From the NCBI RefSeq assembly GCF_003576315.1, contig NZ_QWFZ01000039.1, forward strand, positions 62,001-126,000: a stretch of 64,000 nt of DNA. The letters are read 5' to 3'. Shown here in pieces: positions 1-64,000 of this stretch. Numbering within the stretch: position 1 is the stretch's first letter; each line of letters begins with the position of its first letter. The position numbers were made by a program, and so were the translations under genes. The notes under the pieces were generated by a model. The model was not told the DNA's origin and did not search any database. It saw only the letters and a program-made list of their open reading frames with translations. The DNA is from Henriciella mobilis (lineage in GTDB: Bacteria > Pseudomonadota > Alphaproteobacteria > Caulobacterales > Hyphomonadaceae).

Positions 1-3
1 GGA

Positions 4-849
4 TCAAGTCCTCGCGGCATAGAGCTCGTGAAGCAGTACTGGCAACGCCTCAGGCAAGTCTTCCGCTATCAGGCCGGGGCCGAGCCGCATACCAAGCTCG
101 CCGTGGACCCAGCAGGCCGCGCATGCTGCATCGAAGACGGCCATTCCCTGAGCCATGAGCCCACCCGCTATGCCCGCAAGGACATCACCACTACCGGCCG
201 TTGCAAGAAAGGGGGACGCATGGGTGTTTTCGACAAGGCGACCATCGGGCGAGGCGACAAGGCTGGATGCGCCTTTAAGAATGATTATGGCGCCGGACTG
301 TTTTGAGGCCATCGAAACAGCATCCATGCGGTCGCCAGCCACCGGAAGGTCCGGGAAAATACGCCGAAATTCGCCCTCATGTGGTGTGAGTAGCGCTGGA
401 CCTTTTATTGCCGAAAAGAGCCTTTGCGGCTGCTCCTTGAACATCGTCAGTGCATCCGCGTCCAAAACCGCCGACGCAGCACCTTCGAGAACGGCAAGCG
501 TGTTTTCTATCGTGTCCCGCGTAAGGCCGGCTCCCGGTCCGATGAGCGTGCATTGCGTGCGGTAGGCAAGAGCTTTGAGGGATTCCGGATCAGAGAACGA
601 CTGCACCATGACGGCTGTCTCGTGACTGGCGTTCACGAGGACGGCCCCAGGTGGTGAGAACAAGGTTACGAGACCCGCTCCGACGCGCAGGCCCGCCCTT
701 GCCGAGAGCCGGACGGCTCCCGTCGACGATGCTGGTCCCGATACACAGCCAAGGTGTCCGCGAACATGTTTGTGGCTGTCTCGATCCGGCCACGGCCATG
801 AGTTCATCCACAATGAGGGTGAGTTAGGAACTGCGGCCTGATTGGTCAT
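4..849 (-). CDS. nnrD: ADP/ATP-dependent NAD(P)H-hydrate dehydratase (NnrD-type, standalone)
   Basis: A 281-residue ribokinase-fold protein of the YjeF C-terminal family, which dehydrates the S-epimer of damaged NAD(P)HX using ATP or ADP. Visible family motifs are LTPHEGEF (about 154-161) and the nucleotide-binding ATAGSGDVLAG (about 216-226). The first 30 residues look like the linker that follows an NnrE epimerase domain in the usual bifunctional protein, but no NnrE domain is encoded upstream, so this is a standalone dehydratase. The stop codon lies at the very left edge of the window. The ATG at 849 has only weak GAG-type ribosome-binding sequence upstream. A gene of this type next to glnB-glnA is a recurrent alphaproteobacterial neighbourhood, although here two other genes lie between them. 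Confidence 0.88.
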   Translation of the reverse strand: MTNQAAVPNSPSLWMNSWPWPDRDSHKHVRGHLGCVSGPASSTGAVRLSARAGLRVGAGLVTLFSPPGAVLVNASHETAVMVQSFSDPESLKALAYRTQCTLIGPGAGLTRDTIENTLAVLEGAASAVLDADALTMFKEQPQRLFSAIKGPALLTPHEGEFRRIFPDLPVAGDRMDAVSMASKQSGAIIILKGASSLVASPDGRLVENTHASPFLATAGSGDVLAGIAGGLMAQGMAVFDAACAACWVHGELGMRLGPGLIAEDLPEALPVLLHELYAART

Positions 850-1038
850 ACTCGGGTCTCAATTCAGAGTAGGCCCTTGTGGGCGAAGATTGCGCTCTGC
901 TGAAAATCAAAGTGGATACAAAAGTCTTTTGCAATGATGGATCTCTCGCCCGCGAAGGTTCCAAACGCGCAGCGAACAGCGGATGCTAAGGGCATTCAAT
1001 AGGGCATGATTTTCTTGGATCGCAATTCTTTGATGATC

Positions 1039-1578
1039 TCAAAGAACGCGCGTGGCGGATTCGCTACCAAGTTCCCGAACAGTAAGACCTGAGGAACCAC
1101 GCACCAGCTTGGTCATGGAGCAATAGCCGGGCCTGAAACTGGTAACGAGTTGTGAACCTTCCAGATGCCCGACAATTGTATTGATCGCTACAAAATGGGT
1201 GAAGACGACGCTGTGATCAGGAAGCGCCTCCATGGTTGAAATCAAGGCGCTCCGCCAGTCGTGCAGAATCGGTTCGGCGTTATCCCAAGTGCCCGACATG
1301 AAATTCTGCAACCAGCTAATGCGGTCATCGAGCCCTTGTACCGTCGGAATTTCACTAACATTCGGCTCTGTAGCAATCTCAATGCCGGTCTTGAGTGAGA
1401 AGGGCTGCGAGGTTTCCTGACACCTGGTCATCGGGCTGGCAAAGCCATGCTTGAAGCCCATTGTGGAAAGCTGTTCACCGACGGCTTCGGCCTGCTGCCG
1501 CCCGAGAGCGGACAGGCCCGGATCCTTCGCGTGGCCCCAGCCGGCTGCGGCTTCGCCATGCCGAACCAGGTAGATCAT
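1039..1578 (-). CDS. Histidine phosphatase (phosphoglycerate mutase) family protein
   Basis: A 179-residue single-domain member of the histidine phosphatase superfamily. The signature LVRHGE is at residues 4-9, with His7 the presumed phospho-acceptor; SPMTRCQET (48-56) supplies a conserved Arg and FTHFV (126-130) the second catalytic His. The short length fits SixA-like or broad-specificity phosphatases rather than glycolytic phosphoglycerate mutase, and the substrate cannot be read from the sequence. Its ATG overlaps the stop codon of the coq4-like gene in an ATGA tetramer, so the two are probably translationally coupled. Confidence 0.85.
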   Translation of the reverse strand: MIYLVRHGEAAAGWGHAKDPGLSALGRQQAEAVGEQLSTMGFKHGFASPMTRCQETSQPFSLKTGIEIATEPNVSEIPTVQGLDDRISWLQNFMSGTWDNAEPILHDWRSALISTMEALPDHSVVFTHFVAINTIVGHLEGSQLVTSFRPGYCSMTKLVRGSSGLTVRELGSESATRVL

Positions 1579-2348
1579 GCGGCCATCGCTTCATAAGGGT
1601 CCAAGCCGTGCGCGCGTATAACATCGTGTGCGCGCTTGTAGGCTACAGGTTCGTTGATGTTCAGCTCGCTGCGCACTTCCTCCAGTTGGCGGGGGAGGAG
1701 GTCCTCAATATCCTGCTCAATAATCCGCCGCGCCAGTTTGCCGTTGCGCCGGCCTTCCCGGATAACGTCTCGTATCCGTGCATCGCGCGGGGCCGCTTTT
1801 GCGAGCTGACGTCCACCCATGAATGCGATGAAACTGACGCCGAGTCCGCCATGCTGACTGTGCGTGAAACCGAGAAGGGCGGCTTCGCCAAGAGCGTCTC
1901 GCCCGTAACCGGTCAGGATGTGCATCATGTCGTGGGTATCGCGTAAAAGGTTTCCATACCAGAGGAGGTCGTCATCGATTTCGCGCCAAGCCGCTGAGCG
2001 CCGCTCACTTTCGGCCACCAGCCCTGCAGCCGACAGCCCTTCGCGCTCCATGAATTCTACATAGGTTCGCCCAACGCTGCCTTTGGGCAGGGCAAGAAGC
2101 GGTTCATGATTGTCCAGGATAGGCGGCAGGTAGTCGCGCTTCTTGAACCGGGACCAACCTTCGGGTGTCGACAAAAACCGATCGAAATCCTTGAGCGCTG
2201 AATCGCCATTCAGCGCATCAATAATGTGGAACACCTGCTCGGTGTCTTCCTTGTTCGCTATTAGCTGCTGCATGTGCCTCCATGCCGTGATCGGCTTGAA
2301 TTTTGGCCGTTCGCGAGCGGGGCTGATGTACACGTTCGAGCGATTCAT
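1575..2348 (-). CDS. coq4: Coq4 family ubiquinone biosynthesis protein
   Basis: A 257-residue protein with the Coq4 signature HDMMH at residues 139-143, followed by Glu155. This matches the HDxxH-x11-E metal-binding pattern of the family. Coq4 proteins act in late ubiquinone biosynthesis, organising the complex and, in more recent work, acting on the C1 position of the ring. The gene is divergent from glnB across about 240 bases and leads a two-gene unit with the downstream histidine phosphatase. No membrane segment is visible. Family assignment is firm; the exact reaction in bacteria is less settled. Confidence 0.88.
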   Translation of the reverse strand: MNRSNVYISPARERPKFKPITAWRHMQQLIANKEDTEQVFHIIDALNGDSALKDFDRFLSTPEGWSRFKKRDYLPPILDNHEPLLALPKGSVGRTYVEFMEREGLSAAGLVAESERRSAAWREIDDDLLWYGNLLRDTHDMMHILTGYGRDALGEAALLGFTHSQHGGLGVSFIAFMGGRQLAKAAPRDARIRDVIREGRRNGKLARRIIEQDIEDLLPRQLEEVRSELNINEPVAYKRAHDVIRAHGLDPYEAMAA

Positions 2349-2413
2349 TCGTCATCCATCCGCGTTCAAATGATGCGATGCTTTCTCATCTATCATTTTC
2401 GGCATCGCTAAAC

Positions 2414-2431
2414 AATGACGGAGGCGTCATT
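2414..2431. promoter_or_regulatory. Perfect inverted repeat in the coq4-glnB divergent region
   Basis: AATGACG-GAGG-CGTCATT is a perfect 7-bp inverted repeat with a 4-base centre, about 155 bases before glnB, and the right arm runs into a short T tract. It could be a regulator-binding site or a short hairpin acting on transcripts toward glnB. It does not match the NtrC consensus, and I found no clear sigma-54 promoter nearby. Confidence 0.4.
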
Positions 2432-2499
2432 TTTCGGGTAAGTGGCGCTGCTCAATTTTGCATCATTCGCGCCAAAACCTTGTGCAAATGCCGTTCTGA

Positions 2500-2925
<426 letters not shown>

Positions 2926-2989
2926 ACTGAACAACAAATGACATCGCTGCCAGGCGGTGGTCCCAACATATTACTAACTGGAGGGCTAA

Positions 2990-4393
2990 ATGGCCGAAAA
3001 TCTAATGAAGCTGATGAAGGAAAAGGACGTTGAGTTCGTTGACCTTCGCTTTACTGACCCACGCGGCAAGATGCAGCACGTTACCTTCGACAAGGGCATG
3101 GTCGACGATGACTTTTTCGTAGAAGGCCAGATGTTTGATGGCTCTTCCGTCGCCGGCTGGAAGGCTATCAACGAATCCGACATGCTGCTCAAGCCTGATA
3201 CGAGCGCGGCGATCATCGATCCTTTCTTCCAGCAGACGACGCTTGCCGTATTCTGCGACATTCTTGATCCGATCACGGGGCAGGCCTATGGGCGTGACCC
3301 GCGTACGACGGCGAAGAAAGCAGAAGCCTATCTCAAGCAGGCTGGTGTTGGTACGACAGCCTATTTTGGTCCGGAAGCCGAGTTCTTCGTTTTTGACGAT
3401 GTTCGCTGGTCAACAGAGCCTAACAAAACAGGCTACTCCTTCGATTCCACAGAGCTTCCGTTCAATACGGACAAGGAATACCCGACCGGAAACATGGGCC
3501 ACCGCCCGCACTCCAAAGGCGGTTACTTCCCGGTTCCGCCGATCGACTCCGAGCAGGACATGCGTTCGGAAATGCTTGCGATCATGGGCGAGATCGGACT
3601 TGAGCCTGAAAAGCACCACCACGAAGTGGCGCCGGCCCAACATGAGCTTGGCTTGAAGTTCTCCACACTGACCAAGATGGCCGATCGCCTGCAGCTTTAT
3701 AAATATGTGGTCCACAATGTGGCTGCCCAGTACGGCAAGTCGGCGACCTTCATGCCGAAGCCATACTTCAAGGACAATGGTTCGGGCATGCACGTTCACC
3801 AGTCCATCTGGGACGGCTCCACGCCGACTTTTGCTGGCGACCAGTATGCAGGCCTTTCAGAGACCTGCCTCTATTACATTGGCGGCATCATCAAGCACGC
3901 CAAGGCACTGAACGCGCTGACGAACCCGTCGACGAACTCATACAAGCGCCTGGTACCGGGCTACGAAGCACCGGTCATGCTGGCCTACTCGGCGCGCAAC
4001 CGTTCGGCGTCCGTTCGCATCCCGTTCGGCTCCAGCCCGAAAGCGAAGCGGATCGAAACCCGTTTCCCGGACCCGACGGCCAACCCGTACCTGGCATTCG
4101 CAGCGCTTCTTATGGCTGGTCTTGATGGTATTGAGAACAAGATCCATCCAGGCGATGCCATGGATAAGGACCTGTACGACCTGCCGCCGGAAGAGGCCGC
4201 CTCGATTCCGCAAGTTTGCGGCTCGCTGCGTGAGGCGCTTGAAAGCCTGAAGGCAGACAGCGGCTTCCTGACCAAGGGCAATGTGTTCGATGACGACCAG
4301 ATCGATGCCTATATCGAACTGAAGATGGAAGAAGTGGAGCGTTTGCAGCTTCACCCGCACCCCGTCGAATTCGACATGTACTACAAGGTCTAA
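2990..4393 (+). CDS. glnA: Type I glutamine synthetase
   Basis: A 467-residue GSI enzyme making glutamine from glutamate, ammonia and ATP. It has the beta-grasp N-terminal domain and the catalytic domain, with metal and ATP motifs such as [22 protein letters not shown] and the NRSASVRIP segment. Tyr396 in [10 protein letters not shown] is the expected adenylylation site, so activity is probably controlled through GlnE and the adjacent PII. A strong GGAGGG ribosome-binding site precedes the ATG, and a rho-independent terminator follows. Confidence 0.98.
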
Positions 4394-4415
4394 GCGCCGA
4401 ATCTCTGTAAGAACG

Positions 4416-4451
4416 TTGCGCCGGGCTGGAAAAGCCTGGCGCAATTTTTTT
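4416..4451 (+). terminator. Rho-independent terminator of glnBA
   Basis: A 12-bp stem (TTGCGCCGGGCT against AGCCTGGCGCAA, one G-T pair) with a short A-rich loop, followed directly by seven T. It lies 22 bases after the glnA stop and closes the glnBA transcript before clpP. Confidence 0.9.
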
Positions 4452-4576
4452 GGGTGAACAGGATATCCACCGCTGTAAACACTCCCGGTCTTGCGTGAGC
4501 CGCATGCTGGACAAATATTCAAAGCTCTGCGACGACGCAGATAAGATTCATTCAATTAATGGCTGGAAGCGATCGA

Positions 4577-5200
4577 ATGTACGACCCCCACGAAACCGCG
4601 CTCAACCTCGTCCCAATGGTTGTCGAACAGACCAGCCGTGGCGAGCGGGCCTTCGATATCTTTTCCCGCCTGCTCAAGGAACGGATCATTTTTGTTACGG
4701 GCGGAATTGATGACGGGATGGCAGCGCTGATTACCTCGCAGCTGCTCTTCCTTGAGTCTGAGAGCCCGAAAAAAGAGATATCCATGTATATCAACAGTCC
4801 GGGCGGGTACGTTTCGTCCGGCCTGGCGATTTACGACACGATGCAGTATATCCGCTGTCCAGTCTCCACAGTCTGCATTGGTCAGGCAGCTAGTATGGGC
4901 TCGCTGCTACTGGCGGCCGGGCAAAAGGGAATGCGTATCGCACTTCCGAATGCTCGCGTGATGGTGCACCAACCCTCAGGCGGTTATCGGGGCGTTGCGA
5001 CTGATATCGAGCGGCACGCAGAAGAAATTCTCGAATTGAAACGCCGTCTCAACAATATTTACGTAAAACACACCGGTCAGGATTATGACACAATCGAGCG
5101 TAAGCTTGACCGAGACACGTTCATGACGGCTGAAGAGGCGAAAGAATTTGGTCTGATCGACCAGGTTTATGAGCGCCGCCAAGGCGACGACGACAATTAG
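4577..5200 (+). CDS. clpP: ATP-dependent Clp protease proteolytic subunit
   Basis: The serine peptidase chamber of ClpXP/ClpAP. In this 207-residue form, the nucleophile Ser is in GQAASMGS (about 106), the catalytic His in MVHQPSGG (about 131), and an Asp follows in the C-terminal half. I start it at the ATG at 4577, which has GGAAG seven bases upstream and gives the family-typical MYDP start. An in-frame ATG at 4559 would add six residues but has no visible ribosome-binding site. ClpP has its own intergenic region and is followed by clpX after about 120 bases. In relatives of Caulobacter, ClpXP drives cell-cycle proteolysis. Confidence 0.96.
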
Positions 5201-5321
5201 TCCGGGCGGATGCGCAGGTCCTCTTGCGTGTCCGGACTTAAAAAATAAGATCGAAGGCAAGCGATTTTTTTTGCGCGCGGCATAAATCGTGCGTTAATCG
5301 ATCGCAAGCATTGAGGTGGCC

Positions 5322-6587
5322 ATGACCAAACAAAACGGCTCCGGCGATTCGAAGAACACGCTGTATTGCTCCTTCTGCGGCAAAAGCCAGCATGAAGTGA
5401 AAAAGTTGATTGCCGGTCCGACGGTGTTCATTTGCGATGAATGTGTCGAGCTCTGCATGGATATCATCCGTGAAGAGAGCAAGGCCTCGGGCTTCAAGTC
5501 GAAGGAAGGCGTGCCAGCGCCTCGCGAAATTTGTGATGTCCTGGACGATTATGTGATCGGGCAGTCCTATGCGAAGCGCATTCTGTCGGTGGCAGTTCAC
5601 AATCACTATAAACGCCTTTCCCATGCATCAACGTCTGATGGCGTGGAGCTGGCGAAATCCAACATTCTGCTGGTCGGCCCTACGGGTTGCGGCAAGACGC
5701 TGCTCGCCCAAACGCTGGCGCGCATTCTTGATGTGCCGTTCACGATGGCTGATGCGACCACGCTCACGGAAGCCGGTTATGTCGGCGAGGATGTCGAGAA
5801 CATCGTGCTCAAGCTTTTGCAGTCGGCCGACTACAATGTCGAGCGGGCCCAACGTGGCATTGTCTATATCGATGAGATCGACAAGATTTCCCGCAAGTCA
5901 GACAACCCGTCCATAACCCGCGACGTTTCGGGCGAAGGCGTGCAACAGGCGCTGCTAAAGATCATGGAAGGCACGGTTGCTTCGGTACCTCCACAAGGCG
6001 GGCGCAAACATCCGCAGCAGGAATTCCTGCAGGTCGACACGACGAACATACTGTTTATCTGCGGCGGGGCCTTCGCTGGCCTCGACAAGATCATCAGTTC
6101 GCGCGGTGAAGGTACGCGCATGGGGTTCGGTGCAGATGTCAAAGATCCGGATGCGCGCGGCGTTGGGGAAGTCCTGCGTGATGTCGAGCCGGAAGACCTA
6201 CAGCGGTATGGCCTGATCCCGGAATTTATCGGGCGTCTGCCGGTCATTGCGACGCTTGAGGATCTGGATGAAGAAGCCCTGATCGAGATTCTGACCCAGC
6301 CGAAGAATGCGCTGCTCAAGCAGTACCAACGCCTCTTCGACATGGAAGAAGTGACGCTTACTTTTACCGACGAGGCTCTGACCGCTGTTGCCCGTAAGGC
6401 TATCGCTCGCAAGACAGGTGCGCGCGGCCTGCGTTCGATCATGGAAGGCATCCTTCTTGATACCATGTTCGAACTGCCGAACCTGCGCGGCGTCGAGGAA
6501 ATTGTGGTCAATGGTGAAGTGGTCGAAGGGCACGCAGCACCACTGCATGTGCACGCCAAGGCGGCAAAGCCGAGCGAAGCTTCCTGA
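5322..6587 (+). CDS. clpX: ATP-dependent Clp protease ATP-binding subunit ClpX
   Basis: A 421-residue AAA+ unfoldase partner of ClpP. The N-terminal zinc-binding domain has Cys16, Cys19, Cys38 and Cys41 (CSFC and CDEC). Walker A is GPTGCGKT at about 121-128, Walker B is in IVYIDEIDK, and sensor and C-terminal subdomains follow. I prefer the ATG at 5322 over an in-frame GTG six bases earlier, because GAGG lies five bases before the ATG and partly covers the GTG. It sits in the clpP-clpX-lon order. Confidence 0.97.
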
Positions 6588-6728
6588 TCCACAAAAAAGG
6601 TCTGCGCAAGCCAGCTTGAATGGCGCGTATTAACCTCCACATCTTCCTGTAGAAGCCGGAATCGTCCAGACTAAAGGGGCGCCGGCAGGATCGCTGCTGA
6701 GCAGGATCCAGGAACTAAGGAGGCATGA

Positions 6729-9137
6729 ATGCCCAAGCAAACCCTCCCAGTCCTTCCTTTGAGGGACATTGTTGTCTTCCCTGACATGGTCGCGCCGCTT
6801 TTTGTGGGCCGTGACAAGTCTGTCCGGGCGCTTGAAATGGTCGATGAAGGCGAGAACGAGATAATGCTCGTTGCTCAGAAAGATCCGTCGACAGACGAGC
6901 CAACAGCTGATGACATTCACCAGCTCGGTACCGTTGCAACCATATTGCAGCTGCTGAAGCTGCCCGACGGGACCGTCAAAGTGCTGGTTGAAGGCTCGAG
7001 CCGTGCGCGTATCGTTCAGTTTAACGATCGCGACAGCTATTTTGATGCCGAAGTTGAGCTGATTGAAGCTGAGGCTGGCGATACGGGTGAAGTGCAAGCG
7101 CTTGCACGCGCCGTCATCGACCAGTTTGAAAACTATGCCAAACTGAACCGGAAGATCCCCCCGGAATCCGTCGCGACGGTGTCGCAAATCACCGAACCTG
7201 GAAAACTCGCGGATGCGGTTGCGTCGCAGCTCCAGGTCAAGCTCTCCGACAAACAGGAGCTGCTTGAGATGTCGAATGCTCGTGAACGCCTTGAAAAGGT
7301 ATTCGCTCTCATGGAGGGCGAAATGGGCATGATGCAGATGGAGCGGAAGATAAAGAACCGCGTCAAGCGTCAGATGGAGAAGACCCAGCGCGAGTATTAC
7401 CTGAATGAGCAGATGAAGGCTATTCAGCGAGAGTTGGGCGATGCTGGTGATGGCGAACGCGACGAGGTTGCTGAGCTTGAGGAGAAAATCCGCGAAACGC
7501 CGCTCAGTGAGGAAGCTCGTGCGAAAGCGGACCAGGAAGTGAAAAAGCTTCGTCAGATGAGCCCGATGTCAGCGGAATCGACCGTTGTCCGGAATTATCT
7601 CGACTGGCTGCTTGCGCTTCCATGGGGTAACCGCAAGGAGATCTCGACCGATCTCGACAAGGCCGAGCAGCAGCTCGACCATGACCACTATGGTCTGGAG
7701 AAGGTCAAGGAGCGGATCATCGAATATCTTGCTGTGCAGAAACGCACCAAGAAGATGAAGGGACCGATCCTGTGTCTCGTCGGTCCTCCCGGCGTAGGTA
7801 AGACGTCACTTGGCCGCTCGATTGCTGAAGCGACTGGACGTGACTTCGTTCGCGTTTCGCTTGGTGGTGTTCGTGACGAAAGCGAGATTCGCGGTCACCG
7901 TCGGACCTACATTGGCTCCATGCCTGGTCGCATCATCCAGTCCTTGAAAAAGGCCAAGTCCGGCAATCCGTTGTTCCTGCTTGATGAGATCGACAAGATG
8001 GGTATGGACCATCGCGGCGATCCGGCCTCTGCGCTTCTCGAAGTGCTGGACCCAGCCCAGAACTCGACGTTCAACGACCACTACCTGGAAGTCGATTACG
8101 ATCTTTCTGATGTTATGTTCGTGACGACGGCGAATTCGCTCAACATGCCACAGCCGCTTCTTGATCGGATGGAGATCATTCGCATCGCTGGTTATACAGA
8201 GCCGGAGAAGATGGAGATTGCGAAGCGTCACTTGCTGCCGAAAATCCGCAAGGACCATGGTTTGGCGGAAAGCGAGTGGATCGTAAGCGATGACGCAATC
8301 CGGGATCTCGTGCGGTACTATACGCGTGAGGCCGGGGTGCGCAGCCTGGAGCGTGAACTCGCGAGGCTTGCTCGTAAGGCCGTTCGTCGTATTGCACAGA
8401 GCGATGAGTCGGTCATCGAGGTTACGGCGGAAAACCTTTCTGACTTTGCCGGCGTGCGGAAGTTCCGTTTCGGTCTTGCCGATGAGGAAGATCAGATCGG
8501 GGCGGTAACCGGACTTGCCTGGACCGAAACGGGCGGCGACCTGCTGACCATCGAAGCGGTCCAGATGCCCGGCCGTGGTATGATGAAAGTTACGGGCAAC
8601 CTGCGTGACGTGATGAAGGAGTCGATCCAGGCGGCAAGCTCGCTTGTTCGGTCCCGGTCGATCATGCTCGGCATCAAGCCCAGCCAATTCAACACGACGG
8701 ATATCCACGTGCACGTGCCAGATGGTGCAACGCCCAAGGATGGCCCATCGGCCGGTATTGCAATGACCACAGCGATTGTATCGCTACTGACGGGTAATCC
8801 GGTCCGACGGGATGTCGCCATGACAGGTGAAGTGTCGCTGCGCGGACGGGTCCTGCCGATTGGGGGGCTCAAGGAGAAGCTCCTGGCTGCGCTGCGAGGC
8901 GGCATCAAGACGGTGCTGATCCCTGAGGAGAATGAGAAGGATCTCGATGAGATTCCTGAACAGGTCAAGGAAGGGCTGAAGATCGTGCCCGTTACGGACA
9001 TCAATGAGGTGTTTGCCCGCGCCCTGACGCGCCCGCTGACGCCCATCGAGTGGTCGGATGAAGACGAGGCAGCCTTGCAGGCCAGCCTCGCAGGAAAGTC
9101 ATCCGATCCCGATGTCGGTGAAACAATCCGCCACTAG
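6729..9137 (+). CDS. lon: ATP-dependent protease Lon
   Basis: An 802-residue LonA protease. It has an N-terminal substrate-binding domain, a coiled-coil linker, an AAA+ module with Walker A GPPGVGKT (about 352-359), and a C-terminal protease domain with the Ser674/Lys717 dyad (KDGPSAG and GGLKEK). A perfect AAGGAGG five bases before the ATG predicts strong translation. Lon degrades misfolded and regulatory proteins such as the methyltransferase CcrM in Caulobacter. In many Alphaproteobacteria the HU gene hupB follows lon; here the next gene is a tRNA. Confidence 0.98.
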   Translation: MPKQTLPVLPLRDIVVFPDMVAPLFVGRDKSVRALEMVDEGENEIMLVAQKDPSTDEPTADDIHQLGTVATILQLLKLPDGTVKVLVEGSSRARIVQFNDRDSYFDAEVELIEAEAGDTGEVQALARAVIDQFENYAKLNRKIPPESVATVSQITEPGKLADAVASQLQVKLSDKQELLEMSNARERLEKVFALMEGEMGMMQMERKIKNRVKRQMEKTQREYYLNEQMKAIQRELGDAGDGERDEVAELEEKIRETPLSEEARAKADQEVKKLRQMSPMSAESTVVRNYLDWLLALPWGNRKEISTDLDKAEQQLDHDHYGLEKVKERIIEYLAVQKRTKKMKGPILCLVGPPGVGKTSLGRSIAEATGRDFVRVSLGGVRDESEIRGHRRTYIGSMPGRIIQSLKKAKSGNPLFLLDEIDKMGMDHRGDPASALLEVLDPAQNSTFNDHYLEVDYDLSDVMFVTTANSLNMPQPLLDRMEIIRIAGYTEPEKMEIAKRHLLPKIRKDHGLAESEWIVSDDAIRDLVRYYTREAGVRSLERELARLARKAVRRIAQSDESVIEVTAENLSDFAGVRKFRFGLADEEDQIGAVTGLAWTETGGDLLTIEAVQMPGRGMMKVTGNLRDVMKESIQAASSLVRSRSIMLGIKPSQFNTTDIHVHVPDGATPKDGPSAGIAMTTAIVSLLTGNPVRRDVAMTGEVSLRGRVLPIGGLKEKLLAALRGGIKTVLIPEENEKDLDEIPEQVKEGLKIVPVTDINEVFARALTRPLTPIEWSDEDEAALQASLAGKSSDPDVGETIRH

Positions 9138-9161
9138 TCAGCCTCTTTAATTGCAAACTGA

Positions 9162-9192
9162 ACGGCCCCTGCGCTTATGCGGCAGGGGCCGT
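9162..9192 (+). terminator. Hairpin downstream of lon, probable terminator
   Basis: A perfect 11-bp GC-rich stem (ACGGCCCCTGC / GCAGGGGCCGT) with a 9-base loop, 24 bases after the lon stop. The T tract after it is weak, so it may act with Rho or as a 3-prime end stabiliser. Confidence 0.6.
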
Positions 9193-9234
9193 ATTGCATT
9201 TCAGGACAACCTCACGCACAAAGCGGATAGAGTA

Positions 9235-9310
9235 GGGCGGTTAGCTCAGCTGGTAGAGCATCTCGTTTACACCGAGAGGGTCAGCGGTTCGAACCCGTTA
9301 CCGCCCACCA
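9235..9310 (+). tRNA. tRNA-Val (anticodon TAC)
   Basis: A complete cloverleaf with a 7-bp acceptor stem (GGGCGGT / ACCGCCC), D-loop GCTCAGCTGGTAGAGC, anticodon stem TCTCG/CGAGA and loop TTTACAC with anticodon TAC at 9268-9270. The T-arm contains GGTTCGAACC. Discriminator A and CCA are encoded. It lies about 100 bases after lon on the same strand. Confidence 0.97.
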
Positions 9311-9362
9311 TTTTCCGAACGGGAACTCCAAAGAAAGACAAAGTAGCGTGGTACGGGAAGCT

Positions 9363-9914
9363 TTATCTGGCTTCCGTCATCTCGCGCTTGCGTGCTCTTG
9401 CGGCTTCAACATCCGAAATCAGGCCTAGGTAGGTATCTCCGAGTGGAGGCGAGGACTCGGATACGCCCAGCAGCCTGACCAGGTCATCTATCGTGACCTT
9501 TTCCTTCGACCGGCTGGCGATCCGGGCGACAATGCAGAGCCGAGCGGTTTCGGAAGCCTTGTGCAGAAACCGATGCTCCAAGCAGAGGTAAGTGTCACTC
9601 CAGCCGACGAGCCGGGTTTCCACGGAAAATGTTTGATGGGCGCGCAGCATTCCTGCGAACGTAACGGATTCAGCACACACAACGGGAAACCAGCCCCTTT
9701 TTCTGAACTGTTTCCAGGCGCCTGTGCGAACGACATAATTGATGATGCCGAGATCACTGAAGGAGAAGTACCGGCTGTTTGTCATGTGCGAAAACATATC
9801 CTGATCCGTCAGCATGACCCTTGAGCGAATTTCAGTTGTATCAAACAGGCTAGCTCGTTCTGTCGAAAAGCTGGCGCGCAGGAATGTTAGAACAAGTCTC
9901 AGGAAAAGGTTCAT
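9363..9914 (-). CDS. Acyl-CoA thioesterase family protein (hotdog fold, THEM6-like)
   Basis: A 183-residue protein resembling the 4-hydroxybenzoyl-CoA thioesterase-like / THEM6 group. The hotdog pattern is seen in TDQDMFSHMTNSRYFSFSDLG (about 36-56), where the Asp and HMTN region corresponds to the family active-site helix. The substrate is unknown. The N-terminus is mildly hydrophobic but is not a clear signal peptide. The gene follows the FAD oxidoreductase gene with a gap of 25 bases on the same strand, so the two may form an operon. Confidence 0.75.
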   Translation of the reverse strand: MNLFLRLVLTFLRASFSTERASLFDTTEIRSRVMLTDQDMFSHMTNSRYFSFSDLGIINYVVRTGAWKQFRKRGWFPVVCAESVTFAGMLRAHQTFSVETRLVGWSDTYLCLEHRFLHKASETARLCIVARIASRSKEKVTIDDLVRLLGVSESSPPLGDTYLGLISDVEAARARKREMTEAR

Positions 9915-9939
9915 CGGCTGGTCAATCTCTCCCGGCCAC

Positions 9940-11193
9940 TCAAGCTTCGCGCTTTAGCCTTCTGACGAGGTCTGCATTGAAGTTGACGATGTTGGATACG
10001 GCCTCATGCGAGAAAGTCGCGCCTGCGTACCAAGTCGCCGCCTCTCCCTGCATGTCCCGGAACCTTTGAAGTAATCCATTCCGAATCGCCTCGCAGTCAT
10101 ACTGCGCGAAATACTTCCAGCTCTTCTGAAGGATAACATTCACTGGACGACCGCCTTGGGCCGTGATTTCGGAGAGCAAGATTTCCTGGAGTTCTGCGTC
10201 AGAGTAGGTGCCTGTCAATTGGCCGGTCAGATACAACTGTCCGCCAAGTTCGGGTTCCCGACCATCGAGCCGAGCAGACATCATTCGTCCATATGGTGCG
10301 CCTGGAACGACTGCTGCGCTGTATGCCTGAACGGTCACATCGTCAAACCAGTCCTGAACAGCGACGAGCGTGGTTGTATAACCGTTCCACTTTACAGCCT
10401 CGGCGACGGCTTTTTCATTCTCTGTCGGATCGGCGATCGCATTGAATTCATCCATGGCAATCGTACAGACGATCAGGTCGAACTCCTGAGCGACGCCAGT
10501 TTCAGTTGTTATCGACGGCAGCGCACCTGTCCGATCGACTTTAGTGACGCGGCTTGCGAGATTTACATCCAGACCGGCCGCCGCCCGCTCCCAGAATGCG
10601 CTCCATCCCTGCGCTGGCATCTTAAGCTGTTTGAGTAGTCCCGTCAGAATAAGATCCAGATCGTTCCAACGCATGGCTTGCACTGTTGGCGTCTCATCGA
10701 CAAAGCCATAGCCGAGATTGGTCATGGACCTGTACATGAACCGTTCGATCTTGTGCAGCTTTCGTTCGCGCAACCATTCTGCAATTGGTTGAGCCGCCTG
10801 TTTCTGGGCCCAATCGGGTATTCGAGCACGCCCCAAGGCGGACATCAGCCGTTGGCGTGCATAAAGAAACTGTGCGACCTGGACAGCGAGCGGTGCTCCG
10901 TCTCCTCGTTTTACGTAATCCAGAAAGTCTTCGCCATCGAAAAGCTGTTCGCCAAGGGGCCGCAGATCAATTCTGGCTTTCTTCATCCAATCCAGAACAC
11001 GTCTGTGTGCCCGGGTAGTGTAACAAGTGCCCATTTCGACGACAGCGTCGCCTCTGACAAAGGAAAACGACTTGCCGCCCAGATAGGGATTGGCCTCAAA
11101 GACCGTTGGGTGGAATCGTCCTGTCTCTTGCAGCAGCCGCGCCAGGCTGAGGCCGGCAGGGCCGCCTCCGATTATTCCTACGCTACGCTTCAT
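9940..11193 (-). CDS. FAD-dependent oxidoreductase, flavin amine oxidase-like
   Basis: A 417-residue flavoprotein. The N-terminal dinucleotide-binding motif GGGPAG (9-14) is followed by an acidic residue at the end of the second strand (VFEAN) and the GG motif NPYLGGKSF, as in protoporphyrinogen oxidase and amine oxidase relatives. The middle domain is aromatic-rich and probably forms the substrate pocket. No signal peptide is visible. The substrate cannot be named. It is probably co-transcribed with the downstream thioesterase-like gene and is divergent from the histidine kinase gene. Confidence 0.75.
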   Translation of the reverse strand: MKRSVGIIGGGPAGLSLARLLQETGRFHPTVFEANPYLGGKSFSFVRGDAVVEMGTCYTTRAHRRVLDWMKKARIDLRPLGEQLFDGEDFLDYVKRGDGAPLAVQVAQFLYARQRLMSALGRARIPDWAQKQAAQPIAEWLRERKLHKIERFMYRSMTNLGYGFVDETPTVQAMRWNDLDLILTGLLKQLKMPAQGWSAFWERAAAGLDVNLASRVTKVDRTGALPSITTETGVAQEFDLIVCTIAMDEFNAIADPTENEKAVAEAVKWNGYTTTLVAVQDWFDDVTVQAYSAAVVPGAPYGRMMSARLDGREPELGGQLYLTGQLTGTYSDAELQEILLSEITAQGGRPVNVILQKSWKYFAQYDCEAIRNGLLQRFRDMQGEAATWYAGATFSHEAVSNIVNFNADLVRRLKREA

Positions 11194-11338
11194 GAGTAGA
11201 GTTTAGTCCTAGGGGCAGTTTCGGGCCGACGATGGTTCAAGTGATTTCTCGCAATAGCGGCTTTTACAAGCGAGGATCTTCTGCAGGTCTCAATGCAATT
11301 TAGACATTTGGACTGCTTTGTTTTGCAGGAAGTTAAGA

Positions 11339-13075
11339 TTGTTCTTGTACCAGCGTCTCTTAATGGCTGCGCCCTCGACTACTCCGTCATGGATCAGACT
11401 TTTGTTTGATCGACTGCCCGCACCGCGCACGGCAGTGGAGGGACGCGTATACGGCGAGATGCAGTCGCTTCTGGTGCGATTGCTCGTGCCAATGGCTGTC
11501 ATCAACATCGTAAACGGCCTTATCTATTCTGCTGCCTTCCTGCAGGTGGTTGAAGTCTGGAAGGTTGCCATATGGTTTGTGCCTGTTGCGCTGTATTCGC
11601 TCATGCAGACCCTGGCCTACATGCGGCTTTCCAAAAAGAAGACGCCGACTCACGTATCTGGACGGTTCCTGCGCAAGGCCGAGCTATCGTCTCTTGTGCT
11701 TGGCGTGATATGGGGTGTTTCTACCTATCTCTTCCATTCCGACAATCAGCTCGCGAACCTTTTTATCTGTATCGTTATTGCAGGCATGGGCGCGGGCACA
11801 ATGTCGATACTTGGGCCTGTTGCCCGGGTCGGTAGCCGATTCCTGATCGGCAGCGTCACAATCATGCTGGCGACGAATATCCTTAAGAATTCGCCATTTG
11901 CGGTCGAGGTGACCCTTCTGGCACTGTCCTTCACGGCCGCATTGCTGATTGGCGGCGCTCGCAACTACCGTCACATCTACGACATGATCGTCCAGGGCAT
12001 GCAAAGTGAGACGGCTAAAGAGCTGCTCGCTGACGCTATTGAATCGTCCAATGACGCATTTGCCTTTTATGAAGCGAACGGCGACCTCATGGTCGCTAAT
12101 GCGCGACACCGCGACTGGATTGGAACTGAAAAGCCGGAGTTTCATGTCGGTGAAGACCGGGTGCCCGTCCTTCTCAAGAACGGACGTTGGCTAATGCGTT
12201 CAACCCGGGAGACGGGGAAGGGCGGCGCCGTTGTTGTTCATACGGATATTACAGCGCTCAAGACGCGGGAACGTGAGCTGATCGAAGCTCAACGCGAGGC
12301 CGTAGAAGCAGATGCGGCGAAAAGTCGTTTCCTTTCGACAATGAGCCATGAGCTTCGCACGCCCATGAACATCATTCTCGGTTTCTCGAAGCTCATGAAC
12401 GGCGATTCGAAGATCCGTCTTTCAGACGAGGAAATCCGCGAGTATGCAGACAATATTCACACAAGCGGCACGCACCTTTTGAAGCTAATCAATGACATCA
12501 TTGATTATTCAAAGGTCGGCCTGGATCGCATTGCAATCAATCCGACGGCAGTGGAGACACAGGCGTTACTGACCGAAGCGATTACGCTGGCGGCCGGATT
12601 TGAGAGTAAGCCATCAGTGGACTCGTTTGATGTTTCGGTATCACCGAAGCTGTCGATGATGATGGTCGACGAAACCGCGATGAAGCGAATTCTCATCAAC
12701 CTGCTGACCAATGCCATCCGTTTTAATCGTGAGGGCTGCAAAGTTGTGATCCGGGCGGGGCTCAATGGCGAGGGCGTACCATTCATTGCAGTGCGCGATT
12801 TCGGGCCAGGTATTCCTGAGAACAAGCTCGAGCGTGTTTTCGAAGCATTCTATCAAGGCGACTCGAATCTTGACCGCCAATATGGTGGGACCGGGCTCGG
12901 TCTCACGCTATGTCGGCACTTGGCGCGTCTTTTGGCTGGCGATGTGATCCTGAAGTCGCGTGTGGGCGTTGGCACGACAGCCATCCTCACGCTTCCAAAA
13001 TCTGTACTGGTTCATGAAGAACAAATCACTGTCGCCGAAGCCAATACTGAGAGCGAAGACCGGGACGTTGCGTAG
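11339..13075 (+). CDS. Polytopic sensor histidine kinase, orphan
   Basis: The N-terminal third has about six hydrophobic segments. A PAS-like region follows (around SSNDAFAFYEANGDLMVAN), then a HisKA domain with phospho-acceptor His337 in MSHELRTPMN and a HATPase domain with N box (NLLTNAIRFN), G1 (DFGPGIPE) and G2 (GGTGLGL). The layout resembles the membrane-bound cell-cycle kinases of Caulobacterales, but I cannot assign it to one. No response regulator is nearby. The start is uncertain: I use TTG at 11339, six bases after AGGAAG. The first in-frame ATG, at 11363, has no ribosome-binding site. The stop lies one base before the convergent rlmJ stop. Confidence 0.85.
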   Translation: MFLYQRLLMAAPSTTPSWIRLLFDRLPAPRTAVEGRVYGEMQSLLVRLLVPMAVINIVNGLIYSAAFLQVVEVWKVAIWFVPVALYSLMQTLAYMRLSKKKTPTHVSGRFLRKAELSSLVLGVIWGVSTYLFHSDNQLANLFICIVIAGMGAGTMSILGPVARVGSRFLIGSVTIMLATNILKNSPFAVEVTLLALSFTAALLIGGARNYRHIYDMIVQGMQSETAKELLADAIESSNDAFAFYEANGDLMVANARHRDWIGTEKPEFHVGEDRVPVLLKNGRWLMRSTRETGKGGAVVVHTDITALKTRERELIEAQREAVEADAAKSRFLSTMSHELRTPMNIILGFSKLMNGDSKIRLSDEEIREYADNIHTSGTHLLKLINDIIDYSKVGLDRIAINPTAVETQALLTEAITLAAGFESKPSVDSFDVSVSPKLSMMMVDETAMKRILINLLTNAIRFNREGCKVVIRAGLNGEGVPFIAVRDFGPGIPENKLERVFEAFYQGDSNLDRQYGGTGLGLTLCRHLARLLAGDVILKSRVGVGTTAILTLPKSVLVHEEQITVAEANTESEDRDVA

Positions 13076-13861
13076 TTAGCGGCTCCACAAATTGTCTAAC
13101 GCTTCCCCAATTGCATAGGCCGGACGGGCCATGGCCGGTGTCGTACGCAGACCGATCATGGCAGAGCCTGTGAGTGCGGTATCCTTGTCGCTCTCGGGCG
13201 GCCAGTGAGTGCCTGCAACAAAGCCATAGTCGAGGCTGGCCAGGAATTGGCCGAACTCAAGTTCACGCTCGTCCTTGAAACGTGGCATCCAGACCAGAAA
13301 CATGGCCTTTGGCCAGCGTTTCAGGGCTCGCGGAATCCAGTCGGCCAGTGCCTCCATATCCCGATCAGTTTCGTAGCTCGGATCGAGGAATGCAATGAGC
13401 CGCTCCTTGCTGCGCGGCTGGAGGGTGAGCGCGCCTTTATAGCCGTCTTCCTTTAAGGCTCGTGTCCTCTTGTCGCTTGCGAGTGAGCGCGACAGCTTTT
13501 CATATTCAGCAGGATGCTTCTCGAAAAAGACCATACGGTCCTGATCACGCAAGCAATGACGGGCGAGGGCAGGGGAGCCTGGATAATTCCTGACAGTGCA
13601 GCTGCGAACAAAATCCAGCCATGGGCCAAGCGGTTCAGGTGCCTGCCCCATATCCAGAAGGCGCGTCACGCCTTGATCGGCTTCACCAGTCTTGCGCGAT
13701 TGGCTGCTGGTCAGGTCGTAATTGCCTGCAGCCGAGTGCGTTTCGATATACAGCCACGGGTGATCGGCACGCGCGGCTATTTCCAATATGGAAAAGAGGA
13801 CGGCATGCTTGAACACATCCGCCCTGTTTCCGGCGTGAAACCCATGCTGATAGGAAAGCAA
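13076..13861 (-). CDS. rlmJ: 23S rRNA (adenine(2030)-N6)-methyltransferase RlmJ
   Basis: A 261-residue SAM-dependent methyltransferase. The N-terminus YQHGFHAGNRADVFKH is diagnostic for RlmJ, and the catalytic motif is DPSYE at 160-163 (DPPY in most members). It methylates A2030 of 23S rRNA. It is immediately convergent with the histidine kinase gene and lies 11 bases downstream of the M28 peptidase gene's coding end in the same orientation, so read-through from that gene is likely. Confidence 0.93.
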   Translation of the reverse strand: MLSYQHGFHAGNRADVFKHAVLFSILEIAARADHPWLYIETHSAAGNYDLTSSQSRKTGEADQGVTRLLDMGQAPEPLGPWLDFVRSCTVRNYPGSPALARHCLRDQDRMVFFEKHPAEYEKLSRSLASDKRTRALKEDGYKGALTLQPRSKERLIAFLDPSYETDRDMEALADWIPRALKRWPKAMFLVWMPRFKDERELEFGQFLASLDYGFVAGTHWPPESDKDTALTGSAMIGLRTTPAMARPAYAIGEALDNLWSR

Positions 13862-13872
13862 GACTGTGCGCC

Positions 13873-15663
<1,791 letters not shown>

Positions 15664-15760
15664 GTAGATTTCTCCCGAAGAGGTTTCGAAACCGCTTCTC
15701 GCATAGGGCTCATGTACGAACAAGCAAAGCGCTGCCGCGGCAGTTGAATGAACGATTACA

Positions 15761-16663
15761 TCAGTCGTCCGGCAGGGGAATGAATTCACTTTCGCCCATG
15801 GGAAGCTGGAATCGCGAGCCGGAAAAGCCGTTTTCAATTGAGGTTCGCCAGTCATCCCGGGCTGTGTCTATCAATTGAGAATCGCTCGCGACGAAATTCC
15901 AGTTGATTTTACGTGGGCTATCCATCGCTTTTCCTCCCGCCAGCATCAGATAGCTTTCTGGAGTCGCTTCGACGCGTACCGAGGCGCCGCGAGACAGGAT
16001 AGCCATCGAACCGGCCTCGATCTTCTGACCGTCAATACGGGCTTCTCCACCGGCAACATAGATCGCGCGTTCTTCAGCGGCATCATCTGGAACGTCGAAC
16101 TGCGCGCCGTTCGTCGCATTGATGCCAACGTACCAGATACCCCAGGGAAACTCGACAGGTGAAGCATGCCCCCAGGCATTGCCCGCGAGCACCTGCGCGG
16201 TTGCGCCGCCGAGGTTGAATTGAGGCAGCGTTTGCTTTGGGTGGTGGGTAAATGAAGGCTCGATTTGTTCGTGCGTTTGGGGAAGGGCCACCCATGTCTG
16301 GATCCCATGAAGGCGTTGGCCACTCCGGCGCTCGGGTTCAGGAGTTCGTTCCGAGTGCACAATACCTTTGCCGGCCACCATCCAGTTAACAGCTCCGGGG
16401 CGTATTACGATGTCGGAGCCTACCGTATCCTTGTGTCCAATGGCGCCTTCAAACAGGTATGTGACGGTTGCAAGGCCAATATGGGGATGAGGTCGAACAT
16501 CCATGCCATCGCCGGGCTGGTAATCGACCGGACCGAAATGATCGAAAAAGATGAACGGTCCCACCATGCGGCGCTTATGAAACGGAAGCACGCGTCGAAC
16601 TTTGAAGCCGCCCCCAAGTTCATGAACGCGGGACTCGATAAGCAAGTCGATTGAATCTGTCAT
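15761..16663 (-). CDS. Pirin family protein
   Basis: A 300-residue bicupin. The N-terminal cupin carries the metal-binding pattern RPHPHIGLATVTYLFEG and GKGIVHSER, and a C-terminal pirin domain follows. Bacterial pirins include quercetin dioxygenases and redox-responsive modulators, and the sequence does not distinguish these. It is divergent from the UDG-family gene with only about 30 bases between the likely starts, so the promoters must overlap. Confidence 0.92.
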   Translation of the reverse strand: MTDSIDLLIESRVHELGGGFKVRRVLPFHKRRMVGPFIFFDHFGPVDYQPGDGMDVRPHPHIGLATVTYLFEGAIGHKDTVGSDIVIRPGAVNWMVAGKGIVHSERTPEPERRSGQRLHGIQTWVALPQTHEQIEPSFTHHPKQTLPQFNLGGATAQVLAGNAWGHASPVEFPWGIWYVGINATNGAQFDVPDDAAEERAIYVAGGEARIDGQKIEAGSMAILSRGASVRVEATPESYLMLAGGKAMDSPRKINWNFVASDSQLIDTARDDWRTSIENGFSGSRFQLPMGESEFIPLPDD

Positions 16664-16695
16664 CCCATGTATCCTCGCTGTTGCCCAGTGCTGTC

Positions 16696-17307
16696 ATGAT
16701 GGCGCATCATTGGCATGTGACCAGCTCTCTCAGTGAATATTTGGAAGCAATACGGTCGTGTCGGCTTTGCGAGGCAGACATGGAACGCCCACCTAATCCA
16801 ATTCTTCAAGCTTCGGACAGCGCCAGAATACTCGTAGCGGGGCAGGCACCCGGCAATCTGGCCGACCGTTCTGGACGGCCGTTTACTGATCCTTCTGGCG
16901 TTCGGCTGCGTGAGTGGATGGGGGTTTCTGAGGACGAGTTCTACGATCACCAGCGTATTGCAATTGTTCCGATGGGGTTTTGCTTTCCTGGTTATGATTC
17001 AAAAGGTGGAGATCGCCCGCCGATGAAAGTCTGCGCGCGTACCTGGCATCAGGGGCTACTGGCTCGATTGCCAAGACTCGAACTCATACTTGCAGTTGGT
17101 GGCTATTCGCAAAGCTGGCACCTGAACCTGCCGGGTTCGGCCCGCCTGACTGAAGTCGTTCAAAACTGGCGTCACCATCTTGAAAACAGCAACACGATCC
17201 CGACCCCACATCCAAGCTGGCGAAACAATGCATGGCTAAAGAAGAATTCATGGTTTGAGGAGGAGCTTCTTCCGGTGCTCCGCGAAAAGGTGAGATCACT
17301 TTTATGA
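16696..17307 (+). CDS. Uracil-DNA glycosylase superfamily protein with four-Cys cluster
   Basis: A 203-residue UDG-superfamily protein. Motif A is GQAPG, followed by SGRPFTDPSG; the C-terminal motif is TPHPSWRNNAW. Cysteines in CRLC and in GFCFPG and KVCART (16 residues apart) match the 4Fe-4S ligand spacing of family 4 enzymes. The usual Glu of the family 4 GEAPG motif is Gln here, so uracil excision activity is not assured. The ATG at 16696 is followed at once by another ATG, and neither has a good ribosome-binding site. It overlaps the next gene by ATGA. Confidence 0.82.
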   Translation: MMAHHWHVTSSLSEYLEAIRSCRLCEADMERPPNPILQASDSARILVAGQAPGNLADRSGRPFTDPSGVRLREWMGVSEDEFYDHQRIAIVPMGFCFPGYDSKGGDRPPMKVCARTWHQGLLARLPRLELILAVGGYSQSWHLNLPGSARLTEVVQNWRHHLENSNTIPTPHPSWRNNAWLKKNSWFEEELLPVLREKVRSLL

Positions 17308-18287
17308 GATGGCTCGCCGTCCTTATACTGTTTGTGACTTCAGCGTGTGCGACGCCCAAGTTACAGTCGCGCCTTGATCTGGAAAGTACCGTGCAGCCCA
17401 GTTTTACGCCCGAACAGAATGAATTCACGTCATTCGACGGGGCCAAGCTGGGACTGAGCGTCTGGGAGGCCGATCAGCCAACGCCCGAATATGTCGTCGT
17501 CGGTCTCCACGGCATGAATGATTATGCCAACGCGTTTCATATGCTGGCGCCCTGGATGGCGAAACGAGGTGTTACGACGTATGCCTATGATCAACGCGGT
17601 TTTGGGCGATCGGACAATCGCGGAATATGGCCGAAACCCGATCTCATGCGGAAGGATCTGAGGACCGCGATCGAGCTTGCACGGCAACGTCACCCGAACA
17701 CACCTGTTGCGGTCGTCGGAATCTCAATGGGCGGCGCCGTCGCCATGACAGTATTCGGGTCAGGCAATCCGCCAGTTGGCGTGGATAGGCTGATATTATC
17801 TGGACCAGGTTTGCGTGGCTGGGGAACATTGAACCCGCTGTACAAGGCAAGCCTCTGGCTATCGACGCATGTGAGACCAGGCTGGGTGGTCCGCCCTCCA
17901 AGAGGCGTCAAGATCGAGCCCTCGGATAATGTCGAGATGCTCCAGGACCTCTGGCGCGATCCCCTTGGCTTGAAAGAAAATCGTATAGACCAAGTCTTTG
18001 GCCTTGTAGGCCTTATGGAAGAAGCGCATGGAGCCGCACCTGCGCTTACGCCAAACGTTCCAACCCTGATCACGTACGGCGCCAAGGACATCGTCATTCC
18101 ACCGTCCGCCATCAAGCGGACCATACGTGTATTACCGGATCATGTGCGCACGGCCTATTACGAAGGTGGTTATCACATGCTGCTGCGTGACTTGCAGGCG
18201 GAAACAGTTTTTGCGGACCTTATGGCTTTCCTGAAAGATGATGCCAGCGAATTTCCTTCTGGAGCACCGAATATTCCACGAGACTGA
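17304..18287 (+). CDS. Alpha/beta hydrolase lipoprotein, lysophospholipase/monoglyceride lipase-like
   Basis: A 327-residue serine hydrolase of the Hydrolase_4 group. A lipoprotein signal is visible (MRWLAVLILFVTSACAT, Cys at 15), and the nucleophile elbow is GISMGGAV (about 139-146). The oxyanion region is VVGLHGMNDYANAF, YDQRGFGRSDNRG is typical of monoglyceride lipases, and the catalytic His lies in GGYHMLLRD. It probably acts on lipids at the cell envelope. The start overlaps the stop of the UDG-family gene (ATGA), so the two are co-translated despite unrelated roles. Confidence 0.87.
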   Translation: MRWLAVLILFVTSACATPKLQSRLDLESTVQPSFTPEQNEFTSFDGAKLGLSVWEADQPTPEYVVVGLHGMNDYANAFHMLAPWMAKRGVTTYAYDQRGFGRSDNRGIWPKPDLMRKDLRTAIELARQRHPNTPVAVVGISMGGAVAMTVFGSGNPPVGVDRLILSGPGLRGWGTLNPLYKASLWLSTHVRPGWVVRPPRGVKIEPSDNVEMLQDLWRDPLGLKENRIDQVFGLVGLMEEAHGAAPALTPNVPTLITYGAKDIVIPPSAIKRTIRVLPDHVRTAYYEGGYHMLLRDLQAETVFADLMAFLKDDASEFPSGAPNIPRD

Positions 18288-18351
18288 GCCGGCGGGTTGA
18301 CCATGCCTTTGTGATCGCTAAGCCGCCATGAGGCAGTGCGGGAGTCCGTAG

Positions 18352-19398
18352 ATGTTTGACCATCCTTCTTATGACCACCATGAAGGCGTCCACTTTTTCG
18401 AGGACGAGGCCAGTGGTCTCAAAGCGATCATAGCCATTCATTCGTCTGCGCTTGGGCCGGCGGCGGGTGGTTGCAGGATGTGGCCATATGCCACCGGAGA
18501 GCAGGCTTTAAGGGATGCGCTGCGCCTGTCTCAGGGCATGAGCTTCAAGAATGCGATGGCTAGTTTGCCGCTCGGCGGCGGAAAGTCGGTTATCTGGGGT
18601 AACGCAAAAACTGACAAGTCGCCTGCGCTGTTTGAGGCGTTCGGGCGCGCTATCGAGTCTCTGAATGGTCGATACTATACCGCAGAAGATGTCGGTGTGA
18701 CGACGTCGGACATGGCATTGGTCGCGTCGCAGACGAAATATGTTGCAGGGCTGGATACGGGCGCAGCAGCGAGCGGAGATCCATCACCTATCACGGCCGG
18801 CGGCGTCTATCGTGGCATCAAGACGTGCGCCGAGCGCGCTTTTGGCTCGGCAGACCTTTCCGGAAGAACGATCGCCGTTCAAGGTGTTGGCTCCGTCGGC
18901 GGCTATCTCTGTGATCACCTGGCTCAAGAAGGAGCCAGACTATTCGTTTGCGACATCGACCAGGAAACCGTGACCCGTGTTTGCGAACGGACAGGCGCTT
19001 CCCGGGTCAATACCGACGATATTTATGACGTCGACGCGGACATCTTTTCCCCGAACGCACTGGGCGCCGTCATCAACAAGGCGACGCTTGGCCGTCTGAA
19101 AGTAAAGGTCGTCGCAGGTGGTGCGAACAATCAGCTTGCTAGTCCTGACATGGATAGCGCTCTTCGCGAAGCCGGTATCCTTTATGCACCCGATTATGTC
19201 ATCAACGGCGGCGGGATCATAAACGTGGCCGCGGAGATTTCCGGCGAATACTCTCGTAGCTGGGTTATGGATAAGCTCGATGTTCTTATCGAGACATTGG
19301 GCGAGGTGCTGGATGAAGCCCTTAAAGCCTCTCTACCAACAAATCTCGTTGCTGAGCGTATTGCACGTCAGAGGATCGCAGCCGCGAAGCGCGGCTGA
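18352..19398 (+). CDS. ldh: Leucine dehydrogenase family (Glu/Leu/Phe/Val dehydrogenase)
   Basis: A 348-residue NAD-dependent amino acid dehydrogenase that deaminates branched-chain amino acids to 2-oxo acids. The dimerisation and substrate domain has GGCRMWPY and the catalytic-Lys motif PLGGGKSVI. The Rossmann domain has GVGSVGGYL. The length fits leucine or phenylalanine dehydrogenases rather than glutamate dehydrogenase. A GGAG ribosome-binding site precedes the ATG. It ends 22 bases before the convergent RNase E gene. Confidence 0.9.
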   Translation: MFDHPSYDHHEGVHFFEDEASGLKAIIAIHSSALGPAAGGCRMWPYATGEQALRDALRLSQGMSFKNAMASLPLGGGKSVIWGNAKTDKSPALFEAFGRAIESLNGRYYTAEDVGVTTSDMALVASQTKYVAGLDTGAAASGDPSPITAGGVYRGIKTCAERAFGSADLSGRTIAVQGVGSVGGYLCDHLAQEGARLFVCDIDQETVTRVCERTGASRVNTDDIYDVDADIFSPNALGAVINKATLGRLKVKVVAGGANNQLASPDMDSALREAGILYAPDYVINGGGIINVAAEISGEYSRSWVMDKLDVLIETLGEVLDEALKASLPTNLVAERIARQRIAAAKRG

Positions 19399-19420
19399 AA
19401 CCCTCCGAGGCGATTGTCGA

Positions 19421-21973
19421 TTATTTACCGCGTGACCACCAGCCGCGACGCTTAGGCTTCGCTTCTTTTTCGTCGCCGTTTTCATCGCTAACCAGCACAG
19501 GCTCGCTCGCAAGCGGTTTGTCGGCATCAAACACCACCGCAGTGGTTGCAGTTTGTCCCTCGTCTTTGTCTTTAGAGGTCTGGTCCGCATCGTTTGCTGG
19601 CTGTGGAGTTTCTCCAGCATCGCTGGCAACAACTTCCGAAGCAATGGCCGTTTCGTCGACAGGGGGAGCCGGTGAACTAGGCTCGCTGATATCAGGCTCG
19701 CTCTTCAGCTCTGCGTCCGGCACGTCATTGTCCGTCTTTTCGTTGATAGAACCTTCGGACGGCGCGGATACATTTTCAGATCCCGCTTGTCCTGGTTCGG
19801 TCGCCGCTGTTTCTGAGACTTGATCGGTCCCTGTAGACTTGTTTCGGCGACCGCCCCGTGACCGCCGGCGACGGGAAGGCTTCTTTTCACTCTCCTGATC
19901 GTCAGCTTTTTCCGCATCTAGAGCAACGGTCTTCGCCAGCTGAGGCTGTGATGACGTGGCGCGGTTTGCAGCTTGAGGATCGGGTAGGGCGGGCGGTTCG
20001 TCGTCTAGAAGGGCAGGGGCGCTTACAGAAAGCCCATCCAGTAGCGCGCCACCATCAGCCGGCACAATTGGTCCGCTCTCACGACGTCTGCGGCGGCCAC
20101 CACGGCGACCACGGCGACGGCGCTTACGACTCTGCGAAGACTTTTCATCTTCTGTCGTGGCGTCGGTTGCTTCACTGTCGACTTTTGCGTCCTCATCGAT
20201 TTCGTCTTCCGCGGAGTCTAGGGAGTCGTCATTTTCCTGCGGAAGCAGGTCATCATCGTCGTCGCCGCTAATGTGCTTGCTGCGGTCTGAACTCTTGGAT
20301 TTACGCCTTGATTTGCGACTGGGGTCCTTCTCGGCGTCGATCTTGAAGTCGCCTGGCAGGAGGTCGTCGGATGAGCGAACCGAAATAGCGAAACCTGCTT
20401 CGTCTTCGATTTCTGTAATCGCTTCGCGCTTGTTATTCAGGAGGTAGAGTGCCACTTCGGTCGGCGCATGCACGGTGATCGAAGCCAGCCCGCCACCAGC
20501 CGCCCGTGCTTCGAGCGTGCGCAATAACTGAAGCGCAGCAGAAGGAACAGAGCGACGCCTGCCGGTGCCATTGCAGGCATCACAGGGATCAGACGTAGCC
20601 TGCAGGACGCCAGCTCTACGGCGCTGACGTGAGATCTCCATCAGTCCGAACTGGGAGATTTTTCCGCACTGGACCCTCGCACGGTCAATCTTGAGGCAGT
20701 CTTTCAGCTTCTTTTCGACGGCCCGGTTGTTCTTGTTCTCCTCCATATCAATGAAGTCGATCACAACAAGGCCAGCCAAGTCGCGCAAACGCATCTGACG
20801 GCAGGCTTCCTCGGCGGCCTCGAGATTCGTTCTAAGTGCGGTCTGCTCGATATTGCGCTCTCGTGTTGCCTTGCCGGAGTTCACGTCGATGGCGACAAGC
20901 GCTTCGGTTTGATTGATGACGAGATAGCCGCCTGACTTCATCTGAACGACGGGAGAGAATATTGAATCGAGTTGTTCTTCGACATTCTCTGAAACGAAAA
21001 GCGGCGCCTGGGATTTCCACTGCTTCACCTTTCGAGCCTGCGTCGGCATGATCATCTTGGAAAGGTCCTTGGCCTCTCTGTAGGCCGTCTGGCCTTGAAT
21101 GATCACCTCTTCGATGTCCTTGTCGAACATGTCGCGCATGGCCCGATGAACCAGTCCGCCTTCCTCATGGATCAGGCAAGGCGCGATGGATTCGAGCGTC
21201 TTGGAACGGATATTATCCCATAGCTTTTGCAGGTATTCGTAGTCCCGCTTTATTTCGGTCTTCGTGCGTTTGGCGCCGGCCGTCCGTACAATAAGGCCCA
21301 TACCCTGCGGGACATCGAGGCTTCCCATGATGTCCTTCAGGCGCTTGCGATCCGAACCATTGGAGATCTTGCGTGAAATGCCCCCGCCACGCGGCGTATT
21401 CGGCATCAATACGCTGTAGCGGCCAGCCAGAGACAGGAAGGTCGTCAGCGCGGCACCTTTATTGCCGCGTTCTTCCTTTACAACCTGAACCAGCATGACT
21501 TGCCGCCGCCGGATGACTTCCTGAATCTTGTATCGCTTCGAATGTGATTGCGAAGACTTCTTCCGGGTTTCCGGCTCACCGTCCGAAGCGTCCTCATCAG
21601 AATTGTCGTCGTCATCGATCAGGTCTGCCGGTGAATCGATTTCCTCATCGGGGTCATCAACATCAAGGTCTTCATTCTCGGCTGCGGCGCGCGCAGCGTC
21701 TTGAAGAAGCGCTTCACGATCTTCTTGTGGCAGCTGGTAATAGTCTGGATGTATTTCGCTGAAAGCGAGAAAACCGTGGCGGTTGCCACCATAATCCACG
21801 AAGCATGCCTGAAGGGAAGGCTCTACTCGCGTTACTTTCGCGAGATAGATGTTACCTCTTAGTTGTTCCTTGCCAGTCGTTTCGAAATCAAAGTCATCAA
21901 CTTGCCCATTCGAAACGAGCGCCACCCGGGTTTCTTCCGGGTGGACGGCATCGATCAGCATTAGTTTGCTCAT
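19421..21973 (-). CDS. rne: Ribonuclease E
   Basis: An 850-residue endoribonuclease and degradosome scaffold. The N-terminal S1/RNase H half is interrupted by a long acidic insertion (about 95-150), a form known from Alphaproteobacteria. Catalytic motifs are VAIDVNSGK and VVIDFIDMEE, and the Zn-link is CDACNGTG. From about residue 510 the protein is low-complexity, with alternating acidic stretches and Arg/Lys blocks for RNA and partner binding. The last residues, KPKRRGWWSRGK, hold the GWW motif that recruits PNPase in Caulobacter. A structured leader precedes the gene. Confidence 0.96.
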   Translation of the reverse strand: MSKLMLIDAVHPEETRVALVSNGQVDDFDFETTGKEQLRGNIYLAKVTRVEPSLQACFVDYGGNRHGFLAFSEIHPDYYQLPQEDREALLQDAARAAAENEDLDVDDPDEEIDSPADLIDDDDNSDEDASDGEPETRKKSSQSHSKRYKIQEVIRRRQVMLVQVVKEERGNKGAALTTFLSLAGRYSVLMPNTPRGGGISRKISNGSDRKRLKDIMGSLDVPQGMGLIVRTAGAKRTKTEIKRDYEYLQKLWDNIRSKTLESIAPCLIHEEGGLVHRAMRDMFDKDIEEVIIQGQTAYREAKDLSKMIMPTQARKVKQWKSQAPLFVSENVEEQLDSIFSPVVQMKSGGYLVINQTEALVAIDVNSGKATRERNIEQTALRTNLEAAEEACRQMRLRDLAGLVVIDFIDMEENKNNRAVEKKLKDCLKIDRARVQCGKISQFGLMEISRQRRRAGVLQATSDPCDACNGTGRRRSVPSAALQLLRTLEARAAGGGLASITVHAPTEVALYLLNNKREAITEIEDEAGFAISVRSSDDLLPGDFKIDAEKDPSRKSRRKSKSSDRSKHISGDDDDDLLPQENDDSLDSAEDEIDEDAKVDSEATDATTEDEKSSQSRKRRRRGRRGGRRRRRESGPIVPADGGALLDGLSVSAPALLDDEPPALPDPQAANRATSSQPQLAKTVALDAEKADDQESEKKPSRRRRSRGGRRNKSTGTDQVSETAATEPGQAGSENVSAPSEGSINEKTDNDVPDAELKSEPDISEPSSPAPPVDETAIASEVVASDAGETPQPANDADQTSKDKDEGQTATTAVVFDADKPLASEPVLVSDENGDEKEAKPKRRGWWSRGK

Positions 21974-22374
21974 TTAGGATCGCCTTGTTGGCTGGCGGCG
22001 CGGTCCTGCGAGATTGTTCGCAGGCTCTGCGGCTATCGCCAGTGTTGTTTTGTGAAGAGCCCAAGCGCCAGCTCGTCCGCGCGCCTTGGGGCGCAATACG
22101 TGACAGTCTCTGCTGGTGATCAGGCAACATGAAGTTGTTCATCCGTGGCCGACCGGCGCCCGCTGCGGGACAGTCGTCCCGGCTATGCACCTGTCTGGGA
22201 TTATCTGTTCCCCGCACGCTGCGAGGTGGTCTGAACATGCCCAAAGCCGAAGGGAATGAAAAGCGTAAAATGACACAAACGCGAAAAACGCAGCGGCAAC
22301 GCTGACAGTAAATGTTGGATTAATCCTCACTGTGGCATCAGGCACAGGGTTATGCACAGTGTTCCGCGGGAGAA
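21974..22374 (-). promoter_or_regulatory. Structured rne leader / divergent rne-amidase promoter region
   Basis: A 401-base stretch without a gene. It contains three perfect inverted repeats: CCTGCGA-6-TCGCAGG (22006-22025), GCGCC-4-GGCGC (22081-22094) and GGGAC-4-GTCCC (22167-22180). All lie on the rne side and could form hairpins in a long 5-prime leader. RNase E is known to autoregulate through its leader in enterobacteria; the same role here is inference. I could not place promoter boxes with confidence. Confidence 0.5.
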
Positions 22375-23562
22375 ATGGTGACCGCGCTGATTCGAATTTT
22401 GCTACTTTGGACGATTTTTTGTCTGAGCGCTTCTGCCGCGACTGCCGCAGTAGTCAGCGAGATCATTGTGTCCGGAGACAATGAGTATATGCGGATATTG
22501 TTTGCGGCTGACGAGCCAATCGAACAGGAAACCTTTTTGATCAGCGACGCGAATGGCCGGCGGGTCGATGTCAGGCTGCCAGGCGCCACCGTATCGCTTG
22601 GTGCTCATACGCCGCCCCCCAATGGGGCCATCGATGCTTATGAAATCCGTCAGGGAGAAGTCGTTTTTAATCTGACGACACCCATGATGGTATCACGCAC
22701 GCTTAATATGGCCCCGACGCGTGCAGATCCGAGGCACCGACTTCTCATCGACCTGGTACGCGTTGCGCCGATCAGATTTGACAGGGCATCCATGGAGGAT
22801 GCTGTGCTGCGGCAGCAATACCTCGCTGCTTACACTCCAGGCTCGTATAGAAAAGCCCAGCCACTTGGTTCGAAGCCGGACCAGTATACGGTGGTCATCG
22901 ATCCCGGACATGGTGGCAAGGATCCGGGAGCGTTGGCGGCGACGAATCAAAAGGAAAAAACAATCGTCCTGCAGACATCGCTCGCGATAAAACAGGTCCT
23001 TGAACGGTCTGGCCGCTATCGTGTTCACCTTACGCGTTCGGACGATACCTACGTTGATCATGAAGACCGTGTGTCCATGGCTCGAAGCTGGGGGGCGGAC
23101 CTCTTTATTTCCGTACACGCGGATGCTGCGGGCAACCCAGATGTCGCAGGCGCGACTGTATACACCTTGTCAGCTCGTGGCGAACGCCGGATCGATGGCA
23201 CGGCGAAAACCAATGGCTGGCATCTGCCAATCGAAGACGGAACTTCGCAGGAAGTATCCGGTATCTTGGAAGACCTGATCCTTCGGGAAACCAAATCCAA
23301 TTCAACCGTGTTCGCCGAGCTGCTCACGCCGGAACTTGAAAAGGCGGGTCCGATTGTGCGCAATAGCCATCGGCGAGCTAATTTTTTCGTCTTGCTGGCA
23401 CCGGATGTGCCCGCGGTTCTGCTGGAAATCGGATTTCTTACCAATCGTTCGGATGTTGCACGATTGAGTTCAGAAAGCGGGCGCAGAAAGACTGCGGAAG
23501 CAGTTGGGCGGGCCATCGATGCCTATTTTGACAGGCGCGATGTGCTCTACGCAGCGAACTAA
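22375..23562 (+). CDS. amiC: N-acetylmuramoyl-L-alanine amidase (AmiC-like)
   Basis: A 395-residue periplasmic amidase that splits the bond between MurNAc and L-Ala during septum cleavage. A signal peptide (about 1-26) is followed by an AMIN domain (about 28-140) and an Amidase_3 catalytic domain (about 168-390). Zinc ligands are visible in VIDPGHGG, QKEKTI, FISVHADA and VLLEIGFLTN. A regulatory helix between the second and third motifs suggests control by an EnvC/LytM activator. GTG at 22378 is an alternative start better spaced from GGGAG. PBP1a follows after 100 bases on the same strand. Confidence 0.93.
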   Translation: MVTALIRILLLWTIFCLSASAATAAVVSEIIVSGDNEYMRILFAADEPIEQETFLISDANGRRVDVRLPGATVSLGAHTPPPNGAIDAYEIRQGEVVFNLTTPMMVSRTLNMAPTRADPRHRLLIDLVRVAPIRFDRASMEDAVLRQQYLAAYTPGSYRKAQPLGSKPDQYTVVIDPGHGGKDPGALAATNQKEKTIVLQTSLAIKQVLERSGRYRVHLTRSDDTYVDHEDRVSMARSWGADLFISVHADAAGNPDVAGATVYTLSARGERRIDGTAKTNGWHLPIEDGTSQEVSGILEDLILRETKSNSTVFAELLTPELEKAGPIVRNSHRRANFFVLLAPDVPAVLLEIGFLTNRSDVARLSSESGRRKTAEAVGRAIDAYFDRRDVLYAAN

Positions 23563-23662
23563 CTGCTTTTTGCCTTTCGGCTGATTGGCGAACGCCTTAC
23601 TCTAGCCAGACTGTGTTGTCAGACAGCATTATCCGCAATTACAATTCCAGGCTGTACAAAAG

Positions 23663-26233
23663 ATGACTGAACAAGCGACCAGAAAGCGATTTCTGACGTG
23701 GAAGCTCTTCCGGCGTGTTTTTTTGGGCCTCGTAATTCTGGGGGTCATCGCATTCATCGCTTTGGCAGTTTACGTAGCGGTGCTGGCTCGCGACCTTCCT
23801 TCCCACAAGCGGCTTGCGAGTTATGAGCCGCCGATCACCTCACGCGTTCACGCGGGCGACGGGACGCTGATCGCTGAGTTCGCTGAGGAACACCGAGTGT
23901 TCGTGCCGATTGAATCGGTGCCTGAACACGTGATCCAGGCGTTCGTCGCCGCAGAAGATAAGAAGTTCTTCACGCACCACGGTCTGGATTATGTCGGCAT
24001 TCTTCGGGGCGCTATCAATTCAGCCAAGATCAAACTCACTGGTGGCGGCAATCTGCAGGGTGGTTCAACGATTACCCAGCAGGTCGCCAAGAACATGCTT
24101 CTGACCCGGGACCAGACAATTGACCGGAAAATCAAGGAAGCGATTATCGCCCGACGCATGGAGGATGCGTTTACAAAGGACGAGATCCTTGAGCTCTACC
24201 TAAACGAAATCTATTTGGGAGTGCGCGCATATGGCGTCGGGTCTGCGGCTCTGATTTATTTCGATAAGTCGCTTCCCGAGTTGAACCTGTCAGAGGCGGC
24301 AATTTTGGCATCGCTTGCCAAGGCCCCGTCGACCGTCAACCCGTATCGCCGGCCGGAACGCCTGCTGGCCCGTCGCAACTATGTCCTCGGCCGCATGGTA
24401 GAAGATGGCTACATTACGCAGGACGAAGCAGACAGGGCCATGGAGAAGGGTCTTGAAGTAACCGAACGTCTGCGCGGACCCGAATATGCGGCCGCGACAT
24501 ATTTCGTTCAGGAGTTGCGCAAACAGCTTATCGAGCAGTATGGCGAGGAAGCGCTTCAGCGTGGCGGCTTGTCAATTCGAACAACGATTGACACACGCCT
24601 TCAACTGGCGGCGCAGGACGCCTTGCAGGCCGGCCTTGAGAGCTATGACCGTCGCCACAACTATCGAGGGCCATTTGCTACCATCGATGCTGATGGCAAT
24701 GTGCCCGAACAGCTTGAAAAGCTGACCTTGCCGCCAGGTTACGGGACCTGGGAGGCTGGCATGGTCTCGCGTGTGGGTTCTGAGGGGGCTAGGCTGGTGC
24801 TCAAGGATGGACGCGAAACGTCAATTCCCAAGGAAGATGTCGAATGGGCGCGCACTTGGACACGCGATGGTGGCGGGGCTGGCCTGGCGTCTGGCGATGT
24901 CGTGCTCGTCGAAGTTGCACGCACGGAAGAGAAGAAGCCCGGCGCAGAAACTCGAGACGGTGAAGCGTCTGAGGACGAGTGGATTTACGTTCCCGCAGAG
25001 ACCGCAATTCTCAGGCAGGTGCCGGAGGTTGAGGGCGGTATTGTTGCGCTTGATCCGCACACCGGACGCGTACTGGCAATGGTTGGTGGGTACTCTTTCT
25101 TTAAAAGCCCGTTCAATCGGGTAACCCAGGCTGTTCGCCAGCCGGGCTCTTCCTTCAAGCCGTTCGTATACGGGGCGGCTCTTGAAAACGGCTACACGCC
25201 TTCAACCCGCATCCTCGATGCGCCGTTTGTCTATTATGACGAACATACCGAGGAGATGTGGAAGCCGCAGAACTATTCAGAAGGGCGTTCCTACGGCGAA
25301 GTCACGATGCGCACGGCACTGGAGCGCTCGTTCAACCAGGTGACTGCGCGCGTCGCTGTGGATATCGGTATGCCGGCCGTGTCTGAGTTCGCCGAGCGCT
25401 TCGGCTTGTACGACAATCTCCCGCCTTATCCGGCCATGGCATTGGGTTCAGGTGAGACGACGCCTTGGCGAATGGCACGTGGCTACGCCGCTTTCGTGAA
25501 TGGCGGCAAAGAAGTCACGCCGACGCTGCTCGACCGCGTTCAGGACCGCCACGGCAATACGCTCTACAAGCACGACACGCGCCCATGCGAAAGTTGTGAC
25601 GCACTGGAGTGGGACGGTGGCAAACCACCGGTGCTCCCTGACGAGCGCAAACAACTCGTGGACCCCGTCATTGCCTATCAGATCGTGCACATGCTTGAGG
25701 GGGTTGTGGAGCGCGGCACGGCGCGCCGGGCAAAACGTGTTGGAAAGCCACTGGCCGGCAAAACCGGTACTACTAACGATTATGTAGACGCCCTGTTCTA
25801 CGGCTTCTCTCCAGACCTGGTCGTGGGAATCTGGGTAGGGTTTGATACACCCAAGTCACTCGGGGAAGGTGAGGCCGGTGGATCGATCGGTGCACCGATT
25901 TTCACCGACTTCATGGAAGTCGCCTTGCAGGATGAACCTGCACTGCCATTCCGAATTCCGCCCGGCGTTCGACTCGTCCAGGTCGATCACGATACCGGAG
26001 GACTTCCAACGGCCGCTTCGGGAGAAGTCATTGTTGAAGCGTTCCGTCCGGGGACGGAGCCAGGCGCCGTTTTCGACGAGGATACGGACTTCTCGATTTC
26101 AGGAAGCCGTTCGGGTAATGGCGAACAACGAGACGATATCGCGGATCCCTTCTCGGAGGGTTTTCAGCCGCCTGGATTCGGTGATCAAGGCGGTGACGAC
26201 GTCGCCGATGAAAACCTCAGCGGCATTTATTGA
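23663..26233 (+). CDS. mrcA: Penicillin-binding protein 1A (class A bifunctional PBP)
   Basis: An 856-residue inner-membrane peptidoglycan synthase. The membrane anchor is at about residues 14-38. The GT51 glycosyltransferase has catalytic Glu in VAAEDKKFF and the GGSTITQQ motif. An OB-like insert is followed by the transpeptidase with SSFK (the active-site Ser tetrad in QPGSSFKPF), SFN and KTGTTND. The C-terminal tail is acidic and probably disordered. It builds wall strands that the upstream amidase trims. Preceded by about 100 bases after amiC; the pair may share a transcript. Confidence 0.96.
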   Translation: MTEQATRKRFLTWKLFRRVFLGLVILGVIAFIALAVYVAVLARDLPSHKRLASYEPPITSRVHAGDGTLIAEFAEEHRVFVPIESVPEHVIQAFVAAEDKKFFTHHGLDYVGILRGAINSAKIKLTGGGNLQGGSTITQQVAKNMLLTRDQTIDRKIKEAIIARRMEDAFTKDEILELYLNEIYLGVRAYGVGSAALIYFDKSLPELNLSEAAILASLAKAPSTVNPYRRPERLLARRNYVLGRMVEDGYITQDEADRAMEKGLEVTERLRGPEYAAATYFVQELRKQLIEQYGEEALQRGGLSIRTTIDTRLQLAAQDALQAGLESYDRRHNYRGPFATIDADGNVPEQLEKLTLPPGYGTWEAGMVSRVGSEGARLVLKDGRETSIPKEDVEWARTWTRDGGGAGLASGDVVLVEVARTEEKKPGAETRDGEASEDEWIYVPAETAILRQVPEVEGGIVALDPHTGRVLAMVGGYSFFKSPFNRVTQAVRQPGSSFKPFVYGAALENGYTPSTRILDAPFVYYDEHTEEMWKPQNYSEGRSYGEVTMRTALERSFNQVTARVAVDIGMPAVSEFAERFGLYDNLPPYPAMALGSGETTPWRMARGYAAFVNGGKEVTPTLLDRVQDRHGNTLYKHDTRPCESCDALEWDGGKPPVLPDERKQLVDPVIAYQIVHMLEGVVERGTARRAKRVGKPLAGKTGTTNDYVDALFYGFSPDLVVGIWVGFDTPKSLGEGEAGGSIGAPIFTDFMEVALQDEPALPFRIPPGVRLVQVDHDTGGLPTAASGEVIVEAFRPGTEPGAVFDEDTDFSISGSRSGNGEQRDDIADPFSEGFQPPGFGDQGGDDVADENLSGIY

Positions 26234-26294
26234 CGCCAGATGAGGTTTTATGCATCGCAGGCTTCAAGCAAACCACAGGAATAGAGCCATCACC

Positions 26295-27408
26295 ATGTCA
26301 ACGGACATCAAGACCCTTGTTGAAGAAATCAAGCAGTCGGCCGAACTGCTGAGGAGGCGTCTTTGACTGGGACGTTGCCGAAAAACGTCTCGACGAACTG
26401 AACGCTCTCTCCGAGCAGCCAGAGTTCTGGAACGATCCTGAGGAAGCCCGCAAGTTGATGGCCGAGCGCCAGCGACTGGAAGATGGCATCCGCATGGTGA
26501 GAGAGCTCGAAAAGGAAGCGGCGGACGGTCTGGAGTTGTATGAGCTAGCCGATGGCGACGAAGACATGATTGCCGATGTGCGGGCATCTCTACAATCGGC
26601 CCGGGAAAAAGCAGCCAAAGCCGAACTGCAGGCACTTTTGTCAGGCGAAGCCGACGCCAATGACTGCTATTTGCAGATCAATGCAGGCGCTGGCGGGACG
26701 GAAAGCCAGGACTGGGCGTCGATGCTAAGGCGGATGTACGTACGTTGGGCAGAGTCGAATGGCTATAAGGTCGAAGAAGAAGACGCACATGACGGCGACG
26801 AGGCGGGCATCAAATCTACGACGCTGTTGATCTCGGGGCACAATGCCTATGGCTGGCTGAAATCCGAGAACGGCGTCCATCGGCTTGTCCGGATTTCGCC
26901 ATTTGATTCCTCGGCGCGCCGGCACACGTCGTTTGCGTCAGTTAGCGTCTCGCCTGTCATCGACGAATCGATCGAGGTTGAGATCGATCCTTCTGATGTG
27001 CGAACGGATACTTATAGATCCTCCGGGGCAGGGGGGCAGCATGTGAACAAGACGGATTCAGCGGTCCGTTTGACCCATGACCCGACCGGCATTGTCGTCG
27101 CTTGCCAAGCGGGCAGATCCCAGCATCAGAACAGGGCGAAGGCATGGGAAATGCTGCGCTCGAAATTGTATGAGTTGGAACTCCAGAAACGCCGGGAGGC
27201 GGCTCAGGATAGCCACGATTCCAAATCCGATATCGGTTGGGGGCACCAAATCAGATCTTATGTCTTGCAGCCCTATCAGCTCGTGAAAGACTTGCGGACG
27301 AATTACGAAACGTCAGACACGTCCGGCGTATTGAACGGCGATCTCGATGCGTTCCTGAGCGCTGCTCTTGCGCACTCTGTTGTTGGAAACGAAGAGTCGG
27401 CAGCGTAA
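26295..27408 (+). CDS. prfB: Peptide chain release factor 2, programmed +1 frameshift
   Basis: RF2 (370 residues after frameshift) ends translation at UGA and UAA. The frame opens at ATG 26295 and runs 23 codons to an in-frame TGA at 26364-26366; translation continues in the +1 frame from 26365 to 27408. Conserved motifs are the anticodon-like SPF (RISPFDSS) and the catalytic GGQ ([10 protein letters not shown]). A gene model starting at a later ATG (26455) would lose about 50 N-terminal residues and is wrong. RF2 abundance controls its own synthesis through the slippery stop. Confidence 0.96.
26352..26367 (+). promoter_or_regulatory. prfB programmed frameshift site
   Basis: AGGAGG-CGT-CTT-TGA-C: an internal Shine-Dalgarno sequence three bases before the CTT slip codon, then the UGA stop followed by C, a poor termination context. 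Arrangement and spacing match the E. coli prfB site. Low RF2 lets the ribosome slip +1 at CTT. Confidence 0.96.
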
Positions 27409-27433
27409 AATCATTTCTGCGTTCATACGCATT

Positions 27434-27471
27434 AAAAAGGGCTGCACCCGTCTAAAGGTGCAGCCCTTTAA
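27434..27471. terminator. Bidirectional terminator between prfB and bactofilin
   Basis: A perfect 13-bp inverted repeat (AAAGGGCTGCACC / GGTGCAGCCCTTT) with an 8-base loop, flanked by A runs on the left and TTTAAAA on the right. It can serve both convergent genes, with the better T tract on the minus-strand side. Confidence 0.85.
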
Positions 27472-27501
27472 AATAACTAGACTGGACGTTCGTCGAAGTT
27501 T

Positions 27502-28062
27502 TTACGAAAGAGCTGAAGGACCGGTCGAAAACGTCGAGGATGCGCTGGTCGAGGACTGCTGGGAAGAAGCACTACCCGATGCGGTGCTTGTTGAATCGGA
27601 AGCCTTGGATGCCGGGCGGTCGCTGTTGGCGGGTTTCGGCGCAGAGTCTTTCAAAGGGTCCTGATCGTGTTTGACCTGGCCTTCGAACATCGCGTTCGGC
27701 TGGATGCTGAGCGACGAATGGAGAATGTCGCCGTGCACCTTGGCGCCGGTTTCCAGCTCGACTTTGCGGGCACGAATCGAGCCGCGTACTTCGCCTTTGA
27801 CTTTGACGGCTTCAGCTTTCACTTCACCAATCACGGTACCGCCGGCACCAATCGTAATGTCAGCGGCGGAAACGTCGCCATCGACGAGTCCATCAATCTG
27901 AAGTGCACCTTCCGATGTGATGGAGCCATGAATTTCCATGTCGCCACAGATGATCGATGCTGCCGAACGGGCAGTTGGTTTGCTGGCCGCGCTTTTTACA
28001 GCGTCTTGTGCCGGATTTATGCTGGACATCTGTGTGTCACTGTCTTTCGTCTTCGTGAACAT
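27502..28062 (-). CDS. bacA: Bactofilin family polymer-forming cytoskeletal protein
   Basis: A 186-residue bactofilin. The central beta-helix domain (about 35-135) shows repeating GxVxGxVxA-type turns (GLVDGDVSAADITIG, GTVIGEVKAEAV). It is flanked by a short N-terminal tail and a Ser/Ala/Lys/Asp-rich disordered C-terminus. Bactofilins self-assemble without nucleotide and position wall enzymes at curved or stalk-forming sites. The gene overlaps the end of the upstream M23 peptidase gene by 26 bases, so the two are expressed together. Confidence 0.93.
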   Translation of the reverse strand: MFTKTKDSDTQMSSINPAQDAVKSAASKPTARSAASIICGDMEIHGSITSEGALQIDGLVDGDVSAADITIGAGGTVIGEVKAEAVKVKGEVRGSIRARKVELETGAKVHGDILHSSLSIQPNAMFEGQVKHDQDPLKDSAPKPANSDRPASKASDSTSTASGSASSQQSSTSASSTFSTGPSALS

Positions 28063-29260
28063 GTTTACCCGCCTTCAAAAATTCTACTGGGTCGTAGGGT
28101 TTACCGTTGAACCAAACTTCATAATGGAGGTGTGGTCCGGTACTGCGACCTGTCGATCCCATGGCGCCTACGACATCACCAATGGCAACAGTATCACCTT
28201 TTTTAACATTAATCCGCTTCATATGACCGTAGCGGGATTTGAATCCGTGACCGTGATCAATCTCCACAGTCCTGCCATATCCGGATTTCGTGCCAGCAAA
28301 GCTGACCGTTCCCGGGCCGGTCGCTGTAATCGGGGCGTTCCAGTAGGCGCCGATATCAACGCCATTGTGCCAGCCTGGACGTTTGTTGAACGGATCAACG
28401 CGCAAACCGTAATTTGAAGTCACGCGCCATGGCACGCCGACGGGGCCGGCAAGCGGGAGGTTGTCGACAACTTCCTGATAGTAGCGCGCTTCTTCCATGC
28501 GAGCGGCCACCTGGGCGACGCGCTCAGCGAATGCTGCTTCTTCCGGCGTGTCGAACTCTCCACTAGCCAGACTTGCAAACTCAATCAGCGGACCGCCCAT
28601 TTCGCGATTATTTTCAATGCGATTTGCCCCCACCGCCGTCAGGCGAAGAACACCTCGCGCTGCTTCGGCGCGCTCGACTGCGATCTCCTCGACTTCGTCA
28701 AGGAAAGCCTGTTGCTCTTCCCGAATAGCGCCGATCTGTCCGCGTAGGCCGACATTCGTTGTATCACCGTTTGGGAGAGAAGAGGGGCGGGACTGGCGCC
28801 GATCAGCCTCATCAATTGAGGCATTGACGAGCAGGGGCGCATCATTGCCGCGTAGCGCTGCTGCTTCCAGCTCTCCACCATTCTTAAGAGTGTTCAGCAG
28901 GACTTCCAATGTCTGATGCCGGCGTTCGAAATCTACTGTGGCCTGCTGAAAGGCCTCGGTGCGTTCGACAAGCTGCGAACGCGAAAGGGCGTCGCGTGCG
29001 CGCAGCTCCTGTACCCATCGTTCATACTTGTCGATTTCATACTGACCGCCCGCCATGGCGGTCTGTTTCGGCAGGAAAATCATATTTGCCGTTGCGAACA
29101 ACGACCAGCCAACAGCAGCTGCTACAGCGATAGCTATTACTGCCTGTTGTGAGGGAGAGATCGTGAAATAGCGAACGGTACCGCCGCTGCGGTGGTAAAT
29201 CTGGCGCTCTGGAAACAGGCGACTGAAAAGTTCACGAACCTTCATCGTCTTTTTCTTCAT
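28037..29260 (-). CDS. lmdC: Membrane-anchored M23 (LytM) endopeptidase, LmdC-like
   Basis: A 407-residue bitopic protein. The cytoplasmic N-terminus holds a conserved-looking LFPERQIYHRSGGTVR stretch (about 15-30), followed by a transmembrane helix (about 39-63), a long coiled coil (about 75-240) and a LytM domain (from about 283). Zinc ligands HNGVD and HLH are intact, so the peptidase is predicted active. In Hyphomonas neptunium, LmdC works with the bactofilin BacA in stalk and bud shaping, and the gene overlap here supports the same pairing. The start is taken at MKKKTMKV; a frame open 13 codons further upstream lacks support. Confidence 0.88.
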   Translation of the reverse strand: MKKKTMKVRELFSRLFPERQIYHRSGGTVRYFTISPSQQAVIAIAVAAAVGWSLFATANMIFLPKQTAMAGGQYEIDKYERWVQELRARDALSRSQLVERTEAFQQATVDFERRHQTLEVLLNTLKNGGELEAAALRGNDAPLLVNASIDEADRRQSRPSSLPNGDTTNVGLRGQIGAIREEQQAFLDEVEEIAVERAEAARGVLRLTAVGANRIENNREMGGPLIEFASLASGEFDTPEEAAFAERVAQVAARMEEARYYQEVVDNLPLAGPVGVPWRVTSNYGLRVDPFNKRPGWHNGVDIGAYWNAPITATGPGTVSFAGTKSGYGRTVEIDHGHGFKSRYGHMKRINVKKGDTVAIGDVVGAMGSTGRSTGPHLHYEVWFNGKPYDPVEFLKAGKHVHEDERQ

Positions 29261-29450
29261 TTCGACTGCGCCTACCCTCGTTACTCTAACGCGTCGCACT
29301 CCCAGCGACTAGCTCCCCAGCATGCCTTATGTAGTAACCCAATTCGGTCCGGCGCGGAAAGGGTGCGATCCCACAATTCCCCTTATTTTTTACACAGGTG
29401 CGTAAATTCTCGCTTAATAGGCGAGCTCGTTATTCAAACATGCCTAAATA

Positions 29451-29918
29451 TTACGCGTTCAGCCGCTCAAGAACCGCTTCGGCGTGGCCTTTGACGCGCA
29501 CCTTGCGCCAAACGTCCGTGACGATGCCCTCAGGATCGACAAGGAAAGTGGAACGCTCGATTCCCATGAAGGTCTTGCCGTACATTTTCTTTTCAACCCA
29601 CACACCAAAGGCCTCGCAAACCGAGCCGTCCTCGTCGCTTGCGAGCGGAATCCGGAGGTCCTGCTTCTCGATGAATTTTCTATGGGACGCGATGCTGTCA
29701 CGCGAAATGCCAACGACGTCATATCCTTTTTCCTGAAAGTCTCCGAGCAGGGCACTGAATGCCTTGGATTCAGTCGTGCAGCCCGGCGTATTGTCCTTCG
29801 GATAGAAAAACAGCACGATGCCTCTTCCGTTAGACGCCGGAATCCGCATTGAGGTTTCGTCTGACATCGAAAGTGTGAGGGAAGGGCAAGCATCTCCGGG
29901 CTTGATAGGTGCACTCAT
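29451..29918 (-). CDS. bcp: Thioredoxin-dependent thiol peroxidase (Bcp/PrxQ)
   Basis: A 155-residue peroxiredoxin reducing peroxides with thioredoxin. The peroxidatic Cys47 lies in NTPGCTTE. The resolving Cys found five residues later in E. coli Bcp is replaced by Lys. A further Cys101 (SVCEAFGVW) aligns with the third Cys of the E. coli enzyme, so this may work as a 1-Cys type. The ATG at 29918 is used; a TTG nine bases earlier is possible. The gene is divergent from the YhdP-like gene. Confidence 0.92.
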   Translation of the reverse strand: MSAPIKPGDACPSLTLSMSDETSMRIPASNGRGIVLFFYPKDNTPGCTTESKAFSALLGDFQEKGYDVVGISRDSIASHRKFIEKQDLRIPLASDEDGSVCEAFGVWVEKKMYGKTFMGIERSTFLVDPEGIVTDVWRKVRVKGHAEAVLERLNA

Positions 29919-29994
29919 GCTGTTCAATCGTCCTAATTCTGCTTCATTACGTCTGTAGTTTTTACGGTCAGACAGTCATAGAGGGCAACAGGCA

Positions 29995-32900
29995 TTGGTC
30001 AGACAGACGGCCACAGTTATAACGTTTGAACTGCTTGGTGGCATTCTGCTGCTTGCAGTGTCGGCTATTGTCATCCTGGCTTTCATGCTCGCGCAAGGGC
30101 CGGTCGAGCTCAACATCTTCAAGGGTGATGTCGAGCGGGCTCTGGAAGAAGCGCGCGATGGCAGGGATGTCGAGATTGAGAACCTGACACTGCAATGGTC
30201 ACCAACGGACCGCAGGGTGATCGTATCAGCCAACAATCTGTCGCTAGCGGACGACGACGGCAACATAGCCGCTAAAGCATCACAAGCGCTTATTACATTA
30301 GATGCGGGGTCATTGTTTTTTGGCCGCACTGAAGTGTTGAGAGTAGAACTGCGCGATGGTTGGGTGGATGTCAGGAACGTCACACCAACTCTGTGGACAT
30401 TTGCGGGAGAACCGCTTCCAGAATTCGAAGCCAGGCAACTACCACAAACTGCGGATGGTTGGCTTGAACTCCTCAACAGGGTTCTGGGAGACGTCCTGGT
30501 CGGTGTCGAACTGACGCGCAGGGAGGGCACACTGGAGGCAGCGTCTTTTGAGACGATGGATCTCCGCTTCCACGCACCTGATAACTCGCTGATCGGTGAA
30601 ATGAGTGATGCGACTGGCGCGCTCGAACGCAATCAAGACGGCTTACGCGTTGCTCTAGCCGGCAGCGGTACTGGGCTCGGTTTGCCTGGGGATCTCGATG
30701 CGACACTCAATGTACCAGTAGACTACAGCTCTCTTTCATTGGAGGTCGAGGTTTTCGACTGGAGCGTCGGCGATCTGGCCGTCCGATTGGGCATATTGGG
30801 TGACCGCATAAGCGGTTTTCCTGCGGATATCGGTTTGGTGGTCAATTACCAGGCCAGTGGTGGCATATCAGAAGTGCAGCTCAACGCCAGCGCAGAAGCT
30901 GGGGAGATCGTGGTGACGGGGCGACCTCAGTCGGTCGACGCATTGTCTTTTGAAACAGTGTATAAGCCTGACAGCGATGAACTCACGATTTCGGAATTGG
31001 ACATCCAATCGAAACGGCTAACTGGGACCTGGTCTGGAACTATTGGGCAGCCCACATCCGAGAGCTCGATTTCGAGTTTCAATCTTCAATCGGACGAGAC
31101 GAAAGTCGACCTCGTCCCGTACTTTCCCGATGCGTGGGATTTGAGCGACATTACCGTTGAAGGCGACATAAACTTCGTTGATCACACCGCGACATTTGAG
31201 CGCTTTTCCTTCACGTCAGAGGACGCGACGGTTGAAGGTGTAGCTGACTTCCAGTCGCGGGCTGATTCAGATGAAGGCCAACTTCCGTTCGCCATACAGC
31301 TGAATGCCGAAATGACTGGGATGCTGGACAAATCGGAAGCTCTCCGCTTTTGGCCCGAAACACTCAGTCCGAGTGCGCGCAAGTTTACACGCGACAAGAT
31401 CGAGTCGGTCAGAGCGACGGCTGCCAGCGTCGATCTTGACCTTAAGCCTGACAGCATCACGGACGGCCGACTGCGGGATGAGGACATTGAAGTCCGCTTC
31501 TTCGTCGAAGACGCAACGGTCCGATTTCTTGATGCGTTTCCGCCCGTAACCAAGGGCATCGGATCGGCTCGCCTGACCGGAAATGGCTTTTCCGTGCAGC
31601 TCAATAGCGGCGAGTATGGCGGATGGCCGTTGAGCGAAGGAAGTGTCACGATTCCTCGCTTTGATAGCAGGGAAGATCGGCTACGCGTGTATGCAAAAGG
31701 TGCTGGCCCAGTCGTCGATGCAATGCGCAACCTGGTGAATTCGGGAATTATGGGCGAGGATGGAAACGACTTCGATCCTGAACGGTTTTCAGGCGACGCG
31801 TCCATGACGTTCGAGCTCTTCATGCCCTTGCGAAACCGCGTTAAAAGCGAAGATATCGATATCAAACTGACTGGCACAGTCACCGATGGCGGCTTGACCG
31901 ATGCGCTGCCGGGGCTCGATTTGGTGGGCGGGCAGGTCGACGTGCTGCTATCAGAGAATAGGCTCGTCCTGACCGGATTTGGAGACCTCGGGCCTGCGCC
32001 GGTGCAGTTTACCTGGCGCGACGACCTCGACGACGATGGCGCGCCGGCCAATCTCTCCGCGAGTTCGTTCATTTCACCAGACTTTCTGAACAGGTTTGGT
32101 ATCGTTGGGCGGGCCTATATCAGCGGTGACATTCCGGTCGAATTACAGGCTTTGGTCACCGCATCAGGCGTTCGAAAACTGGATATCAGTTTTGATTTGC
32201 AGTCGGCCAAAGTAGATGTCTCCGAGCTTGGATGGATCAAGTCGTCGGGCGAGCCTGCACGCGCGACGCTTTCTTATGGCGAAGGGGCGCAAATAACCGA
32301 TTCGACGCTGCAGTTTCGAAGCGCCGATGCGCGCTTTGACGGTGATCTGCGTCTATCGTCCGGCGGCCAACTACAGAACCTCAATGTCCGCGAGGCCTAT
32401 TTGAAAGATTTCATCGACGTAAGCGGTGCGATCACACGTGACGCCGACGATTCCTTCTCAAGTAAGCTCAGCGGCGCCTTCTTGGACGCCAGCGCCTTCT
32501 TCGGCGATTTCGGTGCAGTTGGAGGCTCGGGCTTCAGCATTCCCGTAAAGCTTGATGCCTCGATTGAGACACTGCGTTTGCGCAACATGCTGGAACTGAA
32601 TGATGCGTCTCTCTCATTCGAGAGCACGCGAGCAGGTGTGAAGGAAGTCGTCGCGCGCGGGAACATTGGATCAAACACAGACTCTTCCGTGGTCGCTGCC
32701 TATGTCGGTCCGACGGCAAGCAGCGCGGCGCGCTTGCGTCTGCAGAGTGATGATGCCGGGTTCCTCATGAGCGCACTGCTTGGCGATCAATTCATGTCTG
32801 GCGGGTCAATGACGCTGAATGGTCAGATGGCGAGAGGAGAGGTTCCCGCAACCCTACGGCTAGAACTGGAAAATGTCCGGATGCAGAATGCGCCGCTGCT

Positions 32901-33420
32901 GACCCAAATTCTTTCGCTTGCATCACTGCGAGGTCTTTCTGATACGCTTTCGGGCGAAGGGATCCTGTTCACAGACGTCACAGTCCCGGTGACGCTGGCT
33001 GGAGATCGCCTGATCTTTGATGGCGCTACCGCGAATGGCCCAGCGCTTGGGTTAACGCTAAATGGATGGATCGGGCAGACAAATGACGAAATCCGCGTCA
33101 GCGGCGTTCTGGTGCCCAGCTTTGGCATGAACTCGATGCTGAATGCCGTCCCCATTATTGGCGATCTATTTGTTGGTCGGGACGGGGAAGGTATCTTCTC
33201 GCTGACGTATTCGATCAGAGGAACGCTCGACAGGGCGCAGGTCGTTGTCAATCCGTTGTCGGCCGTTACGCCTGGCATTCTTCGCCGCATATTCGAAAAC
33301 CCGGCCGACACGACCATTCCGGACAGCCTCCCGATTGATCCAAACAGGACACCGCCCGCGCCGCCCATGCCAGATGCCGAATTCATTCCTTCAGCACCAG
33401 GCTCAACGCCAAACAACTGA
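29995..33420 (+). CDS. YhdP/AsmA-like giant envelope protein (DUF3971 type)
   Basis: A 1141-residue protein with one N-terminal transmembrane helix (about 8-33) and a very long periplasmic part rich in beta-strand patterns. The C-terminal region (about 950-1100) resembles AsmA-like C-terminal domains. This family (YhdP, TamB, AsmA) is thought to form lipid-conducting bridges between inner and outer membrane. The start is a TTG with GAGGG nine bases upstream; the first ATG (residue 30) would delete the membrane anchor. The tail is Pro-rich. It converges on mazG with a 15-base gap. Confidence 0.8.
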   Translation: MVRQTATVITFELLGGILLLAVSAIVILAFMLAQGPVELNIFKGDVERALEEARDGRDVEIENLTLQWSPTDRRVIVSANNLSLADDDGNIAAKASQALITLDAGSLFFGRTEVLRVELRDGWVDVRNVTPTLWTFAGEPLPEFEARQLPQTADGWLELLNRVLGDVLVGVELTRREGTLEAASFETMDLRFHAPDNSLIGEMSDATGALERNQDGLRVALAGSGTGLGLPGDLDATLNVPVDYSSLSLEVEVFDWSVGDLAVRLGILGDRISGFPADIGLVVNYQASGGISEVQLNASAEAGEIVVTGRPQSVDALSFETVYKPDSDELTISELDIQSKRLTGTWSGTIGQPTSESSISSFNLQSDETKVDLVPYFPDAWDLSDITVEGDINFVDHTATFERFSFTSEDATVEGVADFQSRADSDEGQLPFAIQLNAEMTGMLDKSEALRFWPETLSPSARKFTRDKIESVRATAASVDLDLKPDSITDGRLRDEDIEVRFFVEDATVRFLDAFPPVTKGIGSARLTGNGFSVQLNSGEYGGWPLSEGSVTIPRFDSREDRLRVYAKGAGPVVDAMRNLVNSGIMGEDGNDFDPERFSGDASMTFELFMPLRNRVKSEDIDIKLTGTVTDGGLTDALPGLDLVGGQVDVLLSENRLVLTGFGDLGPAPVQFTWRDDLDDDGAPANLSASSFISPDFLNRFGIVGRAYISGDIPVELQALVTASGVRKLDISFDLQSAKVDVSELGWIKSSGEPARATLSYGEGAQITDSTLQFRSADARFDGDLRLSSGGQLQNLNVREAYLKDFIDVSGAITRDADDSFSSKLSGAFLDASAFFGDFGAVGGSGFSIPVKLDASIETLRLRNMLELNDASLSFESTRAGVKEVVARGNIGSNTDSSVVAAYVGPTASSAARLRLQSDDAGFLMSALLGDQFMSGGSMTLNGQMARGEVPATLRLELENVRMQNAPLLTQILSLASLRGLSDTLSGEGILFTDVTVPVTLAGDRLIFDGATANGPALGLTLNGWIGQTNDEIRVSGVLVPSFGMNSMLNAVPIIGDLFVGRDGEGIFSLTYSIRGTLDRAQVVVNPLSAVTPGILRRIFENPADTTIPDSLPIDPNRTPPAPPMPDAEFIPSAPGSTPNN

Positions 33421-33435
33421 ATGTCCGCGGCTTGG

Positions 33436-34239
33436 CTATTCCTTCGCTTTAACAGCTTTCCAGAGTCGATCCTGCTCTTCAGGTGTCAATGAATCGAAAG
33501 CTTGGCCCCGGCTTGCGGCCAAAGATTCCATGGCGTGAAAACGCCGTTCGAATTTTGCATTTGCCTTGCGAAGTGCGATTTCTGGATCGAGCCGAAATCG
33601 CCGGGCGAGATTAGCCGCAACAAAGAGCAGGTCGCCAATTTCATCTTCGATTTCAGCGACAACTCCGCCCTCAATGGCTTGGGCGACTTCATCCGACTCC
33701 TCGGCGAGTTTGTCGAGGATCTGCTTTGGCTCTTTCCAGTCGAAACCCGTTCGCGCGGCACGCTTCTGCAGCTTCTCGGCACGCATCAAGGCCGGAAGCG
33801 CGCGGGCGACCCCATCCAAAGCGGACGCGGTCTGTCCGGTAGCCGCCTTGTCAGCGCGTTCCTGCGCCTTGATGGCTTCCCACGCTTCCGTCTGACCATC
33901 GGCATCCCGGCCATCGGGTGCCCTGAAAACGTGGGGGTGCCGGCGGACCATCTTGTTGTTGATGGCCTGCGCCACGTCATCAACTGTAAACAGGCCCGCC
34001 TCTGCAGCCATCTGGCTATGAAAGACGACTTGCAACAGCAAATCGCCAAGTTCGTCGCGCAGATCGGAAAAATCGCCGCGATCTATCGCATCAGCAACCT
34101 CATATGCTTCCTCGATCGTGTAGGGGGCTATCGATGCGAAATCCTGCTCGATATCCCAAGGACAACCGCTATCAGGATCCCGCAGGGCAGCCATGATCTC
34201 CTTAAGGCGATCGAACTCGGAGGAGGGGGAGGGCACCAT
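33436..34239 (-). CDS. mazG: Nucleoside triphosphate pyrophosphohydrolase MazG
   Basis: A 267-residue all-alpha NTP pyrophosphatase that hydrolyses (d)NTPs to monophosphates and clears aberrant nucleotides. Two MazG repeats are visible: the first has EEAYEVADAI and ELGDLLLQVVFH, the second KLAEESDEVAQAIE and EIGDLLFVAANLAR, each with the metal-binding ExxE-(x)-ELGD pattern. It follows the MBL-fold gene after a 184-base gap holding a long inverted repeat, so it may have its own promoter. Confidence 0.95.
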   Translation of the reverse strand: MVPSPSSEFDRLKEIMAALRDPDSGCPWDIEQDFASIAPYTIEEAYEVADAIDRGDFSDLRDELGDLLLQVVFHSQMAAEAGLFTVDDVAQAINNKMVRRHPHVFRAPDGRDADGQTEAWEAIKAQERADKAATGQTASALDGVARALPALMRAEKLQKRAARTGFDWKEPKQILDKLAEESDEVAQAIEGGVVAEIEDEIGDLLFVAANLARRFRLDPEIALRKANAKFERRFHAMESLAASRGQAFDSLTPEEQDRLWKAVKAKE

Positions 34240-34318
34240 TCAGCGTTCCTTTCAGCAGCCAACGCGGGGCCTAAACTGCAATCTAATTATCCACGCGGCA
34301 ATCACTGCGAGCACAGCA

Positions 34319-34383
34319 TGCTTGCGAAGTCCAGATATCCGCCAGTGCGGTGCCGTCGCCAGCTTATCCGGACTTCATAAGCA
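34319..34383. repeat. Long imperfect inverted repeat between mazG and MBL genes
   Basis: Bases 34319-34337 pair with 34365-34383 at 16 of 19 positions (TGCTT..GAAGTCC.GATA against TATC.GGACTTC..AAGCA), leaving a 27-base loop. No T tract follows on either strand, so it is not a simple terminator. A second small perfect repeat, CATAAT-CAAT-ATTATG, lies at 34389-34404, just upstream. Function unknown: an RNA hairpin in the MBL-mazG transcript or a REP-like element are options. Confidence 0.6.
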
Positions 34384-34423
34384 GATTGCATAATCAATAT
34401 TATGGGAAATGCGATGTTCGAGA

Positions 34424-35236
34424 CTAAACCGTGAAATCGAGGCAGAGACCGTCATAGGCAGGCCTGACGTGGGACGGCAATTCGTTGCACAGCGTATGAT
34501 AGTCCATATCGACGTGGAGGTTCGTCAACCACGCAGCGTCAGGCTTAATGTCATCAATCCAGGCAAGCGCCCGGTCAAGATGGGCGTGCGAAGGATGCGG
34601 TTTATACCGCAATGCGTCGAGAATTAGGATTTCTACGCCCTTCAAGGCATCGAAACTCTCGCTGGGCAAGTCATGCAAGTCATTGCAGTAAGCGAGGTTG
34701 CCAATGCGAAAACCCAGACTCTTGATGCGACCGTGATATTGGTTAAATGGCAGGATCGACACCGGTCCGCCCGGCCCTTTGACGGAGAACGGCTGCCCTG
34801 GCACCAGCAGCGGTTGACGGTCAAGGATTGGTGGATAGCCCCCCTTCCCCTGAAAGCAGTACTCAAATCGGTTCACTAGCGCGTCAGCCGTAGGTGCATC
34901 CATGAAGGTTGGAATCGTTTTCTGCATCCGTAGGACGAGCGCCCGTACGTCGTCTATCCCATGGGCCTGATCGGCATGCGCATGCGTGTACACCAGTGCA
35001 TCGAGGTGCTGCACTTCCTGCCGGAGTAGCTGCTCGCGCAGGTCCGGTGCGGTATCGATGAGTATCCGAGTGGATCGTTCCGGCATGTCTGCAGGCCCAA
35101 CATCCAGCAATGCGCTGCAACGTAAACGACGGTTTCTCGGCTCTTTCGGGTCGCATGCCCCCCAATCGTTACCGATCCGCGGAACGCCCCCGGAAGACCC
35201 AGTCCCCAACAAAGTAAATCTGGCCTGCACACTCAT
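34424..35236 (-). CDS. MBL-fold metallo-hydrolase (PhnP-like)
   Basis: A 270-residue metallo-beta-lactamase-fold protein close to PhnP-type phosphodiesterases. The N-terminus reads TLLGTGSSGGVPRIG. The metal motif is HAHADQAHG (about 84-92), where the usual HxHxDH has Gln in place of the last His. A later YCNDLHDLP and NLHVDMDY segment supplies other ligands. Substrate unknown; cyclic or phosphodiester metabolites are likely. It overlaps the end of the tatD gene by ATGA, part of a gene order common in Alphaproteobacteria. Confidence 0.85.
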   Translation of the reverse strand: MSVQARFTLLGTGSSGGVPRIGNDWGACDPKEPRNRRLRCSALLDVGPADMPERSTRILIDTAPDLREQLLRQEVQHLDALVYTHAHADQAHGIDDVRALVLRMQKTIPTFMDAPTADALVNRFEYCFQGKGGYPPILDRQPLLVPGQPFSVKGPGGPVSILPFNQYHGRIKSLGFRIGNLAYCNDLHDLPSESFDALKGVEILILDALRYKPHPSHAHLDRALAWIDDIKPDAAWLTNLHVDMDYHTLCNELPSHVRPAYDGLCLDFTV

Positions 35237-36006
35237 GAGGAGATTTTCTTAAATAGTGTCAGTGCGTTTTCTTCGCACACTGATGCGACGTGCAAAGCGT
35301 CTTTCCCATGTAGTGCCGCCAGTGCTTCTGCGACGTGTATCAGAAAGGCCGGTTCGTTCCGTCTGCCCCTGAATGGCACTGGAGCCAGGTATGGGCAATC
35401 CGTTTCCAGAATGACGCGATCGAGTGGAATTGTGGCGATAACCGCGCGCACATCTTTGGCGTTCTTGAAGGACAGAATCCCGGAAACGGAGAAGTACGCG
35501 CCAAGATCCAGCGCCCGATCTGCCAGCGCCTGTCCGCCTGTATAGCAATGTAACAGAATTGGAAATGGACCTCGGCGGAACTCGTCTTCCAGAATGTCGG
35601 CTGTCAGATCGTCGGCTTCACGCGTGTGGACAATGAGTGGCAGGCCAGTCTTGCGCGACGCCTCAATATGCCGCCGAAAATTATCGACCTGCGCGGCTTC
35701 TGCAGAGTAGCCGTAATGGAAATCCAGGCCCGTTTCACCAATTGCGACTGTCTTCGCGTCTTCCGCGGCTTCTACGAGCGCTTCAACCGAGAGTCCCGTA
35801 AAGTCCTTCGCGTAATGAGGGTGAACGCCGACACTGTTCCAGATGTCTGCATTTCCAACCGCAATCTCAGCGACCCGGTGATAGTTGTCGAAGCGGTCAC
35901 AAATTGCGAGAAATCGGGTGACGCCAGCGTCGCGGGCGCGGGCAAGCACAGCCTCCAGATCGTCGGCAAATGCCTCTGCGTGCAAATTTACATGCGTATC
36001 GAACAT
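35233..36006 (-). CDS. tatD: TatD family metal-dependent deoxyribonuclease
   Basis: A 257-residue TIM-barrel hydrolase of the TatD family. Visible motifs are SVGVHPHYAKDF, IGETGLDFHYG, IVHTREADDL, LHCYTGG and ETDCPYLAP. The N-terminal pair that is HxH in most members reads HVN here, a variation also present in E. coli TatD, so activity need not be lost. These proteins act as 3-prime to 5-prime exonucleases in DNA repair. It lies 11 bases after holB; the metG gene often found between holB and tatD is absent. Confidence 0.9.
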   Translation of the reverse strand: MFDTHVNLHAEAFADDLEAVLARARDAGVTRFLAICDRFDNYHRVAEIAVGNADIWNSVGVHPHYAKDFTGLSVEALVEAAEDAKTVAIGETGLDFHYGYSAEAAQVDNFRRHIEASRKTGLPLIVHTREADDLTADILEDEFRRGPFPILLHCYTGGQALADRALDLGAYFSVSGILSFKNAKDVRAVIATIPLDRVILETDCPYLAPVPFRGRRNEPAFLIHVAEALAALHGKDALHVASVCEENALTLFKKISS

Positions 36007-36017
36007 GAACCAAGCGT

Positions 36018-36965
36018 CTAGCGGTTCGCGAAGGCGGATTGAAGCTGCGTTACCAGTTTAGCCGCAGCCTGGTCTGCCGGGATATGTAGCGATTTTTGCG
36101 CAGACACGATCTTCTGCCCCTCAAACCAGACTTCAGACCAGACTGGCTCTTCGACGGCCTTTTCGCTCACCCAATTCAGTATCGTGTCCGCAAATGCGCT
36201 GAATGTCTGGTCGTCTTCCCCGGCACAAAGGATCGCATGGGATAGTTGAGCCTCATTGGCCGAGGGCAGGCTTTTTACAAGTGATTGGGCGGCACTGGAG
36301 GCAACCATCACCTTGCCTCCCGCCAGCTCCTCTGCCCGACCGGGTCTACCGCGCACCAAGCTTGCCAGTTCGACTGGGTTTTCCATTTCTGTCGTTTCGA
36401 GCACGGATTGTGTGTCTTCCAGAGCCAAAGGACGAAGGCGAAGTGTTTGGCACCGAGAACGAATGGTCGGAAGGATTGGCGCTGTAGCATGGGAAATCAG
36501 GAAAAGCAGACAATTGGCCGGCGGTTCTTCCAGCGTCTTCAGGAGCGCATTCAGGCTGCTTGTGTTCAGTTCATCGAGAGCATCGATAATGCTAACCCGC
36601 CACCCACCTAACGCGGGCTTCAGACTAAAGAACGCATTTAGTTCGCGGATCTGATCGACGGAAATATCCTGCTTGAGATTTCCCTTGTCGTTCAGCTGGC
36701 GCTGAATGAGTTTCAGATCCGGGTGACCGTTGGACAGAATCTTTTGCATGACAGGGTCGCTAGCCGGAGCCCCGGCCGGATCTTCAGAAATTGGTTTGGC
36801 GCCAAGCTGAAGCGCGGCAAGCCGCAACGCAAAACGTGATTTTCCGATGCCTGAAAGACCCTGGATGATCCAGGCGTGGTGCAGACGTCCACTGTCTCTC
36901 GCGGCGAGAAAAGCGCTCTGCGCATTTGTGTGTCCAAACAATGGAAGGGCTGGCGCAACCGTCAT
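36018..36965 (-). CDS. holB: DNA polymerase III subunit delta-prime
   Basis: A 315-residue clamp-loader subunit. The P-loop region GLSGIGKSRFALRL is near the N-terminus, and the sensor-like SLNALLKTLEEPPANCLLFL segment is typical for HolB/DnaX relatives. No zinc-binding cysteines are obvious, as in many alphaproteobacterial delta-prime proteins. I start it at the ATG at 36965, which overlaps the tmk stop (ATGA); the frame extends 28 codons upstream inside tmk without support. It opens the sliding clamp together with tau and delta. Confidence 0.93.
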   Translation of the reverse strand: MTVAPALPLFGHTNAQSAFLAARDSGRLHHAWIIQGLSGIGKSRFALRLAALQLGAKPISEDPAGAPASDPVMQKILSNGHPDLKLIQRQLNDKGNLKQDISVDQIRELNAFFSLKPALGGWRVSIIDALDELNTSSLNALLKTLEEPPANCLLFLISHATAPILPTIRSRCQTLRLRPLALEDTQSVLETTEMENPVELASLVRGRPGRAEELAGGKVMVASSAAQSLVKSLPSANEAQLSHAILCAGEDDQTFSAFADTILNWVSEKAVEEPVWSEVWFEGQKIVSAQKSLHIPADQAAAKLVTQLQSAFANR

Positions 36966-37597
36966 GAGACCGCCAGACGCTCCTCTATTGTAACGAAGGC
37001 GGCTTCGACGAGCGCTTTGGGCGACAGCATCGCGTCGAGGACCACACATCGCTCAGGATTCGTTTTAGCGATTTTAAGGAATGCGTTCCTCACCGCATCA
37101 TGGAATTCTCGGGGCCGGTTCTCAAACACGTCGCTGGTGGCCCGATTGATGCGGCGCTGCAGCAAGTCCTCCGGAGAGGCATCGAGGATCAGCGTCAAGT
37201 CGGGGCGTGCCTCACGCGTGACTTCAGCCTGCATGGCCTTCAACACATTCGGGCTGACACCGCCTACACCCTGGTAGACCAGGGTTGAATCGGAATACCG
37301 GTCGCAAAGCACCCATTCCCCTCGCTGAAGGGCGGGAAGAATTTTCTTTTGTACATGATCGCTGCGGGCGGCATTCATAAGCAATGCCTCCGCCAGAGGG
37401 CTCCATACGTCACCCTCGGGCGGGTCAAGAACAAGCTTGCGAACGCTTTCCGCCAGTGGCGTTCCACCCGGTTCGCGTGTCAGCAGAACGGTCCTGCCTT
37501 CATCAGACAGTTTCTTCGCGAGTCCCTGAAGTAGCGTAGATTTTCCGCAGCCTTCGCCACCCTCCACAGTCACCAAGAAGCCTCGCGTTACGCTCAT
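36962..37597 (-). CDS. tmk: Thymidylate kinase
   Basis: A 211-residue P-loop kinase phosphorylating dTMP to dTDP. The P-loop is GGEGCGKST (about 13-21), the dTMP-binding DRY motif is in CDRYSDSTLVYQG, and a lid region follows. Both ends overlap neighbours by four bases (ATGA with dacC upstream, ATGA with holB downstream), making tight translational coupling between wall synthesis and replication genes. Confidence 0.97.
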   Translation of the reverse strand: MSVTRGFLVTVEGGEGCGKSTLLQGLAKKLSDEGRTVLLTREPGGTPLAESVRKLVLDPPEGDVWSPLAEALLMNAARSDHVQKKILPALQRGEWVLCDRYSDSTLVYQGVGGVSPNVLKAMQAEVTREARPDLTLILDASPEDLLQRRINRATSDVFENRPREFHDAVRNAFLKIAKTNPERCVVLDAMLSPKALVEAAFVTIEERLAVS

Positions 37598-38754
37598 GAA
37601 GCTGTCTCGTTACCGATCTTGAGGCTCAAACCTTCAATTGCGCGCCCGATAAAGCCCAGCTTTTCGACATTTTCAGTTGCGATAAGCGGCGCTTCAACCG
37701 GATCTTTTTTGCCAGCAACGGTTATCTCCAGAGTTGCTATGCGATCACCCGCCTGAACAGGCGCCTTGATCGGTCCGTCAAAAACAACAGCCACCTCGGC
37801 CTGTGAAAATGCACTCTTGTGAGCGGTTACACTTAGCGGTTCTGCCAGTTTGACGCCAACTTCTCGCGCTTCACCATTCCATACCGGCAAAACAGCCAAC
37901 GCTGTTTCGCCTGGTTCAATTGTTCGCGTGTCGAAAGCGGTGAAAGCCAGACGCATGAGACGTGCTGCTTCGTCTGCGCGGGCCTGAGAGGAAGGAAGGC
38001 CGTTAATGACCAATATCCGGCGCTGGCCATCACGCTCTGCTGATGCGGTCAGCCCGTATCCGGAAATCTCAAGGTGCCCCGTTTTCAGGCCATCGGCGCC
38101 GTCGAGCGAACCGAGTAGCGGGTTACGGTTCTGTTGTGTGATTCCATTCCACGTCATCTCGCGCTCGGAGTAAAACTTGTAATATTGGGGGAACTTGTCG
38201 ATCTCCATCCGCGCGAGCCTGGCGAGATCGGCAGCCGAAATGACATGTCCTTCAGCGTAGAGGCCGCTGGCATTTTCAAACTGCGCTGAATCGAGTCCCA
38301 TTTGATGGGCGAGTTCCGTCATGCGACGAGCAAAAGCCTCTTCAGTGCCCGATAGCCCCTCGGCCAGTACGATGCAGGCATCATTGCCAGACAGAATAAT
38401 AACGCCTCGGAGCAGCTCCTCGACCGTGGGCGTTTCACCAATGGACAGTCCCATTGTAGAGCCACCGGTCGCCCAGCCGCCTTCACGCCATGCCCGTTCG
38501 CTGACGGGCAGCCGTGTTTCGAGGGTCAGTTCCCCATTCTCGATCGCTTCGTATATGACGTGCGCCGTCATGATCTTCGTCATGGACGCGGGGATCATGG
38601 CCTCTTCGCCATTCTTGGAGAACAGAATCTCTTCAGTCTCATAATCCATGATGACCGCATTGCTGGCTTGCGTATCTATCAGCTGGGCGTGCGCGGAAAA
38701 GCACGCCGACAAAGCGGCCGCCAGAATGATGAGGTGTTTGGGCTTGAGCAGCAA
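37594..38754 (-). CDS. dacC: D-alanyl-D-alanine carboxypeptidase (PBP5/6 family)
   Basis: A 386-residue penicillin-binding protein that removes the terminal D-Ala of peptidoglycan stems. Motifs are the active-site tetrad SMTK (PASMTKIM), SGNDAC (SxN type) and KTGHL, followed by a C-terminal PBP5 beta domain and an amphipathic tail for membrane attachment. I place the start at TTG 38754: a perfect AGGAGG lies nine bases upstream, and the protein then begins directly with its signal peptide (cleavage after AHA). A GTG 21 bases earlier would overlap that ribosome-binding site. Confidence 0.92.
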   Translation of the reverse strand: MLLKPKHLIILAAALSACFSAHAQLIDTQASNAVIMDYETEEILFSKNGEEAMIPASMTKIMTAHVIYEAIENGELTLETRLPVSERAWREGGWATGGSTMGLSIGETPTVEELLRGVIILSGNDACIVLAEGLSGTEEAFARRMTELAHQMGLDSAQFENASGLYAEGHVISAADLARLARMEIDKFPQYYKFYSEREMTWNGITQQNRNPLLGSLDGADGLKTGHLEISGYGLTASAERDGQRRILVINGLPSSQARADEAARLMRLAFTAFDTRTIEPGETALAVLPVWNGEAREVGVKLAEPLSVTAHKSAFSQAEVAVVFDGPIKAPVQAGDRIATLEITVAGKKDPVEAPLIATENVEKLGFIGRAIEGLSLKIGNETAS

Positions 38755-38763
38755 AGCAGCACT

Positions 38764-38769
38764 CCTCCT
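38764..38769 (-). promoter_or_regulatory. Ribosome-binding site fixing the dacC TTG start
   Basis: AGGAGG on the minus strand, nine bases before TTG 38754. It lies inside the longer reading frame that begins at GTG 38775, so it argues against that start. Confidence 0.7.
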
Positions 38770-38848
38770 GATCACGGTTTGCCTGTTGGCAAAACCTGAC
38801 TCAAGAAAAGGGCTGCTTTGAGACGAAGGTCAATGTTGATGACAGATA

Positions 38849-40231
38849 TCAGCGCAGAGCGACAAAGCTGTCATTGATCCCGCGTGTGCGAAGCTGGACC
38901 CGGGCCCGCTCAGCTGCGTCGCGCGTTGGAAACGGACCGACCATGACACGAAAATAGTCCGCGCCATGCATCTGAACATCCTCGACTTTGACCGGAAACA
39001 TGCCGCCAACCTGTGCGTGTCTGCCTTGTGCATTTCCAATATCCGCAAAGGCACCGATCTGGACGTATATTTCCGGGCTGAACGTTGTTTGGCGGACGTT
39101 CATGGTGCGTGGCGATGCACTGACGGTCCTGACAGCAGGTGCTGGCGCTGAATAAGGCTGGAGTGGCGGAAGCGACTCTTCATTGATGTCGGCCGGAACG
39201 ATGTCCGTACGCGTTTGCGACGGAGAAGCGAGCCGAGCCGGCGTTGCAATAGAATTGCCAGGGTCCGGAACGCCCAGCGATGGCTCATAGGCGCCGAGCA
39301 GCATATCCTCGTAAAGGTCAGGCCGGCTCATTCGGCTGGATGCTTCGTTTGCCATTTCTGTATTCCGCACGTCCGGCAAGCTCGTCTCTGCATTGGCAAA
39401 CTGCGTAGAACCAAGTGCTGGAGCCGGTCCCAGGTAGCGCACGATCACCGGGGCGTCTTGTTGTTCAGCGAAGCCGAGAGCATCAGCGGCTCTCTTCGAG
39501 AGATCAATAATGCGTCCGTCTTCAAATGGACCACGGTCATTGACGCGAACGACAATTTCCTTGCCATTACGCTCATTTACGACTTGGACGAGGCTGGGAA
39601 GCGGCAGTGTCCTGTGGGCCGCAGTCATTGCATACATGTCGAATATTTCGCCATTTGCGGTCGGCTGGCCGTGAAAATCCTCACCATACCATGACGCCAG
39701 ACCATGCTCTTCATGAGGCACGCCGGATGCTTTCGGCGTCACGGTCTGAGAGACAGCGGGTTGCGACGAAGAGACGGCGCCTTCACCAAGCGTGAGCGTG
39801 CTGACAGACGGAGATTTCGAGGCCTCAAGAGGTGAAGCGGACGCTTCAGCGGGCCAGAGTCTGGTCGGTATTTGTGGCTGGGAAGCCAAAGGACTTGAGT
39901 CAACGCTAGCATACTGGCGTTGCTGGGCGACCGATTGTGAACCTGAGCCAGGATAAGAAAACCGCACTTTTTCGCGGCTCTCCGGCAATTGCACGGCGCG
40001 CGTCTGGGTAACCGGACCGCGCCACTCATCGTATGTGGCGCCTGAGTTGGGTTTCGGTACACTACTTGTCTGGCGAGTTTGATCGGCCTGTATCCGAGCG
40101 CCGCCCTGCCCCACGCTGACATACTCGATGGGCGCAGGATGCTTGCGGTCGGCGGTCGCGGCCGGGGCCATTGTCACGGCGAGCGCTGCAATGGCTATTG
40201 GTGAGAATCCAGACTTGAAACGGCGTGCCAT
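38849..40231 (-). CDS. rlpA: RlpA-family lytic transglycosylase-like lipoprotein/secreted protein with SPOR domain
   Basis: A 460-residue secreted protein. The signal peptide is about 1-27. A Pro/Ser-rich linker leads to the double-psi beta-barrel RlpA domain (about 175-265: [42 protein letters not shown], with the catalytic-type Asp). After another disordered linker comes a C-terminal SPOR domain (about 385-460) that binds denuded glycan at the septum. No Cys follows the signal, so it is probably soluble rather than lipidated. GAGG precedes the ATG. It heads the rlpA-dacC-tmk-holB run. Confidence 0.9.
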
Positions 40232-40464
40232 TTGAACCTCATTCTGTGGTCTCTTGCATGCGCGACTTTTCTGTCGGCAGCCCAGGAACGAATTCCTGAT
40301 AAAGGCCGTTTACCATGTCACAATGGACATAGCATGAATGGCTGCATCGAGATTCAAGCGCGACCAAAACACAATATTAACTATCTGGCGAAATGAGGCG
40401 GAAATGTGGTTCAGCCGCCCTATTGCTTTTCGCGCTACCATGTCGGAAACAGGCGCCCGGCCAC

Positions 40465-40555
<91 letters not shown>

Positions 40556-40680
40556 CTTTTTTTCGCGGCGCGACGCCGGTGTGGAGCTCGTCGGCGTCGA
40601 AATCCGCTTCATTCGCAGGATTCTGGAGGTTGCGAAGTTCGAAAAGCGCCTTCAATCTCCCTGGAGGGAGGTGGAAGACG

Positions 40681-41052
40681 ATGTTGCGAGTAATTCTGGG
40701 CATAAGCCTTTGCTTGTTGATTTTGACTGCGTGTAGCGAACCGCGGGCCGCGCAAGACCTTCCGGAGGCGGCCCCGCCCGATCATGTTGAGCTGTTGGGG
40801 CGCGGCGAAGCGATCGCTGAAAATCTATGCGCCAAATGTCATGCGATCGGCATTACCGGAGAAAGCCCGCATCCTGATGCGGTACCATTGCGGCAACTGT
40901 CCTGGAAGTATCCAGTTGATGAGCTTGAGCAGCCTTTTTTGCAGGGCATCGTCGTGGGCCACCCGGACATGCCGGAATGGCAATTTACACAGCAAGATGT
41001 CGATGCACTCCTTGCCTATATCGAGAGCATCCAGGAACCGCAGACTATCTGA
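40681..41052 (+). CDS. Small c-type cytochrome, lipoprotein
   Basis: A 123-residue monoheme cytochrome c. The lipoprotein signal is MLRVILGISLCLLILTACS (acylated Cys 18), heme attachment is CAKCH (about 51-55), and the likely axial Met is in HPDMPEW. The ATG at 40681 has GGAGGGAGG upstream; a longer frame reaches back into the tRNA and is not real. It should be anchored in the periplasmic face of a membrane and shuttle electrons; the partner is unknown. It precedes the beta-CASP nuclease gene by 93 bases on the same strand. Confidence 0.88.
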   Translation: MLRVILGISLCLLILTACSEPRAAQDLPEAAPPDHVELLGRGEAIAENLCAKCHAIGITGESPHPDAVPLRQLSWKYPVDELEQPFLQGIVVGHPDMPEWQFTQQDVDALLAYIESIQEPQTI

Positions 41053-41145
41053 CAACGGGCGCGTGTCCGTACATACACTGATTGCGACCGGAACGGGCTT
41101 GGCCTTCGGTCGGACCAGCTGTGAAAAACCGATGGAAGATAACAG

Positions 41146-42510
41146 ATGGCTGACAAGATTACATTTCTTGGCGGGGCAGGCACGGTCACAGGGTCGAAGT
41201 ACCTGGTCGAGTCCGGTAACAAGCGAGTTTTGATCGATTGCGGTTTGTTCCAGGGTTTCAAGCAGCTTCGGTTACGGAACTGGAAGCCCTTGCCCGTTTC
41301 GCCATCCGACATCGATGCCGTTCTACTGACGCATGCGCACATCGATCATTCAGGTTACCTGCCGCTTCTGGTGAAAAACGGATTCAGGGGAGACATTCAT
41401 TGTACCGAGCCGACCAGGGCGCTTTGCGAGATATTGCTACCTGATAGTGGCCACCTACAAGAACGAGAGGCGGAGTTTGCAAACCGCAAAGGGTTTAGCC
41501 GTCACAAACCTGCCCTGCCCCTGTATACACAGGACGATTCCTATCGCTGCCTCCAGCATTTTCGAACGCATCCGTTCTCCGAAGCCATCGAAATCATCGA
41601 AGGCGTTGAAGCAGTATTTCGCGAAGCCGGACACATACTGGGAGCAGCATCCATTGAAATGCAGACGAGCGACAATCTGATCGTCTTTTCCGGGGACCTT
41701 GGACGATACGGAACGCCGATCATGCATGATCCTGCGGAAATCAAGCAGGCCGACTACCTACTCGTCGAGTCGACATACGGCGATACCACGCATACTGAAA
41801 CAGATCCCGAGGACGTGCTCGAGGCGATCCTGAACCGGACTTTTTCGCGCGGTGGAACGGTCGTGATTCCATCCTTTGCGGTTGGCCGGGCACAGACGCT
41901 GCTGTTCCATATCAGTCGACTGATACATTCTGGGCGTATTCCGCAGGTGCCAGTTTATCTCGACAGTCCAATGGCGATTAACGCGTCCGAGTTGTTCGTT
42001 CGGTTTGCCAAGACGCATAAATTGACGCGTGCAGAAGCTGAAGAAGCCTGCGGCGTTGCTGAATATGTTCGTGAAGGCAAAGATTCCCAGAAATTGGACC
42101 AGGACCAGACCCCCAAAATCATTATCTCGGCAAGTGGCATGGCCACGGGTGGTCGTATTCTTTATCATCTGAAAGCGTTCGCTCCAGATTCACGAAATAC
42201 AATCCTGTTCGCAGGATACCAAGCCGGCGGAACGCGAGGCGCCGCGATGCTTGCCGGCGCAACGAAGATCAAAATCCATGGTTCCTATCACCCGGTTCGC
42301 GCTGAAGTGCAAAACCTTCATATGCTTTCGGCCCACGCGGATTCCGACGAAATCATGCGTTGGCTGGGATGTTTCGGACGCGGCCCGAAAGAAACGTTCA
42401 TTGTTCACGGCGAGCCCGTGGCCTCTGATGCTTTGCGCCTGCGGATTGCTGAGGAGCTCGGATGGTCCGTTGTGATGCCGGAACATGGCGAAACGCGGGA
42501 CCTCCCATGA
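41146..42510 (+). CDS. MBL-fold beta-CASP ribonuclease-like protein
   Basis: A 454-residue metallo-beta-lactamase/beta-CASP protein. The metal motif is HAHIDHSG (HxHxDH), with further ligands in AGHILGAAS and SGDLG. The beta-CASP insert includes STYGDTTH and SFAVGRAQ, and the C-terminal motif region reads SASGMATGGRI and HGSYHPVRAEVQNLHMLSAHAD. Homologues cut or trim RNA. It overlaps the next gene by ATGA, tying it to a nucleoside-phosphorylase and PRPP-synthetase pair. Confidence 0.9.
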   Translation: MADKITFLGGAGTVTGSKYLVESGNKRVLIDCGLFQGFKQLRLRNWKPLPVSPSDIDAVLLTHAHIDHSGYLPLLVKNGFRGDIHCTEPTRALCEILLPDSGHLQEREAEFANRKGFSRHKPALPLYTQDDSYRCLQHFRTHPFSEAIEIIEGVEAVFREAGHILGAASIEMQTSDNLIVFSGDLGRYGTPIMHDPAEIKQADYLLVESTYGDTTHTETDPEDVLEAILNRTFSRGGTVVIPSFAVGRAQTLLFHISRLIHSGRIPQVPVYLDSPMAINASELFVRFAKTHKLTRAEAEEACGVAEYVREGKDSQKLDQDQTPKIIISASGMATGGRILYHLKAFAPDSRNTILFAGYQAGGTRGAAMLAGATKIKIHGSYHPVRAEVQNLHMLSAHADSDEIMRWLGCFGRGPKETFIVHGEPVASDALRLRIAEELGWSVVMPEHGETRDLP

Positions 42511-44018
42511 ATGCTCCCTCATCAATCAATCAGTTGCATGCGCGTCGCCTCGGACTTCTCAGTCAGCATGAAGCCGTCGCGCTGGTTCATGTGGATTGCC
42601 CCATTTGCCGATCGGAAGGTGTGAGCGCGCATAGCCGGGTGACCCTCACCAGCGGTGGCAAATCCATTATTGCTACGCTCTACCAAGTATCAGCTGACTG
42701 GCTCGCGACGAACACCATTGGACTATCAGAAACGGCCTGGACCGGGCTTGGTCTTGACGACAAGGGAGAGGTCACCGTCACGCACTCCCCGCCAGTTCTG
42801 TCTCTCTCTTTTGTCCGCCAGCGAATTTTTGATGATGGCCTGAATGAACGCCAAATCAGTTCTATTGTCCGCGATATCGTTAGTGGCGCTTACTCTGATA
42901 TCCATCTTGCGGCTTTCGTCACGGCCATTTCAGCGCGCCCACTTTCGGATGGCGAGGTAACATCGCTTACGAGAGCGATGATCGAAACCGGGGATCAAAC
43001 AGAGTGGGATGAAAAAACCGTCGTAGACAAGCACTGCGTGGGTGGCCTGCCCGGAAATCGGACAACGCCAATCGTTGTTGCCATCGTTGCCGCACATGGT
43101 TTGCTAATTCCAAAGACGTCGTCGCGAGCAATCACGTCTCCCGCGGGAACCGCCGACACAATGGAAGTCCTCACACGTGTCGATCTTTCTGGAGACGAAA
43201 TGCGAAAGGTTGTTCGTCAGACGGGAGGGTGTTTTGTCTGGGGTGACGGGGTGGGATTCAGTCCGGCCGATACAGATATCATCCGTGTCGAACGAGCGTT
43301 GAACTTTGATGCCCCGGGGACGATGGTCGCGTCCGTCCTATCCAAGAAGATCGCGGCCGGGTCTACCCACATCGTTATTGATATGCCCGTGGGACCGACG
43401 GCAAAAGTCAAGAACGTCGTCGAAGCCCGCCAACTTTCAAACGTCTTCGATACGGTCGCATCCGCTTTTGGAATTCATTTGCGGATCGAGATAACAGATG
43501 GCTCTCAACCCGTTGGAAGGGGCATCGGGCCGGCGCTTGAAGCACGCGACGTTCTTGCTGTTCTGGGGAACGAGCCGAACGCACCTGCAGACTTGTTGGA
43601 GAAATCATGCGTCCTGGCGGGTGCCATCCTGGAGTTGGCTGGCATCGCTCAGCCTGGCGAGGGCAAATCAATGGCCGAGGATACCATCGCGAATGGAAAG
43701 GCCTGGGCAAAATTTTTAGCAATTTGCGACGCTCAAGGCGGTTTGCGCGAACTTCCTGAAGCGAAATACAAGCGTCCAATTTACGCGCCATTCAACGGTC
43801 GCGTGGCGTCGATCAATAACAGGAAACTCGCGCGTGCGGCCAAACTGGCTGGCGCACCGGACGACAAGGCGGCTGGTCTTGATCTCAAAGTACGCCTTGG
43901 TGACCAGGTCTGTCAGGGCGAAGCGCTTTTTGTCTTGCATACCGAGACGATCGGCGAGCTAACTTATGTATTGGACTATGTCCATGCCAACCCGGACATC
44001 ATCGAGCTGACACATTGA
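42507..44018 (+). CDS. AMP phosphorylase / thymidine phosphorylase family protein
   Basis: A 503-residue pyrimidine-nucleoside phosphorylase-fold protein. DKHCVGGLPGNRTTP and PKTSSRAITSPAGTADTME are the signature of the long form related to archaeal AMP phosphorylase (NMP + phosphate to base + ribose 1,5-bisphosphate) rather than classical DeoA. An N-terminal extra domain (about 1-85) is also typical of that form. The start at ATG 42507 overlaps the nuclease stop (ATGA); a frame open 15 codons further upstream has no support. Substrate not proven. Confidence 0.85.
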   Translation: MNAPSSINQLHARRLGLLSQHEAVALVHVDCPICRSEGVSAHSRVTLTSGGKSIIATLYQVSADWLATNTIGLSETAWTGLGLDDKGEVTVTHSPPVLSLSFVRQRIFDDGLNERQISSIVRDIVSGAYSDIHLAAFVTAISARPLSDGEVTSLTRAMIETGDQTEWDEKTVVDKHCVGGLPGNRTTPIVVAIVAAHGLLIPKTSSRAITSPAGTADTMEVLTRVDLSGDEMRKVVRQTGGCFVWGDGVGFSPADTDIIRVERALNFDAPGTMVASVLSKKIAAGSTHIVIDMPVGPTAKVKNVVEARQLSNVFDTVASAFGIHLRIEITDGSQPVGRGIGPALEARDVLAVLGNEPNAPADLLEKSCVLAGAILELAGIAQPGEGKSMAEDTIANGKAWAKFLAICDAQGGLRELPEAKYKRPIYAPFNGRVASINNRKLARAAKLAGAPDDKAAGLDLKVRLGDQVCQGEALFVLHTETIGELTYVLDYVHANPDIIELTH

Positions 44019-44941
44019 GCCCACAGCAGATACTATATGCCCTTCCGGGGAACGATGAACTGTACAACGCCATGCTCAGCGCGGGAGGCTTTGACGGTGG
44101 TTTGCTTGAGGTGAGCCGCTTCCCGGATGGCGAAAGTTATTTAAGGTTCGAGACCAATCCAGAAGGAAAACACATCGCCCTGTTCGCAAGCCTGAATCAC
44201 CCAGATGCGAAGCTTATTTCATTGCTTCTGGCGGCGCGAACGGCTCGTGATCTGGGGGCGGCTTCAGTTGGGCTGATTGCGCCATACATGCCTTACTTCC
44301 GCCAGGACATCGCATTCAGGCCAGGTGAATCTGTGAGCGCCCGCCATATCGGGGCAATCCTGTCAGACAATTTCTCATGGGTGGTTACCGTTGACCCCCA
44401 CCTGCATCGACTGACTCAAATGGCAGACGTATTTTCGATCCCTGCATCAGTCGCATCTTCCACTACCGCGATGGCCGCCTGGATAATCAAAAATACGGAA
44501 TGCCCAATCATATGCGGTCCTGACTCTGAAAGTGAACAGTGGGTCAGCAAGATCGCTGCAGCTTGCGGTGCGCCATATCTCGTATTTCAGAAAACAAGAT
44601 ACGACGCGAAATCCGTTGAGGTGGCAGTTGCACCCGATCTGGACATATCCGGTTATACCCCGGTGATAATCGACGACATCATTTCAACGGGCGGAACGGT
44701 CATGTCTTTGGCGAAGGAACTCGCCCGGCTAGGTAGCCGGCCTGCGATCTGCTGTGTGGTTCACGCACTTTTTTCAAGCGATGTCGAAGACAGAATTCTT
44801 GGCGCGCGCGTTGACCGCGTAATCACAACGAATTCGATTTCTCACAGGACTAATGCGGTCGACATTTCCGAAGCACTTGCCGAATCCACTAAGGCGACTT
44901 TTTCCACTATCGCGAACATGGGGACAAACATCGCTAAGTGA
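44015..44941 (+). CDS. prs: Ribose-phosphate pyrophosphokinase-like protein
   Basis: A 308-residue PRPP-synthetase homologue. It has FPDGESYLRF, the FRQDIAFRPGESVSARH loop, VDPHLHR, the RYDAKSVEV segment and the PRPP-binding VIIDDIISTGGT. This is probably a second, divergent Prs dedicated to this operon, because the housekeeping Prs is usually encoded elsewhere. Translation starts at TTG within TTGA, the TGA being the stop of the preceding gene. It converges with ackA, leaving 14 bases. Confidence 0.85.
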   Translation: MSPQQILYALPGNDELYNAMLSAGGFDGGLLEVSRFPDGESYLRFETNPEGKHIALFASLNHPDAKLISLLLAARTARDLGAASVGLIAPYMPYFRQDIAFRPGESVSARHIGAILSDNFSWVVTVDPHLHRLTQMADVFSIPASVASSTTAMAAWIIKNTECPIICGPDSESEQWVSKIAAACGAPYLVFQKTRYDAKSVEVAVAPDLDISGYTPVIIDDIISTGGTVMSLAKELARLGSRPAICCVVHALFSSDVEDRILGARVDRVITTNSISHRTNAVDISEALAESTKATFSTIANMGTNIAK

Positions 44942-44955
44942 CGTAGCTTTTGAAC

Positions 44956-46146
44956 TTATCGGGCTTCGAGGACTGACAAGGCGTCGCGAGCGATCACGAC
45001 TTCTTCATTCGCGGGAATAACAAGCACTTGCACCCTGGACGCAGATGTCTGGATCTCTCGGTGCCCAGAATCGTTTGCGCTCGAATCGATTTGAAGCCCC
45101 AACCACTCCAGATGGGCGCAGATATCTTGACGCACGGGTGCCGAGTTCTCCCCTACTCCGCCAGTAAACACAAGCGTATCCACGCCGTGGAGAGCCGTCG
45201 CAAGTGATCCGATTTCTCGGGCTATCCGGTAGGTGTACACAGCCAGAGCTTCCGTTGCAGCGGTCTCAGAGTTCTCAAGAAGTTCGCGGACATCGCCACT
45301 GATACCCGAAAGGCCCAGCAATCCTGACTCCTTGTAGAGCATTGTAGACAAGTCGCGGGCGCTCATGCCCTTATCCATCATCAGGTGAAGGAGCAATCCA
45401 GGATCCAGGCTGCCTGCACGGGTCGACATTGGCACCCCATCCAATGCAGTCAGGCCCATAGACGTCGCTATGCTTTTTCCGTTCAGCATGGCGCAAACGC
45501 TTGCACCACTACCGAGATGTGCCGCAATAGCTTTCGAACGTTTCCCTGCCTGGGTCAGTCCTTCAAGCTGAGAAGCTATATGGTCATAGGAAAGACCGTG
45601 GAATCCAAAGCGAAGGAGCCCTTCTTCAGATAGATGTCTGGGTATTGCATAAAGCTGCGCTACTCGAGGCTGGGTTCGATGAAAAGCTGTGTCGAATGAA
45701 AGTGTCTGGGGGATTTCGGGCCAAATCCTGGAAATCCCCTTTACGCCGTCCAGGTTGGCGGGCTGGTGCGATGGCGCAAGGCTGGTTAAACTGCGCAGAC
45801 GTTTGAGTATATTTGTATTCGCGAGCACGGGACCATCAAAGTCACGTCCACCATGTACGACGCGATGGCCGATTGCTCTTAGGTCGACATCCTGCAGCGC
45901 ATCCGCAGCCCATTTAGCGAGCGCGCCAACGAGTTCTGACTGGTCGGACACACGAGACGAAAGGGCCTCGGGCATTTGGTCCAGGCGTTCTTCCGGTGTG
46001 TTCGCCACGAAGCGCATATCATTGGGTAAACCAGACAGGTTGACCTTTAACAGGCAGTTTCCAAGGGTCATGCCCGAGCGCTCATATGCCGACAGTTTGA
46101 TGCTTGATGAGCCGGTATTGACCGTCAGGATCGCCTCGCGTCTCAA
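44956..46146 (-). CDS. ackA: Acetate kinase
   Basis: A 396-residue ASKHA-fold kinase converting acetyl phosphate and ADP to acetate and ATP. Motifs are LTVNTGSSSIKLS at the N-terminus, GHRVVHGG, FDTAFHRT, RFGFHGLSYD, AHLGSGASVCA and TGGVGENS near the C-terminus. The true start is TTG 46146 in a TTGA overlapping the pta stop; a longer frame reaching 46191 lies inside pta. Coupled with the upstream phosphotransacetylase gene. Confidence 0.93.
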   Translation of the reverse strand: MRREAILTVNTGSSSIKLSAYERSGMTLGNCLLKVNLSGLPNDMRFVANTPEERLDQMPEALSSRVSDQSELVGALAKWAADALQDVDLRAIGHRVVHGGRDFDGPVLANTNILKRLRSLTSLAPSHQPANLDGVKGISRIWPEIPQTLSFDTAFHRTQPRVAQLYAIPRHLSEEGLLRFGFHGLSYDHIASQLEGLTQAGKRSKAIAAHLGSGASVCAMLNGKSIATSMGLTALDGVPMSTRAGSLDPGLLLHLMMDKGMSARDLSTMLYKESGLLGLSGISGDVRELLENSETAATEALAVYTYRIAREIGSLATALHGVDTLVFTGGVGENSAPVRQDICAHLEWLGLQIDSSANDSGHREIQTSASRVQVLVIPANEEVVIARDALSVLEAR

Positions 46147-47081
46147 TGCGTCATCCCCATCGCTCGCGCAAACAGGTTGGCAAGGGCACAAGAACCGACG
46201 CGCTCTGCAGCACTATCGGCGCGGCTCGTCAGAATTATTGGCACTTTTGCCCCGATGACGAGCCCAGCAGCGGCGGCGCCGGCCAAATAGTCAAGTTGCT
46301 TCGCGATCATATTGCCCGCCTCGAGTGAAGGCACCACCAGAATATCTGCTGCTCCTGCGACAGGTGAGGTCATTCCCTTAGCCGCAACCGCCTCAGCAGA
46401 AATTGCCAGGTCAAATGCAAGCGGACCATCCAGCAGGCCGCCAACGATCTGCTTCCGGTCCGCCATTTTGCACAAGGCGGCCGCGTCGATGGTCGAAGGA
46501 ATGTTCGGGTCGACCTCTTCTGTGGCGGAAAGGATCGCCACCAGCGGCGTTGGAACACCAATCGCGATGGCGAGCTCTATTGCATTTTGAACGATGTCCC
46601 GCTTCGTTTTGAGGTCCGGCGTAATATTGATGGCGCCATCCGTGATCATCAGATGCTTGGGGTAAGCCGGTGTCTCCATGACGAAGACATGGCTCATCCG
46701 GCGTTCAGTCCGCAGGCCGTTCGACTTGTCGATGATAGCCTTCATGAGCTCGTTTGTGTGAATTGCACCTTTCATAATGGCGTTCACACTGCCTTCGCCC
46801 GCTAGTTTCGCTGCCATGGCGGCCGCAGCGTGGCTGTGAGGCGTGTCTATCAACTCCACGCGCGATAGATCGATTCCTGTGGATTTAGCCGCAGATGCAA
46901 TCTTGTCCCTCGGGCCAATAAGAACCGGTTCTATCAGTCCCGCAGTCTTTGCATCCATAGCGCCGCCAAGAGAAAGGTGATCAACTGGATGCACCACAGC
47001 CGTTCGAAGCGGCTTGCCTTTTGCTTTGGCAATCATCTCTTGAAATGCTTGCGTGGGGTCCGAAGCGGCGGAAGAAGACAT
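46143..47081 (-). CDS. pta: Phosphate acetyl/butyryltransferase
   Basis: A 312-residue enzyme of the PTA_PTB family that swaps CoA and phosphate on acetyl (or butyryl). GAIHTNELM, SHVFVMETP, ITDGAINI and VPSLEAGNMIAKQL are typical. It lacks the N-terminal DRTGG/AAA region of long Pta and the MaoC hydratase domain found fused in some relatives. The start at ATG 47081 is preceded by AAAGG; the reading frame is open 44 codons further but without support. With ackA it makes or consumes acetyl phosphate. Confidence 0.9.
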   Translation of the reverse strand: MSSSAASDPTQAFQEMIAKAKGKPLRTAVVHPVDHLSLGGAMDAKTAGLIEPVLIGPRDKIASAAKSTGIDLSRVELIDTPHSHAAAAMAAKLAGEGSVNAIMKGAIHTNELMKAIIDKSNGLRTERRMSHVFVMETPAYPKHLMITDGAINITPDLKTKRDIVQNAIELAIAIGVPTPLVAILSATEEVDPNIPSTIDAAALCKMADRKQIVGGLLDGPLAFDLAISAEAVAAKGMTSPVAGAADILVVPSLEAGNMIAKQLDYLAGAAAAGLVIGAKVPIILTSRADSAAERVGSCALANLFARAMGMTH

Positions 47082-47196
47082 CGACGCGTACCTTTTGGCT
47101 GTCAGCGATCCATTGAGCCCCGTTGAACGGCCCGCATCAAGAGCCAGCGAAGCGAAATACGCAGCGCCTCGCTCGTTACGCGACTGGTTCCGCAGC

Positions 47197-47841
47197 CTAA
47201 GCCGCTTTCCCAACAGGATTATTGCTCGTGATAGCTGATTCCAATACGCCAGGACGATGCCAAGCGCCCTCCGGTCGGATCAAGATGTATGGATCCGAGT
47301 ACGGCGTGATCGTGGATGGGTGCAGCGGTACGGGAATATCGATTTCAAGATATTCATAGCCTGAGAAAGAAAAACTCGGTCGGTCTTCGCGGAGCTTGCA
47401 GATCAGCACCTTTGACCAGAGCCGCCAGAGGCGGGCCTGAATTTGTCCGATCATCAGCCTGTAGCCCTTTATCGCTGCTATTTCAAAGGCGTGGGCGAGC
47501 AGGATCCGATCCAGAAATCGCCCTCGGGCGCGCGGAAGAATGCAAACCCTTTCGATTTTTCCGAAAGCGGAGAACCATCTCAGCCTCAATGTGGCAACAG
47601 GCTCGTCGTCAATAAAGCCCAGCAGATGCAAACCTGCGAGGTCATTTCCGTCATACTCCTCATCATATGGGCAATTCTGTTCGGCCAGGAAGACAGCAGC
47701 CCGCAAGGCGAAGACTTTCTGCAGGTCGTCCAATGTCCTAGCCACTTTGACCGTCGTTCGATCAAAATGATGCCTGCCGGGTTTCGTGCGAAGCACCGCA
47801 GCACCAGTACCCGGATAATCAAGTGAATTTGAATTCTTCAT
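47197..47841 (-). CDS. GNAT family N-acetyltransferase
   Basis: A 214-residue acyltransferase. The GNAT core is seen in VFLAEQNCPYDEEYDGND, LGFIDDEPVATLRLRW and IERVCILPRARGRFLDRILLAHAFEIA, the last being the acetyl-CoA-binding motif A region. The C-terminal 80 residues are unlike standard GNATs and may form the acceptor site. Its ATG overlaps the stop of the upstream unknown gene (ATGA), so the two probably work together. Acceptor unknown. Confidence 0.78.
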   Translation of the reverse strand: MKNSNSLDYPGTGAAVLRTKPGRHHFDRTTVKVARTLDDLQKVFALRAAVFLAEQNCPYDEEYDGNDLAGLHLLGFIDDEPVATLRLRWFSAFGKIERVCILPRARGRFLDRILLAHAFEIAAIKGYRLMIGQIQARLWRLWSKVLICKLREDRPSFSFSGYEYLEIDIPVPLHPSTITPYSDPYILIRPEGAWHRPGVLESAITSNNPVGKAA

Positions 47842-48410
47842 GCCACAGGATCAAAAACAAAGAGGTCCGGAAGTCCTCCTTGAAGACGCCGGAAACCGAG
47901 TGACATCATGGACCGCGCGCCATCCTCCGTTGCGCCACGTGCATAACACGGCACGGGTGCATACAGAGACACTCTGACCGACGCAGAAGCAGACATGACG
48001 GAACGGCGCGCTGCTTTTGTCCCCCCCGCATAGCATCCAACATACAAGCCGAATATCGGAGTATTGGCAGGAGCAACGTGGCGAAGGGCCGGATCAGACG
48101 GGTCGAATTCTCCATCCTCAACGCTGGCCCTACCCTCGAAGGTCAACGGAACGATTAAATAGAGACCGTCTATCGGATCTCCTGTGACCCAGATCGTCAT
48201 TTTGGTAATCATATCCAGCGTGTATACAACTTCTGCTCGCGCAAGTGTGCCGCCGATCAGCATTTCGCCGAGCGCGAGAGCCGCTTCAATGTTGCTGGGC
48301 TCACATCGCCTCAGGCCATGGGCCATCATTGCCTCAGTCATCTCCTCAGGAGTGACCGTGCAATACGGATAGCTGGTAAATGGCACAACCGACTGGTGAA
48401 TCGTCATCAC
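47838..48410 (-). CDS. Protein of unknown function, paired with GNAT gene
   Basis: A 190-residue protein I do not recognise. It has no signal peptide or transmembrane helix. An Ala/Leu-rich helix (about 43-60: IEAALALGEMLIGGTLARAE) is followed by beta-strand patterns, and the C-terminus GFRRLQGGLPDLFVFDP looks like the final strand of an acyltransferase-like fold. It is preceded by a ribosome-binding GGGAGAAA sequence. It is the first gene of a two-gene unit with the GNAT and is divergent from a LysR regulator, the usual layout for a LysR-controlled target. Confidence 0.7.
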   Translation of the reverse strand: MMTIHQSVVPFTSYPYCTVTPEEMTEAMMAHGLRRCEPSNIEAALALGEMLIGGTLARAEVVYTLDMITKMTIWVTGDPIDGLYLIVPLTFEGRASVEDGEFDPSDPALRHVAPANTPIFGLYVGCYAGGTKAARRSVMSASASVRVSLYAPVPCYARGATEDGARSMMSLGFRRLQGGLPDLFVFDPVA

Positions 48411-48438
48411 ATTTCTCCCTTTGCGGGAGATGTTTGTT

Positions 48439-48469
48439 AATTCGCGTGTAAGTTGTCAACCGGCGAATT
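48439..48469. promoter_or_regulatory. Candidate LysR-type operator
   Basis: In the 124-base divergent gap, AATTCGC and GCGAATT form a perfect 7-bp inverted repeat with a 17-base spacer. The spacer holds a second palindrome, GTTG-T-CAAC (48452-48460). Nested dyads of this kind are what LysR regulators bind next to their own gene. Confidence 0.55.
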
Positions 48470-48534
48470 TACTTTTCGGCCCATGCCTTGCTACTAGCCA
48501 AACGAGGCCGCTGAGATGTCGGAAGGATCTGATC

Positions 48535-49518
48535 ATGAGCCAAAACCAGTTGGACTGGGACAAGCTGCGCGTGTTCAGCGTAGTTGCCGATCTGAAAAGC
48601 TTCACGGCCGCTGCCAAGAAACTTGGTGAATCGACGCCAACAGTCAGCCGCAAGATCGATGACCTTGAGCGAAAGCTTAACTGCGAACTCCTTCTACGGA
48701 CACATAGGGGCGTCGAGCTGACGGAAGCGGGACGTGTCGTGGAGGCGCACGTTCACGCAATTACGGAAAAAGCCAACTCGATCTGGTACGATGTATGCGC
48801 GCTCGACATCGAAGGAACCGGTAGAATCAGGATGGCCGCTGGCGATGGCGTTGCCTCTCACTGGTTAACGAGAACCATTCCGGAGTTCCTGGGTACACAT
48901 CCCGGAATAGAACTCGAACTGAAAATTTCGGACGAAGACGTCAACCTGTTGTCGGGCGACGCAGACATGACAATTGCGTGGGAGCAGCCACGCCACCGCG
49001 ATCTGCTGTCACAGCGTCTCGGGGTATTGCACTACATGTTTTTTGCTTCGCCCGAATACCTGGCACAACACGGCGAGCCGGAAAGCCTGTTTGATCTGCA
49101 GGGACATACTTGCTTGCTACATTCGAACTATCAGAATCAGATCGATGCATGGAGCACACGTGCGCACGACCTGAAAAAGGCGCTTTCTTATTCTGTCATC
49201 ACAAATTCAGGAACTGTTCTTCGCGAAGTCTGTGCACGGGGTGGCGGAATAGCCGTGTTGCCATCTTACGTGGCTGAACTCGATCCGGAACGCCTGGTTC
49301 CTCTGTCGCTTCCGGAAATAGCGCCGATCCGATTCTGGCTAGTCTATACGCAGCGAATGCAACGCCTCTCCCGCGGGCGAATTGTCATAGACTGGATGCG
49401 GAAACAGTTCAGTGAGGATGTCAGCCCGTGGTTCATGGATACGTTCGTCCATCCGGCCAAACGAAGTCGGCCAGACGGCGAACAATCAGACCAAGCCAAA
49501 TCTGCTAGATCGTCTTGA
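48535..49518 (+). CDS. LysR family transcriptional regulator
   Basis: A 327-residue regulator. The winged helix-turn-helix occupies about residues 8-68 (LRVFSVVADLKSFTAAAKKLGESTPTVSRKIDDLE), and a LysR substrate-binding domain follows from about 95. The start is the ATG at 48535, which has GGAAGGA upstream; a frame open 38 codons further back would cross the operator. It probably controls the divergent unknown-GNAT pair and itself. Its last 14 bases overlap the end of the convergent Xre-type gene. Confidence 0.92.
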   Translation: MSQNQLDWDKLRVFSVVADLKSFTAAAKKLGESTPTVSRKIDDLERKLNCELLLRTHRGVELTEAGRVVEAHVHAITEKANSIWYDVCALDIEGTGRIRMAAGDGVASHWLTRTIPEFLGTHPGIELELKISDEDVNLLSGDADMTIAWEQPRHRDLLSQRLGVLHYMFFASPEYLAQHGEPESLFDLQGHTCLLHSNYQNQIDAWSTRAHDLKKALSYSVITNSGTVLREVCARGGGIAVLPSYVAELDPERLVPLSLPEIAPIRFWLVYTQRMQRLSRGRIVIDWMRKQFSEDVSPWFMDTFVHPAKRSRPDGEQSDQAKSARSS

Positions 49519-49876
49519 GTATCGTGGCGATTGCCTCAAGTTTCTTTGGATCATCGATCGTCCGGATCAGCCGCGCAATCTCTCCACGACTACGATCCAG
49601 TTCGGTGTCGCCATTACCCGAATCTGCAAGAGCATCTTCCGGGAATAGGTGATCAACGGGAACCGACAAGATGTTGGCAATGGCAGCCAAAGTCCCGGCA
49701 CTAATCCTGTTCGTGCCGTTCTCGTACTTGTGAACCTGCTGGTAGGACAAACCCAGTTTCTTTGCGAGGTCATCGAGGGTCATGCCGACGCGACGTCGCG
49801 CCTGTCTGACCAGTTGTCCAATCCCACGATCTGCATCGCTCACCTTTCTTGGTGAGGCTGAAAGCACAGTTGCCAT
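49505..49876 (-). CDS. Xre-family helix-turn-helix regulator
   Basis: A 123-residue protein with a Cro/C1-type HTH (about 18-76: GQLVRQARRRVGMTLDDLAKKLGLSYQQVHKYENGTNRIS). A short C-terminal tail contains EIARLIRTIDDPKKLEAIATIL. Small regulators of this shape are common in alphaproteobacterial chromosomes and are not by themselves phage markers. It has a free promoter region upstream and converges on the LysR gene. Confidence 0.9.
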   Translation of the reverse strand: MATVLSASPRKVSDADRGIGQLVRQARRRVGMTLDDLAKKLGLSYQQVHKYENGTNRISAGTLAAIANILSVPVDHLFPEDALADSGNGDTELDRSRGEIARLIRTIDDPKKLEAIATILKTI

Positions 49877-50212
49877 GTTCCCCTCATTCTACTTGAACTA
49901 GCGTGAATTCCTACCTTTATAGTTTCGACCTAAGATCGCGTAAGAGCAATACGGGAGAGTGTTACAATAACTTTGTATGTGGGTTCGATTCGGAGAAATA
50001 TCCGAGCTGGCACAACGATCAAAAAAAGAAGGCCGCCGAAATGGCGGCCTAGGTATAGCAAGAAGGACGTCATCCTTTGAACTCAACGTAGTAACGTCGC
50101 TTTCAAGGCTGACAGTCACTTTCTAACAGATGCAAGCTGAACGTTATAAATGACAGGTTGTTGTGAGCTGTTCATCTAGCTTCTCGAAGTGATCAGGTCT
50201 GTAGAAGCTGTA
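49877..50212. other. 336-base stretch without a protein gene
   Basis: Between the Xre regulator and the CaiB-type gene. The left part should hold the Xre promoter. A strong minus-strand terminator sits at 50021-50050. The 160 bases between that terminator and the CaiB-type stop have no credible reading frame; they are either a long 3-prime UTR or a small RNA gene on the minus strand. Confidence 0.45.
50021..50050 (-). terminator. Rho-independent terminator on the minus strand
   Basis: GGCCGCC and GGCGGCC form a perfect 7-bp GC stem with a 5-base loop (8 bp if the outer A-T pair is counted). Read on the minus strand it is followed by TTCTTTTTTT. It would end transcription coming from the CaiB-type gene or from a small RNA between the two. 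Confidence 0.8.
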
Positions 50213-51310
50213 TCAGGCGATCTCCCAGTCCTTGAGGATTTCGTCATTGTGAGCGCCCGGTGATGCCGGCGGCCGCTGAATAGCCCCGGGGGTTTTGGAA
50301 AACCTTGGGGCTGGGGCTGGTTGCGTGACCCCCTCGACCTCGACAAACGTTTCGCGCGCCAAATTGTGCGGATGCTGCGGAGCTTCAGCAAGGGAAAGGA
50401 CGGGGGCGAAACACACATCTGTCCCCTCCATCAAAGCGCACCACTCGTCTCTGGTTTTGGTCTTGATGACGGCCGTGATCTTTTCTTTGAGCTCTGGCCA
50501 CTGGTCGCGCGCCATCTGGTTTTGAAATGCCGGATCGTCCAGGCCCGCCTTTTCCAGTAGCAGCGCGTAGAACTGAGGTTCGATTGATCCAATCGAAACA
50601 TACTTGGCGTCGCTGGTCTCGTAACAGTCATAGAATGGCGCACCGCCATCAAGCAGATTGGCCTGACGTTCGTCTGTCCAAATACCCATGGCGCGCATTC
50701 CGTAAAACATCGACGTCAGGGATGCTGCGCCGTCTGTCATCGCCACATCAATGACCTGACCTTCACCTGTGTTGCGCGCGCTTATAATCGCGGCAAGCAG
50801 CCCAAAGGCGAGGTAAAGCGCGCCGCCTCCGTAATCACCGATAAGATTAAGGGGCGGGTATGGAGCCTCTCCCTTGCGTCCCATCGCGCCGAGCGCACCC
50901 GTCAGGGCAATATAGTTCAGGTCATGGCCAGCCGCATGTGAGAGCGGACCCGTTTGTCCCCAACCTGTCATTCGGCCATAAGCCAGTTTCGGATTGCGCT
51001 TCAACGCAACGTCCGGCCCTAGCCCGAGCCGTTCCATGACACCAGGTCGAAACCCCTCAATAAGGCCATCGGCTTTTTCAATGAGCTTCAGCGCCGTTTC
51101 GATGTCGTCGGCATTCTTCAGATCCAAGGCAATGGAACGACGCCCGCGCGACTCCACATTTGCAGGTGTCGCAGCTCGGCCGCCCCCACCAGCCCGATCA
51201 ATGCGGATCACGTCGGCGCCGAGATCCGACATCAACATACCGCAGAATGGCCCCGGGCCTATGCCCTGAAATTCCACAATTTTTATTCCGTCGAGTGGTC
51301 CGCTTGCCAT
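50213..51310 (-). CDS. CaiB/BaiF CoA-transferase family, alpha-methylacyl-CoA racemase-like
   Basis: A 365-residue family III CoA-transferase-fold protein. It is closest in pattern to alpha-methylacyl-CoA racemase, with [11 protein letters not shown] (catalytic His), [14 protein letters not shown] (catalytic Asp in GDYGGG), RIDRAGGGG and [17 protein letters not shown]. Racemases epimerise 2-methylacyl-CoA for beta-oxidation of branched lipids. It is a single gene with its own upstream gap. No neighbouring beta-oxidation genes support a pathway. Confidence 0.87.
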
Positions 51311-51436
51311 TGAAGGCCCTCCCTTGCGTCAGTGCGCCGGCTGCGCGCTGTTTGGTTCAAGTTGTGGTCGGGAACATACGCGCGGAAACTGCACTGTGAA
51401 GGCATTCCCCAACGTCTATCGATGGTATGCGAAGGC

Positions 51437-54400
51437 TCAGGACGAGACCAACAGTCCGGATAGCTCTCCAAGTAGATTTCGAACAAGCTTCACACGCCTG
51501 TCGTTCTCGGCGGGCGACTGCGATATCACCAGCTTTGAATCTGGACGCAGCCGATACAGGTTCGGTCTCGACCGAACCAGTGCCATCAACTGGCCCGGGT
51601 CGAGAGGCGTGTCTTCCCGGAACGCCATAACAATACCCTTCGGCCCGGCATCAAGCTTCGATATTCCCAGCGCTTTGCAAGCGGCCTTGATTGAAGTGAT
51701 ATCCAGGAGTTGCTTGGTCTCTTCCGGCAGAGGGCCGAAGCGATCAATGAGTTCTGCCGCGAAGCCTTCCCTACCTTGCTCTGTATCGATATCAGCAAGC
51801 CGACGATAAAGCCCCAGTCGGACGCTCAAGTCCTCGACATAGTCTTCAGGTATCAGAACGGCGACACCCAGATTGATCTGCGGGGACCAGTCATCAGCGA
51901 CCTCTTGGCCCTCACCACCTTTTCCGGCCTTCAGGGCATTCACGGCGTCTTCCAGCATGGATTGGTAAAGCTCGACCCCTACTTCGCGGACATGTCCCGA
52001 TTGCTGGTCTCCCAATAGGTTACCCGAGCCCCGCATGTCGAGATCGTGACTTGCGAGCTGGAACCCGGCACCGAGACTATCCAGCGATTGGAGGATTTTA
52101 AGGCGGCGCTCGGCACCGGGGGTCATGACCTGATCACGTGGTGTCGTCAAATAAGCATACGCCCGCAGTTTCGAGCGGCCGACCCGCCCCCGAAGTTGGT
52201 AGAGCTGCGCAAGTCCGAAACGGTCTGCGCGGTGAACGAGCAACGTATTCGCGCGCGGAATGTCCAGTCCACTTTCGACGATCGTGGTCGAAAGAAGGAC
52301 ATCATACTGGCCCTCATAAAATGCCGTCATAATGTCTTCTAGTTCAGTCGCTGGCATCTGGCCGTGTGCGACAACAAAGCTCACTTCGGGAACGTTATCC
52401 CGCATGAAGGCTTCAAGCTCGTCGAGGTCTGCGATCCGTGGGGCGACAAAGAATGCCTGACCGCCCCGATACTTCTCCCGCAAAAGGGCTTCGCGCATGG
52501 CAACCGTATCAAACTCCGTTACGTAAGTTCGCACAGAGAGCCGATCGACGGGCGGTGTGGCGATGATTGACAAGTCGCGAATGCCCGTGAGCGCCATCTG
52601 AAGCGTGCGCGGAATCGGCGTGGCGGACAGCGTCAACACATGTACGTCAGCTTTTAGCTCTTTCAGCCGTTCCTTGTGCTTCACGCCAAATCGTTGCTCC
52701 TCATCAACGATCAGAAGGCCGAGCCGCTTGAATTCCATGGACTGGGACAGCAGGGCATGAGTGCCAACCACAATATCTATCTCGCCACTCGCCAATCCAT
52801 CCCGCGTTTTCGTTGCTTCGCCCTGACTGACCATGCGGGAAAGGTGGCGCACCTTCACAGGCCAGCTCGCAAACCGCTCGCTGAAGGAATTGAAGTGCTG
52901 GCGAGCGAGAAGGGTTGTTGGCGCGATGACAGCGACCTGCATGCCACTCATCGCGGCAACGAAAGCTGCGCGCAGAGCCACCTCCGTCTTGCCGAAGCCC
53001 ACATCGCCGCAGACGAGACGATCCATCGGCTTGCCACTTGCCAGGTCTTCCAGCGTGTCTTCGATGGCATTCAGCTGGTCGTCGGTTTCTTCGTAGGGGA
53101 ACCGGGCGGCAAATTCTTCATAAAGCCCCTGCCCCGTCGTTGTCGGCTCGGCGCGTTTGAGTTCGCGTGCAGCGGCAATCTCCAGCAGTTCCGCGGCCAT
53201 TTCCAGAATTCGCTTCTTGGCCTTGGCCTTGCGGCTCTGCCAGCCAGCACCGCCCAGCCTGTCAATCGCGCTTTCCGCATCTTCACTGCCGTAGCGGCTG
53301 ATCAGATCGATATTCTCAACCGGCAAATATATCCGATCACCACCGGCATAGCTGAGTTCCAGGCAGTCATGAGGCGCTCCGGTGAGCTCAAGCGTCTTCA
53401 GCCCCTCATAGCGCCCGACACCGTGATCGACATGAACGACGAGGTCTCCTGTGTTTAGCGAAGCAGCTTCAGCTATAAAATTCGCTGCCTTTCGCTTCCG
53501 CCGAGGGGCGGCAAGCCGGTCACCCAGGACGTCGGGCTCGGCGATGAAGACCAGACCGTCGCTTTCAATCCCTTGCTCGAGCGGAATCTCGACGACGGAC
53601 AGTCCAGCCGACTGCGCGGCCTCGAGGGAATGGACGATTGGCAGATCAGCCAGGCCGTGATCTTCGAGAACATTCACGAGGCGGTCCGCAGAACCAGCGG
53701 TCCAGGCGCCAAAAACGACAGTGCGGCCTTGTTCGCGAACATGTTTTGCGTGTTTTGCAGCCTCCTCGAAGACATTGCAATCTGGCTTAGCCCGCTCCGG
53801 CGCGAAATCGCGCCCGGGCCGTCCGCCAAGATCGAAACCACCCGCTCCCGAGGACGGCTGGAACCTTGCGACGCCGCGGTGAGAGAGCGTCGCATCCAGC
53901 TCGGCGGGACTGATGTAAAGGTCGTCGGGGGGCAGGACGCGAGCCGGCCGGCCGTCGCTCGCGGCTTCCATGCGCGTTGCGTGATAGTCTTCAGCTTGAG
54001 TGCGTCTTTCTGCAGCGGCTTCGCCGGCGAGGTAACCGAAGGCAATCAGCGCATCTTCGCCCATATAATCGAACAGGGTTTCCAGATGCTCGTGAAACAA
54101 GGGGAGCCAGTTTTCCAGGCCTTGGCGACGTATTTGGGCCCGGGCCGCTTCATACATCGTGTCACCCGACGGCGCTCCTATGGCTGATAGATACTTTTCC
54201 CGAAAAAGGCTGAGCGTTTCGTCCGAGAAGAGAATTTCAGAAACTGGGGCCAGTGCAACAGAACGCAAAGTGCCGGTCGAGACTTGTGTCTCGGCATCAA
54301 ACGACTTCAGGTGTTCCAGAGTATCCCCGAAGAGATCCAGCCGTATTGGTTCAGCACTCGTGGGCGGAAAAATGTCGATGATCCCGCCGCGAATTGAGTA

Positions 54401-54889
54401 ATCGCCGCGCTCACGTACGGTGCTTGCTCGAACATATCCATTCACATTGAGATAATCGACCAGGGCCTTTTCATCGACACGCTCGCCTACAGCCAGGGAA
54501 AAGCTGGCCTTGCGCATCGTTTCGCGAGGCGGCACGCGCTGGACAAGCGAGGACCCGGTTGTGACGACGAGCACCGGCTTGGAGTGATCGCTTGCGTTCG
54601 CCAGCCGTGCGAGGGCCGCACACCTTTGAGATGCGATGGCCGGACTCGGGCTCATTCGGTCAAAGGGCAAGATGTCCCAACCCGGAATGTAGATAACATC
54701 CATGGTCGGTCGATTGAACTGGGCGATCTTCAGTGCCGTCGACGCCGTCTTTTCGTCTCTTGCAACGTACAATGCCCACTTGCCGGCGGAGTCTATCGCT
54801 TGCTGAAGCGCTAACAGATCAAATCCGAATGGCGCACCGGACACGATTGTCGGCGCAGACAAGGCACTGAGAAACTTGCTGTTCGGCAT
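51437..54889 (-). CDS. mfd: Transcription-repair coupling factor
   Basis: An 1150-residue translocase that removes stalled RNA polymerase and recruits UvrA. From the N-terminus it has the UvrB-like domains, a CarD-like RNA polymerase-interaction domain (about 480-570, GDLVVHVDHGVGRYEG), the RecG-like helicase core with Walker A CGDVGFGKTE and DEEQRFG, the TRG motif region and a C-terminal TRCF domain. It lies 62 bases after sdhE on the same strand. The sdhE-mfd / recG divergent order is conserved in Alphaproteobacteria. Confidence 0.97.
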   Translation of the reverse strand: MPNSKFLSALSAPTIVSGAPFGFDLLALQQAIDSAGKWALYVARDEKTASTALKIAQFNRPTMDVIYIPGWDILPFDRMSPSPAIASQRCAALARLANASDHSKPVLVVTTGSSLVQRVPPRETMRKASFSLAVGERVDEKALVDYLNVNGYVRASTVRERGDYSIRGGIIDIFPPTSAEPIRLDLFGDTLEHLKSFDAETQVSTGTLRSVALAPVSEILFSDETLSLFREKYLSAIGAPSGDTMYEAARAQIRRQGLENWLPLFHEHLETLFDYMGEDALIAFGYLAGEAAAERRTQAEDYHATRMEAASDGRPARVLPPDDLYISPAELDATLSHRGVARFQPSSGAGGFDLGGRPGRDFAPERAKPDCNVFEEAAKHAKHVREQGRTVVFGAWTAGSADRLVNVLEDHGLADLPIVHSLEAAQSAGLSVVEIPLEQGIESDGLVFIAEPDVLGDRLAAPRRKRKAANFIAEAASLNTGDLVVHVDHGVGRYEGLKTLELTGAPHDCLELSYAGGDRIYLPVENIDLISRYGSEDAESAIDRLGGAGWQSRKAKAKKRILEMAAELLEIAAARELKRAEPTTTGQGLYEEFAARFPYEETDDQLNAIEDTLEDLASGKPMDRLVCGDVGFGKTEVALRAAFVAAMSGMQVAVIAPTTLLARQHFNSFSERFASWPVKVRHLSRMVSQGEATKTRDGLASGEIDIVVGTHALLSQSMEFKRLGLLIVDEEQRFGVKHKERLKELKADVHVLTLSATPIPRTLQMALTGIRDLSIIATPPVDRLSVRTYVTEFDTVAMREALLREKYRGGQAFFVAPRIADLDELEAFMRDNVPEVSFVVAHGQMPATELEDIMTAFYEGQYDVLLSTTIVESGLDIPRANTLLVHRADRFGLAQLYQLRGRVGRSKLRAYAYLTTPRDQVMTPGAERRLKILQSLDSLGAGFQLASHDLDMRGSGNLLGDQQSGHVREVGVELYQSMLEDAVNALKAGKGGEGQEVADDWSPQINLGVAVLIPEDYVEDLSVRLGLYRRLADIDTEQGREGFAAELIDRFGPLPEETKQLLDITSIKAACKALGISKLDAGPKGIVMAFREDTPLDPGQLMALVRSRPNLYRLRPDSKLVISQSPAENDRRVKLVRNLLGELSGLLVSS

Positions 54890-54951
54890 TTGGAGGACGA
54901 TTTCAGTATTGGCAGATGGACGGAGCGACTGAAAGCCGACACACGGCCGGA

Positions 54952-55218
54952 TCAGGCCCGAGGGTCGTACTCGAAGCTCAGAAGCCGGTCCAGAACGGGG
55001 CCTGCATAATTGGGCGGAACCGGCTTGTTACCCACAATCCAAGCGTAGACCTCCCAGTCAGGTGTCGCCAGCAGGCGTTCGAACTCCTGAAGCTCATTTT
55101 CAGACATGGCCCCGATATGCTGGTCCGCGAACTGGCCCATGATAAGATCCATTTCGCGAAATCCACGGCGCCAAGCGCGGAAATTCAGTTTGCGTCGTCT
55201 CTCGTCCATGACTTTCAT
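54952..55218 (-). CDS. sdhE: Succinate dehydrogenase assembly factor SdhE
   Basis: An 88-residue all-helical protein that helps insert covalent FAD into SdhA. The RGxxE motif is seen as RRGFREMD (about residues 17-24), and the C-terminal WIVGN segment is typical. Length is normal. An ATG three codons in (55209) is an alternative start. Divergent from recG and followed by mfd. Confidence 0.92.
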   Translation of the reverse strand: MKVMDERRRKLNFRAWRRGFREMDLIMGQFADQHIGAMSENELQEFERLLATPDWEVYAWIVGNKPVPPNYAGPVLDRLLSFEYDPRA

Positions 55219-55315
55219 TCCGTTTGCCCGTCCGGTGACTTAGTGCAATCCAGCCGCACTTCCCAGAGGCGAACATCAATTGCTCCTGACGGCGCTTTCG
55301 CTATTGTCCGGCGCC

Positions 55316-57382
55316 ATGCGCGACGAGCGACTCTTTGCCCTGTTCGAACCTATAGACAGCTTGCCAGGTATCGGCCCGAAGCTGCGCCCGGTCTTCGAGC
55401 GGTTGGTGGACGGTGAGACCGTTTGGGACGTTTTGCTGCACCTGCCGGAAAAGTGGCTCGATCGCCGGGTAAAGGCATCATTTGAAGAGTTGGTTCCTGG
55501 CGAAGTGGCAACGGTTCAGGGCGAAGTCCACTCCTACAAAGCTCCCTACTCAGACCGCGCACCGCATCGAATACAGCTGTTTGACGGAACAGGGTTTCTA
55601 ACGCTGACCTTCTTTCGAGCTGACCCCCGATGGTTACAAGGGCAATTTCCGATTGGAAAAGAGCGCATTGTTTCCGGTGTCGTAGGAGAGTTCCAGGGCG
55701 AACGGCAAATGTCGCATCCGGATTACATAATAGATCCAGCCAAACCCGAGCGTCCTCCTGCTGTTGAGCCCATCTATGGATTGACAGCCGGACTGTCGAA
55801 CAAGCGATTTCACAATGCCGCAGTTGAAGCGCTCGACCATGTCCCCGATGACCTCCCGGAGTGGTTGCGCAGCGATTTGCTGGCAGAAAGAAGCTGGCCT
55901 TCATTCAAGACTGCGCTGATAGGGCTACATGCACCGGACATCTACGACGAAGCCCGTTTCGCAAAGTGCCGGGAACGGCTTGCTTATGATGAGGCTCTTG
56001 CCAGGGAGACCGTGTTTGCCTTTGCACGCCTGTCCCGAAGCCAGAAAGATGCGCCGCCGTTACGCTCGGACAGTCAGCCACTGAATGAGGTAGCGAAGTG
56101 TTTGCCTTATAAAATGACGTCGGCACAGATCCGGGCGGTAAAAGAGATTTCCGAGGACCTGGAACAACCGCACCCCATGCGCCGGATGCTTCAGGGCGAT
56201 GTCGGCGCGGGCAAGACACTGGTCGGAATCCTTGCGGCTGTCAAAGCGGTCAATGCCGGCTATCAGGCGGCCTTCATGGCGCCGACGGAAGTCCTCGCCC
56301 GACAGCAGTTTGATAGCGTGGCAAGTTTGCTGGAACCGCTCGGATATCAGGTCGCCGCTCTGACGGGGCGGGACAAAGGCGCAAGCCGCGAAGGAACACT
56401 CATTGGCCTTGCCGATGGCTCAATACAGATCGTTGCGGGGACTCAGGCCCTGTTCCAGCAAGGCGTCCACTTTAGGAAACTGGGACTGATCATTGTCGAT
56501 GAGCAGCATCGTTTCGGCGTCATGGATCGCATGCGCCTGGCGAGCAAAGCGACCGCTCCACACATGCTGGTGATGAGCGCAACCCCTATTCCCCGCACAC
56601 TGGCTCAGGCCGTCCATGGCGATCTCGATATCTCCATCCTCGACGAAAAGCCCGAAGGCCGTCAGCCCATCGAAACCAGGATAATTTCAGACACTCGTAT
56701 CGATGAAGTTATCGACGCTGTGGGCCGTGCAAGTGCTCGCAACGAACGCGTTTTCTGGGTTTGCCCACGTGTCGATGCAGACGACGACGATTCCTCCGCC
56801 ATTCACCGGTCCAGGATGCTGCAGGAACAGCTCAACGTTCCTGTCGGTCTCGTGCACGGCCGCATGCGCGGCGAAGACAAGGACTTGGCTCTGGAACAAT
56901 TCAGGACGGGTCAGACACGTATTCTGGTCGCCACGACAGTCATCGAAGTTGGCGTGGATGTCCCGGACGCAACAATAATCGTCATTGAGCGCGCGGAAGG
57001 ATTTGGCCTGGCGCAACTTCACCAGCTGCGAGGGCGTGTGGGGCGCGGCATCAAAAAGTCGTACTGTATCCTGCTGTACCGCCCCCCGCTGGGGGATTTG
57101 GCCAAGGAGCGCCTTGAAACCCTGCGGCGGACTGAAGACGGCTTTGAGATTGCCGAAGCCGATTTCCGCCTCAGGGGGCCGGGAGACCTTCTCGGTGTAC
57201 GCCAGTCTGGCGCAGTCGATTACCGAATCGTTGATCTCGCAGCGCATGCAGACCTGATTCCAGTCGCGCGAACTGATGCCCGTTATGCCATCGAAGGCGA
57301 TCCCGGACTGACCGGAGAACGCGGGAAGGCCCTAAGCCTTCTTCGCGAGCTTCTCAGCCCCCTCATCCGGGAGCGGCAGTGA
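55316..57382 (+). CDS. recG: ATP-dependent DNA helicase RecG
   Basis: A 688-residue branch-migration helicase that remodels stalled forks. The wedge/OB domain (about 50-150) is followed by the helicase core with Walker A GDVGAGKT, the DEQHRFG box, SATPIPRT and the C-terminal QLRGRVGRG and TRG-like segments. The ATG at 55316 gives the expected SLPGIGPK N-terminus; a frame starting at TTG 55280 is longer by 12 codons. Its 3-prime end overlaps the convergent DUF502 gene by 51 bases. Confidence 0.96.
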   Translation: MRDERLFALFEPIDSLPGIGPKLRPVFERLVDGETVWDVLLHLPEKWLDRRVKASFEELVPGEVATVQGEVHSYKAPYSDRAPHRIQLFDGTGFLTLTFFRADPRWLQGQFPIGKERIVSGVVGEFQGERQMSHPDYIIDPAKPERPPAVEPIYGLTAGLSNKRFHNAAVEALDHVPDDLPEWLRSDLLAERSWPSFKTALIGLHAPDIYDEARFAKCRERLAYDEALARETVFAFARLSRSQKDAPPLRSDSQPLNEVAKCLPYKMTSAQIRAVKEISEDLEQPHPMRRMLQGDVGAGKTLVGILAAVKAVNAGYQAAFMAPTEVLARQQFDSVASLLEPLGYQVAALTGRDKGASREGTLIGLADGSIQIVAGTQALFQQGVHFRKLGLIIVDEQHRFGVMDRMRLASKATAPHMLVMSATPIPRTLAQAVHGDLDISILDEKPEGRQPIETRIISDTRIDEVIDAVGRASARNERVFWVCPRVDADDDDSSAIHRSRMLQEQLNVPVGLVHGRMRGEDKDLALEQFRTGQTRILVATTVIEVGVDVPDATIIVIERAEGFGLAQLHQLRGRVGRGIKKSYCILLYRPPLGDLAKERLETLRRTEDGFEIAEADFRLRGPGDLLGVRQSGAVDYRIVDLAAHADLIPVARTDARYAIEGDPGLTGERGKALSLLRELLSPLIRERQ

Positions 57383-58075
57383 TCTCTGGTCGTCGGTGTC
57401 GTCGGAAAAGTGGTCCGGCACGACGAGACCTGCAGAGAGGATCATTTTAGCCCCTTCCTCGATCGTCATATCCATTTCGATGCACTCTTCGGTCTTTACA
57501 TACATCAGAAAACCCGAGGTCGGGTTCGGCGTGGTTGGCACAAAAACGCCAATATAGCCTTCCCCGAGCCGCGTTCGAATCTCGCCTTTGGCCCCGGTTG
57601 AAACGAAACCGATGCACCATGATCCCCTCTTCGGGTATTCGATCAGGACGACGCGATCATAGGACGATTGCTGGTTATTGGCGATGACTTCGGTGAGTTG
57701 CTTGAACGCCGCATAAACGTTCCGAACGATCGGCAATCGGGACAGGATCCGATCAGCCGCGCTGATGACTGACCTGCCGATCAAGTTGGTCGCGACCCCT
57801 CCAAGAATTGTCAGGGCTACAATCATCACGAGCACGCCGAATCCCGGGATGGCGTAATTTGTATAAGTCTCCGGCTGTATGACCGGAGGCAGAAGCGGCT
57901 TCACCCTGTTGTCGATGAAGTTAATCAGGAACTGCAGAACGTAAAACGTAATAGCGATGGGGGCAGCAATCACCATGCCTGCCAGAAATCGACCTCGCAG
58001 CCAGGCCCATAGACTGATCCGCCGGGGTTTTGGATTCATGATCCCGTTCTCGTCCGAGGTCGGCTTTTTGGCCAT
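57332..58075 (-). CDS. DUF502 family inner-membrane protein
   Basis: A 247-residue protein with two transmembrane helices (about 27-52 and 80-105) and a conserved soluble C-terminal half (NVYAAFKQLTEVI, VVLIEYPKRGSWCIGFVS, GVFVPTTPNPTSGFL). The family is widespread and of unknown function. The ATG at 58075 has AGGAG eight bases upstream. It lies next to recG in many Alphaproteobacteria; here the two genes overlap tail to tail. Confidence 0.88.
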   Translation of the reverse strand: MAKKPTSDENGIMNPKPRRISLWAWLRGRFLAGMVIAAPIAITFYVLQFLINFIDNRVKPLLPPVIQPETYTNYAIPGFGVLVMIVALTILGGVATNLIGRSVISAADRILSRLPIVRNVYAAFKQLTEVIANNQQSSYDRVVLIEYPKRGSWCIGFVSTGAKGEIRTRLGEGYIGVFVPTTPNPTSGFLMYVKTEECIEMDMTIEEGAKMILSAGLVVPDHFSDDTDDQRSLPLPDEGAEKLAKKA

Positions 58076-58155
58076 CAAGGCGCTCCTGAAACTGCGGTCG
58101 GTTGACGTTGGAGTATGGCTTGGAGTTGCTCTTCTTTCCGTTAATTGTGGCGAAG

Positions 58156-59163
58156 ATGAGTGACTTGCAAGAATTCCGTCAGCTGCTTCAAACCGTCCTT
58201 AAACGGGTATACGGCGATAAGCTGCGTGTCGATGACGTCAACAGGCTGTCCGGTGGAGCCAGCCAGGAGACGTGGCTAATGAATCTTTCGGGCGGTTCGG
58301 CGCCAGAAACGCTGATCCTTCGCCGGGCGCCGCAGCGCTCGCAGGATGCACCTAGCTCCGCTGCGATCGGGCTTCCCAACGAAGCGAAAATTATTGGCTA
58401 CGCAGAAAAGGCAGGCGTGCCCGTTCCGAACGTTGTTTACGTGCTTCAGGAACACGATGGCCTCGGTGAAGGCTACTTTATGAGCCGTGTTCCGGGTGAA
58501 ACGATCGCCCGACGAATCCTGCGGGAGGACCGTTATGCCGAGGCCCGCTCGGCTCTGCCAGCTCAATGCGGACAGGCCCTGGCCGGTATACATTCGATAG
58601 GTATCGGGGATGATCCTGCATTGAATCTTAGCCAGGGGCTGGATCAGTTATCCCAATACGAAGACTTTTACCTCTCCCTCGGCGCGTGTCGGCCGATCTT
58701 CGATCTGGCGATGGTCTGGCTGCGGGAGAACGCCCCGGACCCTCTGACGCCTGTGCTGCTTCATGGCGACTTCCGACTCGGCAACATCATGGTCGACGAG
58801 ACCGGTCTAGCCGCTGTTCTCGACTGGGAGCTGTGCCACCTGGGGGATCCGCGCGAGGATATTGCTTGGATGTGCACCAATTCCTGGAGATTTGGGAACA
58901 TCGACAAACGGCTAGGCGGCTTCGGAGACTTGGAGCATTTGCTGGACGCATACGCGGCAGATGGCGGGCCCGTGATTTCACCGAAAGATATCGACTGGTG
59001 GGAAATGATGGGCAGTGTGAAATGGGGCGTTATGTGCATGATGATGTACGAATCTTTCCGCACGGGCGCAGAGCCGACTGTGGAACGTGCAGCCATTGGA
59101 CGGCGTGTGTCGGAGACAGAAATGGATCTCATCAGACTGTTGGAGGCACAACGTCATGCATGA
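58156..59163 (+). CDS. Phosphotransferase family protein (APH/ACAD10-like kinase fold)
   Basis: A 335-residue aminoglycoside-phosphotransferase-fold kinase. The catalytic loop is LLHGDFRLGNIMVD (about 214-227), with the metal Asp in LDWELCHLGDPREDIAW. This clade is close to the kinase domains associated with acyl-CoA dehydrogenases, so a role in hydroxyacyl or small-molecule phosphorylation is likelier than drug resistance. The ATG at 58156 follows GCGAAG. The DUF6285 gene overlaps its end by eight bases. Confidence 0.87.
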   Translation: MSDLQEFRQLLQTVLKRVYGDKLRVDDVNRLSGGASQETWLMNLSGGSAPETLILRRAPQRSQDAPSSAAIGLPNEAKIIGYAEKAGVPVPNVVYVLQEHDGLGEGYFMSRVPGETIARRILREDRYAEARSALPAQCGQALAGIHSIGIGDDPALNLSQGLDQLSQYEDFYLSLGACRPIFDLAMVWLRENAPDPLTPVLLHGDFRLGNIMVDETGLAAVLDWELCHLGDPREDIAWMCTNSWRFGNIDKRLGGFGDLEHLLDAYAADGGPVISPKDIDWWEMMGSVKWGVMCMMMYESFRTGAEPTVERAAIGRRVSETEMDLIRLLEAQRHA

Positions 59164-59536
59164 TCAGCCAAGCGTTCGTGAGCTGGTGCAGGCCGTCAAG
59201 AATTTCGTGGACGAAACGGCTATGCCGGAATTGACAGGCAGAGCAGGTTTCCACGCCCGCGTCGCCTCCAATGTGCTAGGCACGATCCTCAGGGACATCG
59301 ACACGCGCTTTGAGGCCGATGCCAGCGAAAAAACCCGCCTTTTGGACTTACTCGAGGCTCCTGCCGACACATCGCTTAGCAAGCTTAACGAAGACTTGCG
59401 CCAGCGAATACGCGCGGGAGAACTCACGATAAGGTCGGATGATTTGATGCGTCACCTAAAAATGACCGCAATTGACCAGCTAAAGGTTGATCAACCCAAC
59501 TATTCCGCACTGAAGAAAGCCATTGAGGAACCGTGA
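59156..59536 (+). CDS. DUF6285 family small helical protein
   Basis: A 126-residue, mostly helical protein: SVRELVQAVKNFVDET, GFHARVASNVLGTILRDID, a Leu-rich middle and SALKKAIEE at the C-terminus. It matches the small partner usually encoded next to this type of phosphotransferase; function unknown. It starts at ATG 59156 inside the phosphotransferase gene and stops in TGATG, from which the next gene starts. Confidence 0.8.
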   Translation: MHDQPSVRELVQAVKNFVDETAMPELTGRAGFHARVASNVLGTILRDIDTRFEADASEKTRLLDLLEAPADTSLSKLNEDLRQRIRAGELTIRSDDLMRHLKMTAIDQLKVDQPNYSALKKAIEEP

Positions 59537-60432
59537 TGCGCAAAGTCCTTATTGCCGCCGCCATACTCGTCGTCGGTTGGTTTGCCCTAAAGGACTGGGC
59601 CTATACCGCATTGCAAGGGAAGTCGGACGCAACACCCGAGGCACCAGATTACTATTTTGAGGAAGTCTGGCTATCAAGGCCAACCACCCCAACGTCCGGT
59701 GGGTGGCAAGTGCCGTGGGGTATCGATCTGTTCCTGATTGCACCCCCTGTATCGACTCCGATGCCCAAGGGCGCCATAGCCGCCGACAATAATGTGCTGA
59801 AAGATGAGTACGAAGCGCTCATTGAGGATTTGGGATTAGCCGACCAGGACCTTGTTATATACGCACCGTCTTACCGGTCACCTTCCCCGGCGTCTTCAAA
59901 CTCCGAGCGCGATAATGAAATCAAATTCGCTCAGGACGATATCGCAGCCGCGATGAAGCGCTATCTTTCTACGGACAACAGGCTCCGTGGGCTTGTCATT
60001 CTTGCAACGCCGGACACAGAGCCGATGCTTTACGCTGCTTTGCAGCAACTTCCGAAATCCCAGGAGTTCCGCGAACGGTTTGGCGGTGTTCTCATGCCAT
60101 CCCGGAAAGACGAATCCCGTTGGAACGACTTTATTGGCACATGCAGCCCCGCATTCGAGGCGTGCGCGCGGGCGACGACCCTTGTCGAGACAACGGAAAG
60201 TCTCAGCTGGCTCACGCCGAACCTTCCCCGGAAAAAGCTCTCCTATGCTGGCGATCCTGGCCTGGGCGACGAAATCGCTACGCGTATGCAGGAGCTCAGC
60301 AACTGGCTTGATCTAAATGCCGAAAAACCAGCAGAACCGTTCGACACTTGGGCCGCTGACGAAGTTGTCGATGTCGCGCCAATACATCGCCCGAACGGCG
60401 ATGAAGACATCTCAGGCGAACGAGGCGACTAG
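59536..60432 (+). CDS. Membrane-anchored alpha/beta-hydrolase-like protein (DUF3089-like), nucleophile not visible
   Basis: A 298-residue protein with an N-terminal membrane anchor or signal (about 3-20). IYAPSYRSPSP, the DDIAAAMKRYL helix and the following strand LRGLVILATPDTEP recall DUF3089 alpha/beta hydrolases, where APrYR precedes a GHSQG nucleophile elbow. Here the elbow reads ATPDTEP, without Gly-x-Ser, so the protein may be a non-catalytic relative. Start taken at ATG 59536 (TGATG with the upstream stop). Its TAG overlaps the hldE TAG in CTAG. Confidence 0.6.
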   Translation: MRKVLIAAAILVVGWFALKDWAYTALQGKSDATPEAPDYYFEEVWLSRPTTPTSGGWQVPWGIDLFLIAPPVSTPMPKGAIAADNNVLKDEYEALIEDLGLADQDLVIYAPSYRSPSPASSNSERDNEIKFAQDDIAAAMKRYLSTDNRLRGLVILATPDTEPMLYAALQQLPKSQEFRERFGGVLMPSRKDESRWNDFIGTCSPAFEACARATTLVETTESLSWLTPNLPRKKLSYAGDPGLGDEIATRMQELSNWLDLNAEKPAEPFDTWAADEVVDVAPIHRPNGDEDISGERGD

Positions 60433-61880
60433 GTTTTTGATCGCTCGAGAATCGCGGTCGTCGATTGTCCATCTACCAGTTTGACGATGTGAACATCCCC
60501 GCCATTGGCCTGAACCGCGGATGCTCCGACAATGGTTTCAATCGTGTAATCCCCTCCCTTCACCAGAAGGTCAGGCAAGAGGGACTCAATCAGAGCCTTT
60601 GGAGTGTCTTCGGGAAAAAATGTCACGGCATCAACGGCGCCAATGCCCGCAAGCATGCGCGCCCTGTTCTGTTCAGAGTTGATTGGCCGCGTTTCACCCT
60701 TCAGTCGTTTCACTGAAGCGTCTGTGTTGATTGCAACGATCAGCCGATCGCACCTGGACCGTGCTTCCTCCAGAAGTGCGAGGTGGCCCGGATGCAAAAT
60801 ATCGAAGCAACCATTCGTGAAGCCCACCCTCAGCCCAGCCGCTTTCCAGGTTCGGACCTGCGCCTGAGCATCGCTCTCAGATAGTATGGGTGCACGCAGA
60901 TGGTGATAAGCGGGATCAAGCGCCGTCCGGATTTCTTCGGCGTCCACGGTTGCAGTCCCCGTCTTGGCAACGGCTAGCCCCGAAGCCGTAACCGCCAGTG
61001 CGACAGAGTCGGCGAGACTGGCGCCGGCGACGACACCAAGGGTCAGTGCGGCCATGCTGGTATCGCCCGCGCCTGATACGTCGAAAACCTGCTTCGCTTC
61101 ACCGCGTTTGTGAGAAATATCCGAGTTCTCTATCCAGGACATGCCCTTCCCGGCTCGCGTCACAACGATGTTTGTTCCGGGCACCGAGGCGGCAACCGTT
61201 CTGAGGGCCACTTCAACCTGGTCGTCTGTCGACGTGGGCAATCCTGTGGCTTGCGCCAGTTCCGACGCGTTCGGCTTGACGAGATGAGCGCCCTCGTAGA
61301 CGGAAAGGTTCGGTGATTTCGGATCAACGAGCAGAGGAATCCTGTTCTTTCTCGACGCCTCAAGACATGCGTTGAAGGTCGCGGCCGTGATTGCGCCTTT
61401 TGCGTAGTCCGAAACGACGACGGCCGAACAAGCCTTTGCGGCCTTCTCGATCGCGCTGATCAGGACCGCTTCACTGATGCCCAATGCTGGAGACGATTCT
61501 TCACTGTCGACCCTTAGCAACTGTTGATTACTGGCAACAAATCTCGTTTTGACGACCGTCTCCAGAGAACTGACCTTCGCGAGACGGGTCTCAATCCGTT
61601 CATGAGCATTGAGCGACGCTTCAAGAGCCTCGCCCTCAGCATCGTTGCCTATGCAGCCAGCAACGATAACTTGCAGTCCCATCGCAGCCATATTGCGGGC
61701 AACGTTACCGGCCCCACCTGGCATCTCCACCGTCGATACTTTTCGCAAGACAGGTACGGGTGACTCCGGCGATATTCGATCCACCGTGCCATATACAAAG
61801 CGATCGAGCATCACGTCACCGACGCAAAGGACCGTCTGGCCCTGCGCCTTCGTAATAATGTCTGCAAGATGCTGTCGCAT
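60429..61880 (-). CDS. hldE: Bifunctional heptose-7-phosphate kinase / heptose-1-phosphate adenylyltransferase
   Basis: A 483-residue fusion enzyme making ADP-heptose for the lipopolysaccharide core. The N-terminal PfkB kinase (about 1-320) has PGGAGNVARN and the catalytic DVSGAGDTS motif. The C-terminal nucleotidyltransferase (about 345-483) has GFTNGCFDILHPGHLALLEEA with the HxGH motif. This implies a heptose-containing LPS. It is divergent from the photolyase across a gap holding a perfect palindrome. Confidence 0.96.
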   Translation of the reverse strand: MRQHLADIITKAQGQTVLCVGDVMLDRFVYGTVDRISPESPVPVLRKVSTVEMPGGAGNVARNMAAMGLQVIVAGCIGNDAEGEALEASLNAHERIETRLAKVSSLETVVKTRFVASNQQLLRVDSEESSPALGISEAVLISAIEKAAKACSAVVVSDYAKGAITAATFNACLEASRKNRIPLLVDPKSPNLSVYEGAHLVKPNASELAQATGLPTSTDDQVEVALRTVAASVPGTNIVVTRAGKGMSWIENSDISHKRGEAKQVFDVSGAGDTSMAALTLGVVAGASLADSVALAVTASGLAVAKTGTATVDAEEIRTALDPAYHHLRAPILSESDAQAQVRTWKAAGLRVGFTNGCFDILHPGHLALLEEARSRCDRLIVAINTDASVKRLKGETRPINSEQNRARMLAGIGAVDAVTFFPEDTPKALIESLLPDLLVKGGDYTIETIVGASAVQANGGDVHIVKLVDGQSTTAILERSKT

Positions 61881-61934
61881 GAAGGGTCTCCGGATGCGCT
61901 GACTTCATAGGCCCGTCAGACTTTTCCTATCTAA

Positions 61935-61961
61935 TTCCGTTCAATTGAACCAGAATCGGAA
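61935..61961. promoter_or_regulatory. Nested palindrome in the hldE-phrB divergent region
   Basis: GTTCAATTGAAC (61939-61950) is a perfect 12-bp palindrome, and TTCCG / CGGAA flank it at 61935-61939 and 61957-61961. It lies about 55 bases from hldE and about 90 from the photolyase start, suitable for an operator of either gene. No known regulator consensus recognised. Confidence 0.45.
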
Positions 61962-62027
61962 TGTGGACCAGCTGAGTTTGATCCAATAGCCGCGCATTCA
62001 CGTAATTGTTCCTGACACGTTCATTAC

Positions 62028-62033
62028 AGGAGG
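62028..62033 (+). promoter_or_regulatory. Ribosome-binding site preceding the photolyase CTG start
   Basis: AGGAGG, five bases before CTG 62039. No ATG, GTG or TTG lies at a suitable distance downstream. Confidence 0.6.
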
Positions 62034-62038
62034 CCGCT

Positions 62039-63496
62039 CTGCCCAAAGAAACCCAGCAGCCAACCCTGGTCTGGCTTCGAAATGATCTCAGGCTCACCGA
62101 TCACCCCGCAATCGCTGCCGCGGCCGAGAGAGGCGGCGAGGTGATCTGTGTCTACATTCTCGAAGAAACGGACGCATTGCGTACGAAAGGTGGCGCCTCA
62201 CTCTGGTGGCTCGACAAATCTCTGAGAGCCCTTCGCTCTGACATATCTTCGTTGGGCGGGAAGCTTGTTTGCCGCAAAGGCGATCCGGAGAAAATCGTTC
62301 CAGCATTGATTGAAGAAACGAAAGCGACATCAGTTTTCTGGGGCAGGCGCTATGGCAAGGCTGAACGCGAGATCGATGGTCGTATGAAGCAGGCGCTTCA
62401 GGATAACGGCATTGACGCCAGGAGTTTCAATACAACCCTCCTGACAGAGCCGTGGCAGATCGAAACGGGGTCCGGGGGCTATTACAAGGTCTTTACGCCG
62501 TACTGGAAAGCAGTGCGAGAAAGCTATGAGGCGCCATCCACGCTACCTCGACCAGAGAAGCTGGGAGGTATGGGGGTTAATGGTGAAAGGATTGAGGATT
62601 GGGGGCTGCACCCAACCCAACCTGATTGGTCCGAAGGTTTCGCGACGATGTGGACTCCCGGAGAGGCCGGAGCCGCTGATCGTTTGTCGGATTTCCTTGA
62701 TCATGGCGTGCGCGAGTACGAGGATATGCGAAATCGTCCAGACTGTGACGGAACGTCTGGACTGTCACCCCATCTGCACTTCGGCGAATTAAGCCCGGTG
62801 CAGGTCTGGCGCGCTGTGAAGTCCAGGATCGATAGCGGTCTCCAACCGGAGAGCAGCGCCTGGTCTTTCCTGTCCGAAATTGTCTGGCGCGAGTTCTCTT
62901 ATGTTCTTCTGTACTTCAACCCGGATATGGGCTGGGAGAACTACAATCCGAAATTCAATGCCATGCCCTGGAAGAAAGACAGCGCATCACTGACGGCGTG
63001 GAAAAAAGGACAAACTGGGTATCCCATCGTGGATGCGGGCATGCGGCAGCTCTGGGCACGTGGCTGGATGCACAATCGAGTGCGTATGATTGTCGCGTCC
63101 TTCCTTACCAAACACCTTTTGATACACTGGCGAGATGGCGAGGACTGGTTCTGGGACACGCTCGTGGACGCAGACCCGGCATCCAATTCATCAGGATGGC
63201 AATGGACCGCCGGCTCCGGTGCCGATGCTGCGCCATACTTCAGGGTCTTTAATCCCATCACCCAAGGACAAAAGTTCGATGTCAGTGGACGATATGTTCG
63301 AGAGTGGTGCCCGGAATTGAAGGATCTGCCGACCAAGTACCTGCATGCGCCATGGACGGCAGACCCCGAAACCCTGAAGCGTGCCAAAGTTGATCTGGGT
63401 ACCACCTATCCGAAGCCGATTATTGATCATGCTGAGGGCCGTGAGCGCGCACGGTCGGCCTGGGAAGCTCTAAAAGAAAAGCAGGACGCCGCATGA
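62039..63496 (+). CDS. phrB: Class I deoxyribodipyrimidine (CPD) photolyase
   Basis: A 485-residue light-driven repair flavoprotein. The N-terminal alpha/beta domain starts with TLVWLRNDLRLTDHPA. The C-terminal FAD domain has SEIVWREFSYVLLYFNP, YPIVDAGMRQLWARGWMHNRVRMIVASFL, DADPASNSSGWQWTAG and the FRVFNP motif. I place the start at CTG 62039 because AGGAGG precedes it. The only upstream alternative, TTG 62006, has no ribosome-binding site and adds 11 unlike residues. The stop overlaps the next ATG (ATGA). Confidence 0.9.
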   Translation: MPKETQQPTLVWLRNDLRLTDHPAIAAAAERGGEVICVYILEETDALRTKGGASLWWLDKSLRALRSDISSLGGKLVCRKGDPEKIVPALIEETKATSVFWGRRYGKAEREIDGRMKQALQDNGIDARSFNTTLLTEPWQIETGSGGYYKVFTPYWKAVRESYEAPSTLPRPEKLGGMGVNGERIEDWGLHPTQPDWSEGFATMWTPGEAGAADRLSDFLDHGVREYEDMRNRPDCDGTSGLSPHLHFGELSPVQVWRAVKSRIDSGLQPESSAWSFLSEIVWREFSYVLLYFNPDMGWENYNPKFNAMPWKKDSASLTAWKKGQTGYPIVDAGMRQLWARGWMHNRVRMIVASFLTKHLLIHWRDGEDWFWDTLVDADPASNSSGWQWTAGSGADAAPYFRVFNPITQGQKFDVSGRYVREWCPELKDLPTKYLHAPWTADPETLKRAKVDLGTTYPKPIIDHAEGRERARSAWEALKEKQDAA

Positions 63497-64000
63497 AGAA
63501 AATAGCGATTATCGGGTCTGGCATCAGCGGTCTGGGCGCAGCTTATGCACTAAGGAATTCAGCCGATATTACGGTTTTCGAGTCACGCGACCGCGCCGGC
63601 GGCCATGCGCACACGGTATCAATCGATTATGACGGAACGCCGATCGATGTGGATGTTGGCTTTATTGTCTATAATGGGCTCAATTATCCGAATCTGACTG
63701 GCTTTTTCGAGGCTCTCGGTGTCGAGACCCAAGCCAGCGATATGAGCTTCGCGGTATCCAATCCGGGAGGTTTTGAGTGGGCGTCGACCGCCTATGGCAT
63801 GTTCGCCCAAAAGCGGAATCTCTTTCGGCCCCGTTTTCATGCCTTCTGGCGAACAATTCTCCGGTTCAATGATGTGGCGCGGGCCGCATTGATGAATGGC
63901 GAAGTCACCGAGGAGAGTCTTGGAATTTGGCTGCGTCGGCATGATTTCAGCGACGACTTCTGCCAGAATTATATTCTACCCATGGGGGGCGCGATCTGGT
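63493..64000 (+). CDS. FAD-dependent oxidoreductase, flavin amine oxidase-like (3-prime truncated by window)
   Basis: The first about 169 residues are in the window. KIAIIGSGISGLGAAYALR is the Rossmann FAD motif; FESRDRAGGHAHTV follows with the Glu and GG pair, then DVGFIVYNGLNYPNL, where an aromatic-rich substrate region begins. Genes of this kind often follow photolyase, together with DUF1365 and a cyclopropane-fatty-acid synthase; those would lie beyond the window edge. Its ATG overlaps the phrB stop, so the two are co-translated. Confidence 0.85.
   Translation, partial: MKKIAIIGSGISGLGAAYALRNSADITVFESRDRAGGHAHTVSIDYDGTPIDVDVGFIVYNGLNYPNLTGFFEALGVETQASDMSFAVSNPGGFEWASTAYGMFAQKRNLFRPRFHAFWRTILRFNDVARAALMNGEVTEESLGIWLRRHDFSDDFCQNYILPMGGAIW

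Follow-up and report, generated by a model that had tools for sequence, protein, structure and literature searches.

A phosphorylase related to archaeal AMP phosphorylases and a divergent homologue of PRPP synthetase (Prs) form a near-obligate pair, the core of a gene unit found here in Henriciella mobilis in a window of 64,000 nucleotides, the whole stretch of DNA analysed. The reading that we prefer, with a probability of roughly 0.4, is that the unit recovers the ribose of RNA by phosphorolysis and turns it to ATP production by way of acetyl phosphate. An optional beta-CASP RNase would supply NMPs; the archaeal-type phosphorylase would convert NMP and phosphate to free base and ribose 1,5-bisphosphate (R15P), the reaction predicted from its sequence; and the altered Prs would transfer a phosphoryl rather than a pyrophosphoryl group (R15P + AMP <-> R5P + ADP). 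Ordinary pentose-phosphate isomerases would then lead from R5P to xylulose 5-phosphate, phosphoketolase to acetyl phosphate, and acetate kinase to ATP. Such a route would cost little or no ATP, and could provide emergency energy when respiration fails, under low oxygen and possibly copper stress. The least secure step is the precise reaction assigned to the Prs, which is put forward tentatively; it is probably uphill at standard state, and high AMP would therefore be needed. What each module protein catalyses, which way the flux runs and what the route does for the cell are inferred from gene content, pairing, sequence affinity and recurrent linkage or co-regulation, as described below.

The three genes lie on the forward strand at 41146-44941 and encode the predicted beta-CASP/MBL ribonuclease (41146-42510, 454 aa), the NMP (AMP) phosphorylase (42507-44018, 503 aa) and the Prs homologue (44015-44941, 308 aa), with a 4-base overlap at each junction. 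The phosphorylase may start at ATG 42507, so that its overlap with the nuclease is ATGA, and the start codon of the Prs homologue is the TTG at 44015, which makes the gene overlap the phosphorylase stop. A longer phosphorylase ORF, from 42462, is mechanical. The trio runs convergent to two reverse-strand genes, acetate kinase ackA (44956-46191; PF00871 and TIGR00016 over cut-off) and an overlapping phosphate acetyltransferase gene of the PTA_PTB family, pta (46143-47213; PF01515, NF008852 and NF006045 over cut-off), with 14 bases between the Prs stop at 44941 and the ackA end at 44956. All five genes, their tight overlaps and the 14-base gap had been described in a sequence-only reading of the window, and they are where it placed them. 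A tRNA-Ser(tga) gene (40465-40554, forward strand) forms the upstream boundary of the unit, and a small cytochrome c gene lies between the two (ORF 40393-41052 matches cytochrome c in Pfam). There is no GC step at the unit to mark a genomic island, the GC fraction being 0.52 to 0.57 over 36-52 kb.

Comparison of 249 genomes of the phylum shows that phosphorylase and divergent Prs exceed their cut-offs in the same 30 genomes, with 32 genes of each; the Prs is over its cut-off in 30/30 genomes with the phosphorylase and in 0/219 without it, and the association is thus more than chance. Among 49 loci, 32 of them from the genomes and others from plasmids, the distance between Prs and phosphorylase is at most 4.3 kb in 46 and at most 0.2 kb in 44, which bears out the recurrent adjacency named in the sequence-only reading. 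One Shinella plasmid is an exception, carrying the phosphorylase without a Prs that reaches its cut-off. The Prs model NF005537 was over its cut-off in none of 14 control genomes, and no Prs match was seen near the haloarchaeal AMP phosphorylase in two 11-kb loci. A survey of named genomes with a single-protein query gave five loci, one of which is PyNP and was used as an outgroup. Relatives of AMP phosphorylase recur in at least three bacterial phyla, and in nearly every case the Prs that accompanies them shows the same alteration of its catalytic loop.

The first gene is a predicted beta-CASP ribonuclease by its domains (MBL PF00753, Beta-Casp PF10996 and RMMBL PF07521, all over Pfam cut-offs) and by its metal-binding motifs (HAHIDH, GHILG, SGDLG, VESTYGD, LSAHAD and VHGE); the nearest solved structure is the RNase TTHA0252 (254 bits). 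It is an optional member, adjoining the pair in 30 of the 49 loci (one copy being a fragment). RNA as an obligatory starting point, as first proposed, is disfavoured by the other 19 loci, which have no nuclease near the pair in the neighbourhoods compared, some of these ending at contig ends.

The link to acetyl-phosphate enzymes that had been suggested is recurrent: a phosphoketolase-family (XFP) gene adjoins the pair in 8/49 loci and acetate kinase in 5/49, with PTA near it in only 2/49. No ackA or pta match was present in the stretches examined around the close relatives L040, L041, L070 and L071. The window's genome has two AckA, each with Pta beside it, and a third PTA domain within a 766-aa frame. 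It also holds a second copy of the module, a four-gene run of XFP-like, beta-CASP, phosphorylase and Prs genes, on one contig with an ackA-pta pair about 21 kb away. The genome's XFP-family protein, on contig C26, is over the Pfam cut-off and far under the NCBIfam phosphoketolase cut-offs, with several conserved H/E motifs retained and others altered. Of the eight XFP-family genes linked to the pair, six are divergent; the four of these that were tested score far under the phosphoketolase cut-offs, and L050 and L051 were placed with them by similarity. A run on a Criblamydia plasmid consists of phosphoketolase, glgP, an ATP-cone protein, MBL, phosphorylase, Prs and acetate kinase. XFP co-occurs with the module (Fisher test p 0.012, relatedness ignored), albeit with any XFP match in only 10 of the 30 module genomes; the phosphoketolase branch is therefore not universal, and the other 20 must use R5P otherwise.

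Co-regulation of these functions is evident in Bradyrhizobium diazoefficiens, where bll3115-3117 and the phosphoketolase gene bll2518 are raised at 0.5% O2 (PMC6515984 Table 2), the four genes being in the lenient list (log2 fold change of at least 1), outside the 62 most significant, and carrying no mark for direct control by FixK2 or for increased expression in bacteroids. Under low oxygen, the trio and the phosphoketolase-acetate kinase operon are FixK2-dependent (PMC9104804); without FixK2, bll3117, bll3115, bll2518 and the acetate kinase gene bll2517 are down 6.6, 30.6, 10.0 and 10.2 fold, respectively, and no fold change is given for bll3116 (PMC9104804 Table 2). The module locus tags appear nowhere in the main texts of these two papers beyond the tables, and bll3115 also occurs once in PMC5017801. 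No FNR/FixK-type box was found in 19.5 kb around the window copy. The second-copy region contains four TTGA-N6-TCAA sites with 0.28 expected, one of them lying towards the 5' side within the XFP-like ORF, which is no more than suggestive.

The Prs homologue passes NF005537 (344.6, cut-off 322), and its AlphaFold model (pLDDT 93.7) has the predicted full-length fold of PRPP synthetases, aligning best with T. volcanium Prs (Z 34.8, rmsd 1.7, 287 aligned residues). Catalytic K/R/H residues and the ribose-5-phosphate (R5P) site are retained in all 46 aligned module Prs, including D170, D220, D221 and T228; the accessible part of PMC9232217 describes residues so numbered in E. coli Prs as contacting R5P, the correspondence being by motif and number only. 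The pyrophosphate loop is altered. The PDxG(G/A) of PRPP synthetase is absent from all 46 and present in three archaeal PDB sequences and in two distinct other Prs of the alignment, which carry SPDxGGxxR at the same loop. The module loop is GPDxE(S/A)xxW, with G-P-D-x-E and W in 46/46 and residue 173 being S in 43 and A in 3; in the window it reads GPDSESEQW (residues 168-176, 44516-44542, forward strand). Module Prs also have an extra H-R after the catalytic histidine. PRPS are sorted into 12 classes in PMC13252144, in the available main text of which there is no mention of AMP phosphorylase, thymidine phosphorylase or phosphoketolase. The window's genome encodes three Prs with a housekeeping enzyme among them, and the divergent one is not the housekeeping Prs; neither a sole housekeeping role for it nor a lack of conserved clustering, both of which would have counted against the sequence-only reading, was observed.

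No match to RuBisCO or to the R15P isomerase model TIGR00511 was found in the whole genome, which extends an absence remarked upon in the window. TIGR00511 is over its cut-off in none of the 249 genomes, with a weaker match in 151, and in 3 of 14 control genomes; RuBisCO is present in 16 of the 30 module genomes and gives no match in the other 14, the window's genome included. For PhnN, which belongs to a different kinase family, the window's genome has only a weak match (36.4 bits, cut-off 156). That genome thus has no other R15P exit over cut-off, and the Prs could replace PhnN by the reaction R15P + ADP -> PRPP + AMP, NMPs then feeding PRPP for base salvage or biosynthesis with acetyl phosphate a mere neighbour. 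This is the sequence-only route with adjusted chemistry. The phosphorylase would be expected to release R15P, and the full-length fold with its R5P-site and catalytic residues fits such a role. However, the diphosphate of PRPP would be held by the very loop that is altered in 46/46. The recurrent, co-regulated phosphoketolase-family and acetate kinase partners make no use of PRPP, and a housekeeping Prs is present. We consider this reading unlikely. The PRPP end point as first proposed is also less likely, since ordinary Prs chemistry requires a free 1-OH, which R15P does not have, and the pyrophosphate loop is altered; the recurrent association with phosphoketolase-family genes and acetate kinase fits R5P as the product instead.

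The retained catalytic residues are also compatible with an ordinary PRPP synthetase (R5P + ATP) whose released AMP is destroyed by the phosphorylase, so as to pull the reaction or to trim AMP in stress, AMP being both a Prs product and the presumed phosphorylase substrate. This would leave unexplained the conserved loop change and the presence of a Prs in addition to the housekeeping enzyme, and R15P would be made with nowhere to go; the reading therefore falls short on these points and has little probability. Both reactions of the pair are reversible in principle, and pairing is compatible with either direction, such that the Prs might make R15P from R5P + ADP and the phosphorylase join it to free bases in a PRPP-independent nucleobase salvage. 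The RNase often beside the pair, the partnership with acetate kinase and phosphoketolase-family genes, and the low-oxygen induction all indicate catabolism instead, and we regard the anabolic direction as quite improbable.

The phosphorylase is annotated as a 'thymidine phosphorylase family protein'. It exceeds TIGR02645 (576.6, cut-off 434.6) and NF003338 (645.3, cut-off 434) and falls short of the AMP phosphorylase equivalog TIGR03327 (488.8 versus 535); the nearest solved structures are 4ga5/4ga6 (338 bits). In a midpoint-rooted tree of 49 bacterial, 3 archaeal and one PyNP rows, in which archaea and PyNP are thinly sampled and the branch to PyNP is very long, the bacterial rows form one clade (100/99) next to the archaeal AMP phosphorylases and apart from the PyNP row. 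The signature KTSSRAITSPAGTAD (43113-43157, forward strand) is alike in 47-49 of the 49 bacterial rows at most columns (A after P in 41/49), the three archaeal rows match it except for I/V, T/S and P/A changes, and the lone PyNP row has KMSGRGLGFSGGTLD in its place. An AMP-phosphorylase-type enzyme, as originally named, is thus supported by tree position and by the active-site signature KTSSRA(I/V)TS-AGTAD, common to the bacterial rows and archaeal AMP phosphorylases. A thymidine or pyrimidine nucleoside phosphorylase in an operon of ordinary nucleoside catabolism would fit the annotated name and the Pfam Glycos_transf_3 and PYNP_C domains, but is very improbable given that clade, the shared signature and a score of 213.1, under the cut-off of 269, with the thymidine phosphorylase model NF004490.

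A P-type ATPase match occurs in 17 of the 49 loci, directly after the Prs in L081, L082 and L090; 10 of the 17 are on plasmids, a biased sample, and six matches score only 78-154 bits. A copper link was for these reasons rejected as a defining feature. The best NCBIfam model for the nuclease, Cas14 of type VII CRISPR (NF045584), reaches 369.8 with a cut-off of 800 and was likewise set aside. That the genes are passengers of heavy-metal or stress islands, or a defence module, with no single joint pathway, could draw on these ATPase and Cas14 matches, but we give it hardly any credence, as the strict pairing holds also in the 32 loci without a P-type ATPase match and PADLOC on the five proteins returned one weak MBL match (E 0.00037).

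The salvage of RNA ribose for energy thus retains the enzyme families, clustering and acetyl-phosphate link of the sequence-only reading, and parts from it on the obligatory RNA start and the PRPP end point. That reading knew of no biochemical description of the unit, and our literature searches of main texts found none, the genes occurring together only in the two B. diazoefficiens expression tables; nor did we find a reported assay of any enzyme of the module family. If the proposed Prs step is true, it is a new enzyme activity, and accounts for a pair annotated as 'thymidine phosphorylase' and 'ribose-phosphate diphosphokinase', brings RNA turnover into low-oxygen energy metabolism, and provides a function for the FixK2-dependent Bradyrhizobium genes. 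It is possible, albeit doubtful, that an R15P:AMP phosphotransferase of PRPP-synthetase fold is a further R15P exit beside the isomerase and PhnN, and that RNA serves bacteria as an energy reserve, the ribose of a cell's own RNA being fermented to acetyl phosphate and ATP once oxygen runs short or respiration stops.

AMP phosphorylase is the entry to archaeal pathways that continue via R15P isomerase and RuBisCO. The unit resembles the NMP shunt, or pentose bisphosphate pathway, of Thermococcus kodakarensis in NMP entry and, judging from tree position and the active-site signature, in its first enzyme, but has a divergent Prs in second place where the archaeal route has the isomerase and RuBisCO. 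PRPP synthetases of class III (archaeal) and class I share with the module Prs the full-length fold and the R5P-contacting and catalytic residues, and differ in the SPDxGGxxR loop and in lacking the extra H-R; unlike them, the module Prs exceeds its cut-off in no genome that lacks the phosphorylase. The haloarchaeal non-carboxylating pentose bisphosphate pathway is similarly a phosphorolytic nucleoside route through R15P without RuBisCO, yet none of its five enzymes in the available part of PMC9700705 (guanosine phosphorylase, ATP-dependent R1P kinase, R15P isomerase, RuBP phosphatase and aldolase) is a gene of the unit. The same part of PMC9700705 gives the E. coli PhnN route (R5P -> R1P -> R15P -> PRPP), a parallel in R15P handling by a bacterium, in contrast to a genome with no PhnN over cut-off here. 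There is finally a parallel with the steps from R5P through xylulose 5-phosphate and acetyl phosphate to ATP in lactic acid bacteria, although nucleosides there enter via R1P and the entry proposed here is of NMPs via R15P. Those bacteria ferment pentoses and nucleosides by means of phosphoketolase and acetate kinase.

The window lies in a genome of 3.97 Mb in 39 contigs. Three consecutive plus-strand genes of the window overlap by 4 bases at each junction: a beta-CASP ribonuclease (41146-42510, from Pfam and NCBIfam domain and family assignments), an archaeal-type phosphorylase (42507-44018, over the TIGR02645 and NF003338 cut-offs) and, by family assignment, a PRPP-synthetase (Prs) homologue (44015-44941). 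The minus-strand genes ackA (44956-46191) and pta (46143-47213) converge on this run, with 14 bases separating the end of the Prs gene from ackA. The nearest named relatives by phosphorylase are Hyphomonas, at 69% identity. The best NCBIfam model for the nuclease is type VII CRISPR Cas14 (369.8 bits against a cut-off of 800), and the nuclease of that CRISPR type may have originated from a stand-alone RNase of this kind. The first-ATG reading frame of the upstream cytochrome c gene (40393-41052) crosses a tRNA-Ser gene (40465-40554), and its true start is probably later. A 190-aa reading frame downstream of pta (47841-48410), next to a GNAT-like reading frame and a LysR-type regulator, matches no model of Pfam or NCBIfam at E 0.001.

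In a survey of 249 genomes drawn evenly from the phylum, TIGR02645 and the module Prs model NF005537 each exceeded their cut-offs in 30 genomes (32 genes each), and the 30 genomes are identical. The gene set and arrangement described in the sequence-only reading are right, and their conservation is stronger than could be known from the window. The core of the unit is the pair of phosphorylase and Prs. We compiled 49 phosphorylase loci, 32 from these 30 genomes (two each in the window's genome and in G154), four from a related-locus search and 13 from plasmids; a pyrimidine nucleoside phosphorylase (PyNP) locus (L074), a locus from a PhnN search (L085) and two haloarchaeal loci (L086, L087) were excluded. 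In 46 of the 49, the distance from the phosphorylase to a module Prs is at most 4.3 kb, and in 44 it is at most 0.2 kb. Of the other three, L069 has its phosphorylase cut by a contig end, with the C-terminal part and a Prs on another contig of the same genome; L088 has its Prs at another site of its Variovorax replicon; and the Shinella plasmid bearing L076 has no Prs over cut-off anywhere, and only a fragment of the nuclease. Counting that fragment, the nuclease is near the phosphorylase in 30/49 loci (14 of the 32 genome loci), first in some and last in others. The pair occurs in Pseudomonadota, Chlamydiota (Criblamydia) and Bacteroidota.

The window phosphorylase falls under the cut-off of the AMP phosphorylase equivalog (TIGR03327), though it passes TIGR02645 and NF003338. 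In a midpoint-rooted tree the 49 bacterial rows form one clade (support 100/99) adjoining three archaeal AMP phosphorylases; the single PyNP row is far away on a very long branch. The signature KTSSRAITS-AGTAD is almost invariant in the bacterial rows and common to the archaeal ones, and the PyNP row reads KMSGRGLGFSGGTLD. This placement and signature make 'thymidine phosphorylase' a probable misannotation. The predicted reaction is NMP phosphorolysis.

Such a reaction would yield ribose 1,5-bisphosphate (R15P). Neither RuBisCO nor R15P isomerase has a match in the window's whole genome, and PhnN reaches only 36.4 bits (cut-off 156). The isomerase model is over its cut-off in 3 of 14 control genomes and in none of the 249, of which 151 have a weaker match; among the 30 module genomes, 16 have RuBisCO and 14 have no match to it. 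It is therefore Prs that is the phosphorylase's constant partner.

Of the three Prs encoded in the window's genome, one is the housekeeping enzyme (TIGR01251, 399.2 bits) and two are module homologues, which score 187 and 184.6 bits. An AlphaFold model of the module protein built from 29 sequences (pLDDT 93.7) best matches Thermoplasma volcanium Prs (Z 34.8, rmsd 1.7, 287 aligned), and the modelled fold is that of a full PRPP synthetase. In E. coli Prs, D170, D220, D221, T225 and T228 are described as contacting ribose 5-phosphate (R5P) (PMC9232217), and we assigned these to the module protein by motif and number. All 46 module proteins in the alignment retain F-P-D-x-E, RQD, the catalytic H, K-x-R, DD and T228; at position 225, 16 have T and 30 have S. 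All 46 also have x-H-R directly after the catalytic H and the loop GPDxE(S/A)xxW. The SPDxGGxxR-type loop of the family binds pyrophosphate; the comparison rows (two distinct other Prs, one in the alignment twice) have SPDxGGxxR, and three archaeal PDB sequences have PDxG(G/A). The replacement of Gly by Glu suggests that diphosphate is handled unusually and that the 5-phosphoribosyl group is still handled.

Acetate kinase is found in 5/49 loci (the window copy L038, and L046, L050, L051 and L080) and a phosphoketolase-family (XFP) gene in eight (L037, L050, L051, L057, L064, L077, L080, L089). The proteins of L064 and L080 are bona fide phosphoketolases. Those of L037, L057, L077 and L089 are divergent, passing the Pfam cut-off and falling far under the NCBIfam ones; they keep the GH, GxGH, SH, PDE, YEAF and SHQD motifs, and DGEAETG is among those changed. 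Proteins of L050 and L051 were placed in this group by similarity only. Two members (L077, 5278-7662; L089, 10421-12877), phosphoketolase-family by Pfam, are annotated 'xylulose 5-phosphate 3-epimerase', a name that is probably wrong. Of the 30 module genomes 10 have XFP, compared with 28 of the 219 others, so this branch is enriched, not universal. By annotation, the Criblamydia run comprises phosphoketolase, glycogen phosphorylase, an ATP-cone protein, nuclease, phosphorylase, Prs and acetate kinase, and its sugar-phosphate-freeing enzymes draw on phosphate, not ATP. This plasmid stretch (L080, 1-12665), annotated with a P-type ATPase too and all on one strand with the module, has the look of an island for mobilising reserves, here in a chlamydial relative.

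A second module copy in the window's genome (G000:C26:57326-63767; L037, 4827-11268) has a phosphorylase 53% identical to the window's and forms one run of XFP-like gene, nuclease, phosphorylase and Prs, in which two junctions overlap by 4 bases and one has a gap of 3 bases. Genes for a multicopper oxidase and a P-type ATPase lie on the same 88.9-kb contig. Some 21 kb upstream of this copy, DUF3141, ackA, pta, thiolase and enoyl-ACP-reductase-like genes form a run, with the P-type ATPase gene next (L098, 1747-10237; G000:C26:31746-40236); each of the genome's two AckA is thus encoded on a contig that also has a copy of the module. Annotation places a DUF3141 protein close to the module on a Variovorax plasmid (L079) as well, and plasmid loci L081, L082 and L090 have a copper-type P-type ATPase gene directly 3' of the module Prs.

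Expression data come from Bradyrhizobium diazoefficiens, in which bll3115 (MBL), bll3116 (Prs) and bll3117 (phosphorylase) were equated with the module by product name and by the order phosphorylase-Prs-MBL, matching Bradyrhizobium plasmid locus L083. Table 2 of PMC6515984 reports that at 0.5% O2 the transcripts of bll3115, bll3116, bll3117 and bll2518 (phosphoketolase) rise 15.4-, 7.7-, 5.1- and 8.2-fold, respectively, and their proteins by log2 2.9, 4.4, 2.1 and 4.3; there all four belong to the lenient list, outside the 62 most significant proteins, and, as a point against, are unmarked as direct FixK2 targets or bacteroid-raised. In Table 2 of PMC9104804, loss of FixK2 is associated with drops of 30.6-fold (bll3115), 6.6-fold (bll3117), 10.0-fold (bll2518) and 10.2-fold (acetate kinase bll2517), putative boxes precede bll3117 and bll2518, and bll3116 appears in the operon column only.

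We favor energy salvage as the role of the module, with a probability of roughly 0.4. NMP and Pi would give base and R15P; R15P and AMP would be converted reversibly to R5P and ADP by the module Prs, a step that we propose here; R5P would pass to xylulose 5-phosphate, which with Pi would yield acetyl phosphate and glyceraldehyde 3-phosphate; and acetyl phosphate and ADP would give ATP. The second step would be ordinary Prs geometry minus one phosphate, matching the lost diphosphate site, and would account for Prs rather than an isomerase accompanying the phosphorylase; we put this specific new activity forward tentatively, as somewhat doubtful. The sequence-only reading, in which NMPs from RNA end as PRPP, was right in kind in tying RNA and NMP salvage to acetyl phosphate; its end product is probably wrong. 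We consider PRPP formation unlikely. An ATP-consuming PRPP synthetase would fit oddly in an operon raised by lack of oxygen beside ATP-making enzymes. By comparison with known systems, the module is a variant of the NMP shunt, one with a possible new activity in its Prs homologue.
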